Assembly: GCA_021797675.1 (NCBI GenBank)
Contig: JAJZZH010000022.1
Coordinates: 1-55,510 of the forward strand
Direction of reading: 5' to 3'
Origin: Bacillota bacterium
Lineage (GTDB): Bacteria > Bacillota > Sulfobacillia > Sulfobacillales > Sulfobacillaceae
Length of the DNA stretch: 55,510 nucleotides
Position numbers and translations under genes: made by a program. Below, in pieces: positions 1-55,510 of this stretch; position 1 is the stretch's first letter, and the number at the start of each line of letters is the position of its first letter. The notes beneath the pieces were generated by a model, which saw nothing but the letters and a program-made list of their open reading frames with translations, did not search any database and was not told where the DNA came from.

Positions 1-188
1 TGATTATCCTGCAACACGCGTTGCACCAGGCCGACGAGCGCCGTGATGAGGGCCACGATCGCCTCGAATCCCCGCCGATAGGTCGCCGTGATGTACTCCC
101 GGTCAAGGTGGGCGAGATCTACGTCAAGCCCTTCGAGTGCCGTTGGGGAGGGTTCGACCGCCGGGGGTTCCGCCGAGGATGTCGCCAT
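1..188 (-). CDS. Partial protein at left edge, probable IS66-family transposase N-terminus
   Basis: An open reading frame starts at ATG 188-186 on the minus strand and runs off the window after 62 codons. A good ribosome binding site (AAGGAAGGG) sits about 7 bases upstream of the start. The visible protein has an acidic, proline-rich start. It then has an amphipathic stretch (ITALVGLVQRVLQDN) of the kind that opens IS66-type transposases just before the coiled coil and the LGQNSRNSS-like segment, which would lie outside the window. The assignment rests on this resemblance alone; no catalytic residue is visible. It could also be another coiled-coil protein. Confidence 0.4.
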   Translation of the reverse strand, partial: MATSSAEPPAVEPSPTALEGLDVDLAHLDREYITATYRRGFEAIVALITALVGLVQRVLQDN

Positions 189-965
189 TTCCAATCCCTT
201 CCTTGTTCCGTCTTACCTGACTATATACCACACAATTTGTTCAGGGTCCAGAAAAAAACGAAGGGCTAACGACATATTTTGGTCTATTTTCTTGGGGGAA
301 GACGTTGAGGTTGAGGGGTATACCTAAATAGTTACATTCGGTCACCACGGCGTCACCACGAAGCCATGGAATGAGTGTTTTGGGAGCAACAGCGTAGACA
401 CGCCGTCAACTCGAATTCGTTGATGTATCACGACTCCGAAGTACCTCAGCAACCCCGTAGACGTCAGAGGGCGCTTCTTCTAATCCCGGCGTCGCAGGTT
501 CATCCTGCCGGGGACACCATCATCAAACCCTTTCACCGCAAGCGATTGCGGGTTTCACTCTCCTTGCCCTATTCGCTGAATGCATTTCCGAAGATCGGAG
601 TGACGGGAATCTGAACGGTAGTTCCGGCACCGCCGAAAAGGTCAGCAAGCGAAGCAGCAGTCCACCTATTGCGTTCAGGCGGCGCCGCTCTACGCGACAG
701 GAAGGAGGGGTGTGTAGTGCGCTTGGAGCGAAGAGGATCGGCGAACTGAACGAAGCGTTGCCCTTCTCATGGCGGGCATTACCCGGTACGTCCGTGTCCT
801 ATCCGCCCACATTCAATCAATCATCTACCCTTGCTTGGACCTTGGTGGAGGTGCTTACCTGCGCGCGTCTTCCCTCGCGGTCGCCAAGCGTGTAAACTTA
901 GAGGAACTTTAGCAACGTCAGACAATGCCTTGGGGATACATGGATGAGGACGGGAGGCGATAACC
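189..965. other. Long gene-free stretch between the edge transposase and cimA
   Basis: No credible protein-coding gene is seen on either strand; the short open frames lack ribosome binding sites and recognisable motifs. The stretch contains a tRNA-like relic (described separately at 451-519). The last part ends in the ribosome binding site GGGAGGCG ahead of cimA. I see no T-box motif and no convincing terminator. The AT-rich part around 220-330 could hold the end of the insertion sequence that begins at the window edge, but only one end is visible, so terminal repeats cannot be compared. Confidence 0.5.
451..519 (+). pseudogene. Degraded tRNA-Arg(TCT)-like relic
   Basis: The 3' half is strongly tRNA-like. 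It has a perfect five-pair T stem (GCAGG 496-500 with CCTGC 504-508), a T loop beginning TTC but two bases short, the acceptor strand CGGGGAC (509-515), a discriminator A and an encoded CCA (517-519). At the 5' end, CCCCG (453-457) pairs with CGGGG and is followed by the usual TA. CTTCTAA at 477-483 looks like an anticodon loop with TCT. The D arm and anticodon stem no longer form and the whole unit is only about 69 nt, so it is very unlikely to be functional. It could be the scar of an integration event or an eroded tRNA gene. Confidence 0.42.
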
Positions 966-2576
966 ATGCCACGGGTGGTGCTGTATGACACCACGTTGCG
1001 GGACGGAACGCAGCGTGCGGGAATCAGCTTGTCTTTGGAGGACAAGGTGCAAATCGCGTTAGCGTTGGATGAATTCGGCATGGATTATGTCGAGGGCGGC
1101 TATCCTGGGTCTAACGTTAAGGACAGCCAATTCTTTGCGGCGATGCAAGGTCGGATGACGACGAGCCGCCTGGTGGCGTTTGGAAGCACGGCCCGCAAGG
1201 GGAGAGCAGCCGAGGAAGATCCCAACCTGCAGGCACTGATCGGGTCAGGCTGTCAAGCGGTGACGATCTTTGGCAAGGCTTCGGTATTTCATGCCGAGCG
1301 GGTGTTGGAGGTGGATCCGAAGGACAATCTCCAGATGGTGCAACAATCAGTGCGCTTTTTGGCCGACCACGGGTTGGAGGTCATTTTCGACGCCGAGCAT
1401 TTTTTTGACGGGGCCAAAGCGGACTCCGGCGCGTATGCGTTTGACGTGGTGCGTGCGGCCGAGCAGGGGGGAGCGCGTTGGATCGTCTTGTGCGATACCA
1501 ACGGCGGCAGCCTGCCCCATGAAGTCGCTGAACTGACGGAACGTGCGGTTCGAGCAGTGAGCGTTCCGATCGGAATCCATGCCCATAACGATGCGGGACT
1601 CGGGGTAGCCAATTCTCTCACCGCCGTGACGGCGGGGGCTCAAATGGTACACGGCACAATTAATGGGTACGGGGAACGATGCGGCAATGCCGATCTCTGC
1701 GTGGTATTGCCCAATTTGGTGCTGAAAATGGGATACGAGGCAGGAAAGTCTGGCAGGCTGGAATACTTGACGCGTCTTTCGCGAACGGTAGCAGATATTG
1801 CGAATCAGGTCCCTGACGGATCACAACCCTATGTAGGCGAAAATGCATTTACCCACAAGGCAGGCATGCATGTTGGTGCTGTGCGGAAACATCCCGAGGC
1901 GTACGAGCACGTCGTGCCGGCAGTAGTGGGGCAAAAACGCAAGGTGCTGGTATCCGAACTAGCCGGCCGATCGAATCTGTTGTACCAATTTGATGGCGTC
2001 GATATCGCGAGCGATACATTGAATGCCGTCATGGATGACGTCAAGCGCCTCGAGGCGGCGGGATACCAGTTCGAGGCCGCGGAATCCTCCGTCGCCCTAA
2101 TGGTCCAACGAGCGATGGGGACCTTGCGTCCCTACTATCAAATTGAACGCTTCCATGTGTCGGTTGCCATGGACACTGTGCCGGTGACCGAAGCCACGGT
2201 GCGACTGATCGTCGATGGGCAACCGGTCTTGGAAGTCGGAGACGGAGACGGGCCCGTCAATGCACTCGACAACGCGCTCCGCAAGGCATTGACTCGTTTT
2301 TATCCCGTGCTCGCCGAATTGCGCTTGACCGACTATAAAGTTCGGGTCTTGGACGGCAAAGAGGCTACCGCAGCTACGGTTCGCGTGCATGTGCGCTCCG
2401 AATTCCGCGGGGAGCCGGTGACCACCGTCGGGGTTTCGCCGAACATCCTGGAAGCCTCGTGGAAAGCCCTCCTGGATGCCGTTGACTACACGCTATGGAA
2501 GGCGGAGTCAACCCCGGCCGCCGGCTCTCAACCTACACCGTCAACGGACATGGGGAACTTCCAGGTTAAGCTCTGA
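966..2576 (+). CDS. cimA: (R)-citramalate synthase
   Basis: This enzyme condenses acetyl-CoA with pyruvate to give citramalate, the entry to threonine-independent isoleucine synthesis. The 536-residue protein has the LeuA/HMG-lyase barrel. It starts with DTTLRDGTQRAG (residues 8-19), a metal site with HAHND at 204-208, and GTINGYGERCGNADL soon after. A C-terminal LeuA-type dimerisation/regulatory domain occupies roughly residues 390-520. Length and the YPGSN segment fit the long citramalate synthase family better than 2-isopropylmalate synthase. The ATG is preceded by GGGAGGCG. The 3' end overlaps convergent dapA by 36 bases. LeuCD, encoded nearby, could carry out the next isomerisation. Homocitrate or isopropylmalate synthase activity is the main alternative. 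Confidence 0.88.
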   Translation: MPRVVLYDTTLRDGTQRAGISLSLEDKVQIALALDEFGMDYVEGGYPGSNVKDSQFFAAMQGRMTTSRLVAFGSTARKGRAAEEDPNLQALIGSGCQAVTIFGKASVFHAERVLEVDPKDNLQMVQQSVRFLADHGLEVIFDAEHFFDGAKADSGAYAFDVVRAAEQGGARWIVLCDTNGGSLPHEVAELTERAVRAVSVPIGIHAHNDAGLGVANSLTAVTAGAQMVHGTINGYGERCGNADLCVVLPNLVLKMGYEAGKSGRLEYLTRLSRTVADIANQVPDGSQPYVGENAFTHKAGMHVGAVRKHPEAYEHVVPAVVGQKRKVLVSELAGRSNLLYQFDGVDIASDTLNAVMDDVKRLEAAGYQFEAAESSVALMVQRAMGTLRPYYQIERFHVSVAMDTVPVTEATVRLIVDGQPVLEVGDGDGPVNALDNALRKALTRFYPVLAELRLTDYKVRVLDGKEATAATVRVHVRSEFRGEPVTTVGVSPNILEASWKALLDAVDYTLWKAESTPAAGSQPTPSTDMGNFQVKL

Positions 2577-3449
2577 CATCTCTCGGAGCAATTGGCCGAG
2601 ACGTTGGAGCATCCGCTGATCCTCAGGCATGGCCAGCGGCAAGCGAACGGTTTCCACCGGCCAACCCATCTGGGTCAGAGCCCATTTTACTGGGATGGGA
2701 TTGGTGAGCCGGAATAACTCCTCGAAGAGAGGGAGCAAGGCACAGTGTAACCCATACGCCCGCTCAACGTCGTGCGCGTCCCACGCCCGCCATAGACTCT
2801 GCAGGGCATCGCCTGCCACATGAGACGCCACACTGACCACGCCGTGCGCACCCAAGCTCAACGCCGGGTAGAACATGGCGTCGTCGCCGCTGTACACTTT
2901 GAACGCGGTGGGCGTCTGACTCAGCAAATGGGCAATTTGACCAATGTTGCCGGAGGCTTCCTTAATCGCCATAAGATTGGGGGCCTGCTCAATCACCCGG
3001 CTTACGGTGTCGGGCTCCACGTTGGTAGCCGTCCGCCCAGGCACATTGTACAGCATGAGGGGTAGCCGGGTCGCCTGGGCGATGGCTGTGAAATGTTTGA
3101 CGAGGGCATATTGCGGGGGTTTGTTGTAGTACGGGCTCACCACTAAGACGCCATCGGCGCCCCACTCTTCGGCAGCGCGGGTCCATTCAATCGATTGGCG
3201 AGTGTTGTTCGAGCCCGTGCCCACCCAGACCGGAATGTGTGCGGGAACGCTGGAGCGGACGGCGAAAAACAGGTCGTGCCGTTCTTGGTCGGTGAGGGTG
3301 GGGGACTCACCGGTGGTGCCAGCCACCATCAACCCGTCGGTGCCGTGCTCCACCATCCAGGCGGCCAATCTGCCCGCGGTGTCGAGATCGAGGTCGCCGT
3401 GGCGATCAAATGGCGTAATCATCGCGGTAAAAATGCGTGGCCAAATCAT
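2541..3449 (-). CDS. dapA: 4-hydroxy-tetrahydrodipicolinate synthase
   Basis: DapA condenses pyruvate with aspartate semialdehyde, the first committed step to diaminopimelate, lysine and, in spore formers, dipicolinate. The 302-residue protein shows the TIM-barrel family marks: AGTTGES near residue 43-49, catalytic Tyr134 in LYNVPGRT, and the Schiff-base Lys163 in AIKEASGN. The start at 3449 is chosen because TAAGGAGG lies just upstream and the protein then begins MIWPRIFTAMITPF, the usual family start. The gene converges on cimA with a 36-base overlap. A separate small gene with its own terminator lies 137 bases upstream, so the dapA promoter is probably between 3450 and 3564, but I could not identify it. 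Confidence 0.95.
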   Translation of the reverse strand: MIWPRIFTAMITPFDRHGDLDLDTAGRLAAWMVEHGTDGLMVAGTTGESPTLTDQERHDLFFAVRSSVPAHIPVWVGTGSNNTRQSIEWTRAAEEWGADGVLVVSPYYNKPPQYALVKHFTAIAQATRLPLMLYNVPGRTATNVEPDTVSRVIEQAPNLMAIKEASGNIGQIAHLLSQTPTAFKVYSGDDAMFYPALSLGAHGVVSVASHVAGDALQSLWRAWDAHDVERAYGLHCALLPLFEELFRLTNPIPVKWALTQMGWPVETVRLPLAMPEDQRMLQRLGQLLREMSELNLEVPHVR

Positions 3450-3563
3450 AATATCCTCCTTAGAATGCAGTCGGGGGTCTTCGTGCCCGACGGTCCGAGT
3501 TAAAAGCACATTTCAACGTATGCAGACGACGCCAAAACGTCCGGCCCGCACACGTAGCCGGCA

Positions 3564-3588
3564 AGCCGGGCCGCAACACGGCCCGGCT
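3564..3588 (-). terminator. Strong hairpin after the 44-codon gene
   Basis: AGCCGGGCCG (3564-3573) and CGGCCCGGCT (3579-3588) form a perfect 10-bp stem with a 5-base loop. The stem starts inside the stop codon of the small gene at 3587-3721. On the minus strand only two T residues follow it, so it may act as a weak terminator, an mRNA stabiliser, or an attenuator between the small gene and dapA. Confidence 0.5.
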
Positions 3589-3721
3589 ATATCTTGATGC
3601 GCTTAAAACTCGGAACAGCTAAAGAGGTGTTATGATTTCCGGAGGGGGATACGCTCGGAAGACTGGTGAAAGAAAGAGTGCCCTGCAGGCGTGGATCTCC
3701 TTGCGGCAGACCATCCTGCAT
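3587..3721 (-). CDS. Unknown 44-residue protein with its own promoter
   Basis: The frame starts at ATG 3721-3719 after AAAGGAGGAGTTAGCG, an excellent ribosome binding site, and ends at TAG 3589-3587. The product is polar, Ser/Pro/Gly-rich and has a basic C-terminus (SFKRIKI). It has no membrane segment or cysteine. A sigma-A-like promoter lies 45 bases upstream, and a 10-bp GC hairpin begins at the stop codon, so the transcription unit looks complete. I do not recognise the sequence. It could be a small spore or stress protein, or a leader peptide for dapA. Against the leader idea, lysine codons are few, although three fall in the last five residues. Confidence 0.6.
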   Translation of the reverse strand: MQDGLPQGDPRLQGTLSFTSLPSVSPSGNHNTSLAVPSFKRIKI

Positions 3722-3766
3722 CGCTAACTCCTCCTTTCGGCGACTACCATGCTAAATATAGTCTGC

Positions 3767-3794
3767 ATTATACGTGATGGACGCAAGCTTGTAA
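3767..3794 (-). promoter_or_regulatory. Sigma-A-like promoter for the 44-codon gene
   Basis: On the minus strand TTACAA (3794-3789) and a perfect TATAAT (3772-3767) are separated by 16 bases. Transcription would begin near 3760, about 40 bases before the small gene's start codon. The downstream sequence contains a strong ribosome binding site. Confidence 0.6.
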
Positions 3795-4223
3795 AGCGGC
3801 GTCAGCCAAGAATTTTTATCTGAGCGCCCAAGGCGCACTGCTTGTCGCGCTGTCTATCCCGGGTGTCAACGGGGCGGACCATGGCCGCGTGCAAGCTCGC
3901 GGTGTGGCTGGGTACCAAACCTGCGTGATGCCGCGACCTTCAACCAAGCACCTGCGCGAAGAATCGAATTGCCCATGCCCCCTGTCATGTATCCGTGGCT
4001 CGTCGCATTGTCACGAGGGTCGGGCCGTACGCGTAGGCCTGCCAACGGTGAAGGGTCTTGGTTCGCTGTCACCGACGTTAGGCCCGCGCGAACGGGTGTC
4101 CAAGGGCACGGGGCCGCAAGCCACCGCGCAACGCCATCGTCAGCCCCGTCCGTCCCCGATTGAACGGTGCAATGATACAATGAGGAAAGTGGATGACAAC
4201 ACTATTGAGTCAAAGGAGTGGCA
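3795..4223. other. Gene-free stretch before dapL
   Basis: This divergent gap holds the promoter region of dapL. TACAAT occurs about 50 bases before the dapL start but I see no well-spaced -35 box for it. Open frames on both strands lack start signals and family motifs. I see no riboswitch of the lysine or T-box class. The composition and broken frames are consistent with eroded DNA. Confidence 0.45.
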
Positions 4224-5420
4224 ATGATCAAACCTGCGGCCAGAATGGCGGAACTTCCGCCGTACCTGTTTCTTGAATTGGATCGCTTAGCGGAGGCTCG
4301 GCGTCAACTTGGCCGAGATGTGATTAATCTCGGTGTGGGAGACCCGGATTTGCCGACGCCCGACTATATTGTGGACGCCATGATGCAGGCGGTCAAACGG
4401 CCGGCGAATCATCGCTATCCCAACTATTTGGGTGGGGTGTCCTTTCGCCGTTCGATGGCGCAGTGGTATCACCACCGCTTCGGAGTCGAACTCGACCCCG
4501 ACCGCGAAGTCGTGGGATTAATTGGGTCCAAAGAGGGCATTGCACATTTGATATGGGCGATGGCGGGAGCGGGTGACCTGGTGCTGGTGCCTGACCCCGC
4601 ATATCCTGTGTATGCAACCCAGGCCACGCTGGCAGGAGCGGAGGCGGTGACGCTGGCCTTGGATCCGTCGCGCGGATTTCTCCCCGATTTGGACGCAGTT
4701 GACGAAGCGGTGTGGCGCCAGGCCAAGATGCTCTGGTTAAACTATCCCAACAACCCGACCGGAGCCATCGCGCCCGAAGCGTTTTTGGCCGAGGCCGTCG
4801 ACCGCTGCCGGCATTACGACGTATTATTGTGCCACGACAACGCCTATGCGGAAATGACCTACGACGGATATCGAGCGCCCAGCGTATTGCAAATTCCGGG
4901 CGCCAAGGAGATCGCGGTCGAGTTCTACTCTTTTTCGAAACCATTTAATATGACGGGCTGGCGCGTCGCCGCCGCGGTGGGGGCTCCGGTGGCCATCGAA
5001 GCGTTGGGGCTCTTGAAGAGCCATTTGGATTCTGGGGTGTTTACAGCGGTGCAAGAGGCGGCGATCGTTGCGTTAGACACCGGAGGGGGAAGCGAGGCGG
5101 GGCGGGTCTTCGAACGAATGAATGCCATCTACGCCGCCCGCCGCGACCTCGTGGTCGACGGCTTGAGTGCGGCTGGACTCGATATTTCGCGGCCCTTGGC
5201 GACATTTTACCTCTGGTTTCGGACCCCGGGGAAAATGACCTCGGCGGCCGCATCCAAGTTTTTCTTGGAGCAGGCAGATACGGTGGTTACGCCCGGCCGG
5301 GCGTATGGCGCCCATGGCGAAGGATGGCTTCGCATTGCGCTGACAGAATCCGAGGAGCGCTTGCAAAGCGCGGTGGAACGGATGGCTGCCGCCGTCAAGA
5401 TGCACCCGGTTGGCAGCTGA
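4224..5420 (+). CDS. dapL: LL-diaminopimelate aminotransferase (class I aminotransferase)
   Basis: The enzyme probably converts tetrahydrodipicolinate directly to LL-diaminopimelate with glutamate and PLP, bypassing succinyl or acetyl intermediates. The 398-residue fold-type I protein shows INLGVGDPDLPTP near the N-terminus, YPNNPTGA, and the PLP lysine (about residue 239) in SFSKPFNMTGWR, all typical of DapL and related transaminases. ATG 4224 is preferred over the in-frame GTG at 4218 because AAAGGAG lies 5 bases before the ATG and overlaps the GTG. Proximity to dapA supports the DapL role. Another aspartate/aromatic transaminase of the same class is possible. A bidirectional hairpin follows. 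Confidence 0.8.
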   Translation: MIKPAARMAELPPYLFLELDRLAEARRQLGRDVINLGVGDPDLPTPDYIVDAMMQAVKRPANHRYPNYLGGVSFRRSMAQWYHHRFGVELDPDREVVGLIGSKEGIAHLIWAMAGAGDLVLVPDPAYPVYATQATLAGAEAVTLALDPSRGFLPDLDAVDEAVWRQAKMLWLNYPNNPTGAIAPEAFLAEAVDRCRHYDVLLCHDNAYAEMTYDGYRAPSVLQIPGAKEIAVEFYSFSKPFNMTGWRVAAAVGAPVAIEALGLLKSHLDSGVFTAVQEAAIVALDTGGGSEAGRVFERMNAIYAARRDLVVDGLSAAGLDISRPLATFYLWFRTPGKMTSAAASKFFLEQADTVVTPGRAYGAHGEGWLRIALTESEERLQSAVERMAAAVKMHPVGS

Positions 5421-5436
5421 ACCACAAACCCCGAAA

Positions 5437-5479
5437 TAGCCTCTTCCCCGGCCGCCGCTGGACGGCAGGGAAGAGGCTA
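5437..5479. terminator. Bidirectional terminator between dapL and leuD
   Basis: TAGCCTCTTCCC (5437-5448) and GGGAAGAGGCTA (5468-5479) form a perfect 12-bp stem around a 19-base GC-rich loop. It lies between the convergent ends of dapL and leuD, where one hairpin can serve both strands. T-tracts on either side are weak. Confidence 0.7.
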
Positions 5480-5491
5480 GGGGTCACTCGG

Positions 5492-6085
5492 CTACCCATG
5501 GCGGCTTTCATAGGCGAGGATGGCTTCTTCTTGCGCCAACGTGCGGGCGATGTCATCCAGCCCGTGAAGCAGGGTGTCTTGTTGATATGGACTCAGGGCA
5601 AAGCGATACGTGAAGGTCCCCTCGGCATCTTGAACCGTCAGGGCACTCACGTCGACGATCAGGGTGAGGCTGGCGGATCGGCACCGGTCGGTCAGCGCAG
5701 CCACCTGGCTAGGACTCAAGACGAGCGGTAGCATGCCGTTTTTGAAGCAGTTGTGGAAAAAGATATCGGCGAATGACGGTGCGATAATGACGCGAAACCC
5801 GTAGTCATGCAGTGCCCACGGCGCGTGCTCGCGGGACGAGCCGCAACCAAAGTTGGCGCCGGCAATTAAAACGGTCGCGCCGCGATATTGCTCTTGATTG
5901 AGAATAAACGAGGGATTGGGCGTCTGATCGGCCAGATACCGCCAGTCATAAAATAGATACTGGCCGAATCCGGAACGTTCCACCCGCTTGAGAAACTGTT
6001 TAGGAATAATCTGATCGGTGTCGATATTGGCCCGCGCAATCGGCACGGCAAGTCCTGTATGACGCACTAGCGGCTCCACACTCAT
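5492..6085 (-). CDS. leuD: 3-isopropylmalate dehydratase small subunit
   Basis: LeuD pairs with LeuC to isomerise 2-isopropylmalate; many LeuCD enzymes also isomerise citramalate. The 197-residue protein has the swivel-domain marks: [12 protein letters not shown] near residue 22, [17 protein letters not shown] near residue 75-91, and [11 protein letters not shown]. Its length matches the long (E. coli-like) LeuD type rather than the short archaeal type. The start overlaps the leuC stop by 4 bases (ATGA), which indicates translational coupling. With cimA in the same region, the complex probably serves isoleucine as well as leucine synthesis. Confidence 0.95.
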
Positions 6086-7506
6086 GCCTCCCTTTCCCCC
6101 AAAAGTAATTCGCGAACGTCGATGAAATGTCCGTAGATGGCGGCCGCGGCGGCCATCTCCGGGCTCACCAGATGTGTGCGACCTCCCCGGCCCTGACGGC
6201 CCTCAAAGTTCCGGTTCGAGGTGGAGGCGCACCGCTCCCCAGGTTGCAGGACATCCGGGTTCATGCCTAAACACATGCTGCACCCCGGCTCGCGCCATTC
6301 CATGCCCGCATCCCGGAAAATCTTGTCGAGGCCGAGGGCTTCGGCTTCCCGTTTGACCCGCCCGGAACCCGGCACAACCATCGCCTTCACCGTGGGGGCT
6401 ACGGTTTTGCCCTGGATAACTTTGGCTGCCCGCTGAAGGTCTTCGAGGCGGCCATTGGTACAAGATCCGATAAATACCCGGTCGATGTGAATCTCGGTGA
6501 TCGAGGTATTGGGCTCCAAGCCCATATAGGCTAGCGCCAGCCGTATGCTCTCGGCCTGCGCTGCATCGTCCACCGCGTCGGGATCGGGAACGCGTCCGTG
6601 GACCGTGGTGACCATGCCCGGGCTGGTTCCCCAGGTGACCATCGGCGCGAGTTCGGCCAGGTTCACCTCCACCGTGCGGTCAAACTTTGCTCCCGGATCG
6701 GTCGCCAGGGCCAGCCAGCGTTGGCGCAGCTGCCCGTCCAGCTCGGGGGCATAAGGCCGCCCGGCGACGTAGCGCAACGTGGTTTCGTCGGGCGACACCA
6801 TGCCGGCCCGCGCCCCGGCCTCGATGCTCATATTGCAGAGCGTCATTCGCTCTTCCATGGTGAGCTGCCGCACGGCTTCACCAGTATATTCAATGACTGA
6901 GCCGGTTGCCCCCGACGTCCCAATCTGGCCGATAAGGCCGAGCATCATGTCTTTGGGGGTTACGCCCGGCGGACGCTGGCCGACAAAGCGCACTTCCATC
7001 GTTTGCGGTCGAGCTTGCACCAGGCATTGGGTGGCCAGGACGTGTTCTACTTCGCTGGTTCCGATGCCAAACGCGAGAGCGCCGAACGCGCCATGGGTGG
7101 CCGTATGGCTGTCGCCGCAGACAATCGTCATGCCGGGCTGGGTTAATCCCTGCTCGGGCCCAATGATATGCACGATGCCCTGATCTGGATGATGCAGATT
7201 GAATAGACGGATGTCAAACTCTTGGCAATTAGCCTCCAGCAGTTCCATTTGGCGCAGAGCGATGGCGTCCTTCACCGGCAGGCTCCGATCTGTGGTCGGA
7301 ACGTTGTGATCCATGACGGCAAAGGTGCGTTCTGGCCGGCGCACGCGGCGGCCCGCGGCCCGCAATCCTTCGAAGGCCTGAGGTGACGTGACTTCATGCA
7401 CCAAGTGCAAGTCAATATATAACAGGGCTGGTTCATTTGGAGGCTGAACGACCACATGGTCATCCCAGATTTTTTCGAACAGCGTGCGGGGCACGAAGAT
7501 CACCAT
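6082..7506 (-). CDS. leuC: 3-isopropylmalate dehydratase large subunit
   Basis: This is the aconitase-type 4Fe-4S subunit, 474 residues. The three cluster cysteines are visible in GSCTNGR and [36 protein letters not shown] and the substrate-loop segment MTIVCGDSH fit LeuC. The ATG at 7506 sits in AAGGATGG with too little room for a ribosome binding site. GTG 7503 or GTG 7494 (protein starting at PRTLFEKIW) may be the true start. LeuD follows with a 4-base overlap. A promoter candidate lies about 120 bases upstream; I see no T-box in that short leader. Confidence 0.95.
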
Positions 7507-7625
7507 CCTTCATTCAAAATTTGCTAGAGACACTTTCCCGATCGCCGAGAGGCGGCAGCAAGATATCCGGAGAAGAGCCGTTCGCACGAGCGGTCCAGGA
7601 TCCGCCCACACCGCCATCAAAGTGA

Positions 7626-7654
7626 AGTGTAGCGATTTTGTCTCGGTTCGTCGA
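7626..7654 (-). promoter_or_regulatory. Candidate promoter of leuCD
   Basis: On the minus strand TCGACG (7654-7649) and TACACT (7631-7626) are 17 bases apart, giving a leader of roughly 115 bases before leuC. Both boxes are imperfect matches, so this is a candidate only. Confidence 0.35.
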
Positions 7655-7997
7655 TAGCGTGGCGCCTATGCTGAGACGATCCGTTGCCTATAATCGGTTT
7701 CCCGTTTTTCCTGGCCCAGATAGGGCAATCATTCCATCATTCAGCAAGGAGCCGCCGAACAGCTCGCGCCGGGGAGCGATTCCGCAGGACGACGAAAATT
7801 TGCGGGAAGACCGCAGAGTATCGTCGATTGCTCTGCCTGCCCGTCTGCAGGCTCCGAAAAGTTACCCAAAAGCGCCACAGGAGGCGTTCAATGTGCTACA
7901 CTCAATCCATGCAAGGGGGGTCGGCGTGGGTTAAGACACGGCTTAGACCGTCACCATGTCAGTCTATAGGTTGTTCGCGAGGAACAAGCCACAGCCT
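7655..7997. other. Divergent gap between leuC and the proBA leader
   Basis: No gene is supported here. TACACT at 7897-7902 could be the -10 box of the proBA transcript, with a poor -35. Bases 7910-7997 probably form the 5' part of that leader. Other open frames lack start signals. Confidence 0.4.
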
Positions 7998-8190
7998 TTG
8001 GAATCGCTTCAGCGAGCCGGCGGCGGTGAAAGGTCGGTGCGGGAACGAAGGCTTGCCCACTTTGGAGCGATCCGATGAAAAATCGGACGGCGCCGGCCGA
8101 TATCCGGGTCAAGTGGCTGGTGGCAACCAGCCACTGAGGTGGTACCGCGGATCGGAAGCGTTCGCCCTCACATGGTGAGGGTTTTTTTGT
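7998..8190 (+). promoter_or_regulatory. T-box leader of proBA, proline-type
   Basis: T-box leaders bind uncharged tRNA and switch a terminator off. The diagnostic box AGGTGGTACCGCGG is at 8137-8150. Upstream, bases around 7999-8008 can pair with AGCGATCC near 8066-8073 to close Stem I. Within Stem I the string CCC-ACTTTGGAG at 8056-8067 matches the usual specifier-plus-TTGGAG layout, giving the proline codon CCC. The variable base in the box is T, predicting discriminator A on the tRNA. A terminator with a seven-T run follows at 8165-8188. Proline specificity agrees with the downstream proBA genes. Confidence 0.88.
8165..8188 (+). terminator. T-box-controlled terminator before proB
   Basis: CCCTCAC (8165-8171) pairs with GTGAGGG (8175-8181) across a three-base loop, followed by seven T residues. 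The proB ribosome binding site GGGAG begins only four bases after the T-run, so the terminator sits directly against the gene. Confidence 0.88.
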
Positions 8191-8204
8191 TGGGAGTGAC
8201 TTGG

Positions 8205-8978
8205 GTGCGTTGGTTGATTAAAATAGGGACGTCCAATTTGTGCAGGGCGGACGGACGCTTGGACGAGGCAAGGATTGCCGATTTTTCCGGGCAACTCGCG
8301 CGTCTCTACTATGCGGGGCACCAACTGCTACTGGTGTCTTCGGGCGCGGTGGGAGCCGGCATTGGCGAAGTCGGGCGCCGGCCGCGCACCGTGCAGGAAA
8401 AGCAGGCCCTGGCCGCGGTGGGCCAAGCGCGGTTGATCCACGCCTGGCGGATGAACTTGGGCAAGATTGTGGTCGCCCAAATTCTCCTGACCAGCCGGGA
8501 TTTACTCTTGCCGGAAGGGCGAACAAAATCCGCGCGCACGCTGGAACAGTTAATTGCGTGGGGCATATTGCCGATTATTAACGAAAATGACACCGTGGCC
8601 GATGAGGAGATTCGGATCGGAGACAATGACACCTTAGCAGCTCGGGTGGCCTGTTTGATGAAGGCCGATCGGTTGGTGTTGTTGTCCGATGTCGATGGCC
8701 TCTATACCAAGAATCCCCGGCGGCATGGCGATGCCGAAAAGATCGACCGGGTGCCCTGGGTGACCGAGGCATTTCTGCAAATTGCGGAGGGAGCCGGGGA
8801 TTGGGGCACCGGGGGCATGCTGACGAAATTGGCGGCGGTGCGCATCTGCCAAGAGGAGCGGATTCCGACCGTGGTCGCCAATGGACAGACGGAGGCCGTC
8901 CTGCAGCAAATCGCCGACGGCAATCCACAGTGCGGAACCTGGTTTACGGCAACTCCGGGAGAGGCGGTGCGACTGTGA
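8205..8978 (+). CDS. proB: Glutamate 5-kinase, short form without PUA domain
   Basis: ProB phosphorylates glutamate at the gamma carboxylate, the first step of proline synthesis. The 257-residue protein is a complete amino-acid-kinase domain: LIKIGTSNL at the N-terminus, SSGAVGAG, INENDTVADEEIRIGDNDTLAARVA, LLSDVDGLYTKNP and GTGGMLTKLAAV. It ends where the kinase domain ends, so the C-terminal PUA domain of typical (about 370-residue) ProB enzymes is absent. GTG 8205 is chosen because GGGAG lies 8 bases before it; the in-frame GTG at 8196 overlaps that site. The stop codon overlaps the proA start (GTGA). Confidence 0.93.
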   Translation: MRWLIKIGTSNLCRADGRLDEARIADFSGQLARLYYAGHQLLLVSSGAVGAGIGEVGRRPRTVQEKQALAAVGQARLIHAWRMNLGKIVVAQILLTSRDLLLPEGRTKSARTLEQLIAWGILPIINENDTVADEEIRIGDNDTLAARVACLMKADRLVLLSDVDGLYTKNPRRHGDAEKIDRVPWVTEAFLQIAEGAGDWGTGGMLTKLAAVRICQEERIPTVVANGQTEAVLQQIADGNPQCGTWFTATPGEAVRL

Positions 8979-10240
8979 GTGAAGTCCAAGTAGATGATTT
9001 GCAGGCCATGCTGACCAAGGCTCAGCGTGCCCAGCGGCGCTTGGCGCGAGTGCCCATGCAGGTCCGAAATCAAGCGCTGGCCGTGATGGCGCGAATCTTG
9101 CGCGAAGATGCGGCCGAGATCGACCGCGCCAATCAGGTTGACCTGGCGCGAGCGGAGCAATCCGCCCTGGCGCCAGGACTCATAAAGCGCCTGGCCTTAA
9201 CGCCGACAAAGGTCGAAGGTTTGGCGCGATCGTTGGAGTCGTTAATCGGCTTGGCGGACCCGATTGGCCGCGGTGAAGGCCGTCGGGTGTTGCCCAATGG
9301 GCTCATCCTGGAGACGATACGCGTGCCCCTCGGCGTCATCGGCCTGATTTTTGAGAGCCGCCCGGGGGTGACGGTGGAGGCGGGAGGCCTGGCCATCAAG
9401 AGTGGCAACGCCATTTTGCTTCGCGGCGGGCGGGAGGCGCAGGGGAGTATTCGGGCGCTGTCCGAGGCCTGGCATCGGGCTTTGCGCGAGGTAGGGCTGG
9501 ACGAGGATCTGGTTCAATGCCTGGAGGATCCCGATCGCCGCCTGGCCGAAGGCTTGATGCACCTGACCGGGCTCGATCTGCTGATTCCCCGAGGCGGCCA
9601 GGGCCTGATCGCCACCGTGGTCAGGGAGGCGACGGTGCCGGTGATTGAGACGGGCATTGGAAACTGTCATCTGTATGTTGATGCGGACGCGGACCTCGCC
9701 ATGGGGCTTCGCGTGCTGGTCGACGGGAAACTGGGCAACCCGGCGGTCTGCAACGCGCTGGAAACTCTGCTGGTTCACCGCAGCGTGGCGCCGGAATTTC
9801 TGCCCCGAGCCTATGATCGGCTGAGTCAGCACGGTGTGGTCTTTCATGGGGACCCGGCGTCGCGAGCGCTCGTTCCCGACATGCTCATCGCCGACGAGGC
9901 GGATTACCGGGAGGAATACTTGGGCCTGGAAATTGCGGTCAAGGTGGTTGACAGCCTGGATGCCGCCCTGGAACACATTGAACGGTACGGGTCCAAGCAT
10001 TCCGAGGCGATCATCACCCAGTCGTATCCCAGCGGACAGGCGTTTTTGGAGCGGGTTGATGCGGCATGCGTGTATTGGAATGCCTCCACCCGATTTTCCG
10101 ACGGATTTGAATTCGGACTGGGTGCCGAGGTGGGCATCAGCACCCAAAAACTGCATGCTCGCGGACCGATGGGGCTGGAAGCGCTGACGACCTGGAAAAC
10201 CATCGCCTATGGCGAGGGGCAGACCAGAGATATTCCATAA
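8975..10240 (+). CDS. proA: Gamma-glutamyl phosphate reductase
   Basis: ProA reduces glutamyl phosphate with NADPH to glutamate semialdehyde, the second step of proline synthesis. The 421-residue protein is normal for the family. It shows PLGVIGLIFESRPGVTVEAG, LRGGREA, the catalytic cysteine in GNPAVCNALETLL, and NASTRFSDGFEFGLGAEVGIST near the C-terminus. GTG 8975 overlaps the proB stop by 4 bases, so the two subunits are translationally coupled and share the T-box leader. ProB and ProA form a complex in other bacteria, which fits this arrangement. ProC is not in the window. Confidence 0.96.
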   Translation: MSEVQVDDLQAMLTKAQRAQRRLARVPMQVRNQALAVMARILREDAAEIDRANQVDLARAEQSALAPGLIKRLALTPTKVEGLARSLESLIGLADPIGRGEGRRVLPNGLILETIRVPLGVIGLIFESRPGVTVEAGGLAIKSGNAILLRGGREAQGSIRALSEAWHRALREVGLDEDLVQCLEDPDRRLAEGLMHLTGLDLLIPRGGQGLIATVVREATVPVIETGIGNCHLYVDADADLAMGLRVLVDGKLGNPAVCNALETLLVHRSVAPEFLPRAYDRLSQHGVVFHGDPASRALVPDMLIADEADYREEYLGLEIAVKVVDSLDAALEHIERYGSKHSEAIITQSYPSGQAFLERVDAACVYWNASTRFSDGFEFGLGAEVGISTQKLHARGPMGLEALTTWKTIAYGEGQTRDIP

Positions 10241-10921
10241 TCGGGCGGGCAACTGAGACCGTGGGCGCCGCCGAAAGCTCGCCCGAGCGGGTCGCGGAAG
10301 CTCTGGTCCCAGTGTTGGCGCTATCCTCGAGAGCCCCTGGCGGAACACCGGCACCGCGGTAAACGGCTAGGCCAGCCGGGGAAATGGCGTGGCATGCGCA
10401 TTCTAGTTGACCCAAACGCCGCGTCTCGACCTGATTGGTACGATGTTGCGCCAACTGCGCGTTTAGGCCGGCGATGCGGGATAGTCCTCGGGGGCGCTGG
10501 CGGACCCAAGACCTCTTGCCAGCGGTCGGCGACCTATTCTGCTTCTTTTCGATGGAGCTTCCAGTTCATCCGCGAACGCTTCTGGCGCTATCGTGCGTTT
10601 GGATACGCCTGAAGGCCCATCATAGCGTCTTTTGCCAAGGCGGGTCGCGGCAGGCATTCGCCCCCCGCCAACAGGAACGCTAAACCTGGCCGGAATCTTC
10701 CCGGCCCCGGAAATCGGGACATTCCCAACCATGCTATATTGGGAAGGTAGCGATAGCCGTGGTTTACGCCAGATTATGTGGATTGCTTGGGAGATGCGGA
10801 GAGGCAGCCACGAAAGACCTCGCTAGCCATCCAACGACAGGGCGGATTCTCACCGAGGCCATCGGGCGATTTTGCGCTTCAGGAAAAAGCGGCCAGGAAT
10901 TATGGAAAGGGGTGACCCAAC
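10241..10921. other. Gene-free stretch between proA and the class III aminotransferase
   Basis: About 680 bases without a convincing gene. Several open frames of 60-105 codons on both strands are arginine-rich, lack ribosome binding sites and show no family motif. A GC-rich inverted repeat (GGCCGG...CCGGCC type) lies around 10688-10706 but is not followed by a T-run. The stretch looks like eroded sequence; I cannot name its source. Confidence 0.4.
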
Positions 10922-12274
10922 GTGGAGACAAAACGCTATATTTCGGTCCGCGGGCGGCTTCCGGGTCCGAAGAGCCAGGCGGTGCTGCAGCGCATGCAGC
11001 ACGCCGTGCCCCGTGCGATCTCGGCGTATGCGCCGCTGGTGGTGAAATCCGCCCACGGAACATTGCTCACCGATCTGGATGACAACGTGCTCATCGACCT
11101 TACCGGGGGCATTGGGGTACTGAACGTCGGCCATACGCATCCAGCCGTCGCGGACGCCGTCCATCGACAAGTGGACCGGTTTCTGCACACCGACTTTACC
11201 GTCGTACCTTACGAAAGTTATGTGCATCTGGCCGAGCGCTTGAATGCTCGCTTCCCCGGCGGCGGCCCAGTCAAGACGGCATTTTTCAATTCTGGGGCAG
11301 AAGCCGTGGAAAATGCGATTAAGATCGCGCGGTCCTATCGCAGGCGCTCGGCCGTGGTCAGTTTTGAGCGGGCGTTTCATGGCCGTACGCTGCTGACGAT
11401 GAGTTTGACGAGCAAAGTCCATCCTTATAAGGCAGGTATGGGACCGTTTGCGCCCGAAATCTACCGATTGCCGTATCCCTATCCCTATCGCTGCCCAAAT
11501 GGCAAGGGCAGCGAATCTCACCAATGCGACGAAACATGCTATGAGCCCATCGCAGAGGCGTTCGAGCTGCACGTGGCTCCGGAGGACGTGGCGGCGGTGA
11601 TTGTCGAGCCGGTGCAAGGCGAGGGAGGCTTTGTCGTGCCTCCGCCGTCGTTTCTGCCCTGGTTGAGAAAGCTGACCGAGCGTCACGGAATTCTGCTGAT
11701 TTGCGATGAAATTCAAAGCGGGTTTGGCCGCACCGGGAAATTTCTTGCCTGCGAACATGCGGGGATCCGTCCCGATTTGATCACGGTGGCCAAGTCGATC
11801 GCGGGCGGTCTGCCCTTGTCCGGGGTCATGGGGAGGGCGGAGGTGATGGACAGCCCCGGAGATTCCCAGATCGGCGGCACCTTTGTCGGCAATCCGGTGG
11901 CTATCGAGGCCGCGCACGCCGTGTTGGATCTCTTTGACCAGGAACCTTGGTTGGAGCGGGCTGCCGAGCAGGGTCGCCTATTGCGGCAGCGGCTGACCGA
12001 CTTGGCGCAGGTGTGCCCGCAGATCGGCGAGGTTCGCGGGTTAGGGGCCATGGTTGGGGTCGAACTGGTCAAAGACCGCAGCAGCAAGGTGCCAGCTCCC
12101 GAATTTACTGACCGCGTGTTGCGCGCGGCGGCGCAATCGGGCGTGTTATGTCTCAAGGCCGGTATCTACGGTAATGTCATCCGATTTTTGGCCCCATTGA
12201 ACACCGAACGTGAAATTCTCGGGGAGGCCCTTGATGTGCTGGAGCAGGTCATCGTGGAGACCAGCCGGGCCTAA
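10922..12274 (+). CDS. gabT: Class III aminotransferase, probably 4-aminobutyrate transaminase
   Basis: This PLP enzyme probably transfers the amino group of 4-aminobutyrate or a related omega-amine to 2-oxoglutarate. The 450-residue protein has LIDLTGGIGVLNVGHTHPAV, FFNSGAEAVENAIKIAR, FERAFHGRT, VEPVQGEGGF, ICDEIQSGFGRTG and the PLP lysine in VAKSIAGGLPLSGV, a full class III signature. GTG 10922 follows GGAAAGGGGTG. An insert near residue 190-210 contains two cysteines (RCPN..., CDETCYEP), as in several GabT proteins. Ornithine or acetylornithine transaminase is the main alternative. No succinate-semialdehyde dehydrogenase or proC is adjacent. Confidence 0.75.
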   Translation: METKRYISVRGRLPGPKSQAVLQRMQHAVPRAISAYAPLVVKSAHGTLLTDLDDNVLIDLTGGIGVLNVGHTHPAVADAVHRQVDRFLHTDFTVVPYESYVHLAERLNARFPGGGPVKTAFFNSGAEAVENAIKIARSYRRRSAVVSFERAFHGRTLLTMSLTSKVHPYKAGMGPFAPEIYRLPYPYPYRCPNGKGSESHQCDETCYEPIAEAFELHVAPEDVAAVIVEPVQGEGGFVVPPPSFLPWLRKLTERHGILLICDEIQSGFGRTGKFLACEHAGIRPDLITVAKSIAGGLPLSGVMGRAEVMDSPGDSQIGGTFVGNPVAIEAAHAVLDLFDQEPWLERAAEQGRLLRQRLTDLAQVCPQIGEVRGLGAMVGVELVKDRSSKVPAPEFTDRVLRAAAQSGVLCLKAGIYGNVIRFLAPLNTEREILGEALDVLEQVIVETSRA

Positions 12275-12283
12275 CCTGGCCGC

Positions 12284-12312
12284 TTGCCGCCGATAGAGCA
12301 TTCATGTATATT
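12284..12312 (+). promoter_or_regulatory. Candidate promoter of the TOPRIM-Nudix-thioesterase operon
   Basis: TTGCCG (12284-12289) and TATATT (12307-12312) are separated by 17 bases, a good sigma-A-type match. Transcription would begin near 12319, giving a leader of 330-380 bases before the TOPRIM gene. Confidence 0.5.
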
Positions 12313-12701
12313 GTCAGGGATGGCGTGTGAAAGATGACATTGGATCGGCGGAGCTCCGTCGGTCTGCTCGATCGCCGGTTCCTGATCCCGGAGACCGAAG
12401 CCGAAGGGCGTTCGTTCATCACCATCGACGGCCGACGCTCGAAAGCGGCAGCCAGGCTTTTCGGGTGGCCCCGTGCCGAATTCCCCCACCGAAGGGCGTG
12501 GGCTTGCGAGGTTGGCGCCGGTCGGGGACGCGCCCACTGCGGTCGCTTCCCGGTGAGGCCCGGTTTCCGTCCCGGCGCATGCCGAGAGCGCTTTCTCATC
12601 GCCTAGCCGGCAAACGGCTACCCTTCCCGAAGACCAAGCGAACGATGTCGTCGGTACGACGACCGATCGAAGGCGCTAAGCAGGGATTCGCGTTGACGGG
12701 G
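12313..12701 (+). other. Unexplained 390-base leader before the TOPRIM gene
   Basis: A 90-codon frame at 12334-12606 starts at ATG soon after the promoter. Its ribosome binding site is weak and its arginine-rich product has no recognised motif, so I do not call it a gene. CCCCCACC..GGCGTGGG around 12483-12501 can form a small hairpin. The stretch may be a structured leader or eroded DNA; the sequence does not decide. Confidence 0.35.
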
Positions 12702-13172
12702 GTGAGGATCATTCGGTGGGTAATTTTGGTCGAAGGCAAACACGACGTGCAGCGGGTGCGTTCGGTGATCCCCGAGGCCACGGTTTTGGCGACCAACGGA
12801 TGGCCGAGCGAGCGGCGTTTGGAAGTGCTGCGGGAACACGCCCAAGGCGCCCGCGTGGTCATTTTGACCGACCAAGACGCTGCGGGGAGAAGGATCCGGG
12901 CCGAATTGGGAGAGATTTTTCCGGACGCCGTCCATGTCTACATTCGGCGGTCGTTCAACGGCGTGGAAAACGCACCCCGGGACTACCTGGTTCGCCGCCT
13001 GCAACGGGCGGGGGCCATCGAGGATAGTGGCGATGCGGTCGGCTCGGTTGGTAGCGATGCGACGATTGGCGGTACTGACGGCATGTGGGCCAAGAGAAAG
13101 GGGGGCTGGAGTGGCAAGAAATCCGTCTCCAAAAGGAATCATGGTACCGTGTACGGTGTTACTCAGCGGTGA
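12702..13172 (+). CDS. Small TOPRIM-domain protein related to ribonuclease M5
   Basis: The protein begins with a clear TOPRIM fold: VILVEGKHDVQRV (catalytic Glu), TNGWPSE, VVILTDQDAAGRRIR (DxD-type metal site), HVYIRRSFNGVENAPRDYLVRRL. The layout, including the ..GVE.A... segment, resembles RNase M5, which matures 5S rRNA. The C-terminal DUF4093 domain is missing, and after about residue 105 the sequence loses any family likeness. GTG 12702 gives the usual TOPRIM start but has a weak ribosome binding site; in-frame ATG 12645 is the alternative. It overlaps the following Nudix gene by 62 bases. It may be a nuclease or a DNA-associated TOPRIM protein, or it may have lost its C-terminus by frameshift. 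Confidence 0.65.
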   Translation: MRIIRWVILVEGKHDVQRVRSVIPEATVLATNGWPSERRLEVLREHAQGARVVILTDQDAAGRRIRAELGEIFPDAVHVYIRRSFNGVENAPRDYLVRRLQRAGAIEDSGDAVGSVGSDATIGGTDGMWAKRKGGWSGKKSVSKRNHGTVYGVTQR

Positions 13173-13650
13173 AACGAGGCCGTTTCCGGGCGAGGCCGTG
13201 CGCTTTCGACCGGCCGCCTACGGGCTTTATGTCCGAGACGACCGGATTTTGTTGGGACGCTCGAAATTTACCGCCCGATGGGATATTCCCGGGGGCGGGG
13301 TGGAGGCCTGGGAAACCCTTGAAGAGGGTCTGACGCGGGAGTTCTGGGAAGAGACCGGAGTTCGCGTCGCCGCGATCCGCTTGATCGAGTTTCGTGAGGG
13401 TTTTATTGCCTTTATTCAACACCCTTTTCATTCCCTGCGGTACTATTACTCGGTCAGCGGCACAGAGCCGGCCAATGAGACGCTGTGTCCCGATCGCGAG
13501 GAAGTATCCAGCGTGCATTGGGTAGGGCTGAGTGATATCGACCCCGGGGAATGTGCCCCCGGAGATTACGCATTAATAGCGCGAGTGCTGACCAGAGAAG
13601 GAGAACGGCCGAATGGAACAGACGGACCGCGGGATTTTACACTCGGATAG
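13111..13650 (+). CDS. Nudix hydrolase
   Basis: A hydrolase of a nucleoside diphosphate linked to another group; the substrate is unknown. The full Nudix box is present as GGGVEAWETLEEGLTREFWEETGV, matching GX5EX7REUXEEXGU, in a protein of about 179 residues. (Quoted in two parts: GGGVEAWETLEEG and LTREFWEETGV.) GTG 13111 follows AAAGGGGGG at good spacing; ATG 13141 with AAAAGG is an alternative. The gene overlaps both neighbours, the TOPRIM gene upstream and the thioesterase downstream, so the three are probably co-transcribed. Possible roles include removal of oxidised nucleotides. Confidence 0.85.
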   Translation: MARNPSPKGIMVPCTVLLSGETRPFPGEAVRFRPAAYGLYVRDDRILLGRSKFTARWDIPGGGVEAWETLEEGLTREFWEETGVRVAAIRLIEFREGFIAFIQHPFHSLRYYYSVSGTEPANETLCPDREEVSSVHWVGLSDIDPGECAPGDYALIARVLTREGERPNGTDGPRDFTLG

Positions 13651-14065
13651 ACTGAATCGGTTGCAATCGGGTCCGGTATGGAAACTGCTAGGAATGACGG
13701 TGGTGGACGCGAGCGAGGGGCACGCCGTGCTGGAATTGCCGGTACGAGTCGATTTGCTGCAGGGAATGGGGCATGTGCATGGCGGCATCTTGATGACCCT
13801 CTTGGATTCCGCGATGGCTGCCGCGTTAGGCACCCTGCTGCGCCCGGGGGTGATGAGTGTTACGACGCAACTCAATACCCATTTTCTTTCTCCGGGATCG
13901 GGACCTGTGCTGCGGGCTACGGGCAGTGTGGTGCGCAAGGGGGCACAGTTAGCCGTGACCGAGGGAAAGGTATTCGATCTCAACGACAGGCTGGTGGCGA
14001 CGGCCACCGCGGAGTTTTTTCTGACCGGCCCCTCGGAGACGTCGCCGCCAAGGCAAGATCTATGA
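13613..14065 (+). CDS. PaaI-type hotdog-fold thioesterase
   Basis: A probable acyl-CoA thioesterase of 150 residues. The hotdog-fold marks are LLQGMGHVHGGILMTLLDSAMAAA (given in parts: QGMGHVHGG, LMTLLDSAMAAA), where the conserved Asp lies in the central helix, followed by VTTQLNTHFLSP and a final strand LVATATAEFFL. ATG 13613 has AGAAGGAG 9 bases upstream and overlaps the end of the Nudix gene by 38 bases in another frame. Substrate cannot be inferred; phenylacetyl-CoA genes are not nearby. Confidence 0.85.
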   Translation: MEQTDRGILHSDRLNRLQSGPVWKLLGMTVVDASEGHAVLELPVRVDLLQGMGHVHGGILMTLLDSAMAAALGTLLRPGVMSVTTQLNTHFLSPGSGPVLRATGSVVRKGAQLAVTEGKVFDLNDRLVATATAEFFLTGPSETSPPRQDL

Positions 14066-14097
14066 GGTGGCGCGGAGTTCACCCTGGGGCCGGTGTC

Positions 14098-14697
14098 TCA
14101 CCGGAAGAAGAAGATTGCGACCAGGGCTAAAAGCGTGCTGGCGGCTAAGGTTTGAACGCCGGCCACCGGCGCCGACTCGGCATAGTAGAAACGAAGCAGG
14201 CGAAAAATGGTGACCGCAAACAGCACCCAGCCCAGCCAAAACGCCAGATTCAGCGAAATTATGGCCAGCAAGGCAACCGGCACAAACAGTCCCGAGAAGG
14301 CAATCAGTTCGTTTTTCAGCCCGGCGGAGTCGGGCGGGCGGCGACTTGACGTCATCGCCGTGTGAATGGCCCCGGTCAGCCAAGGCACGCCGAAATACCA
14401 GATGAACGCCATGAACACCATATTGAGGACGGCGGTAGCAAATCCCAAAATAGAAAACCCAAACTTCCACGTCTCGATTCCCGCCAAGATTAGCCCTCCG
14501 GCCAAGGCATTCCCATAGAGCATGCGCTCGGTCCAGAAGCTGCGTCCGCCCAAGGCAATCGGTCTATGCAGCCGTTCCCGCCAATAGTCGAACCACTCGT
14601 CCAGTTCGTGCGGGCGCTGCGGCCGACGACGTTCCGAGGCACGAGCTGCGCGACGCTTTTTCTGGTGTGATTGAAAGGAAATCGGCCCCTTCGGCAT
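14098..14697 (-). CDS. Unknown integral membrane protein
   Basis: A 199-residue protein with a strongly basic, soluble N-terminus of about 60 residues (KKRRAARASERRRPQRP). About four to five membrane segments follow, roughly at residues 65-80, 84-107, 134-150, 153-170 and 180-198. ATG 14697 is preceded by AAGGGG about 9 bases upstream. The layout is reminiscent of Yip1-type membrane proteins, but no diagnostic motif is seen and I do not assign a family. It converges on the thioesterase gene with a 32-base gap. Confidence 0.6.
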   Translation of the reverse strand: MPKGPISFQSHQKKRRAARASERRRPQRPHELDEWFDYWRERLHRPIALGGRSFWTERMLYGNALAGGLILAGIETWKFGFSILGFATAVLNMVFMAFIWYFGVPWLTGAIHTAMTSSRRPPDSAGLKNELIAFSGLFVPVALLAIISLNLAFWLGWVLFAVTIFRLLRFYYAESAPVAGVQTLAASTLLALVAIFFFR

Positions 14698-15250
14698 ACG
14701 CTCATCCCCTTACTGGTCATTGTCATTATAGCAGGTTGTTCGGTTCTGAGTCGCCGTCGACCTCAAACGAGGTTACAATAGACCAAGATGCACGGTATGC
14801 TCAAACTGCGGCGCAAACGAATGCCGATCAATGACCCCGGCCTGAAGGAGGCCGGAGCTGGTTCGAACGCGCAGGCTCACATGGAGTATCCTGCGCCAAG
14901 CGGGATCGCGCGATCGAGTTGGCACCGTTGGCATCGTCACGACACCCTGGGATGCGAGTCCTAGGGCAAGGCCCTGTCTCCCTGGGTAGGGACGGTGCTG
15001 CGGGCATACCAAGCGATGGCCATGGTGGCGAAGGACAAGGTACTCTCGGTCGGTGTGCCAGAGGGTATTGTGATCTCCGGGGATGGTACGCAAGGGTCTG
15101 CCGAGGCCAGCTTCAAGCCATCCACCGTGGTCGAAAGAGCTTCCACGCTGTTGATCCAACGCGTGAAAGGAGGGGGCGATGTTTCCTCCGCAGCCTGAAG
15201 GCCAGGGTTTCCCGTGAGAAAGGATGAACTCGTGGGGAGGGTTGAACGGG
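14698..15250. other. Gap before ilvE with eroded sequence and a possible 12-codon leader
   Basis: No normal gene is supported. A 55-codon frame (14797-14964) and a 67-codon frame (14995-15198) read on the plus strand without good start sites and resemble broken transposase pieces only vaguely. At 15179-15217 a 12-codon frame (MFPPQPEGQGFP) has an excellent ribosome binding site, AAAGGAGGGGGCG. It contains no isoleucine, leucine or valine codon, so it is not a classical branched-chain attenuator peptide. Confidence 0.35.
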
Positions 15251-16162
15251 ATGTCTGCATCGATCGCATTTTTTCGCGGCGAATATGTGTCGCTGGACCA
15301 AGCCAATATTTCCATTGCGACCCATGCGCTCAACTATGGCACGGGCTGTTTTGAGGGAATCCGGGCATACTACAACGCGACTCGGCAGCAGGGATATATC
15401 TTTCGGATGGCCGAGCATTACGAACGCTTGCTCGCCTCTTGTCGTATTCTGCGGATCGAGATCCCGCATTCAGTCACCGACCTGTGCCAGATTACGGTTG
15501 AGTTGATGAAAAGAAATGCTTTTCGAGAAGACGTCTATATCCGCCCGTTGGCCTTTAAGGCGGAACCTGTGATCAAGGTTACCCTGGAGGGAATTGAAGA
15601 CGCCTTTGGCGTCTTCGCTCTACCGTTCGGGGAATACCTGCCGCTGCGTGGGATTCGGGTCATGACCTCGTCCTGGCAGCGGATTGACGACAATGCTATT
15701 CCGGCGCGGGCCAAAGTGACGGGATCCTATATCAACACGGCGCTGGCAGTCAGCGACGCCCACGCCGCCGGCTTCGACGACTGCATCTTTCTGAACCCTG
15801 ATGGCCATGTTTCCGAAGGGAGCGCCGCCAATCTCTTTATGGTTCGACAGGGCGTCTTGGTTACGCCGCCGGTTACGGATAACTTGCTGGAGGGGATCAC
15901 GCGCCAAAGCATCCTCCAACTCGCAGAGGAACACGGGATCAGCGTGGCAGAGCGCCATATTGATCGCAGCGAACTCTATGTGGCGGATGAGGTCTTTTTG
16001 GCCGGGACGGGTGTGCAAGTCGTGCCGATTGTCGAGATAGACGGTCGCCGGGTAGGCGGGAAAGGCGAAGGGGCGATCACCCGCCGATTGAAACAAGCCT
16101 ACTTGGCGTGTGCCCGGGGCGACGATCCGCGCCATCAGGACTGGCTCACCGCGGTGAAATAG
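15251..16162 (+). CDS. ilvE: Branched-chain amino acid aminotransferase
   Basis: IlvE performs the last step of valine, leucine and isoleucine synthesis with PLP and glutamate. The 303-residue fold-type IV protein shows ATHALNYGTGCFEGIRAY near the N-terminus, the PLP lysine in PARAKVTGSYINTALA, and DDCIFLNPDGHVSEGSAANLF and EVFLAGTGVQVVPI later. ATG 15251 follows GGGGAGGG at about 10 bases. The in-frame ATG at 15224 has its AAAGG too close and gives an untypical N-terminus. D-amino-acid transaminase or ADC lyase share the fold but lack this pattern. Confidence 0.93.
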   Translation: MSASIAFFRGEYVSLDQANISIATHALNYGTGCFEGIRAYYNATRQQGYIFRMAEHYERLLASCRILRIEIPHSVTDLCQITVELMKRNAFREDVYIRPLAFKAEPVIKVTLEGIEDAFGVFALPFGEYLPLRGIRVMTSSWQRIDDNAIPARAKVTGSYINTALAVSDAHAAGFDDCIFLNPDGHVSEGSAANLFMVRQGVLVTPPVTDNLLEGITRQSILQLAEEHGISVAERHIDRSELYVADEVFLAGTGVQVVPIVEIDGRRVGGKGEGAITRRLKQAYLACARGDDPRHQDWLTAVK

Positions 16163-16618
16163 GCAAGCTGCGCGGGGGCAGCAACGTATCAACATAACGA
16201 TCAAGGCAACGAACGTCAATCACCCCAACCTGAAGCGGCGAGTTTGAGGTAGAGTTCGGGGTTCGGTTTACGGTTAACCAGCCGTGCTCTTCGGTTCCCA
16301 GATCGTGGGTTCTGGCGCGGTAGCCGTGCGGAGGGATGTTGCGACCTGACTGCACCAACCTTGAGGGGATAGGGATCGTTGAGGCGGAAATTGCCTGATC
16401 TTCGTTTTGGACCGATCGGACGACAGGGAAGAAAAATGGCTATATCATGAGTGCCGCTGGAACCTAGACTCGTCGGAGGCCTGCCACCAACCTGCCGGGT
16501 TGCGCAGCGGGGAGATGACGCCAGGACATCCAACGGTGCGTAAGTTTAGAGCTAGAGAAGGGAGGGAGCGGGGCTCCGCCCCGGTCTGAACGCCGGGGCC
16601 CCACGCTGCAAAACTGCG
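16163..16618. other. Gene-free stretch after ilvE
   Basis: No gene can be supported. The end of the stretch has a GC-rich inverted repeat (CGGGGC..GCCCCG, about 16569-16582). It is not followed by a T-run. The remaining open frames have no start signals or motifs. Confidence 0.4.
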
Positions 16619-17338
16619 ATGAACCACGTAGAAGTGGTGCGGGCGGTCGCCACCAACGCCGCCCAGGTGTTGCAAGCGAAGGAATTCGCTGCCCACGTGC
16701 ACAACGAGGACATGGAGGGCGAGCCCTGGTGTTGGATAACTTCCGACGCCAGCTGGCCGGACTATCGCCACGCCAAGATAGGGGTAGGCGTAGAAGACCC
16801 AGGGCGACGGTTGTGGTTGGGAGTTCGCTGGGACAAGGGACTAACCCAGCGTGCTCGCGGCTATATCGCGGAACCGCGTATGCTGATGAACGGACAGCCG
16901 TGGAACTGGCCCGGTTTGACTGCAAACGCAGCAGCGCTTGAGGACGCGTTGGCGACGGCGAATGGCCCGTCCCCGACGGTCGTGCAATTGGGCTTTGGAA
17001 ATGGAATGCTGCCGGGATTCCGGCCGTTCAGCTCGCCTTGGCAGCACATGGTGGAATGGACGTATCAGGAAGGGGGTTTGAAATTGACGCGCCCCGTCTA
17101 TGACATTGGCGCCACACAAGCTTTGGTGCGGGCGGAGCACCTGGGGGACGCGCTGAAGATTCTGGCTGCGGAGACCGACTGGTCGTGGACGTGGGCCGCG
17201 CTGAAGATTGGCTGGTTTATCGCGGCTCCGCGGGATGTGGACAGTGGTGCCCGCCTGGGCCAGGAGCGCCTGGTCGGGTGGTTGGAGCCGTTCCTATCAT
17301 TTTGGGAAACCCCCCAGGGAGATCTTCAACATGCCTAA
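16619..17338 (+). CDS. Unknown tryptophan-rich protein coupled to yajQ
   Basis: A 239-residue soluble protein with at least thirteen tryptophans. It has no signal peptide and no recognised domain. Features that can be seen are ITSDASWPDYRHAKIGVGVED, a glycine/tryptophan pattern RLWLGVRWDKG, and ETDWSWTWAALKIGWFIAAPRD. ATG 16619 lacks a clear ribosome binding site; the true start may be an in-frame ATG further in (near 16712). Its stop lies inside the first codons of yajQ (8-base overlap), which suggests co-translation and a shared role. Codon usage looks like that of neighbouring genes, so I believe it is real, but I cannot name its function. Confidence 0.6.
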   Translation: MNHVEVVRAVATNAAQVLQAKEFAAHVHNEDMEGEPWCWITSDASWPDYRHAKIGVGVEDPGRRLWLGVRWDKGLTQRARGYIAEPRMLMNGQPWNWPGLTANAAALEDALATANGPSPTVVQLGFGNGMLPGFRPFSSPWQHMVEWTYQEGGLKLTRPVYDIGATQALVRAEHLGDALKILAAETDWSWTWAALKIGWFIAAPRDVDSGARLGQERLVGWLEPFLSFWETPQGDLQHA

Positions 17339-17831
17339 AGAAAGTTCGTTTGACGTCGTGTGTGAACCAAATTGGGCTGAGGTTACGAACGCTGTCGATC
17401 AGGTGCGTCGGGAAACGCGCCAACGTTATGATTTTCGTGGTCACGAGGTCATTGTAGATTGGGACGCAGCGGCCAAGACGGTATGGCTGGATGCCCCAGC
17501 CGGGATGGTCATGGACGCCCTGGCTACCGTCTTGAATGAGAAAATGGCCAAACGGGGTGTGGATCTCGCTTACCTGGACTATGAGCCGGTAGTTTTGGGG
17601 GGCAAGGATCGCGCCCGGCGCGCGATCCGAATTCGCCATGGCCTTGATCCGGCCACCGCGAAATTAATCCAAAAGGCGATTAAGGCCCTGCCGCTCAAGG
17701 TTGACGTCCAAATTCAAGGTGACGCGGTGCGCGTGAGCGGAAAGAGCAAGGATGATTTGCAGCGTGTCATCGTCTGGATGGACCAACAGGATTTTGGGCT
17801 CAAGTTGACGGCCACCAATTACCGGTCGTAG
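17331..17831 (+). CDS. yajQ: YajQ family nucleotide-binding protein
   Basis: YajQ proteins are small, two-domain proteins reported to bind cyclic di-GMP or nucleic acid. The 166-residue product has the family opening SSFDVVCEPNWAEVTNAVDQ, YDFRGHEV, DYEPVVLGGKDRARRAIRIRHG, KAIKALPLKVDVQIQGDAVRVSGKSKDDLQ and the end DFGLKLTATNYRS. ATG 17331 follows AGGGAG at 9 bases and lies within the end of the upstream unknown gene. The length is normal. Confidence 0.95.
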   Translation: MPKESSFDVVCEPNWAEVTNAVDQVRRETRQRYDFRGHEVIVDWDAAAKTVWLDAPAGMVMDALATVLNEKMAKRGVDLAYLDYEPVVLGGKDRARRAIRIRHGLDPATAKLIQKAIKALPLKVDVQIQGDAVRVSGKSKDDLQRVIVWMDQQDFGLKLTATNYRS

Positions 17832-19133
17832 ACCGCGCACGCTGTTCCCCCAAAGCCGGCGACCAGCGATTGGACAACGTTCGCGCGACGATGGGCGAAA
17901 CCCGCCAAGCTGGACGAGAACTAGATCGCAAGGGCTCGGAGCTTCTCGCCCAGCGCCAGGCTGGTGCCGTGGTCCACCTCCTCAAGGCCGGGGACGACAG
18001 ACGTTGGCAACAACGTCGTGCAGGCCGACGTAAATCGGTTATCAAATAGCGGCGAAACCCCCTTGGTTTTTACCTATGGGGATGAAGGCCGGTCGAGTCT
18101 GCCCGGTTTGCCTTATCGCCTAACCGGGGAGGTCTGAGGCCATCATGGCCAGCCATTGCCCGAGGTTCAGCGCAACCGAAAGCGCCGAGACCGTCCGAAT
18201 CACGCGACGCTGTCACTTCCTGAAGGCAATCCACGAGTTTCTTGGGTTTAGGGCTACGGGAATCTTCCAATCGTGCGGAAAATACGGTGAGGATCTTGAG
18301 CACGTGTTGGACCCACGCCGATTCCAAAGAAGCGTCTTCGTGGCCTCCATGAGGACCACCTCGATCCCAAATCGTTCGCAGAGAGAGAACGGCTCGGAGG
18401 CGCAGTAAGCGATCTTGGTGGATAATGGTCAGGCGCTCCGCCTCACCGAGACCGATCCGCGCGAGCAGACCCTGCAGCCCCGGCTCCTTGGAGTGCATGC
18501 CAGACCCCAGGTCTTGAATCCCCTCAAATGTTCATCCATTGGCGACGCATAAGCATTTCAAGTGCTCGCCGTACTCCGCTGCTTTTTCGTGCCCTTCCCC
18601 CAAATACAACGAATCTCCAAGATATTGATTGCCAGACGGTGAGGCATTCGGCATCGCGCGGCGATCAGCGATATGGTGGGTGCAAAGCGGACTACTGGCC
18701 ATCGGTAAGCGGACGAATGCATTCGATGGCTTGAAAGATTGCCTCCGCCATAGCCGAAAGCACTTGATCGCTTTTGTTTCACCGAAGCGCATGGCAACGC
18801 TTCACGGCGTCGCCGGGGCCGAGCGAATTTCTCGCAACCATGGTAGCAGCCATGGCTGCACCCTCCAAGTGCACGATGCAGACAATCTCCGAGCGCGGTC
18901 GACGGTCGAGGATTCGCCATGTTGAAACGGCCACGACGGGCCGCGCCGGATCCCTCCCAAAGATTTCGGCGAGCGTCCGGATGGCAGTTGATCCGCGAAC
19001 CCCAGATGTGCTAAGATAGGCCGTGTAAAGTCCTTTGTCATCAGCGGGAGGCGTACGCCTACGGGTGCCTCGTGTGAGAGAGTTTAGTAGTCGCCTGCGC
19101 CGTGCCACAGCGATGACGACATAGCGCACAGAT
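17832..19133. other. 1.3-kb gene graveyard before the tRNA cluster
   Basis: No intact gene is seen. The central part contains a degraded IS607-type resolvase on the minus strand (listed separately). The flanks (17832-18213 and 18580-19133) carry short, frame-broken coding-like segments, for example a minus-strand frame around 18780-19129, that I cannot assign. The stretch ends just before tRNA-His, and tRNA genes are common landing sites for mobile DNA. Confidence 0.5.
18214..18579 (-). pseudogene. Degraded IS607-family serine resolvase
   Basis: On the minus strand the reading frame matches the C-terminal half of IS607-type resolvases: TFEGIQDLGSGM (18531-18496), GLQGLLARIGLGEAERLTI, HQDRLLRL, HEDASLES, VQHVLKILTVFSARL and PKKLVDCLQEV. 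Known relatives have a Trp before TFE and read HKDRLLRF, SARLYG and NKKLV. Here the Trp codon is a TGA stop (18534-18532), and several conserved residues are changed. The upstream part with the helix-turn-helix and catalytic serine is lost except for traces (EHLKC). No tnpB partner remains downstream. The element is dead. Confidence 0.72.
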
Positions 19134-19211
19134 GGTGGATGTAGCTCAGTTGGTTAGAGCACCAGGTTGTGGCCCTGGGGGTCGGGGGTTCGAATCCCCT
19201 CATTCACCCCA
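19134..19211 (+). tRNA. tRNA-His (anticodon GTG)
   Basis: A complete cloverleaf with acceptor GTGGATG/CATTCAC, D arm TAGCTCAGTTGGTTAGAGC, anticodon loop TTGTGGC with GTG at 19169-19171, T arm GGGGGTTCGAATCCCC and an encoded CCA (19209-19211). The extra G at 19134 opposite C19208 is the G-1:C73 identity pair of tRNA-His. Confidence 0.97.
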
Positions 19212-19217
19212 AATCCT

Positions 19218-19240
19218 GCCCCTCAAGGGGCTCCTTTTTT
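19218..19240 (+). terminator. Hairpin with T-run after tRNA-His
   Basis: GCCCCT (19218-19223) pairs with AGGGGC (19226-19231), followed by TCCTTTTTT. It lies only two bases before tRNA-Arg, so it may be a partial terminator or may separate the two tRNA transcripts. Confidence 0.6.
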
Positions 19241-19242
19241 AA

Positions 19243-19318
19243 GCGCCCGTAGCTCAGTGGATAGAGTGACGGACTTCGAATCCGGAGGTCGTAGGTTCGA
19301 ATCCTACCGGGCGCACCA
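19243..19318 (+). tRNA. tRNA-Arg (anticodon TCG)
   Basis: Acceptor GCGCCCG/CGGGCGC, D arm TAGCTCAGTGGATAGAGT, anticodon loop CTTCGAA with TCG at 19276-19278 (reads CGA-type arginine codons), T arm GTAGGTTCGAATCCTAC and encoded CCA (19316-19318). All stems pair. Confidence 0.97.
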
Positions 19319-19319
19319 G

Positions 19320-19403
19320 GCGAGGGTGATGGAATGGCAGACATGCGAGACTTAGGATCTCGTGCCGCAAGGCGTAAGGGTTCAAGTCCCTTCCCTCGCA
19401 CCA
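19320..19403 (+). tRNA. tRNA-Leu (anticodon TAG)
   Basis: A class II tRNA with a long variable arm. Acceptor GCGAGGG/CCCTCGC, anticodon loop CTTAGGA with TAG at 19353-19355, variable arm TGCCGCAAGGCG, T arm AAGGGTTCAAGTCCCTT and encoded CCA (19401-19403). It starts one base after tRNA-Arg ends, so the two are surely processed from one transcript. Confidence 0.97.
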
Positions 19404-19436
19404 TAACCCTTTAGTGCGGAAAACGAGGGCCGGTAT

Positions 19437-19466
19437 GCCTCGCCCAGGTGGTTGAGGCGGTTTTTT
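19437..19466 (+). terminator. Terminator of the tRNA cluster
   Basis: GCCTC (19437-19441) pairs with GAGGC (19454-19458) and is followed by GG and six T residues (19461-19466). It separates the tRNA cluster from the tig operon. Confidence 0.6.
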
Positions 19467-19519
19467 GGTGTTTTCCGTTCCAGATGATTTGCCAGAGGGT
19501 GGCTTGGTCCGCCCGTTTA

Positions 19520-19550
19520 GGTGTGTTTGGAAACACACCAATGTTATAAT
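19520..19550 (+). promoter_or_regulatory. tig promoter region with 20-bp palindrome
   Basis: A perfect TATAAT lies at 19545-19550, about 36 bases before the tig start. Directly upstream, 19520-19539 reads GGTGTGTTTGGAAACACACC, an inverted repeat with two perfect 9-base arms and a GG centre. It covers the position where the -35 box should be (about 19522-19527), where no good TTGACA match exists. The geometry suggests an operator for a dimeric regulator, or an activator-dependent promoter, for the tig-clpP-clpX operon. It does not match the CtsR direct repeat or the CIRCE element. Confidence 0.6.
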
Positions 19551-19585
19551 GAGCCTGACCGAGTTTTGAGGAGGCAGTGAGCTTA

Positions 19586-20893
19586 ATGCAAGTCGTTGCA
19601 GAACGGTTGCCGAATGCGGTGGCCAAAATTTCAGTCACGATCGACCACGATGAGGTTGTTCGGGCGAGTGACGTTGCGTTTCAACGTGTGGTAACGAAAT
19701 ACAACGTGGCCGGATTTCGCCGAGGCAAGGTGCCCCGCTACATCTTTGAGCGCATGGTGGGGGTCGACGTTATTTTTCAGGCGGCGGCAGAAGATTTGGT
19801 GAAACGGTACTACCCAGGCGCACTCCAGGAAACCGGGGTGGAGCCGGTCGCGGACCCGGACATTCGCGTGGAGTCCTTGGGGATGGCGGAAGATGAGCCG
19901 TTTCGGTTTGTGGTTGAAGTGGAGGCTAAGCCGGCTATTGAGTTCGGCGACTATTCGGACTTGTTGAAGGAACCGTTAACCATTCCTGAATTCAGTGCGC
20001 AACAATTAGAGGAGGCCATGCAGGACGTTGCTCAATCGGCCGGGCAATTGGTCCCCGCAGACGAGGAGCCGGTGGCCAAAGGGGATCAAGTTGTCTTAGA
20101 CATCAAGGGACACCTTGAAGACAGCGACGGCAGTCCGGACGAGGAATGCTTTGTCGAAGACGAGGATTACACCGTGGTCGTCGGCGACGGTACGATGGTG
20201 GAGGGGTTGGACGAGCACCTCATTGGGTTGCGAGTTGGGGAACCGGCCAGATTCCGGGTGGTCTATCCGGAAGCGCATCCCGACGTGGAGGTGGCGGGCA
20301 AACCCGTGTGGTTCGAGGTCACCGTCAAAGAGAATAAGCGGGTCGAGGTGCCGCCGATTGATGACGACTTGGCCAAGGCGCTGGAGTATGATTCTTTGGA
20401 GAGCCTTCGGCAGGTGGTGGCTGAGCGCTTGGCCGCCAGCTTAGAAGAACAGGCCAAAGAGGAGCGCTTTCGGCGGATTTTGGGCAAACTTAAAGAGCGG
20501 GTCACATTTGAAGTGCCTAAGAAGCTTATTGATCTGGGCTTGCGCCAGCAGATGCAAGAGTTGGCAGCGAATTTTGCCCGGATGAATGTGACGCTTGAGG
20601 ACTATATGGAGAGGACTCAGATCGACCAGGCATCGCTGGAGGCTGAGCTACGGCCCCAGGTGGAAGAGCTGGTGCGGGAAAAACTTATTTTGCAAGCCAT
20701 TGCAAGACGCGAGGGATTGACCGTGGATGATGACGAGGTCATGGAATCCGTTCGGCAGGTGGCGACGTTGTCGCACCAGTCGGTCGGCCAGGTATTGCGA
20801 ACCGTTCAAGAAAATGGTGAGCTACAGCAAATTCGCGACAACATGTTGGCCGGCAAGGCTGCAGCATACTTGGCCACGAAAGTGGTCGCTTAA
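19586..20893 (+). CDS. tig: Trigger factor
   Basis: A ribosome-bound chaperone with peptidyl-prolyl isomerase activity. The 435-residue protein has three domains: an N-terminal ribosome-binding domain with VAGFRRGKVPRYIFE (the FRxGxxP signature), an FKBP-type domain from about residue 155 to 240 (KGDQVVLDIKG, PEAHPDVEVAGKPVWFEVTVKENKR), and a long helical C-terminal domain. ATG 19586 is 11 bases after GAGGAGG; the GTG three codons earlier is too close to it. The gene is followed by clpP 18 bases later. Confidence 0.95.
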   Translation: MQVVAERLPNAVAKISVTIDHDEVVRASDVAFQRVVTKYNVAGFRRGKVPRYIFERMVGVDVIFQAAAEDLVKRYYPGALQETGVEPVADPDIRVESLGMAEDEPFRFVVEVEAKPAIEFGDYSDLLKEPLTIPEFSAQQLEEAMQDVAQSAGQLVPADEEPVAKGDQVVLDIKGHLEDSDGSPDEECFVEDEDYTVVVGDGTMVEGLDEHLIGLRVGEPARFRVVYPEAHPDVEVAGKPVWFEVTVKENKRVEVPPIDDDLAKALEYDSLESLRQVVAERLAASLEEQAKEERFRRILGKLKERVTFEVPKKLIDLGLRQQMQELAANFARMNVTLEDYMERTQIDQASLEAELRPQVEELVREKLILQAIARREGLTVDDDEVMESVRQVATLSHQSVGQVLRTVQENGELQQIRDNMLAGKAAAYLATKVVA

Positions 20894-20911
20894 AGGAGGG
20901 CTTGCAGACAG

Positions 20912-21535
20912 ATGGATGCCATGAATTACCTCATTCCGATGGTGGTCGAACAGACCAACCGCGGCGAACGCTCGTACGATATCTACTCGCGGTTGTTGAA
21001 GGAACGGATTATCTTCTTGGGCAACGCCATCGATGACGATGTCGCCAACTTGGTGATTGCGCAGATGCTGTTCTTAGAAAGTGATGATCCGGAGCGGGAT
21101 ATTCACCTCTATGTTAATTCGCCGGGCGGATCGGTTAGCGCTGGGTTGGGGATCTATGATACTATGCAGTTTGTCAAGCCGGATGTGTCCACCATTTGCG
21201 TGGGGATGGCCGCCAGCATGGGGGCGCTGCTGTTGGCGGGTGGTGCCGAAAAGAAGCGCTATGCGCTGCGCAATGCGCGCGTTATGATCCATGAACCGTG
21301 GATTAACAACCTGGGGGGCAAAACGACCGATGTCGAGATCCAGATGAAGGAACTCTTGCGCAGTCGGGAGACGTTGGCTAAAATCTTGGCCAATCATACG
21401 CAGCATTCTGTGGAGCAAATTCTCGAGGAAACGCAGCGGGATTACTGGATGACTGCAGATGAGGCCCGTGCATATCATCTTATTGACGAAGTCATGCAGC
21501 CTCGGGGTAAGTCGACGTCGACCGCCGGCCAGTAG
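20912..21535 (+). CDS. clpP: ATP-dependent Clp protease proteolytic subunit
   Basis: ClpP forms the tetradecameric peptidase used by ClpX. The 207-residue protein has catalytic Ser102 in GMAASMGA, His127 in MIHEPW and an Asp near 177 in [29 protein letters not shown] is the substrate-binding loop. The usual sequence around the histidine in many relatives is HQP; here it is HEP, a minor variation. AAAGGAGG lies 11 bases before ATG 20912; the ATG at 20921 is also possible. It sits between tig and clpX, the usual arrangement. Confidence 0.97.
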
Positions 21536-21548
21536 GGAGGGATTCCTC

Positions 21549-22832
21549 ATGTTCAAGTTCACCGATGAAAAGGGACAGTTGAAGTGCTCGTTTTGCGGAA
21601 AGTATCAGGACCAGGTGAAGCGGTTGATTGCTGGGCCCGGAGGAGTCTATATTTGCGACGAGTGCGTCGAGTTGTGTTCGGAGATTATTGAGGAAGAACT
21701 GAACGACGACGTCGAATTTGAACTGAAGGACATTCCGAAGCCGCTTGCGATCAAGGCTGTACTGGACCAATACGTGGTCGGCCAGGAACGAGCCAAGAGG
21801 ACCCTGTCGGTGGCGGTGTATAACCACTACAAACGCATCAACGTGGGCAACAAGGTGGACGATGTCGAGCTGCAAAAGTCCAACATTCTTATGTTGGGAC
21901 CGACCGGATCCGGGAAAACTTTGCTGGCGCAAACCTTGGCGAAGATCTTGAATGTGCCGTTTGCCATTGCCGACGCGACCTCCTTGACTGAGGCGGGCTA
22001 CGTGGGTGAAGACGTCGAGAACATCCTGCTCAAGCTTATTCAGGCCGCGGACTACGATGTGGAAAAGGCTGAAAAAGGCATCGTCTACATCGACGAAGTG
22101 GACAAAATTGCGCGTAAGTCGGAAAATCCGTCGATTACGCGCGATGTCTCCGGCGAGGGGGTCCAGCAGGCGCTGCTCAAGATTTTGGAGGGCACGGTGG
22201 CGTCGGTTCCGCCTCAAGGAGGGCGCAAGCATCCGCATCAAGAATTTATTCAGATTGATACCACGAATATTTTATTTATTGTCGGTGGCGCCTTTGACGG
22301 CGTCGAGAAGATTATCAAGCAGCGCATTGGACGGAAGGGGCTGGGCTTCAACGCTGAACTGCAGAGTGCTAAGAGTGTAAACATCGGCGAGATTCTCAGA
22401 CGGATCATGCCCGAGGACTTGCTCAAGTTCGGCTTGATTCCCGAGTTCGTCGGTCGGCTGCCAATTATGGTGACGCTCGACGCCCTGGATGAAGAGGCCT
22501 TGGTGAAGATCTTGACAGAGCCGCGCAATGCCCTGGTGAAGCAGTACCAGAAAATGCTGGCACTCGACAGCATCGAGCTGGAGTTTAAAGAGGACGCGGT
22601 GTCGGCGGTAGCTCGCGAGGCCATGCGGCGGAATACGGGAGCCCGGGCATTACGGGCGATTATCGAAGACATCATGTTAAACGTGATGTATGAAATGCCG
22701 AGTCGGAATGACGTGGCGAAGTGTGTGGTGACGCAGGAAGTGGTCGAAAACCACGACGAGCCGTTGCTGGTCACGAGCCAGGATCGGGCGAAACCGCGGA
22801 GTGGAAAGAAACAAAAAGAAGAGACGGCCTGA
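21549..22832 (+). CDS. clpX: ATP-dependent Clp protease ATP-binding subunit ClpX
   Basis: ClpX is the hexameric AAA+ unfoldase that feeds ClpP. The 427-residue protein has the N-terminal zinc-binding domain with Cys13, Cys16, Cys36 and Cys39, Walker A GPTGSGKT (near residue 115), Walker [11 protein letters not shown], the [19 protein letters not shown] pore/sensor segment and the ClpP-contacting IGRKGLGF loop (the family IGF-type tripeptide appears as LGF). GGGAGGG precedes ATG 21549. A strong terminator follows immediately. Confidence 0.97.
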
Positions 22833-22844
22833 ACCGTCGCTTTG

Positions 22845-22880
22845 GCAAAAGCGCCGCCCGACAAAGGGCGGCGCTTTTGC
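22845..22880 (+). terminator. Strong terminator after clpX
   Basis: GCAAAAGCGCCGCCC (22845-22859) and GGGCGGCGCTTTTGC (22866-22880) form a perfect 15-bp stem with a 6-base loop. The A-rich and T-rich ends of the stem provide a short U-run in either direction. It ends the tig-clpP-clpX transcript. Confidence 0.88.
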
Positions 22881-23026
22881 TGTGTGTTGGGCGCACGGTG
22901 GTCCGCGGCCCCGCCGCTCCGAGATCGCCGACCTTGGGTGGCTGGCCTCAAGCCATGAGCGGTCACGGACGAAGTGGGGCACCCTAGACGGGAGCGCATC
23001 ACCGTTGCGGAGAAAGGGGGGACACC

Positions 23027-23953
23027 ATGGATCGCCGCCCGAGGACGTTGTTTCTCGCGAACCGCCTTGCCCGCAAGGGCGCTCTCGCCTTCGCCAGGAT
23101 GGTGGCCCCATTGGCGCGAGTTACCAATCTGGTAGGGGCGGAAATTCCCGAGGGGGAGGCCGCCATGGTGGAAACCATTCGTCGCGGCTTGGCTGGGGGC
23201 ATCGAATGGTTTGTGATTGCCGGCGGGGATGGGACGCTAGCCGTGGCGGCCAACGAGTTGGTCGGTACCTCGGCGGTATTGGCCGCGCTTCCAGCGGGCA
23301 CGGGCAATACGTTGGCGTGGGCCCTGAGCCTGCCGAGGCGCGATTCCGACTGGCTGGCGATGGCGGCACAGGGGTTCGTCGATACGATGGATGTGGGCCT
23401 GGTCCAAGCCGGAGGTCAGCGCCGGGTGTTCTTGAACACCGTCACCATCGGTTTGGCAAGCACACTCGCGGGTCGTCTGACCCCAACCGAGAAGCGCCGG
23501 TTAGGGTTATTGGCCTGGCCCAGGCATTTGGGCTCGGTGTTAAATCAGGCGCCGGTGGTGGAGGTGGCACTGTTGGATGCGTCGGGGACCTCTGATCGAT
23601 TTCTGACACGTCTGCTGGTGGTAGTCAACGGGTGCGGTCTGGCCGGACCGATCGTGGCGGGCCCGCCGCCTATGGCGAACCAGGACGGCGTCTTGGAGGT
23701 GTTTGCCCTGGGGGAGGATAGTCTCAGCTCCATGGCGCGGGTTACCGTGCAGGTGTTGCTTGCTCGTCATCGCGAAGATCCCGCCGCCCACTACCAACAG
23801 GCGTCAGCATTCAGTCTCCTAGCGCGACCCCCCCAGTCGATGGATATTGACGGGGAGCGGTGGGGACAAACGCCGGCGCGGTTTTCAGTGTTGCCAAGGG
23901 CACTTTCAACCCTTCTCCCAGAGCGTTTCGCATCCCCCGGCCATTTGCTATGA
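23027..23953 (+). CDS. Diacylglycerol/lipid kinase family protein
   Basis: A 308-residue member of the DAGK catalytic family, soluble, likely phosphorylating a lipid such as diacylglycerol (DgkB-like). The nucleotide site is FVIAGGDGTLAVAANEL near residue 62-78, followed by LPAGTGNTLAWAL and a C-terminal beta domain with VVVNGCGLAGP and SMDIDGERWG. AAAGGGGGG lies 5 bases before ATG 23027. It is inserted between clpX and lonB; in Bacillus these are adjacent. Sphingosine or YegS-type substrates cannot be excluded. Confidence 0.85.
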   Translation: MDRRPRTLFLANRLARKGALAFARMVAPLARVTNLVGAEIPEGEAAMVETIRRGLAGGIEWFVIAGGDGTLAVAANELVGTSAVLAALPAGTGNTLAWALSLPRRDSDWLAMAAQGFVDTMDVGLVQAGGQRRVFLNTVTIGLASTLAGRLTPTEKRRLGLLAWPRHLGSVLNQAPVVEVALLDASGTSDRFLTRLLVVVNGCGLAGPIVAGPPPMANQDGVLEVFALGEDSLSSMARVTVQVLLARHREDPAAHYQQASAFSLLARPPQSMDIDGERWGQTPARFSVLPRALSTLLPERFASPGHLL

Positions 23954-24028
23954 ATTGCCGCGTTGAAGCGGTCGAAATCGGCCACACTAAACGTGACGAG
24001 CTAATGGCTCGGTGGAGGGGGGCGGCAC

Positions 24029-25729
24029 GTGAGTCTGACCAATATGATAACCCTGGTGCAGTTCTTGTTTGCGGTCATCATTGGGCTTTACTTTTGGAAC
24101 CTGCTGAAATCTCAACAGGGGAACAAGGTGGCGGTACAGCGGGAATCGCGCAAGGAAATCGAAAAGTTGCGACGGCTACGCTCGATTCAATTGACCGAAC
24201 CGCTATCGGAGAAGACTCGGCCCAGTCGATTTGAAGAGATTATCGGCCAAGCCGACGGAATTCGTGCGCTGCGCGCCGCCCTGTGCGGTCCCAACCCGCA
24301 GCACGTGCTCATTTACGGGCCGCCCGGAGTGGGCAAAACGGCAGCTGCGCGCTTGGTCCTGCAAGATGCCATCGCCAATCCGGCATCGCCGTTTCGGTCT
24401 GACGCGAAATTCATTGAACTTGACGCCACCACGGCCCGATTTGATGAACGCGGCATCGCGGATCCTCTCATCGGATCGGTCCACGATCCTATCTACCAGG
24501 GCGCCGGGCCGCTCGGCATGGCCGGTATTCCCCAACCCAAACCGGGAGCAGTTACTAAGGCACACGGTGGGGTCTTGTTTATTGACGAGATTGGCGAATT
24601 GCACCCCATTCAGATGAACAAATTGTTGAAGGTACTTGAGGATCGCAAGGTGTTTTTCGAGTCCGCGTATTACAACAGCGAGGATCAGAGCGTTCCCCTG
24701 CATATTCAGGATATTTTTGATAACGGCTTACCGGCGGACTTTCGACTCGTGGGGGCTACTACCCGTCAGCCGCAGGAGATCCCGCCCGCCATTCGCTCAC
24801 GGTGCCTAGAGATCTATTTTCGTCCCCTGTTAGCCGATGAAATCGCCCTCATCGCGGTCAACGCCGCCAAGAAGATGGGCGCGGAGATCGCTGACCAGGC
24901 GGTCGACGTATTGAAGGAATATGCGACGAACGGTCGCGAAGCGGTCAACATGGTTCAAATTGCCGCCGGTTTAGGGATGACCGATGGACGGTCGCAAGTT
25001 ACCCGCGACGATGCGGAATGGGTGATCAATTCTGGGCAGTACAGTCGCCGCCCCGACCGCAAGATTCCCGAAGCGCCCAAAGTTGGATTGGTGAACGGAC
25101 TGGCCATCTATGGACCGAATTTGGGTACGGTCATTGAGGTGGAGGCGGTTGCCGGATTGGCCTCCAAGCCACCGGGCCGACTCTGGGTGACGGGGATGAT
25201 CGACGAAGAAGAAATGGGGTCGCTGGGTCGCACGATTCGTCGGCGGTCGACGGCTCGGGCGTCGGTCGACAACGTTCTCACCGTGCTCCGCAACATCGAA
25301 AAGCTTGAACCCGAAGCGTACGATGTGCACGTAAACTTTCCGGGTGGTATCCCGCTCGACGGACCGTCAGCGGGGATCGCGGTGGCAACGGCGCTGTACT
25401 CCGCGTTGACCGGCAAACCCTGCGACAATCGGGTAGCAATGACCGGAGAGCTCTCTATTCAAGGCTCGGTCAAGATGGTCGGTGGCGTAGCGGCTAAGGT
25501 CGAGGCCGCGCGACGGGCCGGATGCCGCAAGATCCTGATTCCCCGCGGCAATTGGCAGGATGCTTTCGGTCAGCTGGAGGGCACCGTCGTCATCCCGATC
25601 GATTCCTTGCGGGAGGTGCTGAATCAGGCCATTCAGGAAGTCGAGACGGCAGTCCCTCCGCTGGGAATCGTGGACACCGACGTGCTCGCGGCGAGTTCCC
25701 ACGGGGGCGTCGGCCAAACCGTGCACTAA
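24029..25729 (+). CDS. lonB: Membrane-anchored Lon-like protease LonB
   Basis: A spore-former Lon paralogue, expressed in the forespore in Bacillus. The 566-residue protein has one N-terminal membrane segment (about residues 7-26), an AAA+ domain with Walker A GPPGVGKT at 97-104 and GVLFIDEIGEL, and a C-terminal Lon protease domain. The catalytic Ser is in [12 protein letters not shown] and the Lys in GGVAAKVEAARRAG. There is no long N-terminal Lon substrate domain. GTG 24029 follows GGAGGGGGG. The true lon gene follows 118 bases later. Confidence 0.95.
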   Translation: MSLTNMITLVQFLFAVIIGLYFWNLLKSQQGNKVAVQRESRKEIEKLRRLRSIQLTEPLSEKTRPSRFEEIIGQADGIRALRAALCGPNPQHVLIYGPPGVGKTAAARLVLQDAIANPASPFRSDAKFIELDATTARFDERGIADPLIGSVHDPIYQGAGPLGMAGIPQPKPGAVTKAHGGVLFIDEIGELHPIQMNKLLKVLEDRKVFFESAYYNSEDQSVPLHIQDIFDNGLPADFRLVGATTRQPQEIPPAIRSRCLEIYFRPLLADEIALIAVNAAKKMGAEIADQAVDVLKEYATNGREAVNMVQIAAGLGMTDGRSQVTRDDAEWVINSGQYSRRPDRKIPEAPKVGLVNGLAIYGPNLGTVIEVEAVAGLASKPPGRLWVTGMIDEEEMGSLGRTIRRRSTARASVDNVLTVLRNIEKLEPEAYDVHVNFPGGIPLDGPSAGIAVATALYSALTGKPCDNRVAMTGELSIQGSVKMVGGVAAKVEAARRAGCRKILIPRGNWQDAFGQLEGTVVIPIDSLREVLNQAIQEVETAVPPLGIVDTDVLAASSHGGVGQTVH

Positions 25730-25847
25730 CCATAGATACGGGTCGGTGTTTGTGAGTTCTCCTTTGCGTAGAGACGGGTTGGAGGTAGGATACTAGAATA
25801 GATAGTGCGCGGCGCGTGGGATATAGCGCGAGGGGAGGCCACCGACG

Positions 25848-28169
25848 TTGAAGGAATTGCCGTTGTTACCGCTACGTGGAGTGCTGGTCTTTCCGTCGAT
25901 GGTGGTGCCGCTGGAAGTCGGCCGCGCCGGGAGTCTTCATGCCCTGGAGGCGGCCATGCTGCGCGACCGGGCTTTGCTCTTTGTGGCACAGCGCGAAACG
26001 GCGCTCGATGACCCGGGAGCCGACGATTTATACCGCGTTGGTGTGGTCGGTGAAGTCAAGCAGCTTTTAAAGATGCCCAGTGGCGGTTCAAAGGTGGTAG
26101 TGGAGGGCCTGGCCCGGGCCAAGGTGCTCTCGATCGATACCGAGGGAGAGCATTTCACGGCCACGGTCGAGGAAATTGGCGAAGATGCCGCCATCGACAC
26201 CGAGACGGAAGCGCTCATGCATCTGACCGTGCAACTCTTTGAACAGTACATCAAAAACGCCAATCGGATGCCGGGAGACGTGTCGTTAAGCATGAACCTG
26301 GATGATCCCGCACGCTTGGCGGACACCATCGCCAGCTACCTGGATGTGCGGACGCAGGAAAAACAGGAAGTCTTGGAAGCCTTCAGCGCCTATGATCGTC
26401 TGACCAAGGTATCCGACCTGCTATCCCACCAAATCGACTTGCTTGAAATCGAAAAACGCATTAATGTTCAGGTGCGTAAGCAGATGGAACACACGCAAAA
26501 GGAATATTATCTGCGTGAGCAATTGAAGGCGATTCAGCGGGAACTAGGCGAAACCGAAGACGATGTGAGCGAGATCGACGAGCTTCGCCAACGCTTGGCG
26601 GGCATCAAAAATCTCAGCGACGAAGTGCGGGAGAAAGTGCGCCGGGAGATCGACCGTTTGGCGAAGATGCCCGCCATGTCAGCCGAGGCGGTCGTGGTCC
26701 GTAACTATGTCGACTGGATTATGGCCTTGCCGTGGGATGAGGTAACCCCCGAGCAATTGGACATTCAACGGGCGGAGGAAACCCTCAATGCGGAGCACTA
26801 TGGCTTGGAGCGCGTGAAGGATCGGATCCTGGAGTACCTTGCCGTCCGTCAGCTCTCCCATTCGCTGAAAGGACCCATTTTATGTTTGGTAGGCCCTCCC
26901 GGAGTGGGGAAGACTTCGTTGGCGCGGTCGATTGCCCAGGCCACCGGACGCCGTTTCGTCCGAGTTTCTCTGGGTGGAGTGCGCGACGAAGCGGAAATCC
27001 GAGGCCATCGGAGAACGTACGTGGGCGCGATGCCGGGCCGCATTATTCAGGCGCTGCGCCAGGCGGGTTCCCGTAATCCCCTGTTGTTGCTGGATGAAGT
27101 GGATAAAATGGCGGCGGATTTTCGGGGGGATCCGGCAGCGGCGTTGTTGGAGGTCCTCGACCCAGAGCAAAACGCGCATTTTTCCGATCATTACATCGAA
27201 ATCCCGGTGAATTTATCGGAAGTCATGTTCATTACCACCGCCAATGTGGCTCACCCGATTCCCGCGCCCTTGCTTGATCGGATGGAGACCATTTCGATTG
27301 CCGGCTATACCGAAGAGGAAAAATTGCATATCGCGCGCCGGCATCTCTGGCCCAAACAGTGTACCCAGCATGGATTGGGTGACGGCCGGGTTACCATCAG
27401 CGACAACGCGCTGACCGAAATCATTCGGCACTACACGCGTGAAGCGGGTGTCCGCCAACTGGAGCGCCAACTCGAAAGTATTTTGCGCAAGGTCGCCCGT
27501 GAAGTGCTGCAGGGGCGCCAAAAAATCCCTGCGCGGGTCGGTAAGCATCGCGTTCCCTATTATTTGGGCCATGAAAGGGTGCATCACCAGATTGCCGAAC
27601 GCGGTCAATTGGTAGGCACGGTCATTGGCCTCGCCGTCACCCAAACGGGCGGGGATGTCATGTCGATTGAGGTGAGTGCCATGCCGGGAAAGGGCAAGCT
27701 CAGTCTGACCGGGCAGTTGGGCGACGTGATGCAAGAATCCGCCCAGGCGGCTTTTAGCTTCATTCGCGCCCATGCGGCCGAACTCGGGATCGCCACCAAT
27801 TTTCATGAGCAGGTGGATACCCATGTGCACGTTCCCGAAGGGGCCATCCCCAAGGATGGACCGTCAGCCGGGATTGCCATGGCGACCGCCATGATATCCG
27901 CGTTGACGGGCCAAGCGGTCGCCCCGGACTTGGCGATGACAGGAGAGATTACGCTCCGCGGTCGGGTGCTGCCCGTGGGGGGAATCAAAGAGAAGGCGCT
28001 GGCGGCCCACCGGGCCGGAGTGCGGGTGCTTATCGTGCCGCGGGCCAATGCCGCCGATCTGGAAGAAGTGCCGAGCTATATCGTCCGTTCGCTGTCTGTG
28101 CATTTGGTCGACTCGTTGGAAGAGGTCTTGCGACATGCTCTAATCAAGGGATCAGCCGATGGCAAGTAA
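25848..28169 (+). CDS. lon: ATP-dependent protease Lon
   Basis: A cytosolic quality-control protease of 773 residues, full family length. It has the N-terminal LON domain starting [13 protein letters not shown], a coiled-coil region, an AAA+ module with [15 protein letters not shown] near residue 348, and the peptidase domain. The catalytic Ser lies in [12 protein letters not shown] (about 671) and the Lys in [14 protein letters not shown] (about 714). The start is TTG 25848, placed by GAGGGGAGG about 10 bases upstream and by the family N-terminus. It overlaps engB by 11 bases. Confidence 0.97.
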
Positions 28170-28758
28170 ACGCCGTCCGTCAAATCCGCCGGCGAAAGGG
28201 GACCTGGCGGCGTCGGCGCTGGCAGCGACCGAGATGCCCGCCGAGGGGCTTCCCGAGTTCGCTTTTTTAGGGCGTTCGAATTCGGGAAAGTCGTCATTGA
28301 TTAATGGGTTGGTAGGCAGCAAGGTGGCCCGGGAAAGCCAGACCCCTGGCAAGACGACGCGCTTGCATTTTTACCGCATGTCGGAGTGGTATTTGGTCGA
28401 TTTGCCGGGATTCGGTTATGCCAAGCGTTCTAAAGCCGACCGCGCGTTTTTCGGGCAAGCGGTGGAGACGTATTTGACGACCCGTCAGCCGCTGTTGGGG
28501 GGGCTTTTGATTCAGGACTGCCGTCGTGACCCCGAGGAAGAAGAAGCGATGGTCGTGCAGTGGGCGGATGAATCCAATCGGTTCTTGGTGGTGGTGGCCA
28601 ATAAAATGGATAAACTGAATCGCCGAGAGCAGGGGGAGCGCTTAAGAGCTCTAGAGAACGCTTACGGCCGCCAGGTGCTCATGGTGTCGGCAAAATTCAA
28701 AGAGGGCTTGGACCCGGTGCGCAGCGCGATCCGAGGCTTAGGTCTCCGGCTTCCGTAA
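28159..28758 (+). CDS. engB: Ribosome biogenesis GTP-binding protein EngB/YsxC
   Basis: An essential GTPase for assembly of the large ribosomal subunit. The 199-residue protein has G1 GRSNSGKSSLIN, G2 TPGKTT, G3 DLPGFGYA, G4 NKMDK and G5 VSAKF. It has an N-terminal extension of about 30 residues before the G domain. ATG 28159 overlaps the end of lon by 11 bases, so the two are translationally coupled, as in Bacillus. The 3' end overlaps the convergent phosphatase gene by 21 bases. Confidence 0.96.
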   Translation: MASKRRPSNPPAKGDLAASALAATEMPAEGLPEFAFLGRSNSGKSSLINGLVGSKVARESQTPGKTTRLHFYRMSEWYLVDLPGFGYAKRSKADRAFFGQAVETYLTTRQPLLGGLLIQDCRRDPEEEEAMVVQWADESNRFLVVVANKMDKLNRREQGERLRALENAYGRQVLMVSAKFKEGLDPVRSAIRGLGLRLP

Positions 28759-29349
28759 CCATTGATAGGGAGTAGGACGGCCAAAATCAATCGACGGCCA
28801 GCGCGGCCCTGCGATCTGTCGCTGACGATGCAGGTGGTGGATGAGAATCAACAGAAAACCCGAATGGGATACGACGGCAATCTGCCGGTACGGGTGAAAT
28901 TTGTCGGCGAGTAACTGAATGGCGGTGTTTGCACGACGATAGCTGGCGGCGGGCACTTCCGCCTGGTGTCCGCGAAACCACGCTAAGCGCAGATAACTCC
29001 ACCATACTTCCCCGGGCCAGTGGTTGGACAAAAACCACCCTGGCCCGTCGGGAATCAACACCGGCACCTCGCGCAACAGGGCATGCACTTCGATCGGGGC
29101 TCCGCGGGCAAAAAGGCGGGCCGTCTCGTAAGCCCGCGGTAAATCTGACGTCAAAACCAGGTCGGGTTTGCGATATTGTTCATAAAGTGCGCCTAGCCGG
29201 TCCCGCTCGATCGGGCTAAGCCCGGCCGAGTCGTAGGCTTCGAGGTAGCGGTTAAATTGCTCGCGGCTAACGCGCCTGCGATTAGCGGGGACGTCAGGCC
29301 TACCGTGCCGGATAATCCACAGCCGCGTATCGCGCACATCATTGATCAT
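28738..29349 (-). CDS. Histidine phosphatase superfamily protein
   Basis: A 203-residue protein with the phosphohistidine motif LWIIRHGRPD at the N-terminus, TSDLPRAYETA (second arginine), and the catalytic VVSHSGFL near residue 160. This is the phosphoglycerate-mutase/phosphatase fold. The substrate is unknown. It is unusually rich in aromatic residues in the middle (GWFLSNHWPGEVWWSYLRLAWF). ATG 29349 has only a partial ribosome binding site (AGGG). It overlaps engB tail-to-tail. Confidence 0.85.
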   Translation of the reverse strand: MINDVRDTRLWIIRHGRPDVPANRRRVSREQFNRYLEAYDSAGLSPIERDRLGALYEQYRKPDLVLTSDLPRAYETARLFARGAPIEVHALLREVPVLIPDGPGWFLSNHWPGEVWWSYLRLAWFRGHQAEVPAASYRRANTAIQLLADKFHPYRQIAVVSHSGFLLILIHHLHRQRQIAGPRWPSIDFGRPTPYQWLRKPET

Positions 29350-29605
29350 ATCAAAACCCTAATGGATCTCGCCCTCAGGGTCAAGCGCGATATCGGCGGG
29401 AATTTGGCGGCGGCCCGGACCTCAATTCGGCAAATCGGCGGAAACAGTCACCAACCACCGGCGTCTGTCTACAATGATCCTGGAACGAGAATAGCGGGGC
29501 GCTCCAGCATTTCCAATACATACCCCCGGCCGACGACAGGATTTGAGCGCTTTGGCGTCGAACCTAGCTAAGCCATCTTCAGACAACTTGCGAGGTGATG
29601 CGTGG

Positions 29606-30136
29606 ATGATGGTTGCTCTGATCAGGACCAAGAAGAGGATTCGGCCGCTGACCCAAGAGGACGTGACGACCCTAATGCAATGGAGCCAAGACCCTGAATT
29701 GCAGCGGTTAACGGGACGCACGTTCCCATCGGAAAAGGATGGCGCGTTGTGGTGGCATGCTGTCGAGCGGGATCCGACGCGATTAGCGATGGCGATATTG
29801 GATGACGATGGCCAATTCATTGGCGACGTGGAACTGGAAAACGTGGCGTGGCGGGCCGGCGAGGCTGAATTGCGCATTGCCATCGGAGAAAAATCCTGTT
29901 GGAATCGCGGATACGGCACCGAAGCGTTGAGTGAAATGGCGCAAATAGCCTTTAAAGAACTGCATTTGCACTCATTATATCTGAGGGTATCCGAACGGAA
30001 TGTGCGGGCCATCCGCTCCTATCACAAGGCTGGCTTTCGCAAGGTTGCCCGGCTGTCGGCAACCGGTCGGCTCCAAGGTGGAGACCCCTTGGTTTTGATG
30101 CGAAGAACCCGCGTTGACGTCGAGGAAACGCCTTAG
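29606..30136 (+). CDS. GNAT acetyltransferase, RimJ/RimL type
   Basis: A probable N-acetyltransferase of 176 residues. Family features are IRPLTQEDVTTLMQWSQDPE at the N-terminus, GDVELENVAWRAGEAELRIAIG, the acetyl-CoA loop NRGYGTEALSEM, and LRVSERNVRAIRSYHKAGFRKV. ATG 29606 follows GAGGTGATG; ATG 29609 is equally possible. Substrate unknown; antibiotic, protein and polyamine acetylation are all possible for this class. Confidence 0.85.
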   Translation: MMVALIRTKKRIRPLTQEDVTTLMQWSQDPELQRLTGRTFPSEKDGALWWHAVERDPTRLAMAILDDDGQFIGDVELENVAWRAGEAELRIAIGEKSCWNRGYGTEALSEMAQIAFKELHLHSLYLRVSERNVRAIRSYHKAGFRKVARLSATGRLQGGDPLVLMRRTRVDVEETP

Positions 30137-30758
30137 ACCCGCGCGGGAAGATGCCGGAATGACGGGTGGATGAATGGAGACGCGCATCAGGACACCCGCG
30201 GGTCATCGGTGGCCCCGAGCGGCGAAGTGCTGATCCGCCCGTGGGAATCCGTGGAGCGTGAGCGGGCTGCAACTCGAGTTGAGGTTGTGGTGACCCGAAA
30301 GCAAGGGTCGGCTGCCAAGATGCCGCACGACGTCCTCGCGGCCCCCGGCAGGCGCGAAAATCGCCACGCGTCAAGGCGCCCAACTTCAAGACGCTTTCGG
30401 ATCCGACGGTCTCCGGTGCGATCCACGCGATCTTGCTCAAGATAGGCGCCTTCGACCCGAGCCAGCGCGGTCGGGTGGTCCACCAAGACATTTTTGGCGG
30501 ACCAGGTACCCGGCGCACCGAGGGACCGCTTGATGCCGGTCGGTGCCGGGTGTCGCACGGTCGCCACGAAGGTCTTGGCAACCCACGCAATTTTGGGTCG
30601 CGCTGTCGAGATGAACTTTTCAAGAACGATGCGGCATGCTCCATTGGAATATGCGCGGGGCGTAGCCCGCGATGCGTTCGAATATGCTTCGCGGTCGTGG
30701 AGAATCCGGTCAACCCGTCAAGCCCGCCACGGGCGATCCCCCTCGCTGCCTGCGCGCC
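30137..30758. other. Gene-free stretch after the acetyltransferase
   Basis: About 620 bases. Frames of 90-250 codons exist on both strands but they are arginine/serine/proline-rich, lack ribosome binding sites, and show no motif. No terminator or structured RNA is evident. It is probably eroded sequence of unknown origin. Confidence 0.4.
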
Positions 30759-31667
30759 TCACGGGGTGAGCGTCAAGGCGATCAAGGACGGATGCCGGCG
30801 TACCCCATCGCGGTAGGCGGGCCAAGCGATTCCCGCATTCATCCAAAATGCTCGACCGCGTTCGTAAGTGCTTCGCGTAGGCAGCGAGGCCGGGGCAAGC
30901 CAGTGATAGCGCTGGGCCGTGGCTACTTCCCAGGTGACCGGGAGTCCGGTGGATGAGACGCTCTTCGCGATGGTCGCGGGAGAATGGGTGCGCAGATACC
31001 AAAGACTCAAGTTTAGTGCCGCTAAAAAGGGCGGCAGCTTCGGGCCGCGGCCGTTGACGACCGAAGTCGGGATGGGACCGGTCGAGGCGGCCAATACGGC
31101 GAGCACCCGAGCCGAACGCCGAAGGCGGAGCAGCCGATACCAAAGGCTGCTATTAGCCAAGACATAAGGCAAGAGACCCTCCTTCCACAGGGTCAGGATC
31201 CGGGATTCCGCGAGAGGAACCAGCCAGGGATGGGAAATGTCGTGCAAGGCCATCACGCCTTCGAAGATCCCCGTCAACGTCGGATACTCGCCAGGATATA
31301 CGACCGGAACCTGGTTGAGACCGGCCAGCCGGAACCCGGGATCGCGCCGAGGGGCAACAATGGCAGCCTCGGCCCCCAAGCTGATCACTCCACGGATCGG
31401 CCAACGGCTCCCGGCGGGCAGGATGCGAATGTCCGCCCGATGGCTCGACCCCTCGACGACTCGAATGCCCTCCTGGGCGAAGAATCCGAGGTTTTGGCCC
31501 AGCCGGACGCACAGCGCGGCCAAACTTTGACTCGGGGCAATGTGAATGACGACCGCTTCCATCCTGGGACTAGGAGGGCGATGGACTCCACAGGCACTGA
31601 CCCCGATGGCGGCTCCGGCGAGAAGCCCTCCCGCCGCCACAGCCCGGATCCCGTACGACAACTTCAC
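30759..31667 (-). CDS. Lipoprotein, probable NMT1/SsuA-type substrate-binding protein
   Basis: The start GTG 31667 follows AGGAGGGG at 9 bases. It gives a clean lipoprotein signal: basic KLSYGIR, a hydrophobic stretch, then the lipobox VSAC at about residue 25. The mature part (LCVRLGQNLGFFAQEGIRVV, ISLGAEAAIVAPRRD, a lysine/tyrosine-rich C-terminus ending AGIAWPAYRDGVRRHP) has the layout of small periplasmic-binding proteins for sulfonates, taurine or thiamine precursors. No permease or ATPase gene is adjacent, so it is an orphan component. Total 302 residues. Ligand unknown. Confidence 0.65.
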   Translation of the reverse strand: MKLSYGIRAVAAGGLLAGAAIGVSACGVHRPPSPRMEAVVIHIAPSQSLAALCVRLGQNLGFFAQEGIRVVEGSSHRADIRILPAGSRWPIRGVISLGAEAAIVAPRRDPGFRLAGLNQVPVVYPGEYPTLTGIFEGVMALHDISHPWLVPLAESRILTLWKEGLLPYVLANSSLWYRLLRLRRSARVLAVLAASTGPIPTSVVNGRGPKLPPFLAALNLSLWYLRTHSPATIAKSVSSTGLPVTWEVATAQRYHWLAPASLPTRSTYERGRAFWMNAGIAWPAYRDGVRRHPSLIALTLTP

Positions 31668-31789
31668 GTCCCGCTTCCCCTCCTGTCCCCTATCCATGTG
31701 TATGTGCCGGGGACAGGCTAAGAACGCGGCCACCGAGGTTTTTCCTGGCCGCAGTGGGTCGACGATCCTGTGCCTTGAGGGGCTGCGCA

Positions 31790-31817
31790 TTGACAGACTC
31801 TTTGACTTCGGTATAAT
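31790..31817 (+). promoter_or_regulatory. Full-consensus promoter of groES
   Basis: TTGACA (31790-31795) and TATAAT (31812-31817) are separated by 16 bases, both perfect matches. Transcription would start near 31824, about 52 bases before the groES ATG. No CIRCE repeat (TTAGCACTC-N9-GAGTGCTAA) is present in the leader. Confidence 0.88.
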
Positions 31818-31875
31818 TAATCTTGCTCCCTTTTTGGGCTACTCTTGATTTGATTGACTCGAGGAGGATTCAACA

Positions 31876-32139
31876 ATGCAGGTGAAACCGTTGGGTGATC
31901 GTGTCCTAGTAAAAATGGTCCAGGAACAGGAGAAAACGCAGGGTGGGATCTACATACCTGACACGGCGAAAGACCGACCGCAGACGGGGTTGGTGGTAGC
32001 GGTTGGAGACGGTGAGGAAATCAAGGTGAAGACGGGACAGAAGATTCTATTCGCCAAGTTTTCCGGCACCGAGATCAAGATTGACAACGAGGACCATTTG
32101 ATTTTGTCGGCAGATGATGTCCTCGCCGTCGTAGAATAG
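31876..32139 (+). CDS. groES: Co-chaperonin GroES
   Basis: The 10-kDa lid of the GroEL chaperonin, 87 residues. It has VKPLGDRVLVKMVQEQEKTQGGIYIPDTAKDRPQTG (given in parts: PLGDRVLVK, KTQGGIYIPDTA), where the mobile loop lies between, VVAVGDG, and FAKFSGTEIKIDNEDHLILSADDVLAVVE in fragments FAKFSGTEIKI and HLILSADDVLAVV. GAGGAGG precedes ATG 31876. The next gene is the T-box-controlled valS, not groEL, which is unusual. The promoter is a perfect sigma-A type without CIRCE, suggesting constitutive high expression. Confidence 0.97.
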   Translation: MQVKPLGDRVLVKMVQEQEKTQGGIYIPDTAKDRPQTGLVVAVGDGEEIKVKTGQKILFAKFSGTEIKIDNEDHLILSADDVLAVVE

Positions 32140-32170
32140 CCAAGATCGAGAACATTCCGGATAGTGCTCT

Positions 32171-32400
32171 AGGCTGATGAAGAGGATGAATCCTTCGGTG
32201 TTGCGCGGACGATAGTGAGCCGGGACAGTGCAAACCGGTGTTCGCGGGAAGGTGGGTGGCCTCGGAGGCGCTCGGCGCAGCGTCGAGCGGGTGGACCCGT
32301 TAGCGTCTGCTGAGCCGGTGATGTCTACCGGAAATTAAGGTGGTACCGCGACAGCGACCTGTTTCGCCCTTAAAGCGAACAGGTCGCTATTTGATCGTCG
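32171..32400 (+). promoter_or_regulatory. T-box leader of valS
   Basis: The T-box AAGGTGGTACCGCG is at 32337-32350. The 5' part (GATGAAGAGGATGAAT, then GATAGTGAGCC) fits Stem I. GTG-GCCTCGGAG at 32256-32267 occupies the specifier position, giving the valine codon GTG. The variable T in the box predicts discriminator A. A long hairpin (32353-32388) follows as terminator. Specificity for valine agrees with the downstream valyl-tRNA synthetase gene. Confidence 0.87.
32353..32388 (+). terminator. T-box-controlled hairpin before valS
   Basis: AGCGACCTGTTTCGC (32353-32367) pairs with GCGAACAGGTCGCT (32375-32388) with one bulged T. The following sequence (ATTTGATCG) has only a short T-run, so this terminator may be weaker than the one before proB. 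Confidence 0.75.
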
Positions 32401-32450
32401 GCCATAATGACTCACCGCCCAGGGCCGCCGAGGCGCGGGACGGAGCGATG

Positions 32451-32495
32451 GAGACCCAGGAGACCCAGGAGACCCAAGAGACCCAAGAGACCAAG
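32451..32495 (+). repeat. Five tandem 9-nt repeats just before valS
   Basis: The unit GAGACCCAR is repeated: two copies of GAGACCCAG, two of GAGACCCAA and a final GAGACCAAG that merges into the valS ribosome binding site AAGGAGGG. The repeat is not part of the valS protein, because no in-frame start precedes it. It lies in the untranslated leader after the terminator. It could arise by slippage and could vary in copy number. Confidence 0.9.
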
Positions 32496-32500
32496 GAGGG

Positions 32501-35137
32501 ATGATGGTCGTGGAATTGCCGCCCCGTTATCTGCCCGCTCAGGTGGAGGGCAAATGGTACCAGTTTTGGCGAGAGCACGGGTATTTTACCCCCCAGTTTG
32601 ACCCTGATCGTCCGGTATTCAGCGTGGTGTTGCCTCCACCCAATGTGACCGGCGTGCTGCATGTGGGCCATGCGCTGAATCATACCTGGCAAGACATCTT
32701 GGTGCGTTATCACCGAATGTTGGGGGATAACACGCTTTGGCTTCCGGGCAGCGATCACGCGGGCATCCATACCCAGATGAAAGTCGACGAATTAATCCGA
32801 AGTCAGGGCGGAAACCGGCAGGCCATGGGACGTCAACGCTTTGTGGAGGCAGTGTGGCAGTGGAAGGCCGAATACGGCGGTGAGATATTGCGCCAGTTGG
32901 CCTTGCTGGGAAATTCGGTCGACTGGTCCCGACTTCGGTTTACGTTGGATGCCGAGCTCACGCAAGCGGTGATCGAGGCATTTGTGCGCCTTTATGAACA
33001 AGGGCTGATTTATCGCGGAGACTATATCACCAATTGGTGCGTCTCCTGCCGGACCGCGCTTTCCGATATCGAAGTTGAACACGTTGAGCAGCCTGGGCAG
33101 TTAACCTATATCCGGTATCCGCTGAGCGACGGCAGCGGCTCGCTCACGGTAGCCACCACGCGTCCGGAGACGCTGCTGGGAGACAGCGCTGTCGCCGTTC
33201 ATCCCGATGATGCGCGCTACGCCGACATGATTGGCCAAACCGTGACCCTTCCTCTTTTAGGGCGCCAAATTCCCGTCGTCGGAGACCGGGCGGTCGAACG
33301 GGAATTCGGCACGGGCGCCGTCAAGGTCACCCCGGCCCACGACCCGCTGGATTTTGCCATTGGACAACGCCACCATCTGGCGACCATCCGGGTCATTGGG
33401 GAAGACGGCACGATGACGGACGCCGCCGGTCCCTATCAGGGGATCGATCGCAATCGTGCTCGTCAACGCGTCCTGGAAGATTTGGCCTCGCAGGGCAGCA
33501 TCGAACGCCAGGAATCCATCGTGCATGCGGTTGGGCACTGCGAGAAATGCCATCAGATTATTGAACCGCTGGTATCGCGGCAGTGGTTCGTGCGCATGAA
33601 ACCCCTCGCCGGACCGGCACTGGCTGCGGTGGATCGGGGCTTGGTGCGCTTTGCCCCTGCCCGTTTTGAAAAGATTTATCGTCATTGGCTGACCAACGTG
33701 CACGACTGGTGCATCTCGCGCCAGATCTGGTGGGGCCATCGAATTCCCGCCTATTATTGCGAGTGCGGTCAAATCGTGGTGGCGGCGGTTAAGCCGGACG
33801 CCTGTCCCGTGTGTCAAGGCCCGTTAACCCAGGATCCCGACGTGCTCGACACCTGGTTTTCGTCGGCACTGTGGCCGTTTTCCACCTTGGGTTGGCCGAA
33901 TGAGGGACCAGATTTGCAACGGTATTACCCGACCTCGGTCTTATGCACCGGCCACGATATCATCTCCTTCTGGGTATCGCGCATGATCATGGAAGGCCTG
34001 CATTTCACCGCTGAACCGCCATTTTCTACCGTCCTGATCAACGGCTTGGTCCGCGACGACGAAGGTCGCAAGATGTCGAAGTCGCTCGGCAACGGGGTGG
34101 ATCCGGTGGCTATGATCGAACGCTACGGGGCCGATGCGCTGCGCATGGCGTTGGTCCTGGGCAGCGCTCCCGGCAATGATATCCGGTTTTCCGAGACCAA
34201 GGTTGAGTCGGCCATGCATTTTGCCAACAAGGTGTATAATGCCGTCCGTTTCGTCTTGATGCATCAATCCGAGGAGCGCGAATTGCCGGCCGTGGCCCAC
34301 CCCGCCGACCGCTGGATTCGCGCCCGCTTGCAGCACGCCGTGCGCCGGGTGACGCAAGCCATTGAGCAATTTGAGTTTGGCGAGGCCGCGCGCTCCGTGT
34401 ATGATTTCTTTTGGGATGAGTTTTGCGACTGGTACATCGAGTTCGCCAAGGTCCGTCTGAACGGAACCGACGCCAGCGCCAAGGCTGCCACCCGGACGAC
34501 GCTAGCTGAGGTGGCGGAGACTGCGCTGGCTTTGTTGCATCCTTTCATGCCGTTTGTCACCGAGGAACTGTGGCAAGCGTTGCCGCATCGAGGAGGAGAG
34601 ACGATCGTGCTGCGTCATTGGCCAGCAGCCGCGGATGACGCTGGCCCGGAGCTTGCCAGTGACCTGGTCGCGGTCGAGCAGACGATGGCGGCCGTGCGTA
34701 CGGTGCGAAACCTCCGAGCCGAGTTGAACCTGCCGCCGTCGCAGCGGATCGGCGTGGTTCTGTTGGCAGACGATGACCAAACCCTGGTGGCCTGGCGGCG
34801 CCTGGGACCGGAATTGGCTGCCCTGGTCAAGGCTTCGGAACTGCGGATGGCCTTAAAGATCGGGATGGAGCGGCCCCGGCAGGCAATTTCCGGGGTCACG
34901 GCAGGCGGTATGGCCCTGGTCCCTTTGCAAGGGGTGGTCGATCTCGAGCGCGAGCGAGCCCGGCTGATCAAGGCTGAGGACGCAACCCGGAAGGAATTGC
35001 AGCAGACCGTCCGTCGCTTGGCGGACCGGAACTTTGTGCAGCGGGCGCCGGCCGAGGTGGTGGAGGCCTCAGAGCGTCGGCGAGGGGAGTTGGAGGCCCG
35101 GCTGGAACGCCTCGCCGAACGGCTGGCAGATTTATGA
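32501..35137 (+). CDS. valS: Valyl-tRNA synthetase
   Basis: A class I synthetase charging tRNA-Val, 878 residues, normal length. The HIGH motif appears as HVGH in PNVTGVLHVGHALNHTW (about residue 54), KMSKS as GRKMSKSLGNGVD (about 524). The CP1 editing domain lies between, with TTRPETLLGDSAVAVHP, and a zinc-type cluster CEKCHQ ... CECGQ ... CPVCQ follows. The C-terminus is the coiled-coil arm typical of ValS. AAGGAGGG ends at the base before ATG 32501, so the true start may be ATG 32504 or GTG 32510. The stop overlaps folC (ATGA). Confidence 0.97.
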   Translation: MMVVELPPRYLPAQVEGKWYQFWREHGYFTPQFDPDRPVFSVVLPPPNVTGVLHVGHALNHTWQDILVRYHRMLGDNTLWLPGSDHAGIHTQMKVDELIRSQGGNRQAMGRQRFVEAVWQWKAEYGGEILRQLALLGNSVDWSRLRFTLDAELTQAVIEAFVRLYEQGLIYRGDYITNWCVSCRTALSDIEVEHVEQPGQLTYIRYPLSDGSGSLTVATTRPETLLGDSAVAVHPDDARYADMIGQTVTLPLLGRQIPVVGDRAVEREFGTGAVKVTPAHDPLDFAIGQRHHLATIRVIGEDGTMTDAAGPYQGIDRNRARQRVLEDLASQGSIERQESIVHAVGHCEKCHQIIEPLVSRQWFVRMKPLAGPALAAVDRGLVRFAPARFEKIYRHWLTNVHDWCISRQIWWGHRIPAYYCECGQIVVAAVKPDACPVCQGPLTQDPDVLDTWFSSALWPFSTLGWPNEGPDLQRYYPTSVLCTGHDIISFWVSRMIMEGLHFTAEPPFSTVLINGLVRDDEGRKMSKSLGNGVDPVAMIERYGADALRMALVLGSAPGNDIRFSETKVESAMHFANKVYNAVRFVLMHQSEERELPAVAHPADRWIRARLQHAVRRVTQAIEQFEFGEAARSVYDFFWDEFCDWYIEFAKVRLNGTDASAKAATRTTLAEVAETALALLHPFMPFVTEELWQALPHRGGETIVLRHWPAAADDAGPELASDLVAVEQTMAAVRTVRNLRAELNLPPSQRIGVVLLADDDQTLVAWRRLGPELAALVKASELRMALKIGMERPRQAISGVTAGGMALVPLQGVVDLERERARLIKAEDATRKELQQTVRRLADRNFVQRAPAEVVEASERRRGELEARLERLAERLADL

Positions 35138-36387
35138 CGGAGGACTGGAAGAACCGATTCAATGTCTCCATTCAACCCGGGCTGGATCGAATGCGGGCGC
35201 TGATGGAACGGTTGGGTTCCCCCGAAATCGGGGTGCCGGTCGTTCATGTGGCGGGTACGAACGGCAAGGGTTCCACCGCCGCCATGATCGCCGCCGGTCT
35301 GTCGGCGGCGGGGTATCGGGTTGGCCTGACGGTATCGCCCGATTTGGGCCGGGTGAACGACCGCATTCTGATCGACGGGGAGCCGATTGCAGACCAAGAG
35401 GCCGAATCCCTGGCCGGCGCGGTGGAAGCGGCGGGGCGCGAAATCGGTGATCCGCCGACGTTCTTTGAAGCCGTCGTGGCGATGGCCTTTCTCGCTTTTC
35501 GGCGGCGGCGGGTCGATCTTGCCGTGATCGAAGTGGGCCTCGGCGGCCGCCTGGATGCGACCAATGTGATTCCGGCGCCGCGGGTGGGCGTGATTACCCC
35601 TATCCATTTCGACCATATGGATTTTTTGGGCCACCGGATTGAGCAGATTGCAGCCGAAAAAGCTGGTATCCTCAAACCGGGGTCAACGCTGGTGCTGGCA
35701 GACCAGCCTTTTGCGGCAGCGGTGCAGACCGTGTTGCGTCGCGCCGGTGAACTAGGGGTGGTGATTCGGCGGCCCCTGGGCCGATGGGGCGTTGACGGAG
35801 ACGGACCCTGGTATGCCCCGCCGGGAGGAACGGTCGTCCGGTCAGGACTGGCCGGAGCCTACCAGGCCCAGAATCTGGCCACTGCCTGGACGGCGCTGGA
35901 AACGCTCGCCGAGCAAGGCTTGGCGCTCGAGTGGACACGGGTGGCGCGGGGAGTCGCTGCCGCCCGCTGGCGGGGGCGGTTCGACATCATCTCGCGCGCG
36001 CCGCTGACGGTTTTCGACGGTGCCCATAATCCGCACGGGGCCCAAGCACTTGCTGAGAGCCTGCGCGTCGAACCGTGGTCATCGTTTGGCTGGCATCTGC
36101 TCTTTGGCGGACTTGCTGATAAGCCGCTCGATGCTATGCTAAAGATATTGGAACCGGAGATGCGTTCGGTGACCTTGACCTCGGTGAGCGGGAGGCGGGG
36201 GATGGACCCGAAACGGGTTGCGGGCCAGTGGCATGGTGCCCGCCCGCCGGTGGTAATTCCTGATGCGCTGCGGGCATATGCCAGCGTTCGCCAGCGAGCG
36301 CTGGGAGAGGGGACCCAGGGGGCGGTGTTGGTTACCGGGTCCCTGGCATTCTTGGCGGATTTGCTGACGGCTGGCGTAGGGTCTTAG
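35134..36387 (+). CDS. folC: Folylpolyglutamate synthase / dihydrofolate synthase
   Basis: A Mur-ligase-type enzyme that adds glutamate to folates, 417 residues. It shows the P-loop HVAGTNGKGSTAAM, SPDLGRVNDRI, EVGLGGRLDATNV, the ITPIHFDHMDFLG metal segment, AAEKAGILK and FDGAHNPHGAQAL. ATG 35134 overlaps the valS stop by 4 bases; valS-folC is the usual Firmicute operon. Whether it also makes dihydrofolate cannot be told from sequence. Confidence 0.95.
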   Translation: MTEDWKNRFNVSIQPGLDRMRALMERLGSPEIGVPVVHVAGTNGKGSTAAMIAAGLSAAGYRVGLTVSPDLGRVNDRILIDGEPIADQEAESLAGAVEAAGREIGDPPTFFEAVVAMAFLAFRRRRVDLAVIEVGLGGRLDATNVIPAPRVGVITPIHFDHMDFLGHRIEQIAAEKAGILKPGSTLVLADQPFAAAVQTVLRRAGELGVVIRRPLGRWGVDGDGPWYAPPGGTVVRSGLAGAYQAQNLATAWTALETLAEQGLALEWTRVARGVAAARWRGRFDIISRAPLTVFDGAHNPHGAQALAESLRVEPWSSFGWHLLFGGLADKPLDAMLKILEPEMRSVTLTSVSGRRGMDPKRVAGQWHGARPPVVIPDALRAYASVRQRALGEGTQGAVLVTGSLAFLADLLTAGVGS

Positions 36388-36818
36388 CTCATGCGCGCCT
36401 CCAATCTTCCAGGGTTCCATGATTGCTCGTACTCTCACGACAGGGTATGCTGGTTAGGTGTGGAGCCTGGGCTCGCTCCAGGCGTCGGAGGCGGTTGGAC
36501 GGCCGGACCGGGACGGCGCAACGCGGTCAGCGTCCTAGACCCACGGCTCCGACCGGGATTGCGGTAACATTCGGAACCAGGTCCGGTTTTGATCGGAAAG
36601 CTGGCAAGGGTGCGGTCCGAGTGCGCCCGGGGAACGACGCCGCGCCCTTACGAAAAGGAGCGCAAGCTCCCTCCCGCTCAAGCGGGGACCGGATTAAACG
36701 AAGAAGAACCGCCGCGCTTGCAGCCCCCAGGGATAAACCTGGGAGCTTGCGGGCGAGGTTCGTTGATTTAGACAAGAAAGGTTGCCGGGAAATGTAAACC
36801 ATTCGGGAGGAAGAACCC
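36388..36818 (+). pseudogene. Eroded stretch, possibly the 3' end of an IS605-type tnpB element
   Basis: No intact gene. A plus-strand frame (about 36423-36797) reads like the low-complexity tail of some TnpB proteins (TAPTGIAVTFGTRSGFDRKAGKG). It is followed by several short hairpins: GGAGCGCAAGCTCC near 36658, TCCCGCTCAAGCGGGGA near 36672, and CCCAGG/CCTGGG near 36727-36744. Clustered hairpins are typical of the right end of IS200/IS605 elements. The zinc-finger and catalytic parts of TnpB are absent. The assignment is tentative. Confidence 0.3.
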
Positions 36819-37418
36819 GTGAAGTACCCAGTGCCGATCATTTTAGCCAGTAACTCGCCTCGCCGCCGGCAGATGCTGTCAACGGCAGGGATTTCCGTTG
36901 AAGTGGTACCCGCTGGGGTCAGTGAGACCGCGCGCACTAGCGAGACGCCCGATCGCCTGGTACGCCGGCTGGCGGCGACCAAAGCGATTACCGTTGCCGT
37001 CCGGATCCCTGATTCCATGGTGATCGGCGCAGACACCGTCGTCGCGTTGGGCCGCAATATTCTGGGCAAGCCTTGCAATCCGGAGGAGGCCCGGGCGATG
37101 CTTGCCCTGCTGTCCGGCAAGCGCCACCAGGTTTATACCGGCGTTGCCGTTTACCGTGAGGCATCGCAACGAGGTTGGGTTACGGTCGAGGTTGCCGAGG
37201 TGGGCTTTCGTGAGCTGGACCCGGCGGAGATTGACGCCTACGTGGCCACCGGCGACCCGCTCGACAAAGCCGGCGGTTACGGTATCCAAGGCAGCGCAGG
37301 AAACTGGGTAGTCAATTTTTCGGGAAATCTAGAGACCGTGGTCGGACTGCCCATCGACGCCGTCCGGCGCCTTTTGGACCGGGCGACGCGGGTGCTGACG
37401 GAAGTCGGCCATGGCTGA
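36819..37418 (+). CDS. maf: Maf-type nucleoside triphosphate pyrophosphatase
   Basis: Maf proteins hydrolyse non-canonical or excess dTTP/UTP and are linked to septum inhibition in Bacillus. The 199-residue protein starts IILASNSPRRRQML, then shows GADTVVALGRNILGKP, LSGKRHQVYTGVAV, GDPLDKAGGYGIQG and NLETVVGLPID. This is the YhdE (dTTP/UTP) subfamily pattern. GTG 36819 follows GGGAGGAAG. The end overlaps radC by 8 bases. Confidence 0.95.
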   Translation: MKYPVPIILASNSPRRRQMLSTAGISVEVVPAGVSETARTSETPDRLVRRLAATKAITVAVRIPDSMVIGADTVVALGRNILGKPCNPEEARAMLALLSGKRHQVYTGVAVYREASQRGWVTVEVAEVGFRELDPAEIDAYVATGDPLDKAGGYGIQGSAGNWVVNFSGNLETVVGLPIDAVRRLLDRATRVLTEVGHG

Positions 37419-38085
37419 GCGGGTGAAGGAACTCCCGATGGATGAGCGGCCGCGGGAAAGGCTATTGCTCCACGGATCATCCGTGTTGGCGGATGCCGAG
37501 GTGATTGCCGTGCTCTTGCGCACGGGTAGGGACGGGGTTTCTGCGTTGACCCTGGCGCGCGAGTTGCTGGCGGACGGGTGGTCTGCCCTGGGGGAAAAGT
37601 CAGCGGCGGAACTCGTTCAGTACGGAGGCATGGGGCCGGCCAAGGCGGCAACGATCTTGGCGGCCATGGAAGTGGGCCGCCGGATGAATCGTTTAGGACG
37701 ATTGGACGCGGTTTCGGGGCCGATGGATGTCGTGCGTTTGGTGGATGACATGCGGGGGCTTGTGCAAGAGGAATTTCGCTGCGTATTGCTGAATACCAAG
37801 CATCGGGTGTTGGCCGTGGAAACGGTCTTTCAAGGGGGGCTCGATAGTGTCGAGGTATACCCCCGGGAAATTTTTCGGCGTGCCGTAGCACGCTCGGCAG
37901 CGGCCGTGATCGTGGTGCACAATCATCCGAGTGGCGATCCAGCGCCGAGCGATGCCGACCGTAGCCTCACCGAACGGTTGGAGGCGGCAGGAGTATTGTT
38001 GGGCGTGCCTGTGTTGGATCATATTATTGTCGGACGATGGCATCACGTCAGTTTGCATCAGCAGCAAGTGGCCGAGTTTAGTTAG
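37411..38085 (+). CDS. radC: RadC/MPN-domain protein
   Basis: A 224-residue JAB1/MPN+ metalloprotein. It has an N-terminal helix-hairpin-helix-like region (GMGPAKAATILAAMEVGRR) and the metal site HNHPSGDPAPSDAD (about residue 170). The DNA repair role once given to RadC is doubtful; the activity is unknown. ATG 37411 overlaps maf, and mreB follows after 15 bases, the same order as in Bacillus. Confidence 0.95.
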   Translation: MAERVKELPMDERPRERLLLHGSSVLADAEVIAVLLRTGRDGVSALTLARELLADGWSALGEKSAAELVQYGGMGPAKAATILAAMEVGRRMNRLGRLDAVSGPMDVVRLVDDMRGLVQEEFRCVLLNTKHRVLAVETVFQGGLDSVEVYPREIFRRAVARSAAAVIVVHNHPSGDPAPSDADRSLTERLEAAGVLLGVPVLDHIIVGRWHHVSLHQQQVAEFS

Positions 38086-38100
38086 GAGGACGTTCTGGGC

Positions 38101-39129
38101 ATGCGCACGTTATTCGGATCATGGACGCGAGACATGGGAATTGATTTGGGAACGGCCAACACCGTGGTTTTCGTCAAGGGCAAGGGCATTGTGTTGCAGG
38201 AGCCTTCGGTGGTGGCGGTCGACCAAATGACCGGTGAGATCATTGCCGTGGGACAGGAAGCCAAGCAGATGGTGGGACGCACTCCCGGTCATATTCGAGC
38301 CGTGCGCCCGCTTAAAGATGGGGTGATCGCTGACTTCGACATCACGCAGGCGATGCTAAAATACTTCATTCAAAAGTCCGCCGCCGGCCGCCGCTTCCTG
38401 CATCCGCAGGTCCTGATCGCCGTACCCTCTGGAGTAACCGGGGTCGAGGAACGGGCGGTAAAAGATGCCGCCGTCCAGGCCGGCGCGCGAGAGGCACTCG
38501 TCATTGAAGAGCCGATGGCCGCAGCCATCGGGGCGGGACTTCCCGTCAACGAACCCACCGGCAATATGATTGTCGATATCGGGGGCGGGACTTGCGAAGT
38601 CGCCATTATTTCGCTCGACGGGATTGTGACGGCGAAATCGGTGCGAATTGCCGGCGATGAGATGGACGAGGCGATTGTCAACCATATTAAGCGCACCTAC
38701 AACATGATGATCGGTGAACGGACGGCGGAAGCTATCAAGATTACCATCGGATCCGCGTATCCCCCTGACCATGAAGAGGAGATGGATGTGCGCGGCCGGG
38801 ACCTGGTCACCGGACTGCCCAAAACCTTGCAAATTAACGCCACCGAGATTCAACGGGCGTTGTCGGAGACGGTGAACGCCATCATCGAAACCATCAAGGC
38901 CACCTTGGAAAAGTCGCCTCCCGAGCTGGCGGCCGACATTATGGACCGCGGGATTGTTATGACAGGAGGCGGATCCTTGCTCAGGAACTTTGATCGCTTG
39001 GTGAGTTCAGAGACAGGGATGCCGGTCCACCAGGCCGATGAACCCCTGTTGACGGTGGTTCGCGGCAACGGGATCGTTTTGGAGGATCCGCATCATGTCG
39101 AGGCGCTGCGCCGTCGTAACCGGCATTGA
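38101..39129 (+). CDS. mreB: Rod shape-determining protein MreB
   Basis: A bacterial actin that organises cell-wall synthesis along the cell length, 342 residues. Actin-family motifs are [40 protein letters not shown] and [18 protein letters not shown] precedes ATG 38101. It heads the mreBCD genes and indicates a rod-shaped cell. Confidence 0.97.
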
Positions 39130-39178
39130 GGTGCCACGTAGCGGTGAGCCGGATTAGCCGCTGGAGGAGGGTTTGTGA

Positions 39179-40048
39179 TTGGGCGAATGGGGGCAGCGCA
39201 TCCGACGGCTCGTGCTGGCAGCGGTGATTATAGCCTTGGTGGTATCCAGCATGAGTTTAACCGCCAGTCCCCGGGTTCGGGTGATACGGGTTAGCAACTG
39301 GATCGCGAGCGCGGTGTCTCCGATTTCGTTTAGCCTGGCGTGGATTGGGAATAAGGTTGGGCGCGGCGTCAGCACCCTGGGCAACCTCTACGCGGTGGAA
39401 CAGGAGAATCGGGCGCTACGCGCTAAACTTTTGCGCTATAACGCGATGCGCTTGGAACTCAGCGAGGTGCTGGCAGACAACGGTCAGCTCCGGAGCCTGC
39501 TGGGATTGAAGCGGGCCCTGGGGGGGTGGAAATTGGAACCCGCCAGTGTCATCGCTCGGAGTCCCAGCACGTGGTTCGATACGGTGGTCGTGGACCGCGG
39601 CACGAGTTCAGGAGTGCGCCCGGGTCAGTCAGTCATCGTGCCCCAGGGCGTGGTTGGCCGAGTGGTAGGCGCCTCGGCGTCCACGGCCACGGTGATGTTG
39701 ATTTTGGATCCCCGCTCCGGGGCTGGGGCCATTGATGCGCGCTCGCAAGCAGCAGGGGTGGTGAGTGGAGACAATCCAGTGAGCGGCCTGTTGACCTTTC
39801 AACTGTTTTCCCACCGTCCCCAAATCGATCCGGGTGATGCGGTGGTGACCTCCGGTTACAGCCAGTACTATCCCAAGGGGCTCTTAATCGGACAGGTGAT
39901 CCGGGTAGCCAAGGCGCAATATGGGCTCACCGAAACCGCCACGGTCCGCCCCTCGGTGGACTTTAACAATTTGTCGCAGGTGATGATCGTGCTGAGCCAC
40001 CCCGCCCAAGCCTCGGTCCCGCCGATTTTTGGGGGAGGCCGCAGCTGA
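39179..40048 (+). CDS. mreC: Rod shape-determining protein MreC
   Basis: A membrane-anchored scaffold that links MreB to wall enzymes outside the cell. The 289-residue protein has a single N-terminal membrane segment (about residues 11-28), a coiled coil (VEQENRALRAKLLRYNAMRLELSE, in parts ENRALRAKLLRY, LELSEVLADNGQLRSLLGL), then the beta-barrel domain with DTVVVDRGTSSGVRPGQSV and LLIGQVIRV. TTG 39179 is chosen because GGAGGAGGG lies about 9 bases before it and the basic RIRR precedes the membrane segment. Confidence 0.93.
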   Translation: MGEWGQRIRRLVLAAVIIALVVSSMSLTASPRVRVIRVSNWIASAVSPISFSLAWIGNKVGRGVSTLGNLYAVEQENRALRAKLLRYNAMRLELSEVLADNGQLRSLLGLKRALGGWKLEPASVIARSPSTWFDTVVVDRGTSSGVRPGQSVIVPQGVVGRVVGASASTATVMLILDPRSGAGAIDARSQAAGVVSGDNPVSGLLTFQLFSHRPQIDPGDAVVTSGYSQYYPKGLLIGQVIRVAKAQYGLTETATVRPSVDFNNLSQVMIVLSHPAQASVPPIFGGGRS

Positions 40049-40554
40049 TGGCACCGCCGTATCGTCCCTTGTATTGGATTGTCCTCTTTGTGTTTGGCTT
40101 GCTGGTGCAGACGGCCCTGCTGCCGCAGGTATTCCCCATCGGATATGTGCCCAGCGTCATGGTTTCGCTGGTGGTGCTGTTGGCGCTGTATGAGTCGCCG
40201 CGCCGGGGACTCGGGTTGGGGATCATGGCCGGGGCGCTGACCGACCTCTTGGGCGGTCGGCTAATCGGCCTTAACACGGCTACCTACGGCCTCCTGGGGT
40301 ATTATATCGCCAAATACCAAGAACGATTCAAACATGACCAAATATTTGTTCCCGGTCTCATTGGAGCCCTCAGTCAGTTGATTATGGCGCTTGCGCAATG
40401 GGGGATATTGAATGCGGTGGGCTATCGGTTGCCCTGGCAGGCCGTAACCGCCCCCTTGCCGTATTGGGTGCTCTTTGGATTGCTGTTTACGCCCGCGATG
40501 GGAGGAATTTTAGGAATCCGACCGGCTTCCCCTGCAAAACCGCGCAGGCATTGA
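40048..40554 (+). CDS. mreD: Rod shape-determining protein MreD
   Basis: A polytopic membrane partner of MreC. The 168-residue protein has five or so membrane segments, with the family pattern LGLGIMAGALTDLLGG. ATG 40048 shares one base with the mreC stop (TGATG), so translation is coupled. Confidence 0.92.
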   Translation: MAPPYRPLYWIVLFVFGLLVQTALLPQVFPIGYVPSVMVSLVVLLALYESPRRGLGLGIMAGALTDLLGGRLIGLNTATYGLLGYYIAKYQERFKHDQIFVPGLIGALSQLIMALAQWGILNAVGYRLPWQAVTAPLPYWVLFGLLFTPAMGGILGIRPASPAKPRRH

Positions 40555-40689
40555 CCGTAGAGGGGAAAAAGCTCGGATGTTGGAAGAATTTGCTCAAGAA
40601 AACTTCCCGCTAGCCGGAAGAGATTGGCAGGAGTTCCGCAACGCAGGGAGAATCTGTAATATGCTGACATCGATCGAAGGAGGTGCGCC

Positions 40690-41172
40690 ATGGGCCGACG
40701 CACCGCAAAACCGGCATCTGAACACCCGGTCGACGCCGTGCTCTCGCCGGCGGCGGTCGACAGCAACCTGCGGACGGGGTCGCCGGGCCGCGAGGATTGG
40801 GACTACGAGGCCCTGAGAAATCCGACGCTGTTGATCCGACGTACGTTGCGATCCGGGCAAAGGGTGATTTTTCGCGGCAACGTCGTGGTGGTGGGCGATG
40901 TGAACCCGGGGGCGGAAATTACCGCCGGGGGCGATATTATTGTGATGGGATGGTTGCGAGGGGTGGCCCATGCCGGCGCCTACGGGGATGAGCAGGCCAT
41001 CGTGAGCGCATTTCGGTTGGAGCCAACCCAATTGCGCATCGCGCACTTGATTGCCCGGGCGCCGGACGACGTGGAGGAATCCGCGCCGGAAGTCCCGGAA
41101 TTTGCCGAGGTACGGGAAGGGCACTTGGTGATCGACCAGTGGCAGGCGAATCAACTTGGGTCGCGGATGTAA
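40690..41172 (+). CDS. minC: MinC septum-site protein lacking the N-terminal domain
   Basis: MinC blocks FtsZ assembly away from midcell. The 160-residue product contains the C-terminal beta-helix domain: TLRSGQRVIFRGNVVVVGDVNPGAEITAGGDIIVMGWLRGVAHAGAYGDE (in parts LRSGQRVIF, VVVVGDVNPGAEI, GDIIVMGWLRGVAHAG). This domain binds MinD and dimerises. Typical MinC proteins have about 220-230 residues, with an N-terminal FtsZ-inhibiting domain of about 100 residues. Here that domain is replaced by about 40 polar residues. AAGGAGGTG at 6 bases before ATG 40690 makes this start firm, and the upstream frame holds no MinC_N sequence. Confidence 0.9.
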   Translation: MGRRTAKPASEHPVDAVLSPAAVDSNLRTGSPGREDWDYEALRNPTLLIRRTLRSGQRVIFRGNVVVVGDVNPGAEITAGGDIIVMGWLRGVAHAGAYGDEQAIVSAFRLEPTQLRIAHLIARAPDDVEESAPEVPEFAEVREGHLVIDQWQANQLGSRM

Positions 41173-41198
41173 GTCGGGTGTGAGGAGGAACTAGCGGC

Positions 41199-41999
41199 AT
41201 GGGAGTAGCGATCGTCATCACGTCGGGCAAAGGGGGCGTGGGGAAAACGACGACGACCGCCAATATCGGAGCCGGATTGGCGCAAGCGGGGAGCAAGGTG
41301 GCCTTAATCGACGCGGACATCGGACTCAGAAACCTGGACGTAGTCATGGGGCTGGAGAACCGTATTGTCTACGATCTGGTGGATGTGGTCGAAGGTTTCG
41401 CCAAACTTAAGCATGCCCTCATCAAGGATAAGCGCTTCGAGAACTTGCACCTGCTGCCGGCGGCACAGACCCGCGATAAGACAGCGGTCAGCCCGGAGCA
41501 GATGAAGCACTTGGTGGAATCCATGAAGGAGGAGTTTGACTATGTTCTGATCGACTCGCCGGCCGGTATCGAGCAGGGGTTTCGCAATGCGGTGGCAGGA
41601 GCCGATAAGGCGCTGGTGGTGGCGACGCCAGAGGTGTCGTCGGTCCGTGATGCCGACCGGATTATCGGACTGCTGGAAGCCAACGAGAAGCATAAGCCGT
41701 CTTTGATCATCAACCGCATTCGCCCTAGCATGGTAAAGCGGGGGGACATGATGGATATCGACGACATGATTGAAATCTTGGCCATCGAACTGATTGGGGT
41801 GGTGCCCGAAGACGAGGCCATCGTGGTGTCCACCAATCGGGGCGAACCGGCCGTGATGAATGCCAACTCGCGCGCCGGCGAGGCGTACCGGCAAATTACT
41901 CGGCGGCTTAAGGGTGAGGACGTGCCTTTTGCCAAGATTGAAGAGGAATCTGGTCTCTTTAGCCGAATTCGTCGCATGATAGGAGGATTTAAGGGGTGA
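41199..41999 (+). CDS. minD: Septum-site determining protein MinD
   Basis: A membrane-cycling ATPase of the ParA family, 266 residues. It shows the deviant Walker A SGKGGVGKTTTTANIG, DADIGLRNLDVVMGLENR, DSPAGIEQGF, and the C-terminal amphipathic membrane anchor GLFSRIRRMIGGFKG. GAGGAGG precedes ATG 41199. It recruits MinC and is driven off the membrane by MinE, which is encoded next. Confidence 0.97.
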   Translation: MGVAIVITSGKGGVGKTTTTANIGAGLAQAGSKVALIDADIGLRNLDVVMGLENRIVYDLVDVVEGFAKLKHALIKDKRFENLHLLPAAQTRDKTAVSPEQMKHLVESMKEEFDYVLIDSPAGIEQGFRNAVAGADKALVVATPEVSSVRDADRIIGLLEANEKHKPSLIINRIRPSMVKRGDMMDIDDMIEILAIELIGVVPEDEAIVVSTNRGEPAVMNANSRAGEAYRQITRRLKGEDVPFAKIEEESGLFSRIRRMIGGFKG

Positions 42000-42016
42000 G
42001 CCGGGGAGGGCGCGCC

Positions 42017-42283
42017 ATGTTTGATTTGTTCGCACGGGTATTCGGGCGCGAGGATGCGAGCAAAGATGTCGCTAAGGAACGGCTGCGCTTGGTCCTCGTC
42101 CACGATCGGGCTAGTCTTTCGCCGCAGGCGCTCGAGGAGTTGAAGAACGACTTGATGAACGTCATCTCAAAATATTTGGAGATTGACCAAGACGGGTTTC
42201 AGGTGGACTTTTCCCGCCATGAGGAAACGATGGCGTTGGTAGCCAATATCCCGGTGAGGAGCGTCAAGCGGCGTACGCTTTAA
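42017..42283 (+). CDS. minE: Cell division topological specificity factor MinE
   Basis: MinE stimulates MinD ATPase and makes the Min system oscillate. The 88-residue protein has an N-terminal amphipathic segment (MFDLFARVFG), the MinD-binding helix AKERLRLVLVHDRASLSPQALEELKNDLMNVISKY (in parts AKERLRLVLVHDR, LEELKNDLMNVISKY) and a beta strand. GGGGAGGG lies 7 bases before ATG 42017. The presence of MinE in a sporulating Firmicute points to a clostridial-type Min system rather than the DivIVA-only system of Bacillus. Confidence 0.93.
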   Translation: MFDLFARVFGREDASKDVAKERLRLVLVHDRASLSPQALEELKNDLMNVISKYLEIDQDGFQVDFSRHEETMALVANIPVRSVKRRTL

Positions 42284-42398
42284 GACCTGGCCGGGATAAA
42301 GGGCGAAGCCGTAAGGGAGTGGCGCAAACTCTTTCGAATCGCATCCGCCCGGATTTGCGGTTATACTGGGAAGGAAGACTATCCGGGAGGAATGCTGC

Positions 42399-43571
42399 AT
42401 GCGCGGTCGAAGTGTATGGCGCCAATTCGATTATGTCAGCCTGGCGATCATGCTCTTGATAGCCGGGCTGTCTATCCCTATTATCGCGGCCGGGGCAGCC
42501 CCGTACAGTCCGACGCCGTATTATTATGTCATGCGCCAGATGGCGTGGATCGGGCTCGGCGTAATCACGGTCTTTATCGTGGCAGCGATTCCTTACGAGA
42601 AGTTCAAAAAGTTGAGTCCCTTATTATATTTCGGTTCGCTGGCGATGCTGCTCTACGTGATGATCCTGGGACGGACCGCCCTTGGCGGGCAGCGCTGGAT
42701 TCAGGTGGGGCCCTTTCAATTGCAACCGTCGGAGTTTGCCAAGATTGCGATTATCATCTCCTTCGCCACCTTGCTCGACAATCGCGGTTCGTTGACCCGC
42801 TGGCGCGATTTGATCGTGCCGCTGATTTACGTGGGCATCCCGATGCTCTTGATCCTGAAGCAACCCGACCTGGGGACGACGTTGGTGTTTATCGTCATTG
42901 CCGTCGGGATGTTGTACATGGCCGGAGTTCCCGGTTGGCGGCTCCTCCTGATCTTTGGCGGCGGCTTTGGCCTGATCGTGTTGTGGGTCTATCTGCATTT
43001 AACTTTGCACGTGCCCATTCCCATGCATCGGTACCAGTTGCAGCGGTTGTTGATCTTTCTCCATCCCGGCGCATCGCCTACGGTGGCCGGGTATAACGTG
43101 ATTCAGTCGCGGATCGCCGTAGGTAGCGGCGGCCTTTTTGGCAGTGGCTTGTCGCTGACCCATTCGACCCAGCTGAGTTATTTGCCGGAGGCGTATACGG
43201 ACTTTGTGTACGCCGTAGTGGGTGAGGAGCTCGGCTTCGTGGGGTGCGTCGCCCTGTTGTTTGTCTATTTGATCTTGGTGGCGCGCGCTGCCTACATTGC
43301 CGCTAAGGCGCGCGACCGGTATGGTATGCTGCTCGCTTCGGGATTCGCCTCCATGATTGCCTTTCACGTTCTGGAAGGGGCGGGCATGGCGACCGGCCTC
43401 ATGCCGGTTGCCGGCGTGCCGCTGCCCTTTTTGAGTTACGGGGGCTCGGCCTTTTTGACCGACTCGGCGGGCATCGGTTTGCTGGTCAACGTGTATATGC
43501 GCCGGCATCAAGCGCTTACCGCCGGGGCGAGCACATCGGTGGGCGCGTTTTCCAAGGAGAACGCGTCGTAA
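42399..43571 (+). CDS. rodA: SEDS peptidoglycan polymerase RodA
   Basis: A ten-span membrane glycosyltransferase that makes glycan strands in the elongasome, 390 residues. SEDS marks include GGQRWIQVGPFQLQPSEFAKI (in parts GGQRWIQVG, LQPSEFAKIAI), KQPDLGTTLVF, GSGLSLTHSTQLSYLPEAYTDFVYAVVGEELGF (in parts YLPEAYTDFV, VVGEELGF) and PVAGVPLPFLSYGGS. GGGAGG lies 10 bases before ATG 42399. FtsW is the paralogue; the mre/min context favours RodA. Confidence 0.92.
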   Translation: MRGRSVWRQFDYVSLAIMLLIAGLSIPIIAAGAAPYSPTPYYYVMRQMAWIGLGVITVFIVAAIPYEKFKKLSPLLYFGSLAMLLYVMILGRTALGGQRWIQVGPFQLQPSEFAKIAIIISFATLLDNRGSLTRWRDLIVPLIYVGIPMLLILKQPDLGTTLVFIVIAVGMLYMAGVPGWRLLLIFGGGFGLIVLWVYLHLTLHVPIPMHRYQLQRLLIFLHPGASPTVAGYNVIQSRIAVGSGGLFGSGLSLTHSTQLSYLPEAYTDFVYAVVGEELGFVGCVALLFVYLILVARAAYIAAKARDRYGMLLASGFASMIAFHVLEGAGMATGLMPVAGVPLPFLSYGGSAFLTDSAGIGLLVNVYMRRHQALTAGASTSVGAFSKENAS

Positions 43572-43698
43572 CGTCTTAAAAGGGCTAAGGGGGGCATGAA
43601 TTCTTTAGCGGGCGGCTAGCCAGACAAACGCGGGAAGGCCGGTTGCCCGTCTGCGGGCGGGGCGTATTCGTTACGTCAATCTACGGAGGACCTACCTG

Positions 43699-44340
43699 GT
43701 GCATCGGCCAATTCGGATTCCCGTGAGTGCGTTTGACCACCGCTGGTTCTCGGTGATTAACGGGTGGACTGCAATCAGCCCGTGGCTTAACGCCGTGGTT
43801 CGGGTGGGGACCGTCTGGGCCCCCGAGGTGTGGCTGGTCGTGCTGGTGATGATCTGGCTTTGGCCGCCGCGCGTGCAGAATAGCGCCCGGCGGGCCGCGG
43901 TCTACGCGGCAGTGGCGGGGATGCTGGCGCTTGCCATCAATGTCGCGATCGGCCATTTTTACTTCCGGCCGCGGCCTTTTGTTAGCCACCCGCATGCCCT
44001 GCACCGGTTGCTGGCCGGTCCGGCCCATGCTCGGGACCCGGGCTTTCCCAGCGACCATGCGGCCGGCAGTTTCGGCGTCGCCACGGCGCTGTTTTACACC
44101 CGCCGCCGGGCGGCGCTCTGGGCTTTGGGATATGGCGCACTGGTTGCGTGCTCGCGGGTGTTTGCGGGCTTGCACTGGCCGACGGATGTGCTGGCCGGTG
44201 CGGCGATTGGCTTGGTTACCGGGCTTTTGGTCTTGAGTGGACGCAGTCTGCTCGAAGGGTTGGTGTTATGGCTCTACCGAGTATTTGGCATTCGTCCCCA
44301 GCCTCGCCGCCGATATGGTTGGTGGCGGTCGGAGGAGTGA
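43699..44340 (+). CDS. PAP2-family phosphatase, probably undecaprenyl-diphosphatase
   Basis: A 213-residue polytopic membrane phosphatase. The three PAP2 motifs are present: HFYFRPRPF (KX6RP type), PSDHAAGSFG and SRVFAGLHWPTDVLAGA. It probably recycles undecaprenyl pyrophosphate (BcrC-like) for wall synthesis, which fits its position after rodA. GTG 43699 follows GGAGG at 9 bases. Phosphatidylglycerophosphate or another lipid phosphate is possible as substrate. Confidence 0.87.
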   Translation: MHRPIRIPVSAFDHRWFSVINGWTAISPWLNAVVRVGTVWAPEVWLVVLVMIWLWPPRVQNSARRAAVYAAVAGMLALAINVAIGHFYFRPRPFVSHPHALHRLLAGPAHARDPGFPSDHAAGSFGVATALFYTRRRAALWALGYGALVACSRVFAGLHWPTDVLAGAAIGLVTGLLVLSGRSLLEGLVLWLYRVFGIRPQPRRRYGWWRSEE

Positions 44341-44350
44341 TCGTAGCATT

Positions 44351-44488
44351 ATGCATTCGGTGCTGGTGATGGTGTTGGGCATTAACGGATCCGTCTTGTT
44401 GGCCATTTTTTTAGAGTTGTCGCGTATCGAAAAGCGGTTGGCGCACCTCGAACAGCGGCCGAGCCGGCGAAAGGCCCCCCACCGGTAA
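44351..44488 (+). CDS. Small membrane protein with a coiled-coil tail
   Basis: A 45-residue frame starting ATG 44351 (MHSVLVMVLGINGSVLLAIFLELSRIEKRL...). It has one membrane segment (about residues 4-22) followed by a charged, helical tail LSRIEKRLAHLEQR and a basic end RRKAPHR. GGAGGAG lies about 14 bases before the start, overlapping the end of the PAP2 gene. I do not recognise the family. Small one-span proteins with heptad tails occur often near wall genes. Confidence 0.5.
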   Translation: MHSVLVMVLGINGSVLLAIFLELSRIEKRLAHLEQRPSRRKAPHR

Positions 44489-44609
44489 CTGCGGTCATAG
44501 CGCAAAATAGCGCAACGGTTGGCTTGACCTCGCTAGGTTGGTCCGCCAAAATATCTGGCATGCGTTCGTCGGCTCGGTCATAGGCTTGTCTCGAAAGCGG
44601 GGGAAGCCG

Positions 44610-45224
44610 ATGCCGGATTCGGAAACTGCTGCTTGGCATCGATGGGCGCGAGCGGCGGTCAGGTTCGTGGTTGCCTTCATGGTCTTTTTCGGTCTGAAGG
44701 CGCTCGGGAGTGCGCGCCGACCGCTGCTGCAGGCGGTGGCGACGAAGGCGGGTACGTGGAGCCGCGTTTCAACCTTTGGCCCGTTGGCGGGACCGATGCC
44801 GCGCTGGTTTGACTTTCCGCGGAGAGAATCCGGTCCGGTGCGGCGGCCGACGAACCGCCTTTGGGTACGGGAAAATTTCGGCTGGCACACCCACGGGACG
44901 CGGGCCTGGTTTGTGCCTGGGGTGGTGGTGCAAACGGCGGCGGGGGGCAGAGTGGAGAGCCTGCGGGGCGGACAGGTGTCTCGGGTGCGGCGGACAGCCG
45001 CGGGCTGGGCGGTCACCATGCAAGTTGCTCCGGGGTTGAGGTTGGCCCTGTCCGGGCTGGCGGGGGTGCGACTACAGACGGGTACGCGAATTCGACCAGG
45101 GGCCGTGGTCGGTACGGCAGGAACGCATCCATTCACCGTGCAAGCGTGGGATCAGGGGTACCCGGTCAACCCGCACCTGGCTCACGTATGGATACGGGTC
45201 AAGATCCCGGAAGGAGCGGGATAG
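44610..45224 (+). CDS. spoIVFA: SpoIVFA-like M23-fold protein
   Basis: In Bacillus SpoIVFA anchors and inhibits the SpoIVFB protease in the outer forespore membrane. The 204-residue protein has one membrane segment (about residues 18-36) and a C-terminal degenerate LytM/M23 domain: GWHTHGTRAWFVPGVVVQTAAGGRV, VRLQTGTRIRPGAVVGTAG, HPFTVQAWDQGYPVNPHL. The M23 zinc ligands are incomplete, as in SpoIVFA, which is not an active peptidase. The start is chosen from GGGGGAAG before ATG 44610. spoIVFB begins one base after the stop. Confidence 0.65.
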   Translation: MPDSETAAWHRWARAAVRFVVAFMVFFGLKALGSARRPLLQAVATKAGTWSRVSTFGPLAGPMPRWFDFPRRESGPVRRPTNRLWVRENFGWHTHGTRAWFVPGVVVQTAAGGRVESLRGGQVSRVRRTAAGWAVTMQVAPGLRLALSGLAGVRLQTGTRIRPGAVVGTAGTHPFTVQAWDQGYPVNPHLAHVWIRVKIPEGAG

Positions 45225-45225
45225 G

Positions 45226-46101
45226 ATGCCGAGGCGGCGATGGCTGCCAACCATCTACGTGCATCCGGTCTTCTTTGCGGTCCTCGCTGCTTACGCGCTC
45301 GGTGGCCATCTGACGCAAGCCATCCTGGCCTTCCTCGCGATCAGTCTGCACGAGTTGACGCACGCGGTGGTCGCCGAAGGCTACGGACTGGACGTGGAAC
45401 GCCTGGAATTGTGGCCGTTTGGCGGTGTCGCCAGGGTGCACGGGCTGGGGAGCCAAGATCCCGAGGTTGAGGTTATCGTTGCGGTGGCGGGACCGGTTCA
45501 GAATTTTCTGCTGGCAGCCATCCTGTGGGCTTTACAAGGGGCCTGGGGATTGGATGCGCCGCTGGTGCATGCGTTTATTGCGATCAATCTTGGGCTGGGA
45601 GCGCTGAATCTGCTTCCGGCGGAACCCTTGGACGGCGGACGGCTGGCCCGCGTGTACCTGGCGCGCCGCCTGGGCCGCCGGCGCGCCGAAGACTTGGTCC
45701 GCCGGGCGGGGAGATGGCTCGCCGGGGGAATGGTTGCCCTTTGCCTGATAGGGCTTGCCTTCGGTCGCATTTGGCTGGAGCCGGCCATGTTGGCTGGATT
45801 TCTTTATTGGGCAAGTCACCGCAGAGAACGCCAGTCGGGGTACTGGATGATTCGGGATTTGGCTATCCGTCCGCTCAGATTCTTGCGACGGCCGATTTGG
45901 CCGCTCGATGATTTAGCGGTTCGGGAAACGACTCCGATCGGGCAGGTGATGGCGGTGATGCGGCCTATGCATTACCATCGGGTGTCCGTGCTGGATGGAG
46001 AATTTCGCCGCCTAGGCATGCTTTACGAGGACGACCTGGTGTCCGCGTTCGGCCGCCTCGGACCAGAGGTTCCCGTTGGCGACCTGCTGAGCGCGCGTTG
46101 A
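45226..46101 (+). CDS. spoIVFB: Intramembrane metalloprotease SpoIVFB (site-2 protease family)
   Basis: In spore formers this protease activates pro-sigma-K. The 291-residue protein has several membrane segments, the zinc motif HELTH at 42-46 with Glu43 as catalytic base, and the third ligand Asp136 in LLPAEPLDGGR. A CBS-like C-terminal region (about 230-290) ends the protein, the group 3 S2P architecture that senses ATP. Position directly after the SpoIVFA-like gene and before rplU repeats the Bacillus order, supporting the name. Confidence 0.88.
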   Translation: MPRRRWLPTIYVHPVFFAVLAAYALGGHLTQAILAFLAISLHELTHAVVAEGYGLDVERLELWPFGGVARVHGLGSQDPEVEVIVAVAGPVQNFLLAAILWALQGAWGLDAPLVHAFIAINLGLGALNLLPAEPLDGGRLARVYLARRLGRRRAEDLVRRAGRWLAGGMVALCLIGLAFGRIWLEPAMLAGFLYWASHRRERQSGYWMIRDLAIRPLRFLRRPIWPLDDLAVRETTPIGQVMAVMRPMHYHRVSVLDGEFRRLGMLYEDDLVSAFGRLGPEVPVGDLLSAR

Positions 46102-46126
46102 CGAACTCTCCCTGATTCTTTATCAT
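46098..46126 (+). promoter_or_regulatory. Candidate promoter of the RNase G gene
   Basis: TTGACG (46098-46103) and TATCAT (46121-46126) are exactly 17 bases apart. The -35 box overlaps the spoIVFB stop codon, so rng probably has its own vegetative promoter inside the sporulation-cluster boundary. Confidence 0.55.
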
Positions 46127-46193
46127 GGGACCATGGGCAGGCGTTGGCGTGTCCGGCTATTATATTCAGAATCCTCGGGAAAGGAGATCAGGC

Positions 46194-48053
46194 ATGACGC
46201 GGCGCAATCGTCGCCGTTGGGGGATTCTTCCGGCCGAAACGGCCTCACAGGCCAATCAGGAGTCCGGCGCCGAATCCCCGGAAGATCAGGCGGGGCTACT
46301 CCCCGATCCTTCCGTGCCGGAACCGAAGGTCTTCAAAGAGATTTTAGTCAATTTTGGCGCCAGGGAAAGCCGACTCGCGATTTTGGAGGATGGCCAACTG
46401 GTGGAATTTTACACAGAACGGGCTGAGGAAGATCAAGCCGTTGGCAACATCTACAAGGGGAGAGTGGAAAATGTCCTGCCCGGCATGCGGGCGGCATTCG
46501 TGAATTTAGGACAGGAAAAGAACGCATTTTTGTATGTGGATGATGCCCACGCCGAGGAGCGGGACCATCACCGCAACCGGGCCATTCAAGACGTGGTGAG
46601 GGTGGGACAAGAGGTCATCGTGCAGGTGTCCAAAGAGCCGATTGGGTCTAAAGGTGCCCGGGTGACGACCAACGTGAGCCTGCCGGGACGGTATTTGGTG
46701 TTGACCCCCTACGTGGAAACGGTGGGGGTGTCGCGGCGGATTACCCGCGAGGCGGAGCGCGAACGGCTGCGGACGCTGGCTGAGCGTTTGCGCCCGCGAC
46801 AGATGGGGATCATCGTGCGAACGGTGGCGGAGGGGGTTCCAGAACATACCCTTATCCGCGACTTGGCCTATCTGCGCCGGTTGTGGAATCGAATCAAGGC
46901 TAAGGCGCGGACGGTCCAGGCGCCTGCGCTGCTGCATCGGGAAGCGAGCTTGGTATTTCGTACCATCCGGGATCACTTCGACGAGTCGGTGGACCGATTT
47001 GTGGTGGATGATCCCCAGGCGTTTCAACGAGCCCGGGAAATCGCCGCCACGTTGTCGCCCAAGTTGAAGCAGCGCATCCATCTCTATTCAGCCAGCATTC
47101 CCCTCTTTGAGGCGCGGGGCACCGAAGCCGAACTTGACCGGGCCTTGAAGCGCCGGGTGTGGCTGAAATGCGGCGGCTATCTTGTGGTCGACGAGACAGA
47201 GGCCTTGACGGTCATTGATGTCAACACGGGAAAGAATGTGGGGACCACCGATCTTTCGGACACCGTGTTGAATACCAACAAGGAGGCGGCGGTGGAAATA
47301 GCGCGGCAAATGCGGCTGCGCGACCTCAGCGGCATCATCATCGTCGACTTTATCGACATGGAAGGTGAGGCGGATGAATCCGACCTGGTGAAAACCCTGC
47401 ACGGAGCCCTCAAGAGCGATCGCACCCGGGTCACGGTGCTGGGCATGACGCGGCTCGGCCTGTTGGAGATGACGCGTAAGAAGGTCCGCGAGTCCCTGTT
47501 GAGTCAGATGACACGGGTCTGCCCGACCTGCGAGGGGCGGGGGCATATTCTGGCGGAAGAGGTGATTGCCCGCCGGTTGCGTCAACGGATTATTGACCGG
47601 CTCCGGGAATCGGACGCCGAGGCGATCTTGGCTGAAGCCCATCCTCAAATTGCGGCCCATTTGATTGGGCCGGGAGGAGCCAATCTCAAAGAATTGGAAC
47701 GTGAGTCCCGGCGCTCGGTCTTTATTCGGGGGTCCATCGAATGTGCCGTGGATGAGCTCAAAATTTGCAAGATCGGTACCCGGTCCGCCGTAGAGGAATT
47801 GGCTTTGCCGGTGCGCGAGGGCATGCAGCTGGAGGTGCTAGTCGAGGAGCGGCATCAGACCAATACCAAGGACGGAATTTGCCGACTCGCGGGCTACGTG
47901 ATCGATATTCAAGATGCGGGCAGCCGGGTGGGCGACCGCATTGCCATCGAAATCCAACGCGTTTTTCGGACCTTTGCCACGGCGCGCATCGTTCCCGCCG
48001 CACAAGGGGAGGGACATGCCTCCGTAGAAGAGGAAAAAACGCATGCCGTTTGA
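46194..48053 (+). CDS. rng: Ribonuclease G/E family endoribonuclease
   Basis: An RNA processing and decay enzyme of 619 residues. It has an S1 domain (GNIYKGRVENVLPGMRAAFVNLG, in parts GNIYKGRVENV, PGMRAAFVNLGQEKNAFLY), the DNase I-like catalytic core with LTVIDVNTGKNVG and IIIVDFIDME carrying the metal-binding aspartates, and the zinc link CPTCEGRGHI. The C-terminal 100 residues form an extra KH/TRAM-like RNA-binding part. AAAGGAG lies 8 bases before ATG 46194. The usual site in Firmicutes is also next to rplU. Confidence 0.93.
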   Translation: MTRRNRRRWGILPAETASQANQESGAESPEDQAGLLPDPSVPEPKVFKEILVNFGARESRLAILEDGQLVEFYTERAEEDQAVGNIYKGRVENVLPGMRAAFVNLGQEKNAFLYVDDAHAEERDHHRNRAIQDVVRVGQEVIVQVSKEPIGSKGARVTTNVSLPGRYLVLTPYVETVGVSRRITREAERERLRTLAERLRPRQMGIIVRTVAEGVPEHTLIRDLAYLRRLWNRIKAKARTVQAPALLHREASLVFRTIRDHFDESVDRFVVDDPQAFQRAREIAATLSPKLKQRIHLYSASIPLFEARGTEAELDRALKRRVWLKCGGYLVVDETEALTVIDVNTGKNVGTTDLSDTVLNTNKEAAVEIARQMRLRDLSGIIIVDFIDMEGEADESDLVKTLHGALKSDRTRVTVLGMTRLGLLEMTRKKVRESLLSQMTRVCPTCEGRGHILAEEVIARRLRQRIIDRLRESDAEAILAEAHPQIAAHLIGPGGANLKELERESRRSVFIRGSIECAVDELKICKIGTRSAVEELALPVREGMQLEVLVEERHQTNTKDGICRLAGYVIDIQDAGSRVGDRIAIEIQRVFRTFATARIVPAAQGEGHASVEEEKTHAV

Positions 48054-48078
48054 CAAGGAGAGGGAGAGTGTGCTAGTT

Positions 48079-48106
48079 TTGATCGGTAAAACGCCCAAGA
48101 TAGACT
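48079..48106 (+). promoter_or_regulatory. Candidate promoter of the rplU-obg operon
   Basis: TTGATC (48079-48084) and TAGACT (48101-48106) are 16 bases apart. The transcript would have a leader of about 210 bases before rplU. The leader is GC-rich and can form hairpins around 48128-48155. This is where Firmicutes carry the autoregulatory L21 leader, but I cannot confirm its consensus by eye. Confidence 0.4.
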
Positions 48107-48322
48107 GAGAGATCTGTGCCTCGGGTGGCCGCCCGCCAGTTGGTTATGCGGCGCCAGGAGCCTAACGTCCGTCAGCCTTTATGGTGGGGGGGAGCGAGGC
48201 CATTCGGCGGCTTGGCCGCGGTGTGAATGCTTGCTTCCGGGCGGGGCACGGAGTTTCGCTCGCGCATGGGCGGAAGGGTACCGGAATGTGGGTTCGGCCG
48301 GCATGGACGAGGAGGTTCTGAG

Positions 48323-48655
48323 GTGTACGCAGTGATGGAAACCGGCGGTCATCAATACCGGGTGTCTCCCGGGGAGGAATTGCTGGTGGAGAAGGTGGCC
48401 GGCGATCCGGGTTCCGAGGTTAGCCTGGCTGAGGTATTGATGGTCGTCAAGGATTCGGGGGATGTCCTCGTCGGCACCCCGTATGTCGCGGGGGCATGCG
48501 CCGTGGCCACGGTGGTGGGACAGGAACGCGGGCCGAAGATTTTGGTGTTTAAATATAAACCCAAGAGCAATTATCGGCGGCGGCGCGGCCACCGCCAGGA
48601 CCTGACTCGGATTCGGGTCGAGCGCATCGAGCTGGTCGATACCGCCGACGCGTGA
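48323..48655 (+). CDS. rplU: 50S ribosomal protein L21
   Basis: A large-subunit protein of 110 residues. It starts VYAVMETGGHQYRV and shows EKVAGDPGSEV, VLVGTPYV, and the C-terminal signature ILVFKYKPKSNYRRRRGHRQDLTRIRVERI in parts FKYKPKSNYRRRRGHRQ, LTRIRVERI. GTG 48323 follows GAGGAGG at 8 bases. The stop overlaps prp (GTGA). Confidence 0.97.
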   Translation: MYAVMETGGHQYRVSPGEELLVEKVAGDPGSEVSLAEVLMVVKDSGDVLVGTPYVAGACAVATVVGQERGPKILVFKYKPKSNYRRRRGHRQDLTRIRVERIELVDTADA

Positions 48656-49026
48656 TCCGAGTCACCGTGTGGAGGCGGCCAGACGGCCGTTGCTGCCGCC
48701 TTCGGGTCCAGGGCCACGCTGACGCAGGGCGGTATGGTGAAGACGTGGTTTGTGCAGGGGTCAGCGCTTTGGTGGAGACCTTGGCATTGGCGTGGCAGCG
48801 GACTGCGGTCGGAGCGAGTAGGGTTCGGGTAGAAACGGGATTTGCGGACTTCCGATTGACGGATGGGTCGGGAACTCAGCAAAAAGAAGCAGAAGAAAAA
48901 GAGCAAGCGATTGCCCTGCAGATTATCGTTGACGGGTTGGAGGATTTGGCGAAGACCCATCAACGGTTTGTGCGGTGGGAAGAACAGCACCTGTCCGACA
49001 GGGCGGCGGATCGCCGGGATGGATGA
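48652..49026 (+). CDS. prp: Ribosomal-processing cysteine protease Prp
   Basis: Prp removes the N-terminal extension of ribosomal protein L27 in Firmicutes. The 124-residue protein has catalytic His22 in VQGHADAG and Cys34 in DVVCAGVSALVETLA. The start GTG 48652 overlaps the rplU stop. The adjacent L27 carries the matching N-terminal extension, so the pair is functionally consistent. The acidic segment EAEEKEQA near residue 80 is somewhat longer than usual. Confidence 0.93.
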   Translation: MIRVTVWRRPDGRCCRLRVQGHADAGRYGEDVVCAGVSALVETLALAWQRTAVGASRVRVETGFADFRLTDGSGTQQKEAEEKEQAIALQIIVDGLEDLAKTHQRFVRWEEQHLSDRAADRRDG

Positions 49027-49133
49027 GGGAACAGGCGTTGAACCTCGGATGAGGATTCCCCGGTCCGGGCGGTGGGGGCTATTTCTGGATTCCTTCTTAA
49101 CCGTTGGTCTTCGTGAAGGAGGTGAAAAGGGCG

Positions 49134-49421
49134 ATGCGACTTCAGTTGTTTGCTCACAAGAAAGGCGGCGGCAGTTCCCGCAATGGACGCGATTCTAAGC
49201 CGAAAATGCTGGGTGTCAAGCGACACCAGGGCCAGTGGGTGACCGCGGGCAGCATCATTGTCCGCCAGCGAGGCACGGAATTTCACCCCGGTAAGAACGT
49301 CGGATTGGGACGGGATTACACCTTGTTTGCGAAAGTTGACGGTCGGGTGAACTTTGTGCAGCGTTCCCATAAGCGCAAGGAAATAGACATCGTACCCGTG
49401 AGTGAAACGGAACTCGGGTGA
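49134..49421 (+). CDS. rpmA: 50S ribosomal protein L27 with Prp-cleavable N-terminus
   Basis: A large-subunit protein near the peptidyl-transferase centre, 95 residues. The start [20 protein letters not shown] shows a short extension LQLF before AHKKGG. In Staphylococcus the motif LQFF-A is cleaved by Prp to expose the functional end; the same cut here would fall between Phe6 and Ala7. The core has [28 protein letters not shown] and [14 protein letters not shown] (in parts [19 protein letters not shown]). AAGGAGGTG lies 10 bases before ATG 49134. Confidence 0.97.
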
Positions 49422-50041
49422 CTCCCGGACCCAAAAATCCGGTTAGGCCCCAGGTGTTGGGCTGGGTACTGGTGGTAGGTTTGGGGTCGGGGAGCTATTG
49501 GGCTCCCCGACCTTGGCGTATCATGCTGTTGGGGCTTTTGGTGCTGATCCTGACGGGCATTTATCGGTGGCGGGCGCGCCGGGATACGGTGTGGATCTTG
49601 CGGCGACTTAGACACCGGCAAGCGAATCAATTGCAGGTGATTCAAGGCTGGATGCAGCTGAACCGGAGCGACCGAGCGGCAGAACAAGTGGCTGAGGTCA
49701 TCGCTCGGCTGGGAGAAGAGGGGCAGTGGTACCGGGACCTCCCGCTGTCGTGGCTCTATACGGTGCTGATTGTGGATATGTTGGCCGAATCAAAGGGCAT
49801 TCGTTGTCAGTGGCATATTGCGGGGGAACCCGGATCCCTGGCTCGTCTGCGCTTTCGGGTGGTCGCGATGCGGGCTATGGCCTGCGCCGGGTCGGCCCTC
49901 GATATTCACCTCAATCCCCGGGGATTCGCTCTCTCGTTGCCCGACCCAAAATCGGTTCCGAGACGGAATTGGGGGGTTACGACCTGGACGCAGGGCGATA
50001 CTATGGTTATGTTGTGGCGTTCGCGGACGGGCAAGCGGTAG
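49418..50041 (+). CDS. Spo0B-like / SpoOB_a sensor-kinase-like protein
   Basis: A 207-residue protein with two close membrane segments (about 13-28 and 35-50). A helical dimerisation motif [20 protein letters not shown] follows, with His66 in the place of the phosphorylated histidine of Spo0B and citrate-type kinases (H-x-x-x-NxL). The C-terminal part is a small ATPase-like fold without clear ATP-binding boxes. GTG 49418 overlaps the rpmA stop. Its place between rpmA and obg is that of spo0B in Bacillus, where Spo0B passes phosphate from Spo0F to Spo0A. Bacillus Spo0B has no membrane segments, so this is a variant. Confidence 0.72.
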
Positions 50042-50080
50042 GCGGAGTCGAAGACTCGGCGGGGAGGATAGACCTGGGAA

Positions 50081-51355
50081 ATGTTCGTCGACGAGGCACG
50101 CATTTATGTCGAAGGCGGGCGCGGCGGAGATGGGGCCGTGAGCTTCCGGCGGGAGAAGTTTGTCCCCAACGGCGGGCCGGACGGGGGAGATGGCGGACGG
50201 GGCGGAGACGTCGTGTTCGTCGTGGATAGCGGATTGAGAACCTTGATGGATTTTCGCCACCAGCGCCATTACCGGGCTCCCGCCGGCAAGCCGGGCGGCA
50301 CCAACAATCGGTATGGGGCCGGCGGTGAGGACATCGTCATCCGGGTGCCTCCCGGGACCCTGATTTTCAGCGACGAGGATGGGCAACTGCTTGCCGATTT
50401 GGTGGACCCGGAAGTACGTCGGGTGATTGCGCGGGGGGGCCGCGGGGGGCGGGGAAACCACCATTTTGCGAGTTCTGTACACCGCGTTCCCCGGATCGCT
50501 GAGCGGGGCCAGCCCGGAGAAAGCCGCTGGGTTCGGCTTGAACTGAACCTATTGGCCGATGTGGGCCTGGTGGGGTTTCCCAACGCGGGCAAGTCGACGT
50601 TGATCAGCCGGGTCTCCTCGGCCAGGCCGCGTATCGCCGACTATCCCTTTACAACCCTGGTGCCGAATCTGGGAGTCGTTGCCGATTACGGGGAGGCGTT
50701 TGTGATCGCCGACGTTCCCGGATTAATTGAGGGGGCCCATGAGGGATCGGGGCTCGGCGACACGTTCTTGCGGCACCTCACGCGCACCCGGGTGCTGGTG
50801 CAACTGGTCGACGGGAGTCCCCTGACAGGGCGGGACCCCGTCGACGACTACCGGGTGATCGAGTACGAACTGGCTGCGTTTTCTCCTGAGTTGGCGCGCC
50901 GTCCGCGACTGGTGGTGGTCAATAAGATGGATGTCGAAGGGTCCCAAGAGCGTCTGCAGCGGCTTGTGAAGGCCATTTCGCCGGTTACCGTGTATCCGCT
51001 GTCGGCGGCGACGGGCCAGGGGCTGCCGGATTTGATGTGGACGCTGCGCGAACTGCTTGACCGCACGCCGATGCCCGCGGCCTCTCAGGGGCCACCCGTG
51101 ATGCGCCCCGCCGTGCACGGGATCGAGGTGGTGGCAGAGGATGTGGCAGTCCGCCTGATTGGTGACGTGGAACAGCGGGCGGCGATGACCTTTTGGGGCA
51201 ATTCCGAAGCCGAGGAGTATTTTTGTGAATATCTTCGGCGTCGCGGCGTGCCCGGCCTGCTGCAACGCCGGCAGATCGCGGACCCGACGGAGATTTTGAT
51301 TGGTGAGGGCAAGTTGCTATGGAAAGACGGCGAGCTGACCGTCACGGAGCGATGA
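50081..51355 (+). CDS. obg: GTPase Obg
   Basis: An essential ribosome-associated GTPase of 424 residues. It has the glycine-rich Obg domain (EARIYVEGGRGGDGAVSFRREKFVPNGGPDGGDGGRGG in parts GGRGGDGAVSFRREKFVP, GGPDGGDGGRGGD), a G domain with GFPNAGKSTLIS, DVPGLIEGAHEGSGLGDTFLRH (in parts DVPGLIEGAHEG, GDTFLRH) and NKMDVEG, and a C-terminal OCT domain ending TEILIGEGKLLWKDGE. ATG 50081 follows GAGGATAG. It closes the rplU-prp-rpmA-spo0B-obg run. Confidence 0.97.
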   Translation: MFVDEARIYVEGGRGGDGAVSFRREKFVPNGGPDGGDGGRGGDVVFVVDSGLRTLMDFRHQRHYRAPAGKPGGTNNRYGAGGEDIVIRVPPGTLIFSDEDGQLLADLVDPEVRRVIARGGRGGRGNHHFASSVHRVPRIAERGQPGESRWVRLELNLLADVGLVGFPNAGKSTLISRVSSARPRIADYPFTTLVPNLGVVADYGEAFVIADVPGLIEGAHEGSGLGDTFLRHLTRTRVLVQLVDGSPLTGRDPVDDYRVIEYELAAFSPELARRPRLVVVNKMDVEGSQERLQRLVKAISPVTVYPLSAATGQGLPDLMWTLRELLDRTPMPAASQGPPVMRPAVHGIEVVAEDVAVRLIGDVEQRAAMTFWGNSEAEEYFCEYLRRRGVPGLLQRRQIADPTEILIGEGKLLWKDGELTVTER

Positions 51356-51415
51356 ATATCACAGAAATTTCTCTGGTCAGCAGGATTTGAAGGGGTTATC
51401 GCGAATATAGCTCAA

Positions 51416-52054
51416 ATGGGTAAAGTACGTCGAGCCGTTGGGCTCATGGGGGGAACGTTTAACCCGATTCATTATGGTCACCTGGTTACTGCTGAGGCTG
51501 CCCGGGACGCGTTTCAGTTAGATCGCGTGATATTTATTCCCGCGGGTCAGCCGCCGCATAAGACGGAAAAGTATGTGGCGGCTGCTAACCATCGCTACCT
51601 AATGACTTTTCTAGCTATCGCCCCGAACGTACATTTTGAAATTTCCCAAGTTGAAATCGATCGGAACGGCCCTTCGTATACCAGCGAGACATTGAAGTAC
51701 TTTTATACCTTGGACCCGACCGTAGAGTGGTACTTTATCACCGGTGCCGATGCGATTGTGGAAATCGCATCGTGGCACTCGCCGGACAATATTTTGCGAT
51801 ACGCACACCTCATTGCTGCCAGTCGGCCAGGTTATGCGTTCCCTCGGCTGAAGGCGCTTGCCCAAGAAATTGGCGGAGGAGAAGGGCGTCACCAGGTCCA
51901 TCAATTGGAAGTGCCGGCGCTAGCCATATCGTCGAGTGACATCCGCGAACGCTTGCGCAACGGGCTGTCCATTAAGTACCTGGTTCCGGAGGCGGTGGAG
52001 CAGTATATCAATAAGCAGCACTTGTACGCCGAAGGGGCGATGCAGCGCACATAG
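51416..52054 (+). CDS. nadD: Nicotinate-nucleotide adenylyltransferase
   Basis: NadD joins ATP and nicotinate mononucleotide in NAD synthesis. The 212-residue protein shows GLMGGTFNPIHYGHL (HxGH-type nucleotidyltransferase motif), IPAGQPPHK, ITGADAIVEIASW and the ISSSDIRERLRNG signature (ISSTxIR type). ATG 51416 lacks a good ribosome binding site; AAGGGG lies about 20 bases upstream. It is slightly richer in A+T than its neighbours. nadD-yqeK-rsfS is a common grouping, here interrupted by a small RRM gene. Confidence 0.95.
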   Translation: MGKVRRAVGLMGGTFNPIHYGHLVTAEAARDAFQLDRVIFIPAGQPPHKTEKYVAAANHRYLMTFLAIAPNVHFEISQVEIDRNGPSYTSETLKYFYTLDPTVEWYFITGADAIVEIASWHSPDNILRYAHLIAASRPGYAFPRLKALAQEIGGGEGRHQVHQLEVPALAISSSDIRERLRNGLSIKYLVPEAVEQYINKQHLYAEGAMQRT

Positions 52055-52198
52055 CGCATGGTAAAGCGATCAATACTAACGTCAGCGGTGTCCCGGCTTC
52101 ACGGTCCCTGTCTAGTCCTTGGTAGCGGATTTAGATTGACGCGTCCGGTCGCCTGGGTCCCTGACCAGGTAGTGCAGTTTCAGGGAGGAGTGGACCAG

Positions 52199-52456
52199 TT
52201 GTCAAAGACGTTGTACGTCGGAAATCTGCCTTGGTCGATGACGGAAGAGGAACTCGCACAGGCCTTTAGTGCCCATGCTCAAGTCCTTAACGCACGGATT
52301 ATTACTGACCGGGAAACGGGCCGGTCCCGGGGCTTCGGCTTTGTTGAGGTGGAGGATGACGACGTAGAGCAGGCGGTCGAGGCGATGAACGGAACCCAGC
52401 TCAACGGACGCGACATTGTCGTGAACGAGGCGCGGCCGCGACAAAATCGATATTAG
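52199..52456 (+). CDS. Small RRM-domain RNA-binding protein
   Basis: An 85-residue single RRM: RNP2 is LYVGNLPW, RNP1 is RGFGFVEV, and the C-terminal end NEARPRQNRY is basic. TTG 52199 is preferred because GGGAGGAG lies about 10 bases upstream; GTG 52190 is too close. Such proteins are common in thermophilic Firmicutes and cyanobacteria and often act in cold shock or RNA chaperoning. A strong hairpin terminator follows the stop, so this gene is probably transcribed separately from yqeK. Confidence 0.9.
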   Translation: MSKTLYVGNLPWSMTEEELAQAFSAHAQVLNARIITDRETGRSRGFGFVEVEDDDVEQAVEAMNGTQLNGRDIVVNEARPRQNRY

Positions 52457-52469
52457 GCCAAAAGATCTT

Positions 52470-52494
52470 GCCCCCCGTGTGATCGGGGGGCTTT
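52470..52494 (+). terminator. Terminator after the RRM gene
   Basis: GCCCCCCG (52470-52477) pairs with CGGGGGGC (52484-52491) over a six-base loop, followed by TTTG. It ends the RRM transcript; the next gene starts about 35 bases downstream. Confidence 0.8.
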
Positions 52495-52528
52495 GTCGCG
52501 CTTATTTCGCGATACAATAAGCGGTGAG

Positions 52529-53152
52529 GTGATCCCGCTGGAGGTTTGGGCCCTGTATGAGAGATTTTACCGGTTATCCTTTTACCGCCGTCGTCATATT
52601 CTGCGGGTGACCGCGGTGTTGGAAGGTTTGGCCAAACGCCACGGGTTGGATGAGCATTTGTCGCGGTGGGCCGGCTTTGGCCACGACTTGGCAAGGGAAT
52701 GCAGTCGGCCCCACTTGCTGGCCGAGGCCAAGCGGTTAGGCGTGAGGGTGGGGCCGGTTGACGAGGAAGAACCCCTATTATTGCATGGTCCGGTGGCCGC
52801 CGCGTGGCTGAAGGCGGCGGGAGCGGGGGATGAATCGGTATGGCAGGCGATTTCGCTCCACACGACCGCCGGACCGCGAATGACCGCCTTGGCCAAGGCC
52901 CTCTATATCGCCGACGGCGTGGAGCCGGGCCGGCACTACAGCGATCGGCAGCGGCTATGGGAGCGATCCTTGGAGGACTTGGAGGATGGCTTCCGCGCAG
53001 TGTTGGAATCCAGTGTGCACTATATCCGAGAGCGCGGCTTGACGCTGCATCCCGATACTCGGTTGGCCCTGGACGAGGTCATTGGCGCGAGCCGGGACCA
53101 GGTGGCGGGATATGCCGGCCAGCAGCACGGATTCGACAATCACGTTTCTTGA
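52529..53152 (+). CDS. yqeK: YqeK-type HD-domain phosphohydrolase
   Basis: YqeK-type enzymes hydrolyse diadenosine tetraphosphate. The protein, about 207 residues from GTG 52529, has the HD-domain marks RRRHILRVTAVLEGLAKRHG, GFGHDLARE (HD), HGPVAAAWL and ISLHTTAGPRMTALAKALYIADGVEPGR in parts ISLHTTAGPRM, LYIADGVEPGR. Start choice is uncertain: in-frame TTG 52493 lies against the terminator, while GTG 52529 has only a weak ribosome binding site. A TACAAT box lies near 52514. The stop overlaps rsfS (TGATG). Confidence 0.87.
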   Translation: MIPLEVWALYERFYRLSFYRRRHILRVTAVLEGLAKRHGLDEHLSRWAGFGHDLARECSRPHLLAEAKRLGVRVGPVDEEEPLLLHGPVAAAWLKAAGAGDESVWQAISLHTTAGPRMTALAKALYIADGVEPGRHYSDRQRLWERSLEDLEDGFRAVLESSVHYIRERGLTLHPDTRLALDEVIGASRDQVAGYAGQQHGFDNHVS

Positions 53153-53529
53153 TGGAGGTATGGCCTACGACGGATGCGTTAACGATGGCGAAAACCGTTC
53201 GCGAAACCTTGTGGCAACACAAGGGCGAACGCGTGATCATTATGGATATGCGCGAAATCACGCTGATTGCCGATTACTTTGTGATTGCTTCTGCGAACAA
53301 CCCGACCCAGGTCAGTGCGCTGGCGGACCATACGGAAGCGGCGATGGCGAAAATGGGGGCGACGCGATTGAATCCGGGCCGCCGCAACCAGGCGCATTGG
53401 ATTTTGATGGATTACGGTACCGTAGTGGTTCATATCTTCACCGAAGACGAACGGCAATATTACAATTTGGAACGCTTTTGGGGCGACGCCGATATTGTCC
53501 CTGACATACCGCGGTCCAAAGAGGCCTAA
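53152..53529 (+). CDS. rsfS: Ribosomal silencing factor RsfS
   Basis: RsfS binds L14 of the large subunit and prevents subunit joining in starvation. The 125-residue protein has VIIMDMREITLIADYFVIASANNPTQVSALADH (in parts MDMREITLIADYFVIAS, NPTQVSALAD), QAHWILMDYGTVVVHIFTEDERQYYNLERFWGDA (in parts HWILMDYGTVVVHIF, YYNLERFWGDA). ATG 53152 shares its A with the yqeK stop codon, suggesting coupling; ATG 53185 is the alternative. It overlaps convergent prfC by 4 bases. Confidence 0.94.
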   Translation: MEVWPTTDALTMAKTVRETLWQHKGERVIIMDMREITLIADYFVIASANNPTQVSALADHTEAAMAKMGATRLNPGRRNQAHWILMDYGTVVVHIFTEDERQYYNLERFWGDADIVPDIPRSKEA

Positions 53530-55073
53530 GTCGACGTGTTCCGGTCCGACGTGGGATACCAGACGATGTTCGGATTTTTTTCGGCGAGCCACCGCAGCGT
53601 GAACTCATCGGGCAACAACGCCACTAAGCGCTGTTCGTGGTCGCGGACGAGCCGTGAACCGTGGCTGAGCTGAACGGAGTCGACCGAGTCGACCGACAAC
53701 CAACGGGCGTATTGATAGGGCAAAAAGGTTTTGCCCAGGGAAACCCCGTACTCGTTTTGCATTCGGTATTCGAACACCTCGAATTGGAGGCGCCCGACGA
53801 AGCCGAGAAGGATGTCCTCGGTACGGTTAACGCCACGGAAGACCTGGACGGCCCCTTCCTCCGCCAGTTGGTGCAGGCCCTTGTGAAAGGCTTTATATTT
53901 ACCCGTGTCGGTGATTAGGACCTCGACAAACTGCTCGGGCGAGAATTGCGGCAATGGCGCGTAGGACAGCAGATGGTGGGAGGACAACGTGTCGCCAATA
54001 CGGAAATATCCCGGATCGAAGAGCCCAATAATATCGCCCGGATAGGCGGTCTCAAGCAAGGCCCGATCTTGGGCAAAAACCTGTTGCGGTTGCGAGAGGG
54101 CAATCGAGCGATTGAGGCGGACATGGCGCACCGTCATCGCCCGTTGAAAGCGTCCGCTGACCACCCGCAGGAAGGCCATGCGATCGCGATGGGCTGGATT
54201 CATATTAGCCTGAATTTTGAAAATAAAGCCAGAAAAATTTTCTTGATCGGGTGGCTGCGGCCCCTGATCCGAGATGCGCGGGCCGGGTGGCGGGGCCATC
54301 GCCAGGAAGTGGTCCAGAAAGGAGCGTACCCCAAAATTGACCATGGCACTGCCGAAAAACACGGGCGTGAGTTCTCCACGGGCCACGGCCGAGCCGTCGA
54401 AGGGTTCTCCGGCTTCGTCGAGCAGTTCCAAGGCGTCGCGCAAGCTTGGGTCAGGGGGCGGCACGTCGCGCAGCGGACCTTCCGGATATGGCTCCCACCG
54501 TTGGCGCAAGCGGTCATACAATCCCCGAAAATCGGTCCCCATGCCGAGCGGCCAGTGCACAGGGTATACATTGAGCCCCAATACCGACTCGATCTCCTGC
54601 AATAGGGTAAACGGACTGAGACCGTCACGGTCCCATTTGTTGATAAAGGTGAAAATGGGAATCTGTCGCTGGCGGCAGACCTGGAATAGCTTCAAGGTTT
54701 GTGCCTCGATGCCGCGTGCGGCGTCGATTAACATAACCGCGCTGTCTGCCGCGGTCAGGGTGCGATAGGTGTCCTCGCTGAAATCCTCATGGCCCGGGGT
54801 ATCCAACAGGTTGACGTGATAGCCTCCGTACTCAAACTCTAGCACCGTCGACGTCACCGAAATTCCCCGCTTGCGCTCGATTGCCATCCAATCGGACGTC
54901 GCCTGGCGCCGCAGGCGCTTGCCTTTAACCATACCGGCTTGATGGATGGCTCCGGCGAACAGGAGCAATTTTTCGGTGAGCGTTGTCTTGCCCGCATCCG
55001 GGTGCGAGATAATCGCGAAGGTGCGGCGTCGCTGGATGGCCTCCCGGAGGCTTTCAACGGTGGTGGATGGCAT
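53526..55073 (-). CDS. prfC: Peptide chain release factor 3
   Basis: A GTPase that recycles release factors 1 and 2 after termination. The 515-residue protein has G1 SHPDAGKTTLTE, DWMAIERKRGISVTS (G2 region), DTPGHEDFSED (G3) and INKWDRDG (G4). EF-G-like domains 2 and 3 with the RF3-type segments PVFFGSAMVNFGV and PNIVWYPTSDRN complete the chain. ATG 55073 has GAGAGG about 11 bases upstream. It is convergent with rsfS. RF3 is absent from many Firmicutes, so its presence is informative. Confidence 0.95.
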   Translation of the reverse strand: MPSTTVESLREAIQRRRTFAIISHPDAGKTTLTEKLLLFAGAIHQAGMVKGKRLRRQATSDWMAIERKRGISVTSTVLEFEYGGYHVNLLDTPGHEDFSEDTYRTLTAADSAVMLIDAARGIEAQTLKLFQVCRQRQIPIFTFINKWDRDGLSPFTLLQEIESVLGLNVYPVHWPLGMGTDFRGLYDRLRQRWEPYPEGPLRDVPPPDPSLRDALELLDEAGEPFDGSAVARGELTPVFFGSAMVNFGVRSFLDHFLAMAPPPGPRISDQGPQPPDQENFSGFIFKIQANMNPAHRDRMAFLRVVSGRFQRAMTVRHVRLNRSIALSQPQQVFAQDRALLETAYPGDIIGLFDPGYFRIGDTLSSHHLLSYAPLPQFSPEQFVEVLITDTGKYKAFHKGLHQLAEEGAVQVFRGVNRTEDILLGFVGRLQFEVFEYRMQNEYGVSLGKTFLPYQYARWLSVDSVDSVQLSHGSRLVRDHEQRLVALLPDEFTLRWLAEKNPNIVWYPTSDRNTST

Positions 55074-55094
55074 GGACGGGATGGTTCCTCTCGT

Positions 55095-55123
55095 AAGATA
55101 TTCTGCAACAGGCGTTGGCGCAA
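55095..55123 (-). promoter_or_regulatory. Candidate promoter of prfC
   Basis: On the minus strand TTGCGC (55123-55118) and TATCTT (55100-55095) are 17 bases apart. Transcription would start only about 15 bases before the prfC start codon, leaving just enough leader for the ribosome binding site. Confidence 0.42.
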
Positions 55124-55282
55124 CACGGCGGTCCATCAGCTAACAGGGTAGCATACCTGGCGGCCGATGAAAAGGCTGAGCTGGGTCCCGGCCAGGGCTA
55201 CGGCAAAGTTCTGGCAACCCGCATGGTTGATGGATATTAATAAATAGTGGACAGCCTCTTTTCACAGGTATATCATTGGATT

Positions 55283-55510
55283 ATGAAACCAGAAACTTCC
55301 GTGATATCGGTTCCTATACGGGAGATCACCATCCGCCTGGTGGCGCCCGACGAAGTCGCGCGCTGGCAGGAGTTGATGGCACGCCATGATTATTTAGGGT
55401 TTCCCGGTTTCGTCGGGGAGCGCCTGTATCAAGTCGCGGAGTGGAACGGCCAGTGGGTCGCGTTACTCGGATGGACGGCTGCCGCCTATCGGTGCCGTGC
55501 TCGGGACGCC
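55283..55510 (+). CDS. Partial DUF4338 (DruA-like) protein at right edge
   Basis: The first 76 codons of a gene that runs out of the window. The sequence ITIRLVAPDEVARWQELM, ARHDYLGFPGFVGERLYQVAE and VALLGWTAAAYRCRARD fits the opening of DUF4338, a domain found in one subunit of the Druantia defence system. It is more often found fused to a DDE transposase in insertion sequences. ATG 55283 has no strong ribosome binding site. The gene is separate from prfC (divergent). A transposase is the more likely reading. Confidence 0.7.
   Translation, partial: MKPETSVISVPIREITIRLVAPDEVARWQELMARHDYLGFPGFVGERLYQVAEWNGQWVALLGWTAAAYRCRARDA

Follow-up and report, generated by a model that had tools for sequence, protein, structure and literature searches.

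The window analysed here, a 55,510-nucleotide stretch of DNA, carries on its forward strand the gene of the trigger factor (tig, 19586-20893, with the ATG at 19586; TIGR00115, 295.6 bits) followed by clpP (20912-21535; NF001368, 306.1 bits) and clpX (21549-22832; NF003745, 680.3 bits). The genes of LonB (spore type) and Lon (24029-28169) lie after clpX with one gene (23027-23953) between, so that clpP, clpX, lonB and lon are all found within 8 kb. We compared 34 genomes of the family and read 29 tig promoters; the studied genome (G000) belongs to genus g1, in which it has a single congener (G001). No tig match was obtained in G002, G005 and G013, probably due to assembly gaps (G002 is 97% and G005 91% complete). 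The ribosome-binding site of tig, GAGGAGG, is located at 19568-19574 of the forward strand and is aligned with GAGGAGG in the congener and in genera g10 and g6.

Upstream of tig, on the same strand, there is a tRNA cluster (19135-19403) which was identified by ARAGORN and by Rfam (RF00005) and consists of tRNA-His(gtg) at 19135-19211, tRNA-Arg(tcg) at 19243-19318 and tRNA-Leu(tag) at 19320-19403; the Rfam scan gave nothing but tRNAs above the gathering score. The cluster is closed before the tig promoter by a terminator-like hairpin, GCCTC...GAGGC followed by TTTTTT (19437-19466, forward strand), which is recognised by its sequence and fold and was not listed by a consensus terminator scan with a loop limit of 8. 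Relatives carry tRNA-Gly directly after tRNA-Leu, and the window stretch 19416-19482 aligns with it over the whole length and keeps the ends GCGGAA and TTCCG.TCCA, yet it receives no tRNA call, and an equally good alignment is reached by 7 of 500 shuffles. Judging by this alignment, the stretch is a probable remnant of a tRNA-Gly gene, an intact and near-identical copy of which is present on contig C206 of the genome. Further downstream, an imperfect dyad, GGGTGG-CTTGGT-CCGCCC, occupies 19497-19514 (no strand assigned). In the congener its arms are perfect (AGGGCGG-CTTGGT-CCGCCCT), and the common form, GGGYGG-CTTGGT-CCGCCC, is conserved there as strongly as the palindrome that is the subject of this work. 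No T-run follows this second dyad, and it may be a decayed terminator of the tRNA cluster.

The tig promoter and its palindrome

The tig-clpP-clpX promoter contains the element TGT-TATAAT (TGTTATAAT) at 19542-19550 of the forward strand. Its TATAAT hexamer (19545-19550) is preceded by TGT (19542-19544) and thus forms a perfect extended -10 element (TGnTATAAT), which was overlooked in the sequence-only reading of this DNA. The start site of tig transcription is predicted at 19557/19558, which is 7-8 nt downstream of the -10. Each of the 29 family tig promoters that were read has TGn-TATAAT, located 40-58 bases upstream of the start of tig, and the tig promoter is of an extended -10 type common to the whole family; literature searches found no description of this promoter. 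When compared with the Gram-positive -17 TRTG -14 form, the tig bases at -17 to -14 (AATG) match at three positions out of four. The best hexamer located 16-18 bp upstream of the -10 matches TTGACA at no more than 2/6 positions, which bears out the earlier statement that a TATAAT just downstream of the palindrome is not accompanied by a -35 box. A weak TTGnnn-type -35, 16-17 bases upstream, is present in most other genera; it is missing in g1 and in the genera nearest to it, g10 and g6.

The palindrome is a perfect inverted repeat of 20 bp, GGTGTGTTT-GG-AAACACACC (= GGTGTGTTTGGAAACACACC), at 19520-19539 (no strand assigned), with arms at 19520-19528 and 19531-19539 and a 2-bp GG spacer, and it ends 2 bp upstream of the extended -10. 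Its description as perfect is right (9+9 bases), and so is its assignment to the tig-clpP-clpX promoter, since it covers about -38 to -19 relative to the predicted start; its centre, previously placed near -26, moves to near -28 when recomputed from that start. The palindrome thereby has the dyad symmetry overlapping the polymerase-binding site that is looked for in a repressor operator. Compared with the extended -10 promoters of the other genera except the two nearest, the 20-bp dyad fills a space that mostly holds a weak TTGnnn -35.

The lack of a -35 had been taken to indicate an operator or an activator-dependent promoter. This argument is weakened because the extended -10 is family-wide, and because g10 and g6 have neither the -35 nor the palindrome, meaning that the absence of a -35 does not go hand in hand with the presence of the palindrome. 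The same two genera argue against the possibility that the dyad is an activator site that replaces the -35 contact, whether as a class II site or through spacer twisting of the MerR type. MerR-family operators do lie in promoter spacers, which speaks for this possibility, but the MerR layout depends on a -35 box at a distance of 19-20 bp from the -10, and the bases found at this spacing are GGTGTG/AGGTGT. Class II activator sites are centred about -41.5, unlike the dyad. Apart from MerR operators, activation is favoured by the absence of a -35 hexamer from the tig promoter and by a review (PMC2613000). The review notes that -35 or other upstream contacts are required by, or beneficial to, the majority of extended -10 promoters, and quotes that there is no clear case in which a -35 match and an activator site are both missing. 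We consider dependence on an activator the least likely reading of the palindrome, and a very improbable one.

When the promoter stretch alone (34 bases before the -10) was shuffled, none of 400 base shuffles scored as well as the natural sequence (P ~0.002). In the window as a whole there are two perfect dyads whose arms have 9 or more bases and whose spacer has 2 or fewer, versus 0.85 +/- 1.0 in dinucleotide shuffles; the one besides the palindrome is located at 5288-5305, at the end of an aminotransferase gene. By a rough estimate, which assumes ~2000 promoters with 20 allowed positions each, chance alone would place such a dyad at ~0.6 promoters per genome. For any given promoter the palindrome is thus unusual, whereas for a promoter picked out by a genome scan it is not, and it was a scan that brought the palindrome of the tig promoter to attention. 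This expectation favours a fortuitous dyad: the sequence requirements of an extended -10 promoter between -38 and -19 are low, and the symmetry may have arisen there by chance drift and be shared by the two related species through descent, with no protein reading it. The P value for the specific site argues in the opposite direction.

A role at the level of RNA can also be envisaged. The palindrome folds as a stable hairpin (z = -2.83), the upstream dyad at 19497-19514 folds as an RNA hairpin too, and the palindrome, alone or together with it, could act in read-through from the tRNA cluster, either in 3'-end formation or in insulation of the tig promoter. At both positions where the stems differ between the two species, G-U pairing is preserved, and the congener has no obvious U-run terminator after tRNA-Leu, which is in line with such a role. 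However, neither hairpin has a U-run after it, the terminator-like hairpin with its TTTTTT is already available in the studied species, covariation is not demonstrable from two sequences, and one-sided transitions preserve G-U about half of the time. A function in RNA therefore appears improbable to us, if slightly less so than activation.

Further copies and known regulatory systems

The sequence-only reading proposed to scan the genome for further copies and held that uniqueness of the palindrome, or its absence upstream of tig in relatives, would speak against it. The 4.06-Mb assembly (96.6% complete) contains a single copy within 3 mismatches, i.e., the palindrome is unique, which counts against an operator and in favour of a fortuitous dyad. 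As a positive control, the scan for CIRCE within 3 mismatches returned exactly two genomic sites, one at hrcA, where an HrcA-like gene is followed by a GrpE-like frame, and one at groES of groES-groEL (names are from translations by eye). Since both sites were recovered, a regulon of similar tightness would have been revealed; copy scans would miss a looser operator whose recognition tolerates many mismatches. Across the family, the core GTGTTTNNAAACAC, when up to one mismatch is allowed, occurs no more often than its reversed-pattern control, which is a further point against an operator, and its near matches in G000 and G001 mostly overlap long reading frames. When the full palindrome (up to 3 mismatches) and the core (up to 1) were sought as signs of a regulon in the studied genome and the family, only the tig copies stood above the reversed-pattern control. 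The core combined with the extended -10 layout was matched 21 times in 84,980 genomes, with ~7 matches expected at even base composition. Of the 21, one is the tig contig of the congener (L108; JAJZXC010000069.1, a Bacillota MAG); the remaining 20 belong to named taxa that are scattered and unrelated. A search of the 84,980-genome collection for relatives of tig, with confirmation by tblastn, yielded nothing.

The gene of a repressor commonly carries the repressor's operator as well. In the studied genome this is true of HrcA, with CIRCE present at hrcA, and this habit of repressors is an argument against reading the palindrome as an operator, as is the result of the Pfam search, which detected no DNA-binding transcription-factor domain among the 30 other window proteins scanned.

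The earlier conclusion that the palindrome belongs neither to CtsR nor to CIRCE stands. CtsR, which is encoded in the genome, controls clp genes in Firmicutes and reads a direct heptad repeat (GGTCAAA type), and no such repeat is found near tig within 3 mismatches. The resemblance to the HrcA system, which is present in the genome with its CIRCE, is that of a palindromic operator of a chaperone gene, but CIRCE is TTAGCACTC-N9-GAGTGCTAA, and the tig dyad shares neither its sequence nor its spacing; the two sites named above are the only CIRCE sites of the genome. Operators of the Rex or CRP/FNR type have the form TGTG-N8-CACA. The inner part of the palindrome, TGTG-TTTGGAAA-CACA, agrees with this form in the letters of the half-sites and in the 8-bp spacing, a likeness that we note as a lead only. 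The tig dyad differs from these operators in having neither the conserved A/T after TGTG (TGTGA...TCACA) nor the TTGTG of Rex, and there is no sign of a regulon of similar sites.

Conservation of the palindrome in the family

Among the 34 family genomes, the only other copy of the palindrome at a tig promoter is that of the congener, GGTGTGTTT-AA-AAACACGCC, in which 17 of the 18 arm bases are kept and one arm base and both spacer bases are changed. The arm change breaks one pair and makes this copy less symmetrical, which is easier to reconcile with a fortuitous dyad than with an operator. The palindrome is absent from the tig promoters of nine other genera, so conservation upstream of tig, the second outcome on which the earlier reading was staked, holds for the single congener and fails in the other genera. 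This confinement to one genus also favours a fortuitous dyad and disfavours an operator.

Over the 24 bases before TGn, the two g1 species are identical at 21 positions, at a fourfold-site identity of 0.60. Pairs of congeners that have no palindrome reach 21/24 at a fourfold-site identity of 0.51, 22/24 at 0.40 and 20-21/24 at 0.37-0.40, that is, 20-22/24 at equal or greater synonymous divergence, so that the palindrome does not stand out by its conservation. What is kept in g1 is ordinary for congeners and does not exceed the general level of promoter conservation that an operator would be expected to exceed; this weighs for a fortuitous dyad and against an operator. The placement of the substitutions is another matter. 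Two of the three changes in the 24 bp fall within the 2-bp spacer, and the probability that both spacer positions are hit is 0.011 if substitutions are random and independent, or ~0.16 if GG to AA was one event. This preference for the spacer counts against a fortuitous dyad and leans towards a protein that would read the dyad.

Dyads of unrelated sequence are present at the same promoter position at tig in three other genomes: CATGGG-GAA-CCCATG in G004 (L010), ACACCTT-TTT-AAGGTGT in G020 (L019) and CCACAG-TTCGGAG-CTGTGG in G041 (L113). At P <=0.05, dyads are found at 6/29 family tig promoters versus 0/40 other extended -10 promoter-like sites from eight family genomes, and the latter figure is a point for the operator reading. 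Of 34-mers drawn at random from the retrieved loci, 3.8% have a dyad score as high, and the dyads in genus g8 arise partly from complementarity of the -35 (GGACAC) with the TGTG before the -10. Considering that the promoters are related and given this background, the excess of dyads at family tig promoters is suggestive, and the recurring dyads were dropped as a basis for a conclusion.

A candidate operator of the tig-clpP-clpX genes

The reading that we tentatively favour, while giving it a little less than an even chance, is that the palindrome is the single-target operator of an occluding repressor. According to this reading, tig-clpP-clpX would be transcribed from the extended -10 promoter (TGT-TATAAT), whose recognition may require hardly any -35 contact or none, and in this genus the 20-bp dyad would fill the space that normally belongs to the -35 hexamer and the upstream part of the spacer. 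By binding to the dyad (about -38 to -19), a dimeric repressor would then block RNA polymerase. The dyad and its limitation to one genus, and the extended -10 element and its family-wide conservation, are directly established; protein binding, repression and the single target are what we infer.

In our view, a perfect dyad that lies over a promoter is functional in more cases than not. In addition to the 40 promoter-like sites that have no dyad at the P threshold given above, the operator reading is supported by the perfect arms, which lie exactly over the polymerase-binding stretch with the low shuffle probability given above, and by the congener, which keeps nearly all arm bases while both spacer bases differ. 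The uniqueness of the palindrome, its restriction to one genus, its ordinary conservation and the lack of a nearby regulator among the scanned window proteins all pull against a functional dyad. A fortuitous dyad is accordingly a strong contender, somewhat less probable than the operator; the two are nearly even, with the operator being the most likely. A narrower proposal, that a dedicated regulator which is neither CtsR nor HrcA reads only this one candidate operator at tig-clpP-clpX in the genus, is unlikely in our estimation. Should it be true, the unrelated dyads in G004, G020 and G041 would point to a rapid replacement of the operator from lineage to lineage.

If a protein binds the palindrome, the tig/ClpXP operon would be under a control separate from those of CtsR and HrcA, both of which are present in the genome. 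If no protein binds it, the tig promoter would provide a clean example of a perfect, operator-like promoter palindrome without a detectable regulon or lineage-wide conservation. Whichever reading of the palindrome holds, it is established that this family conserves an extended -10 element in its tig promoter.
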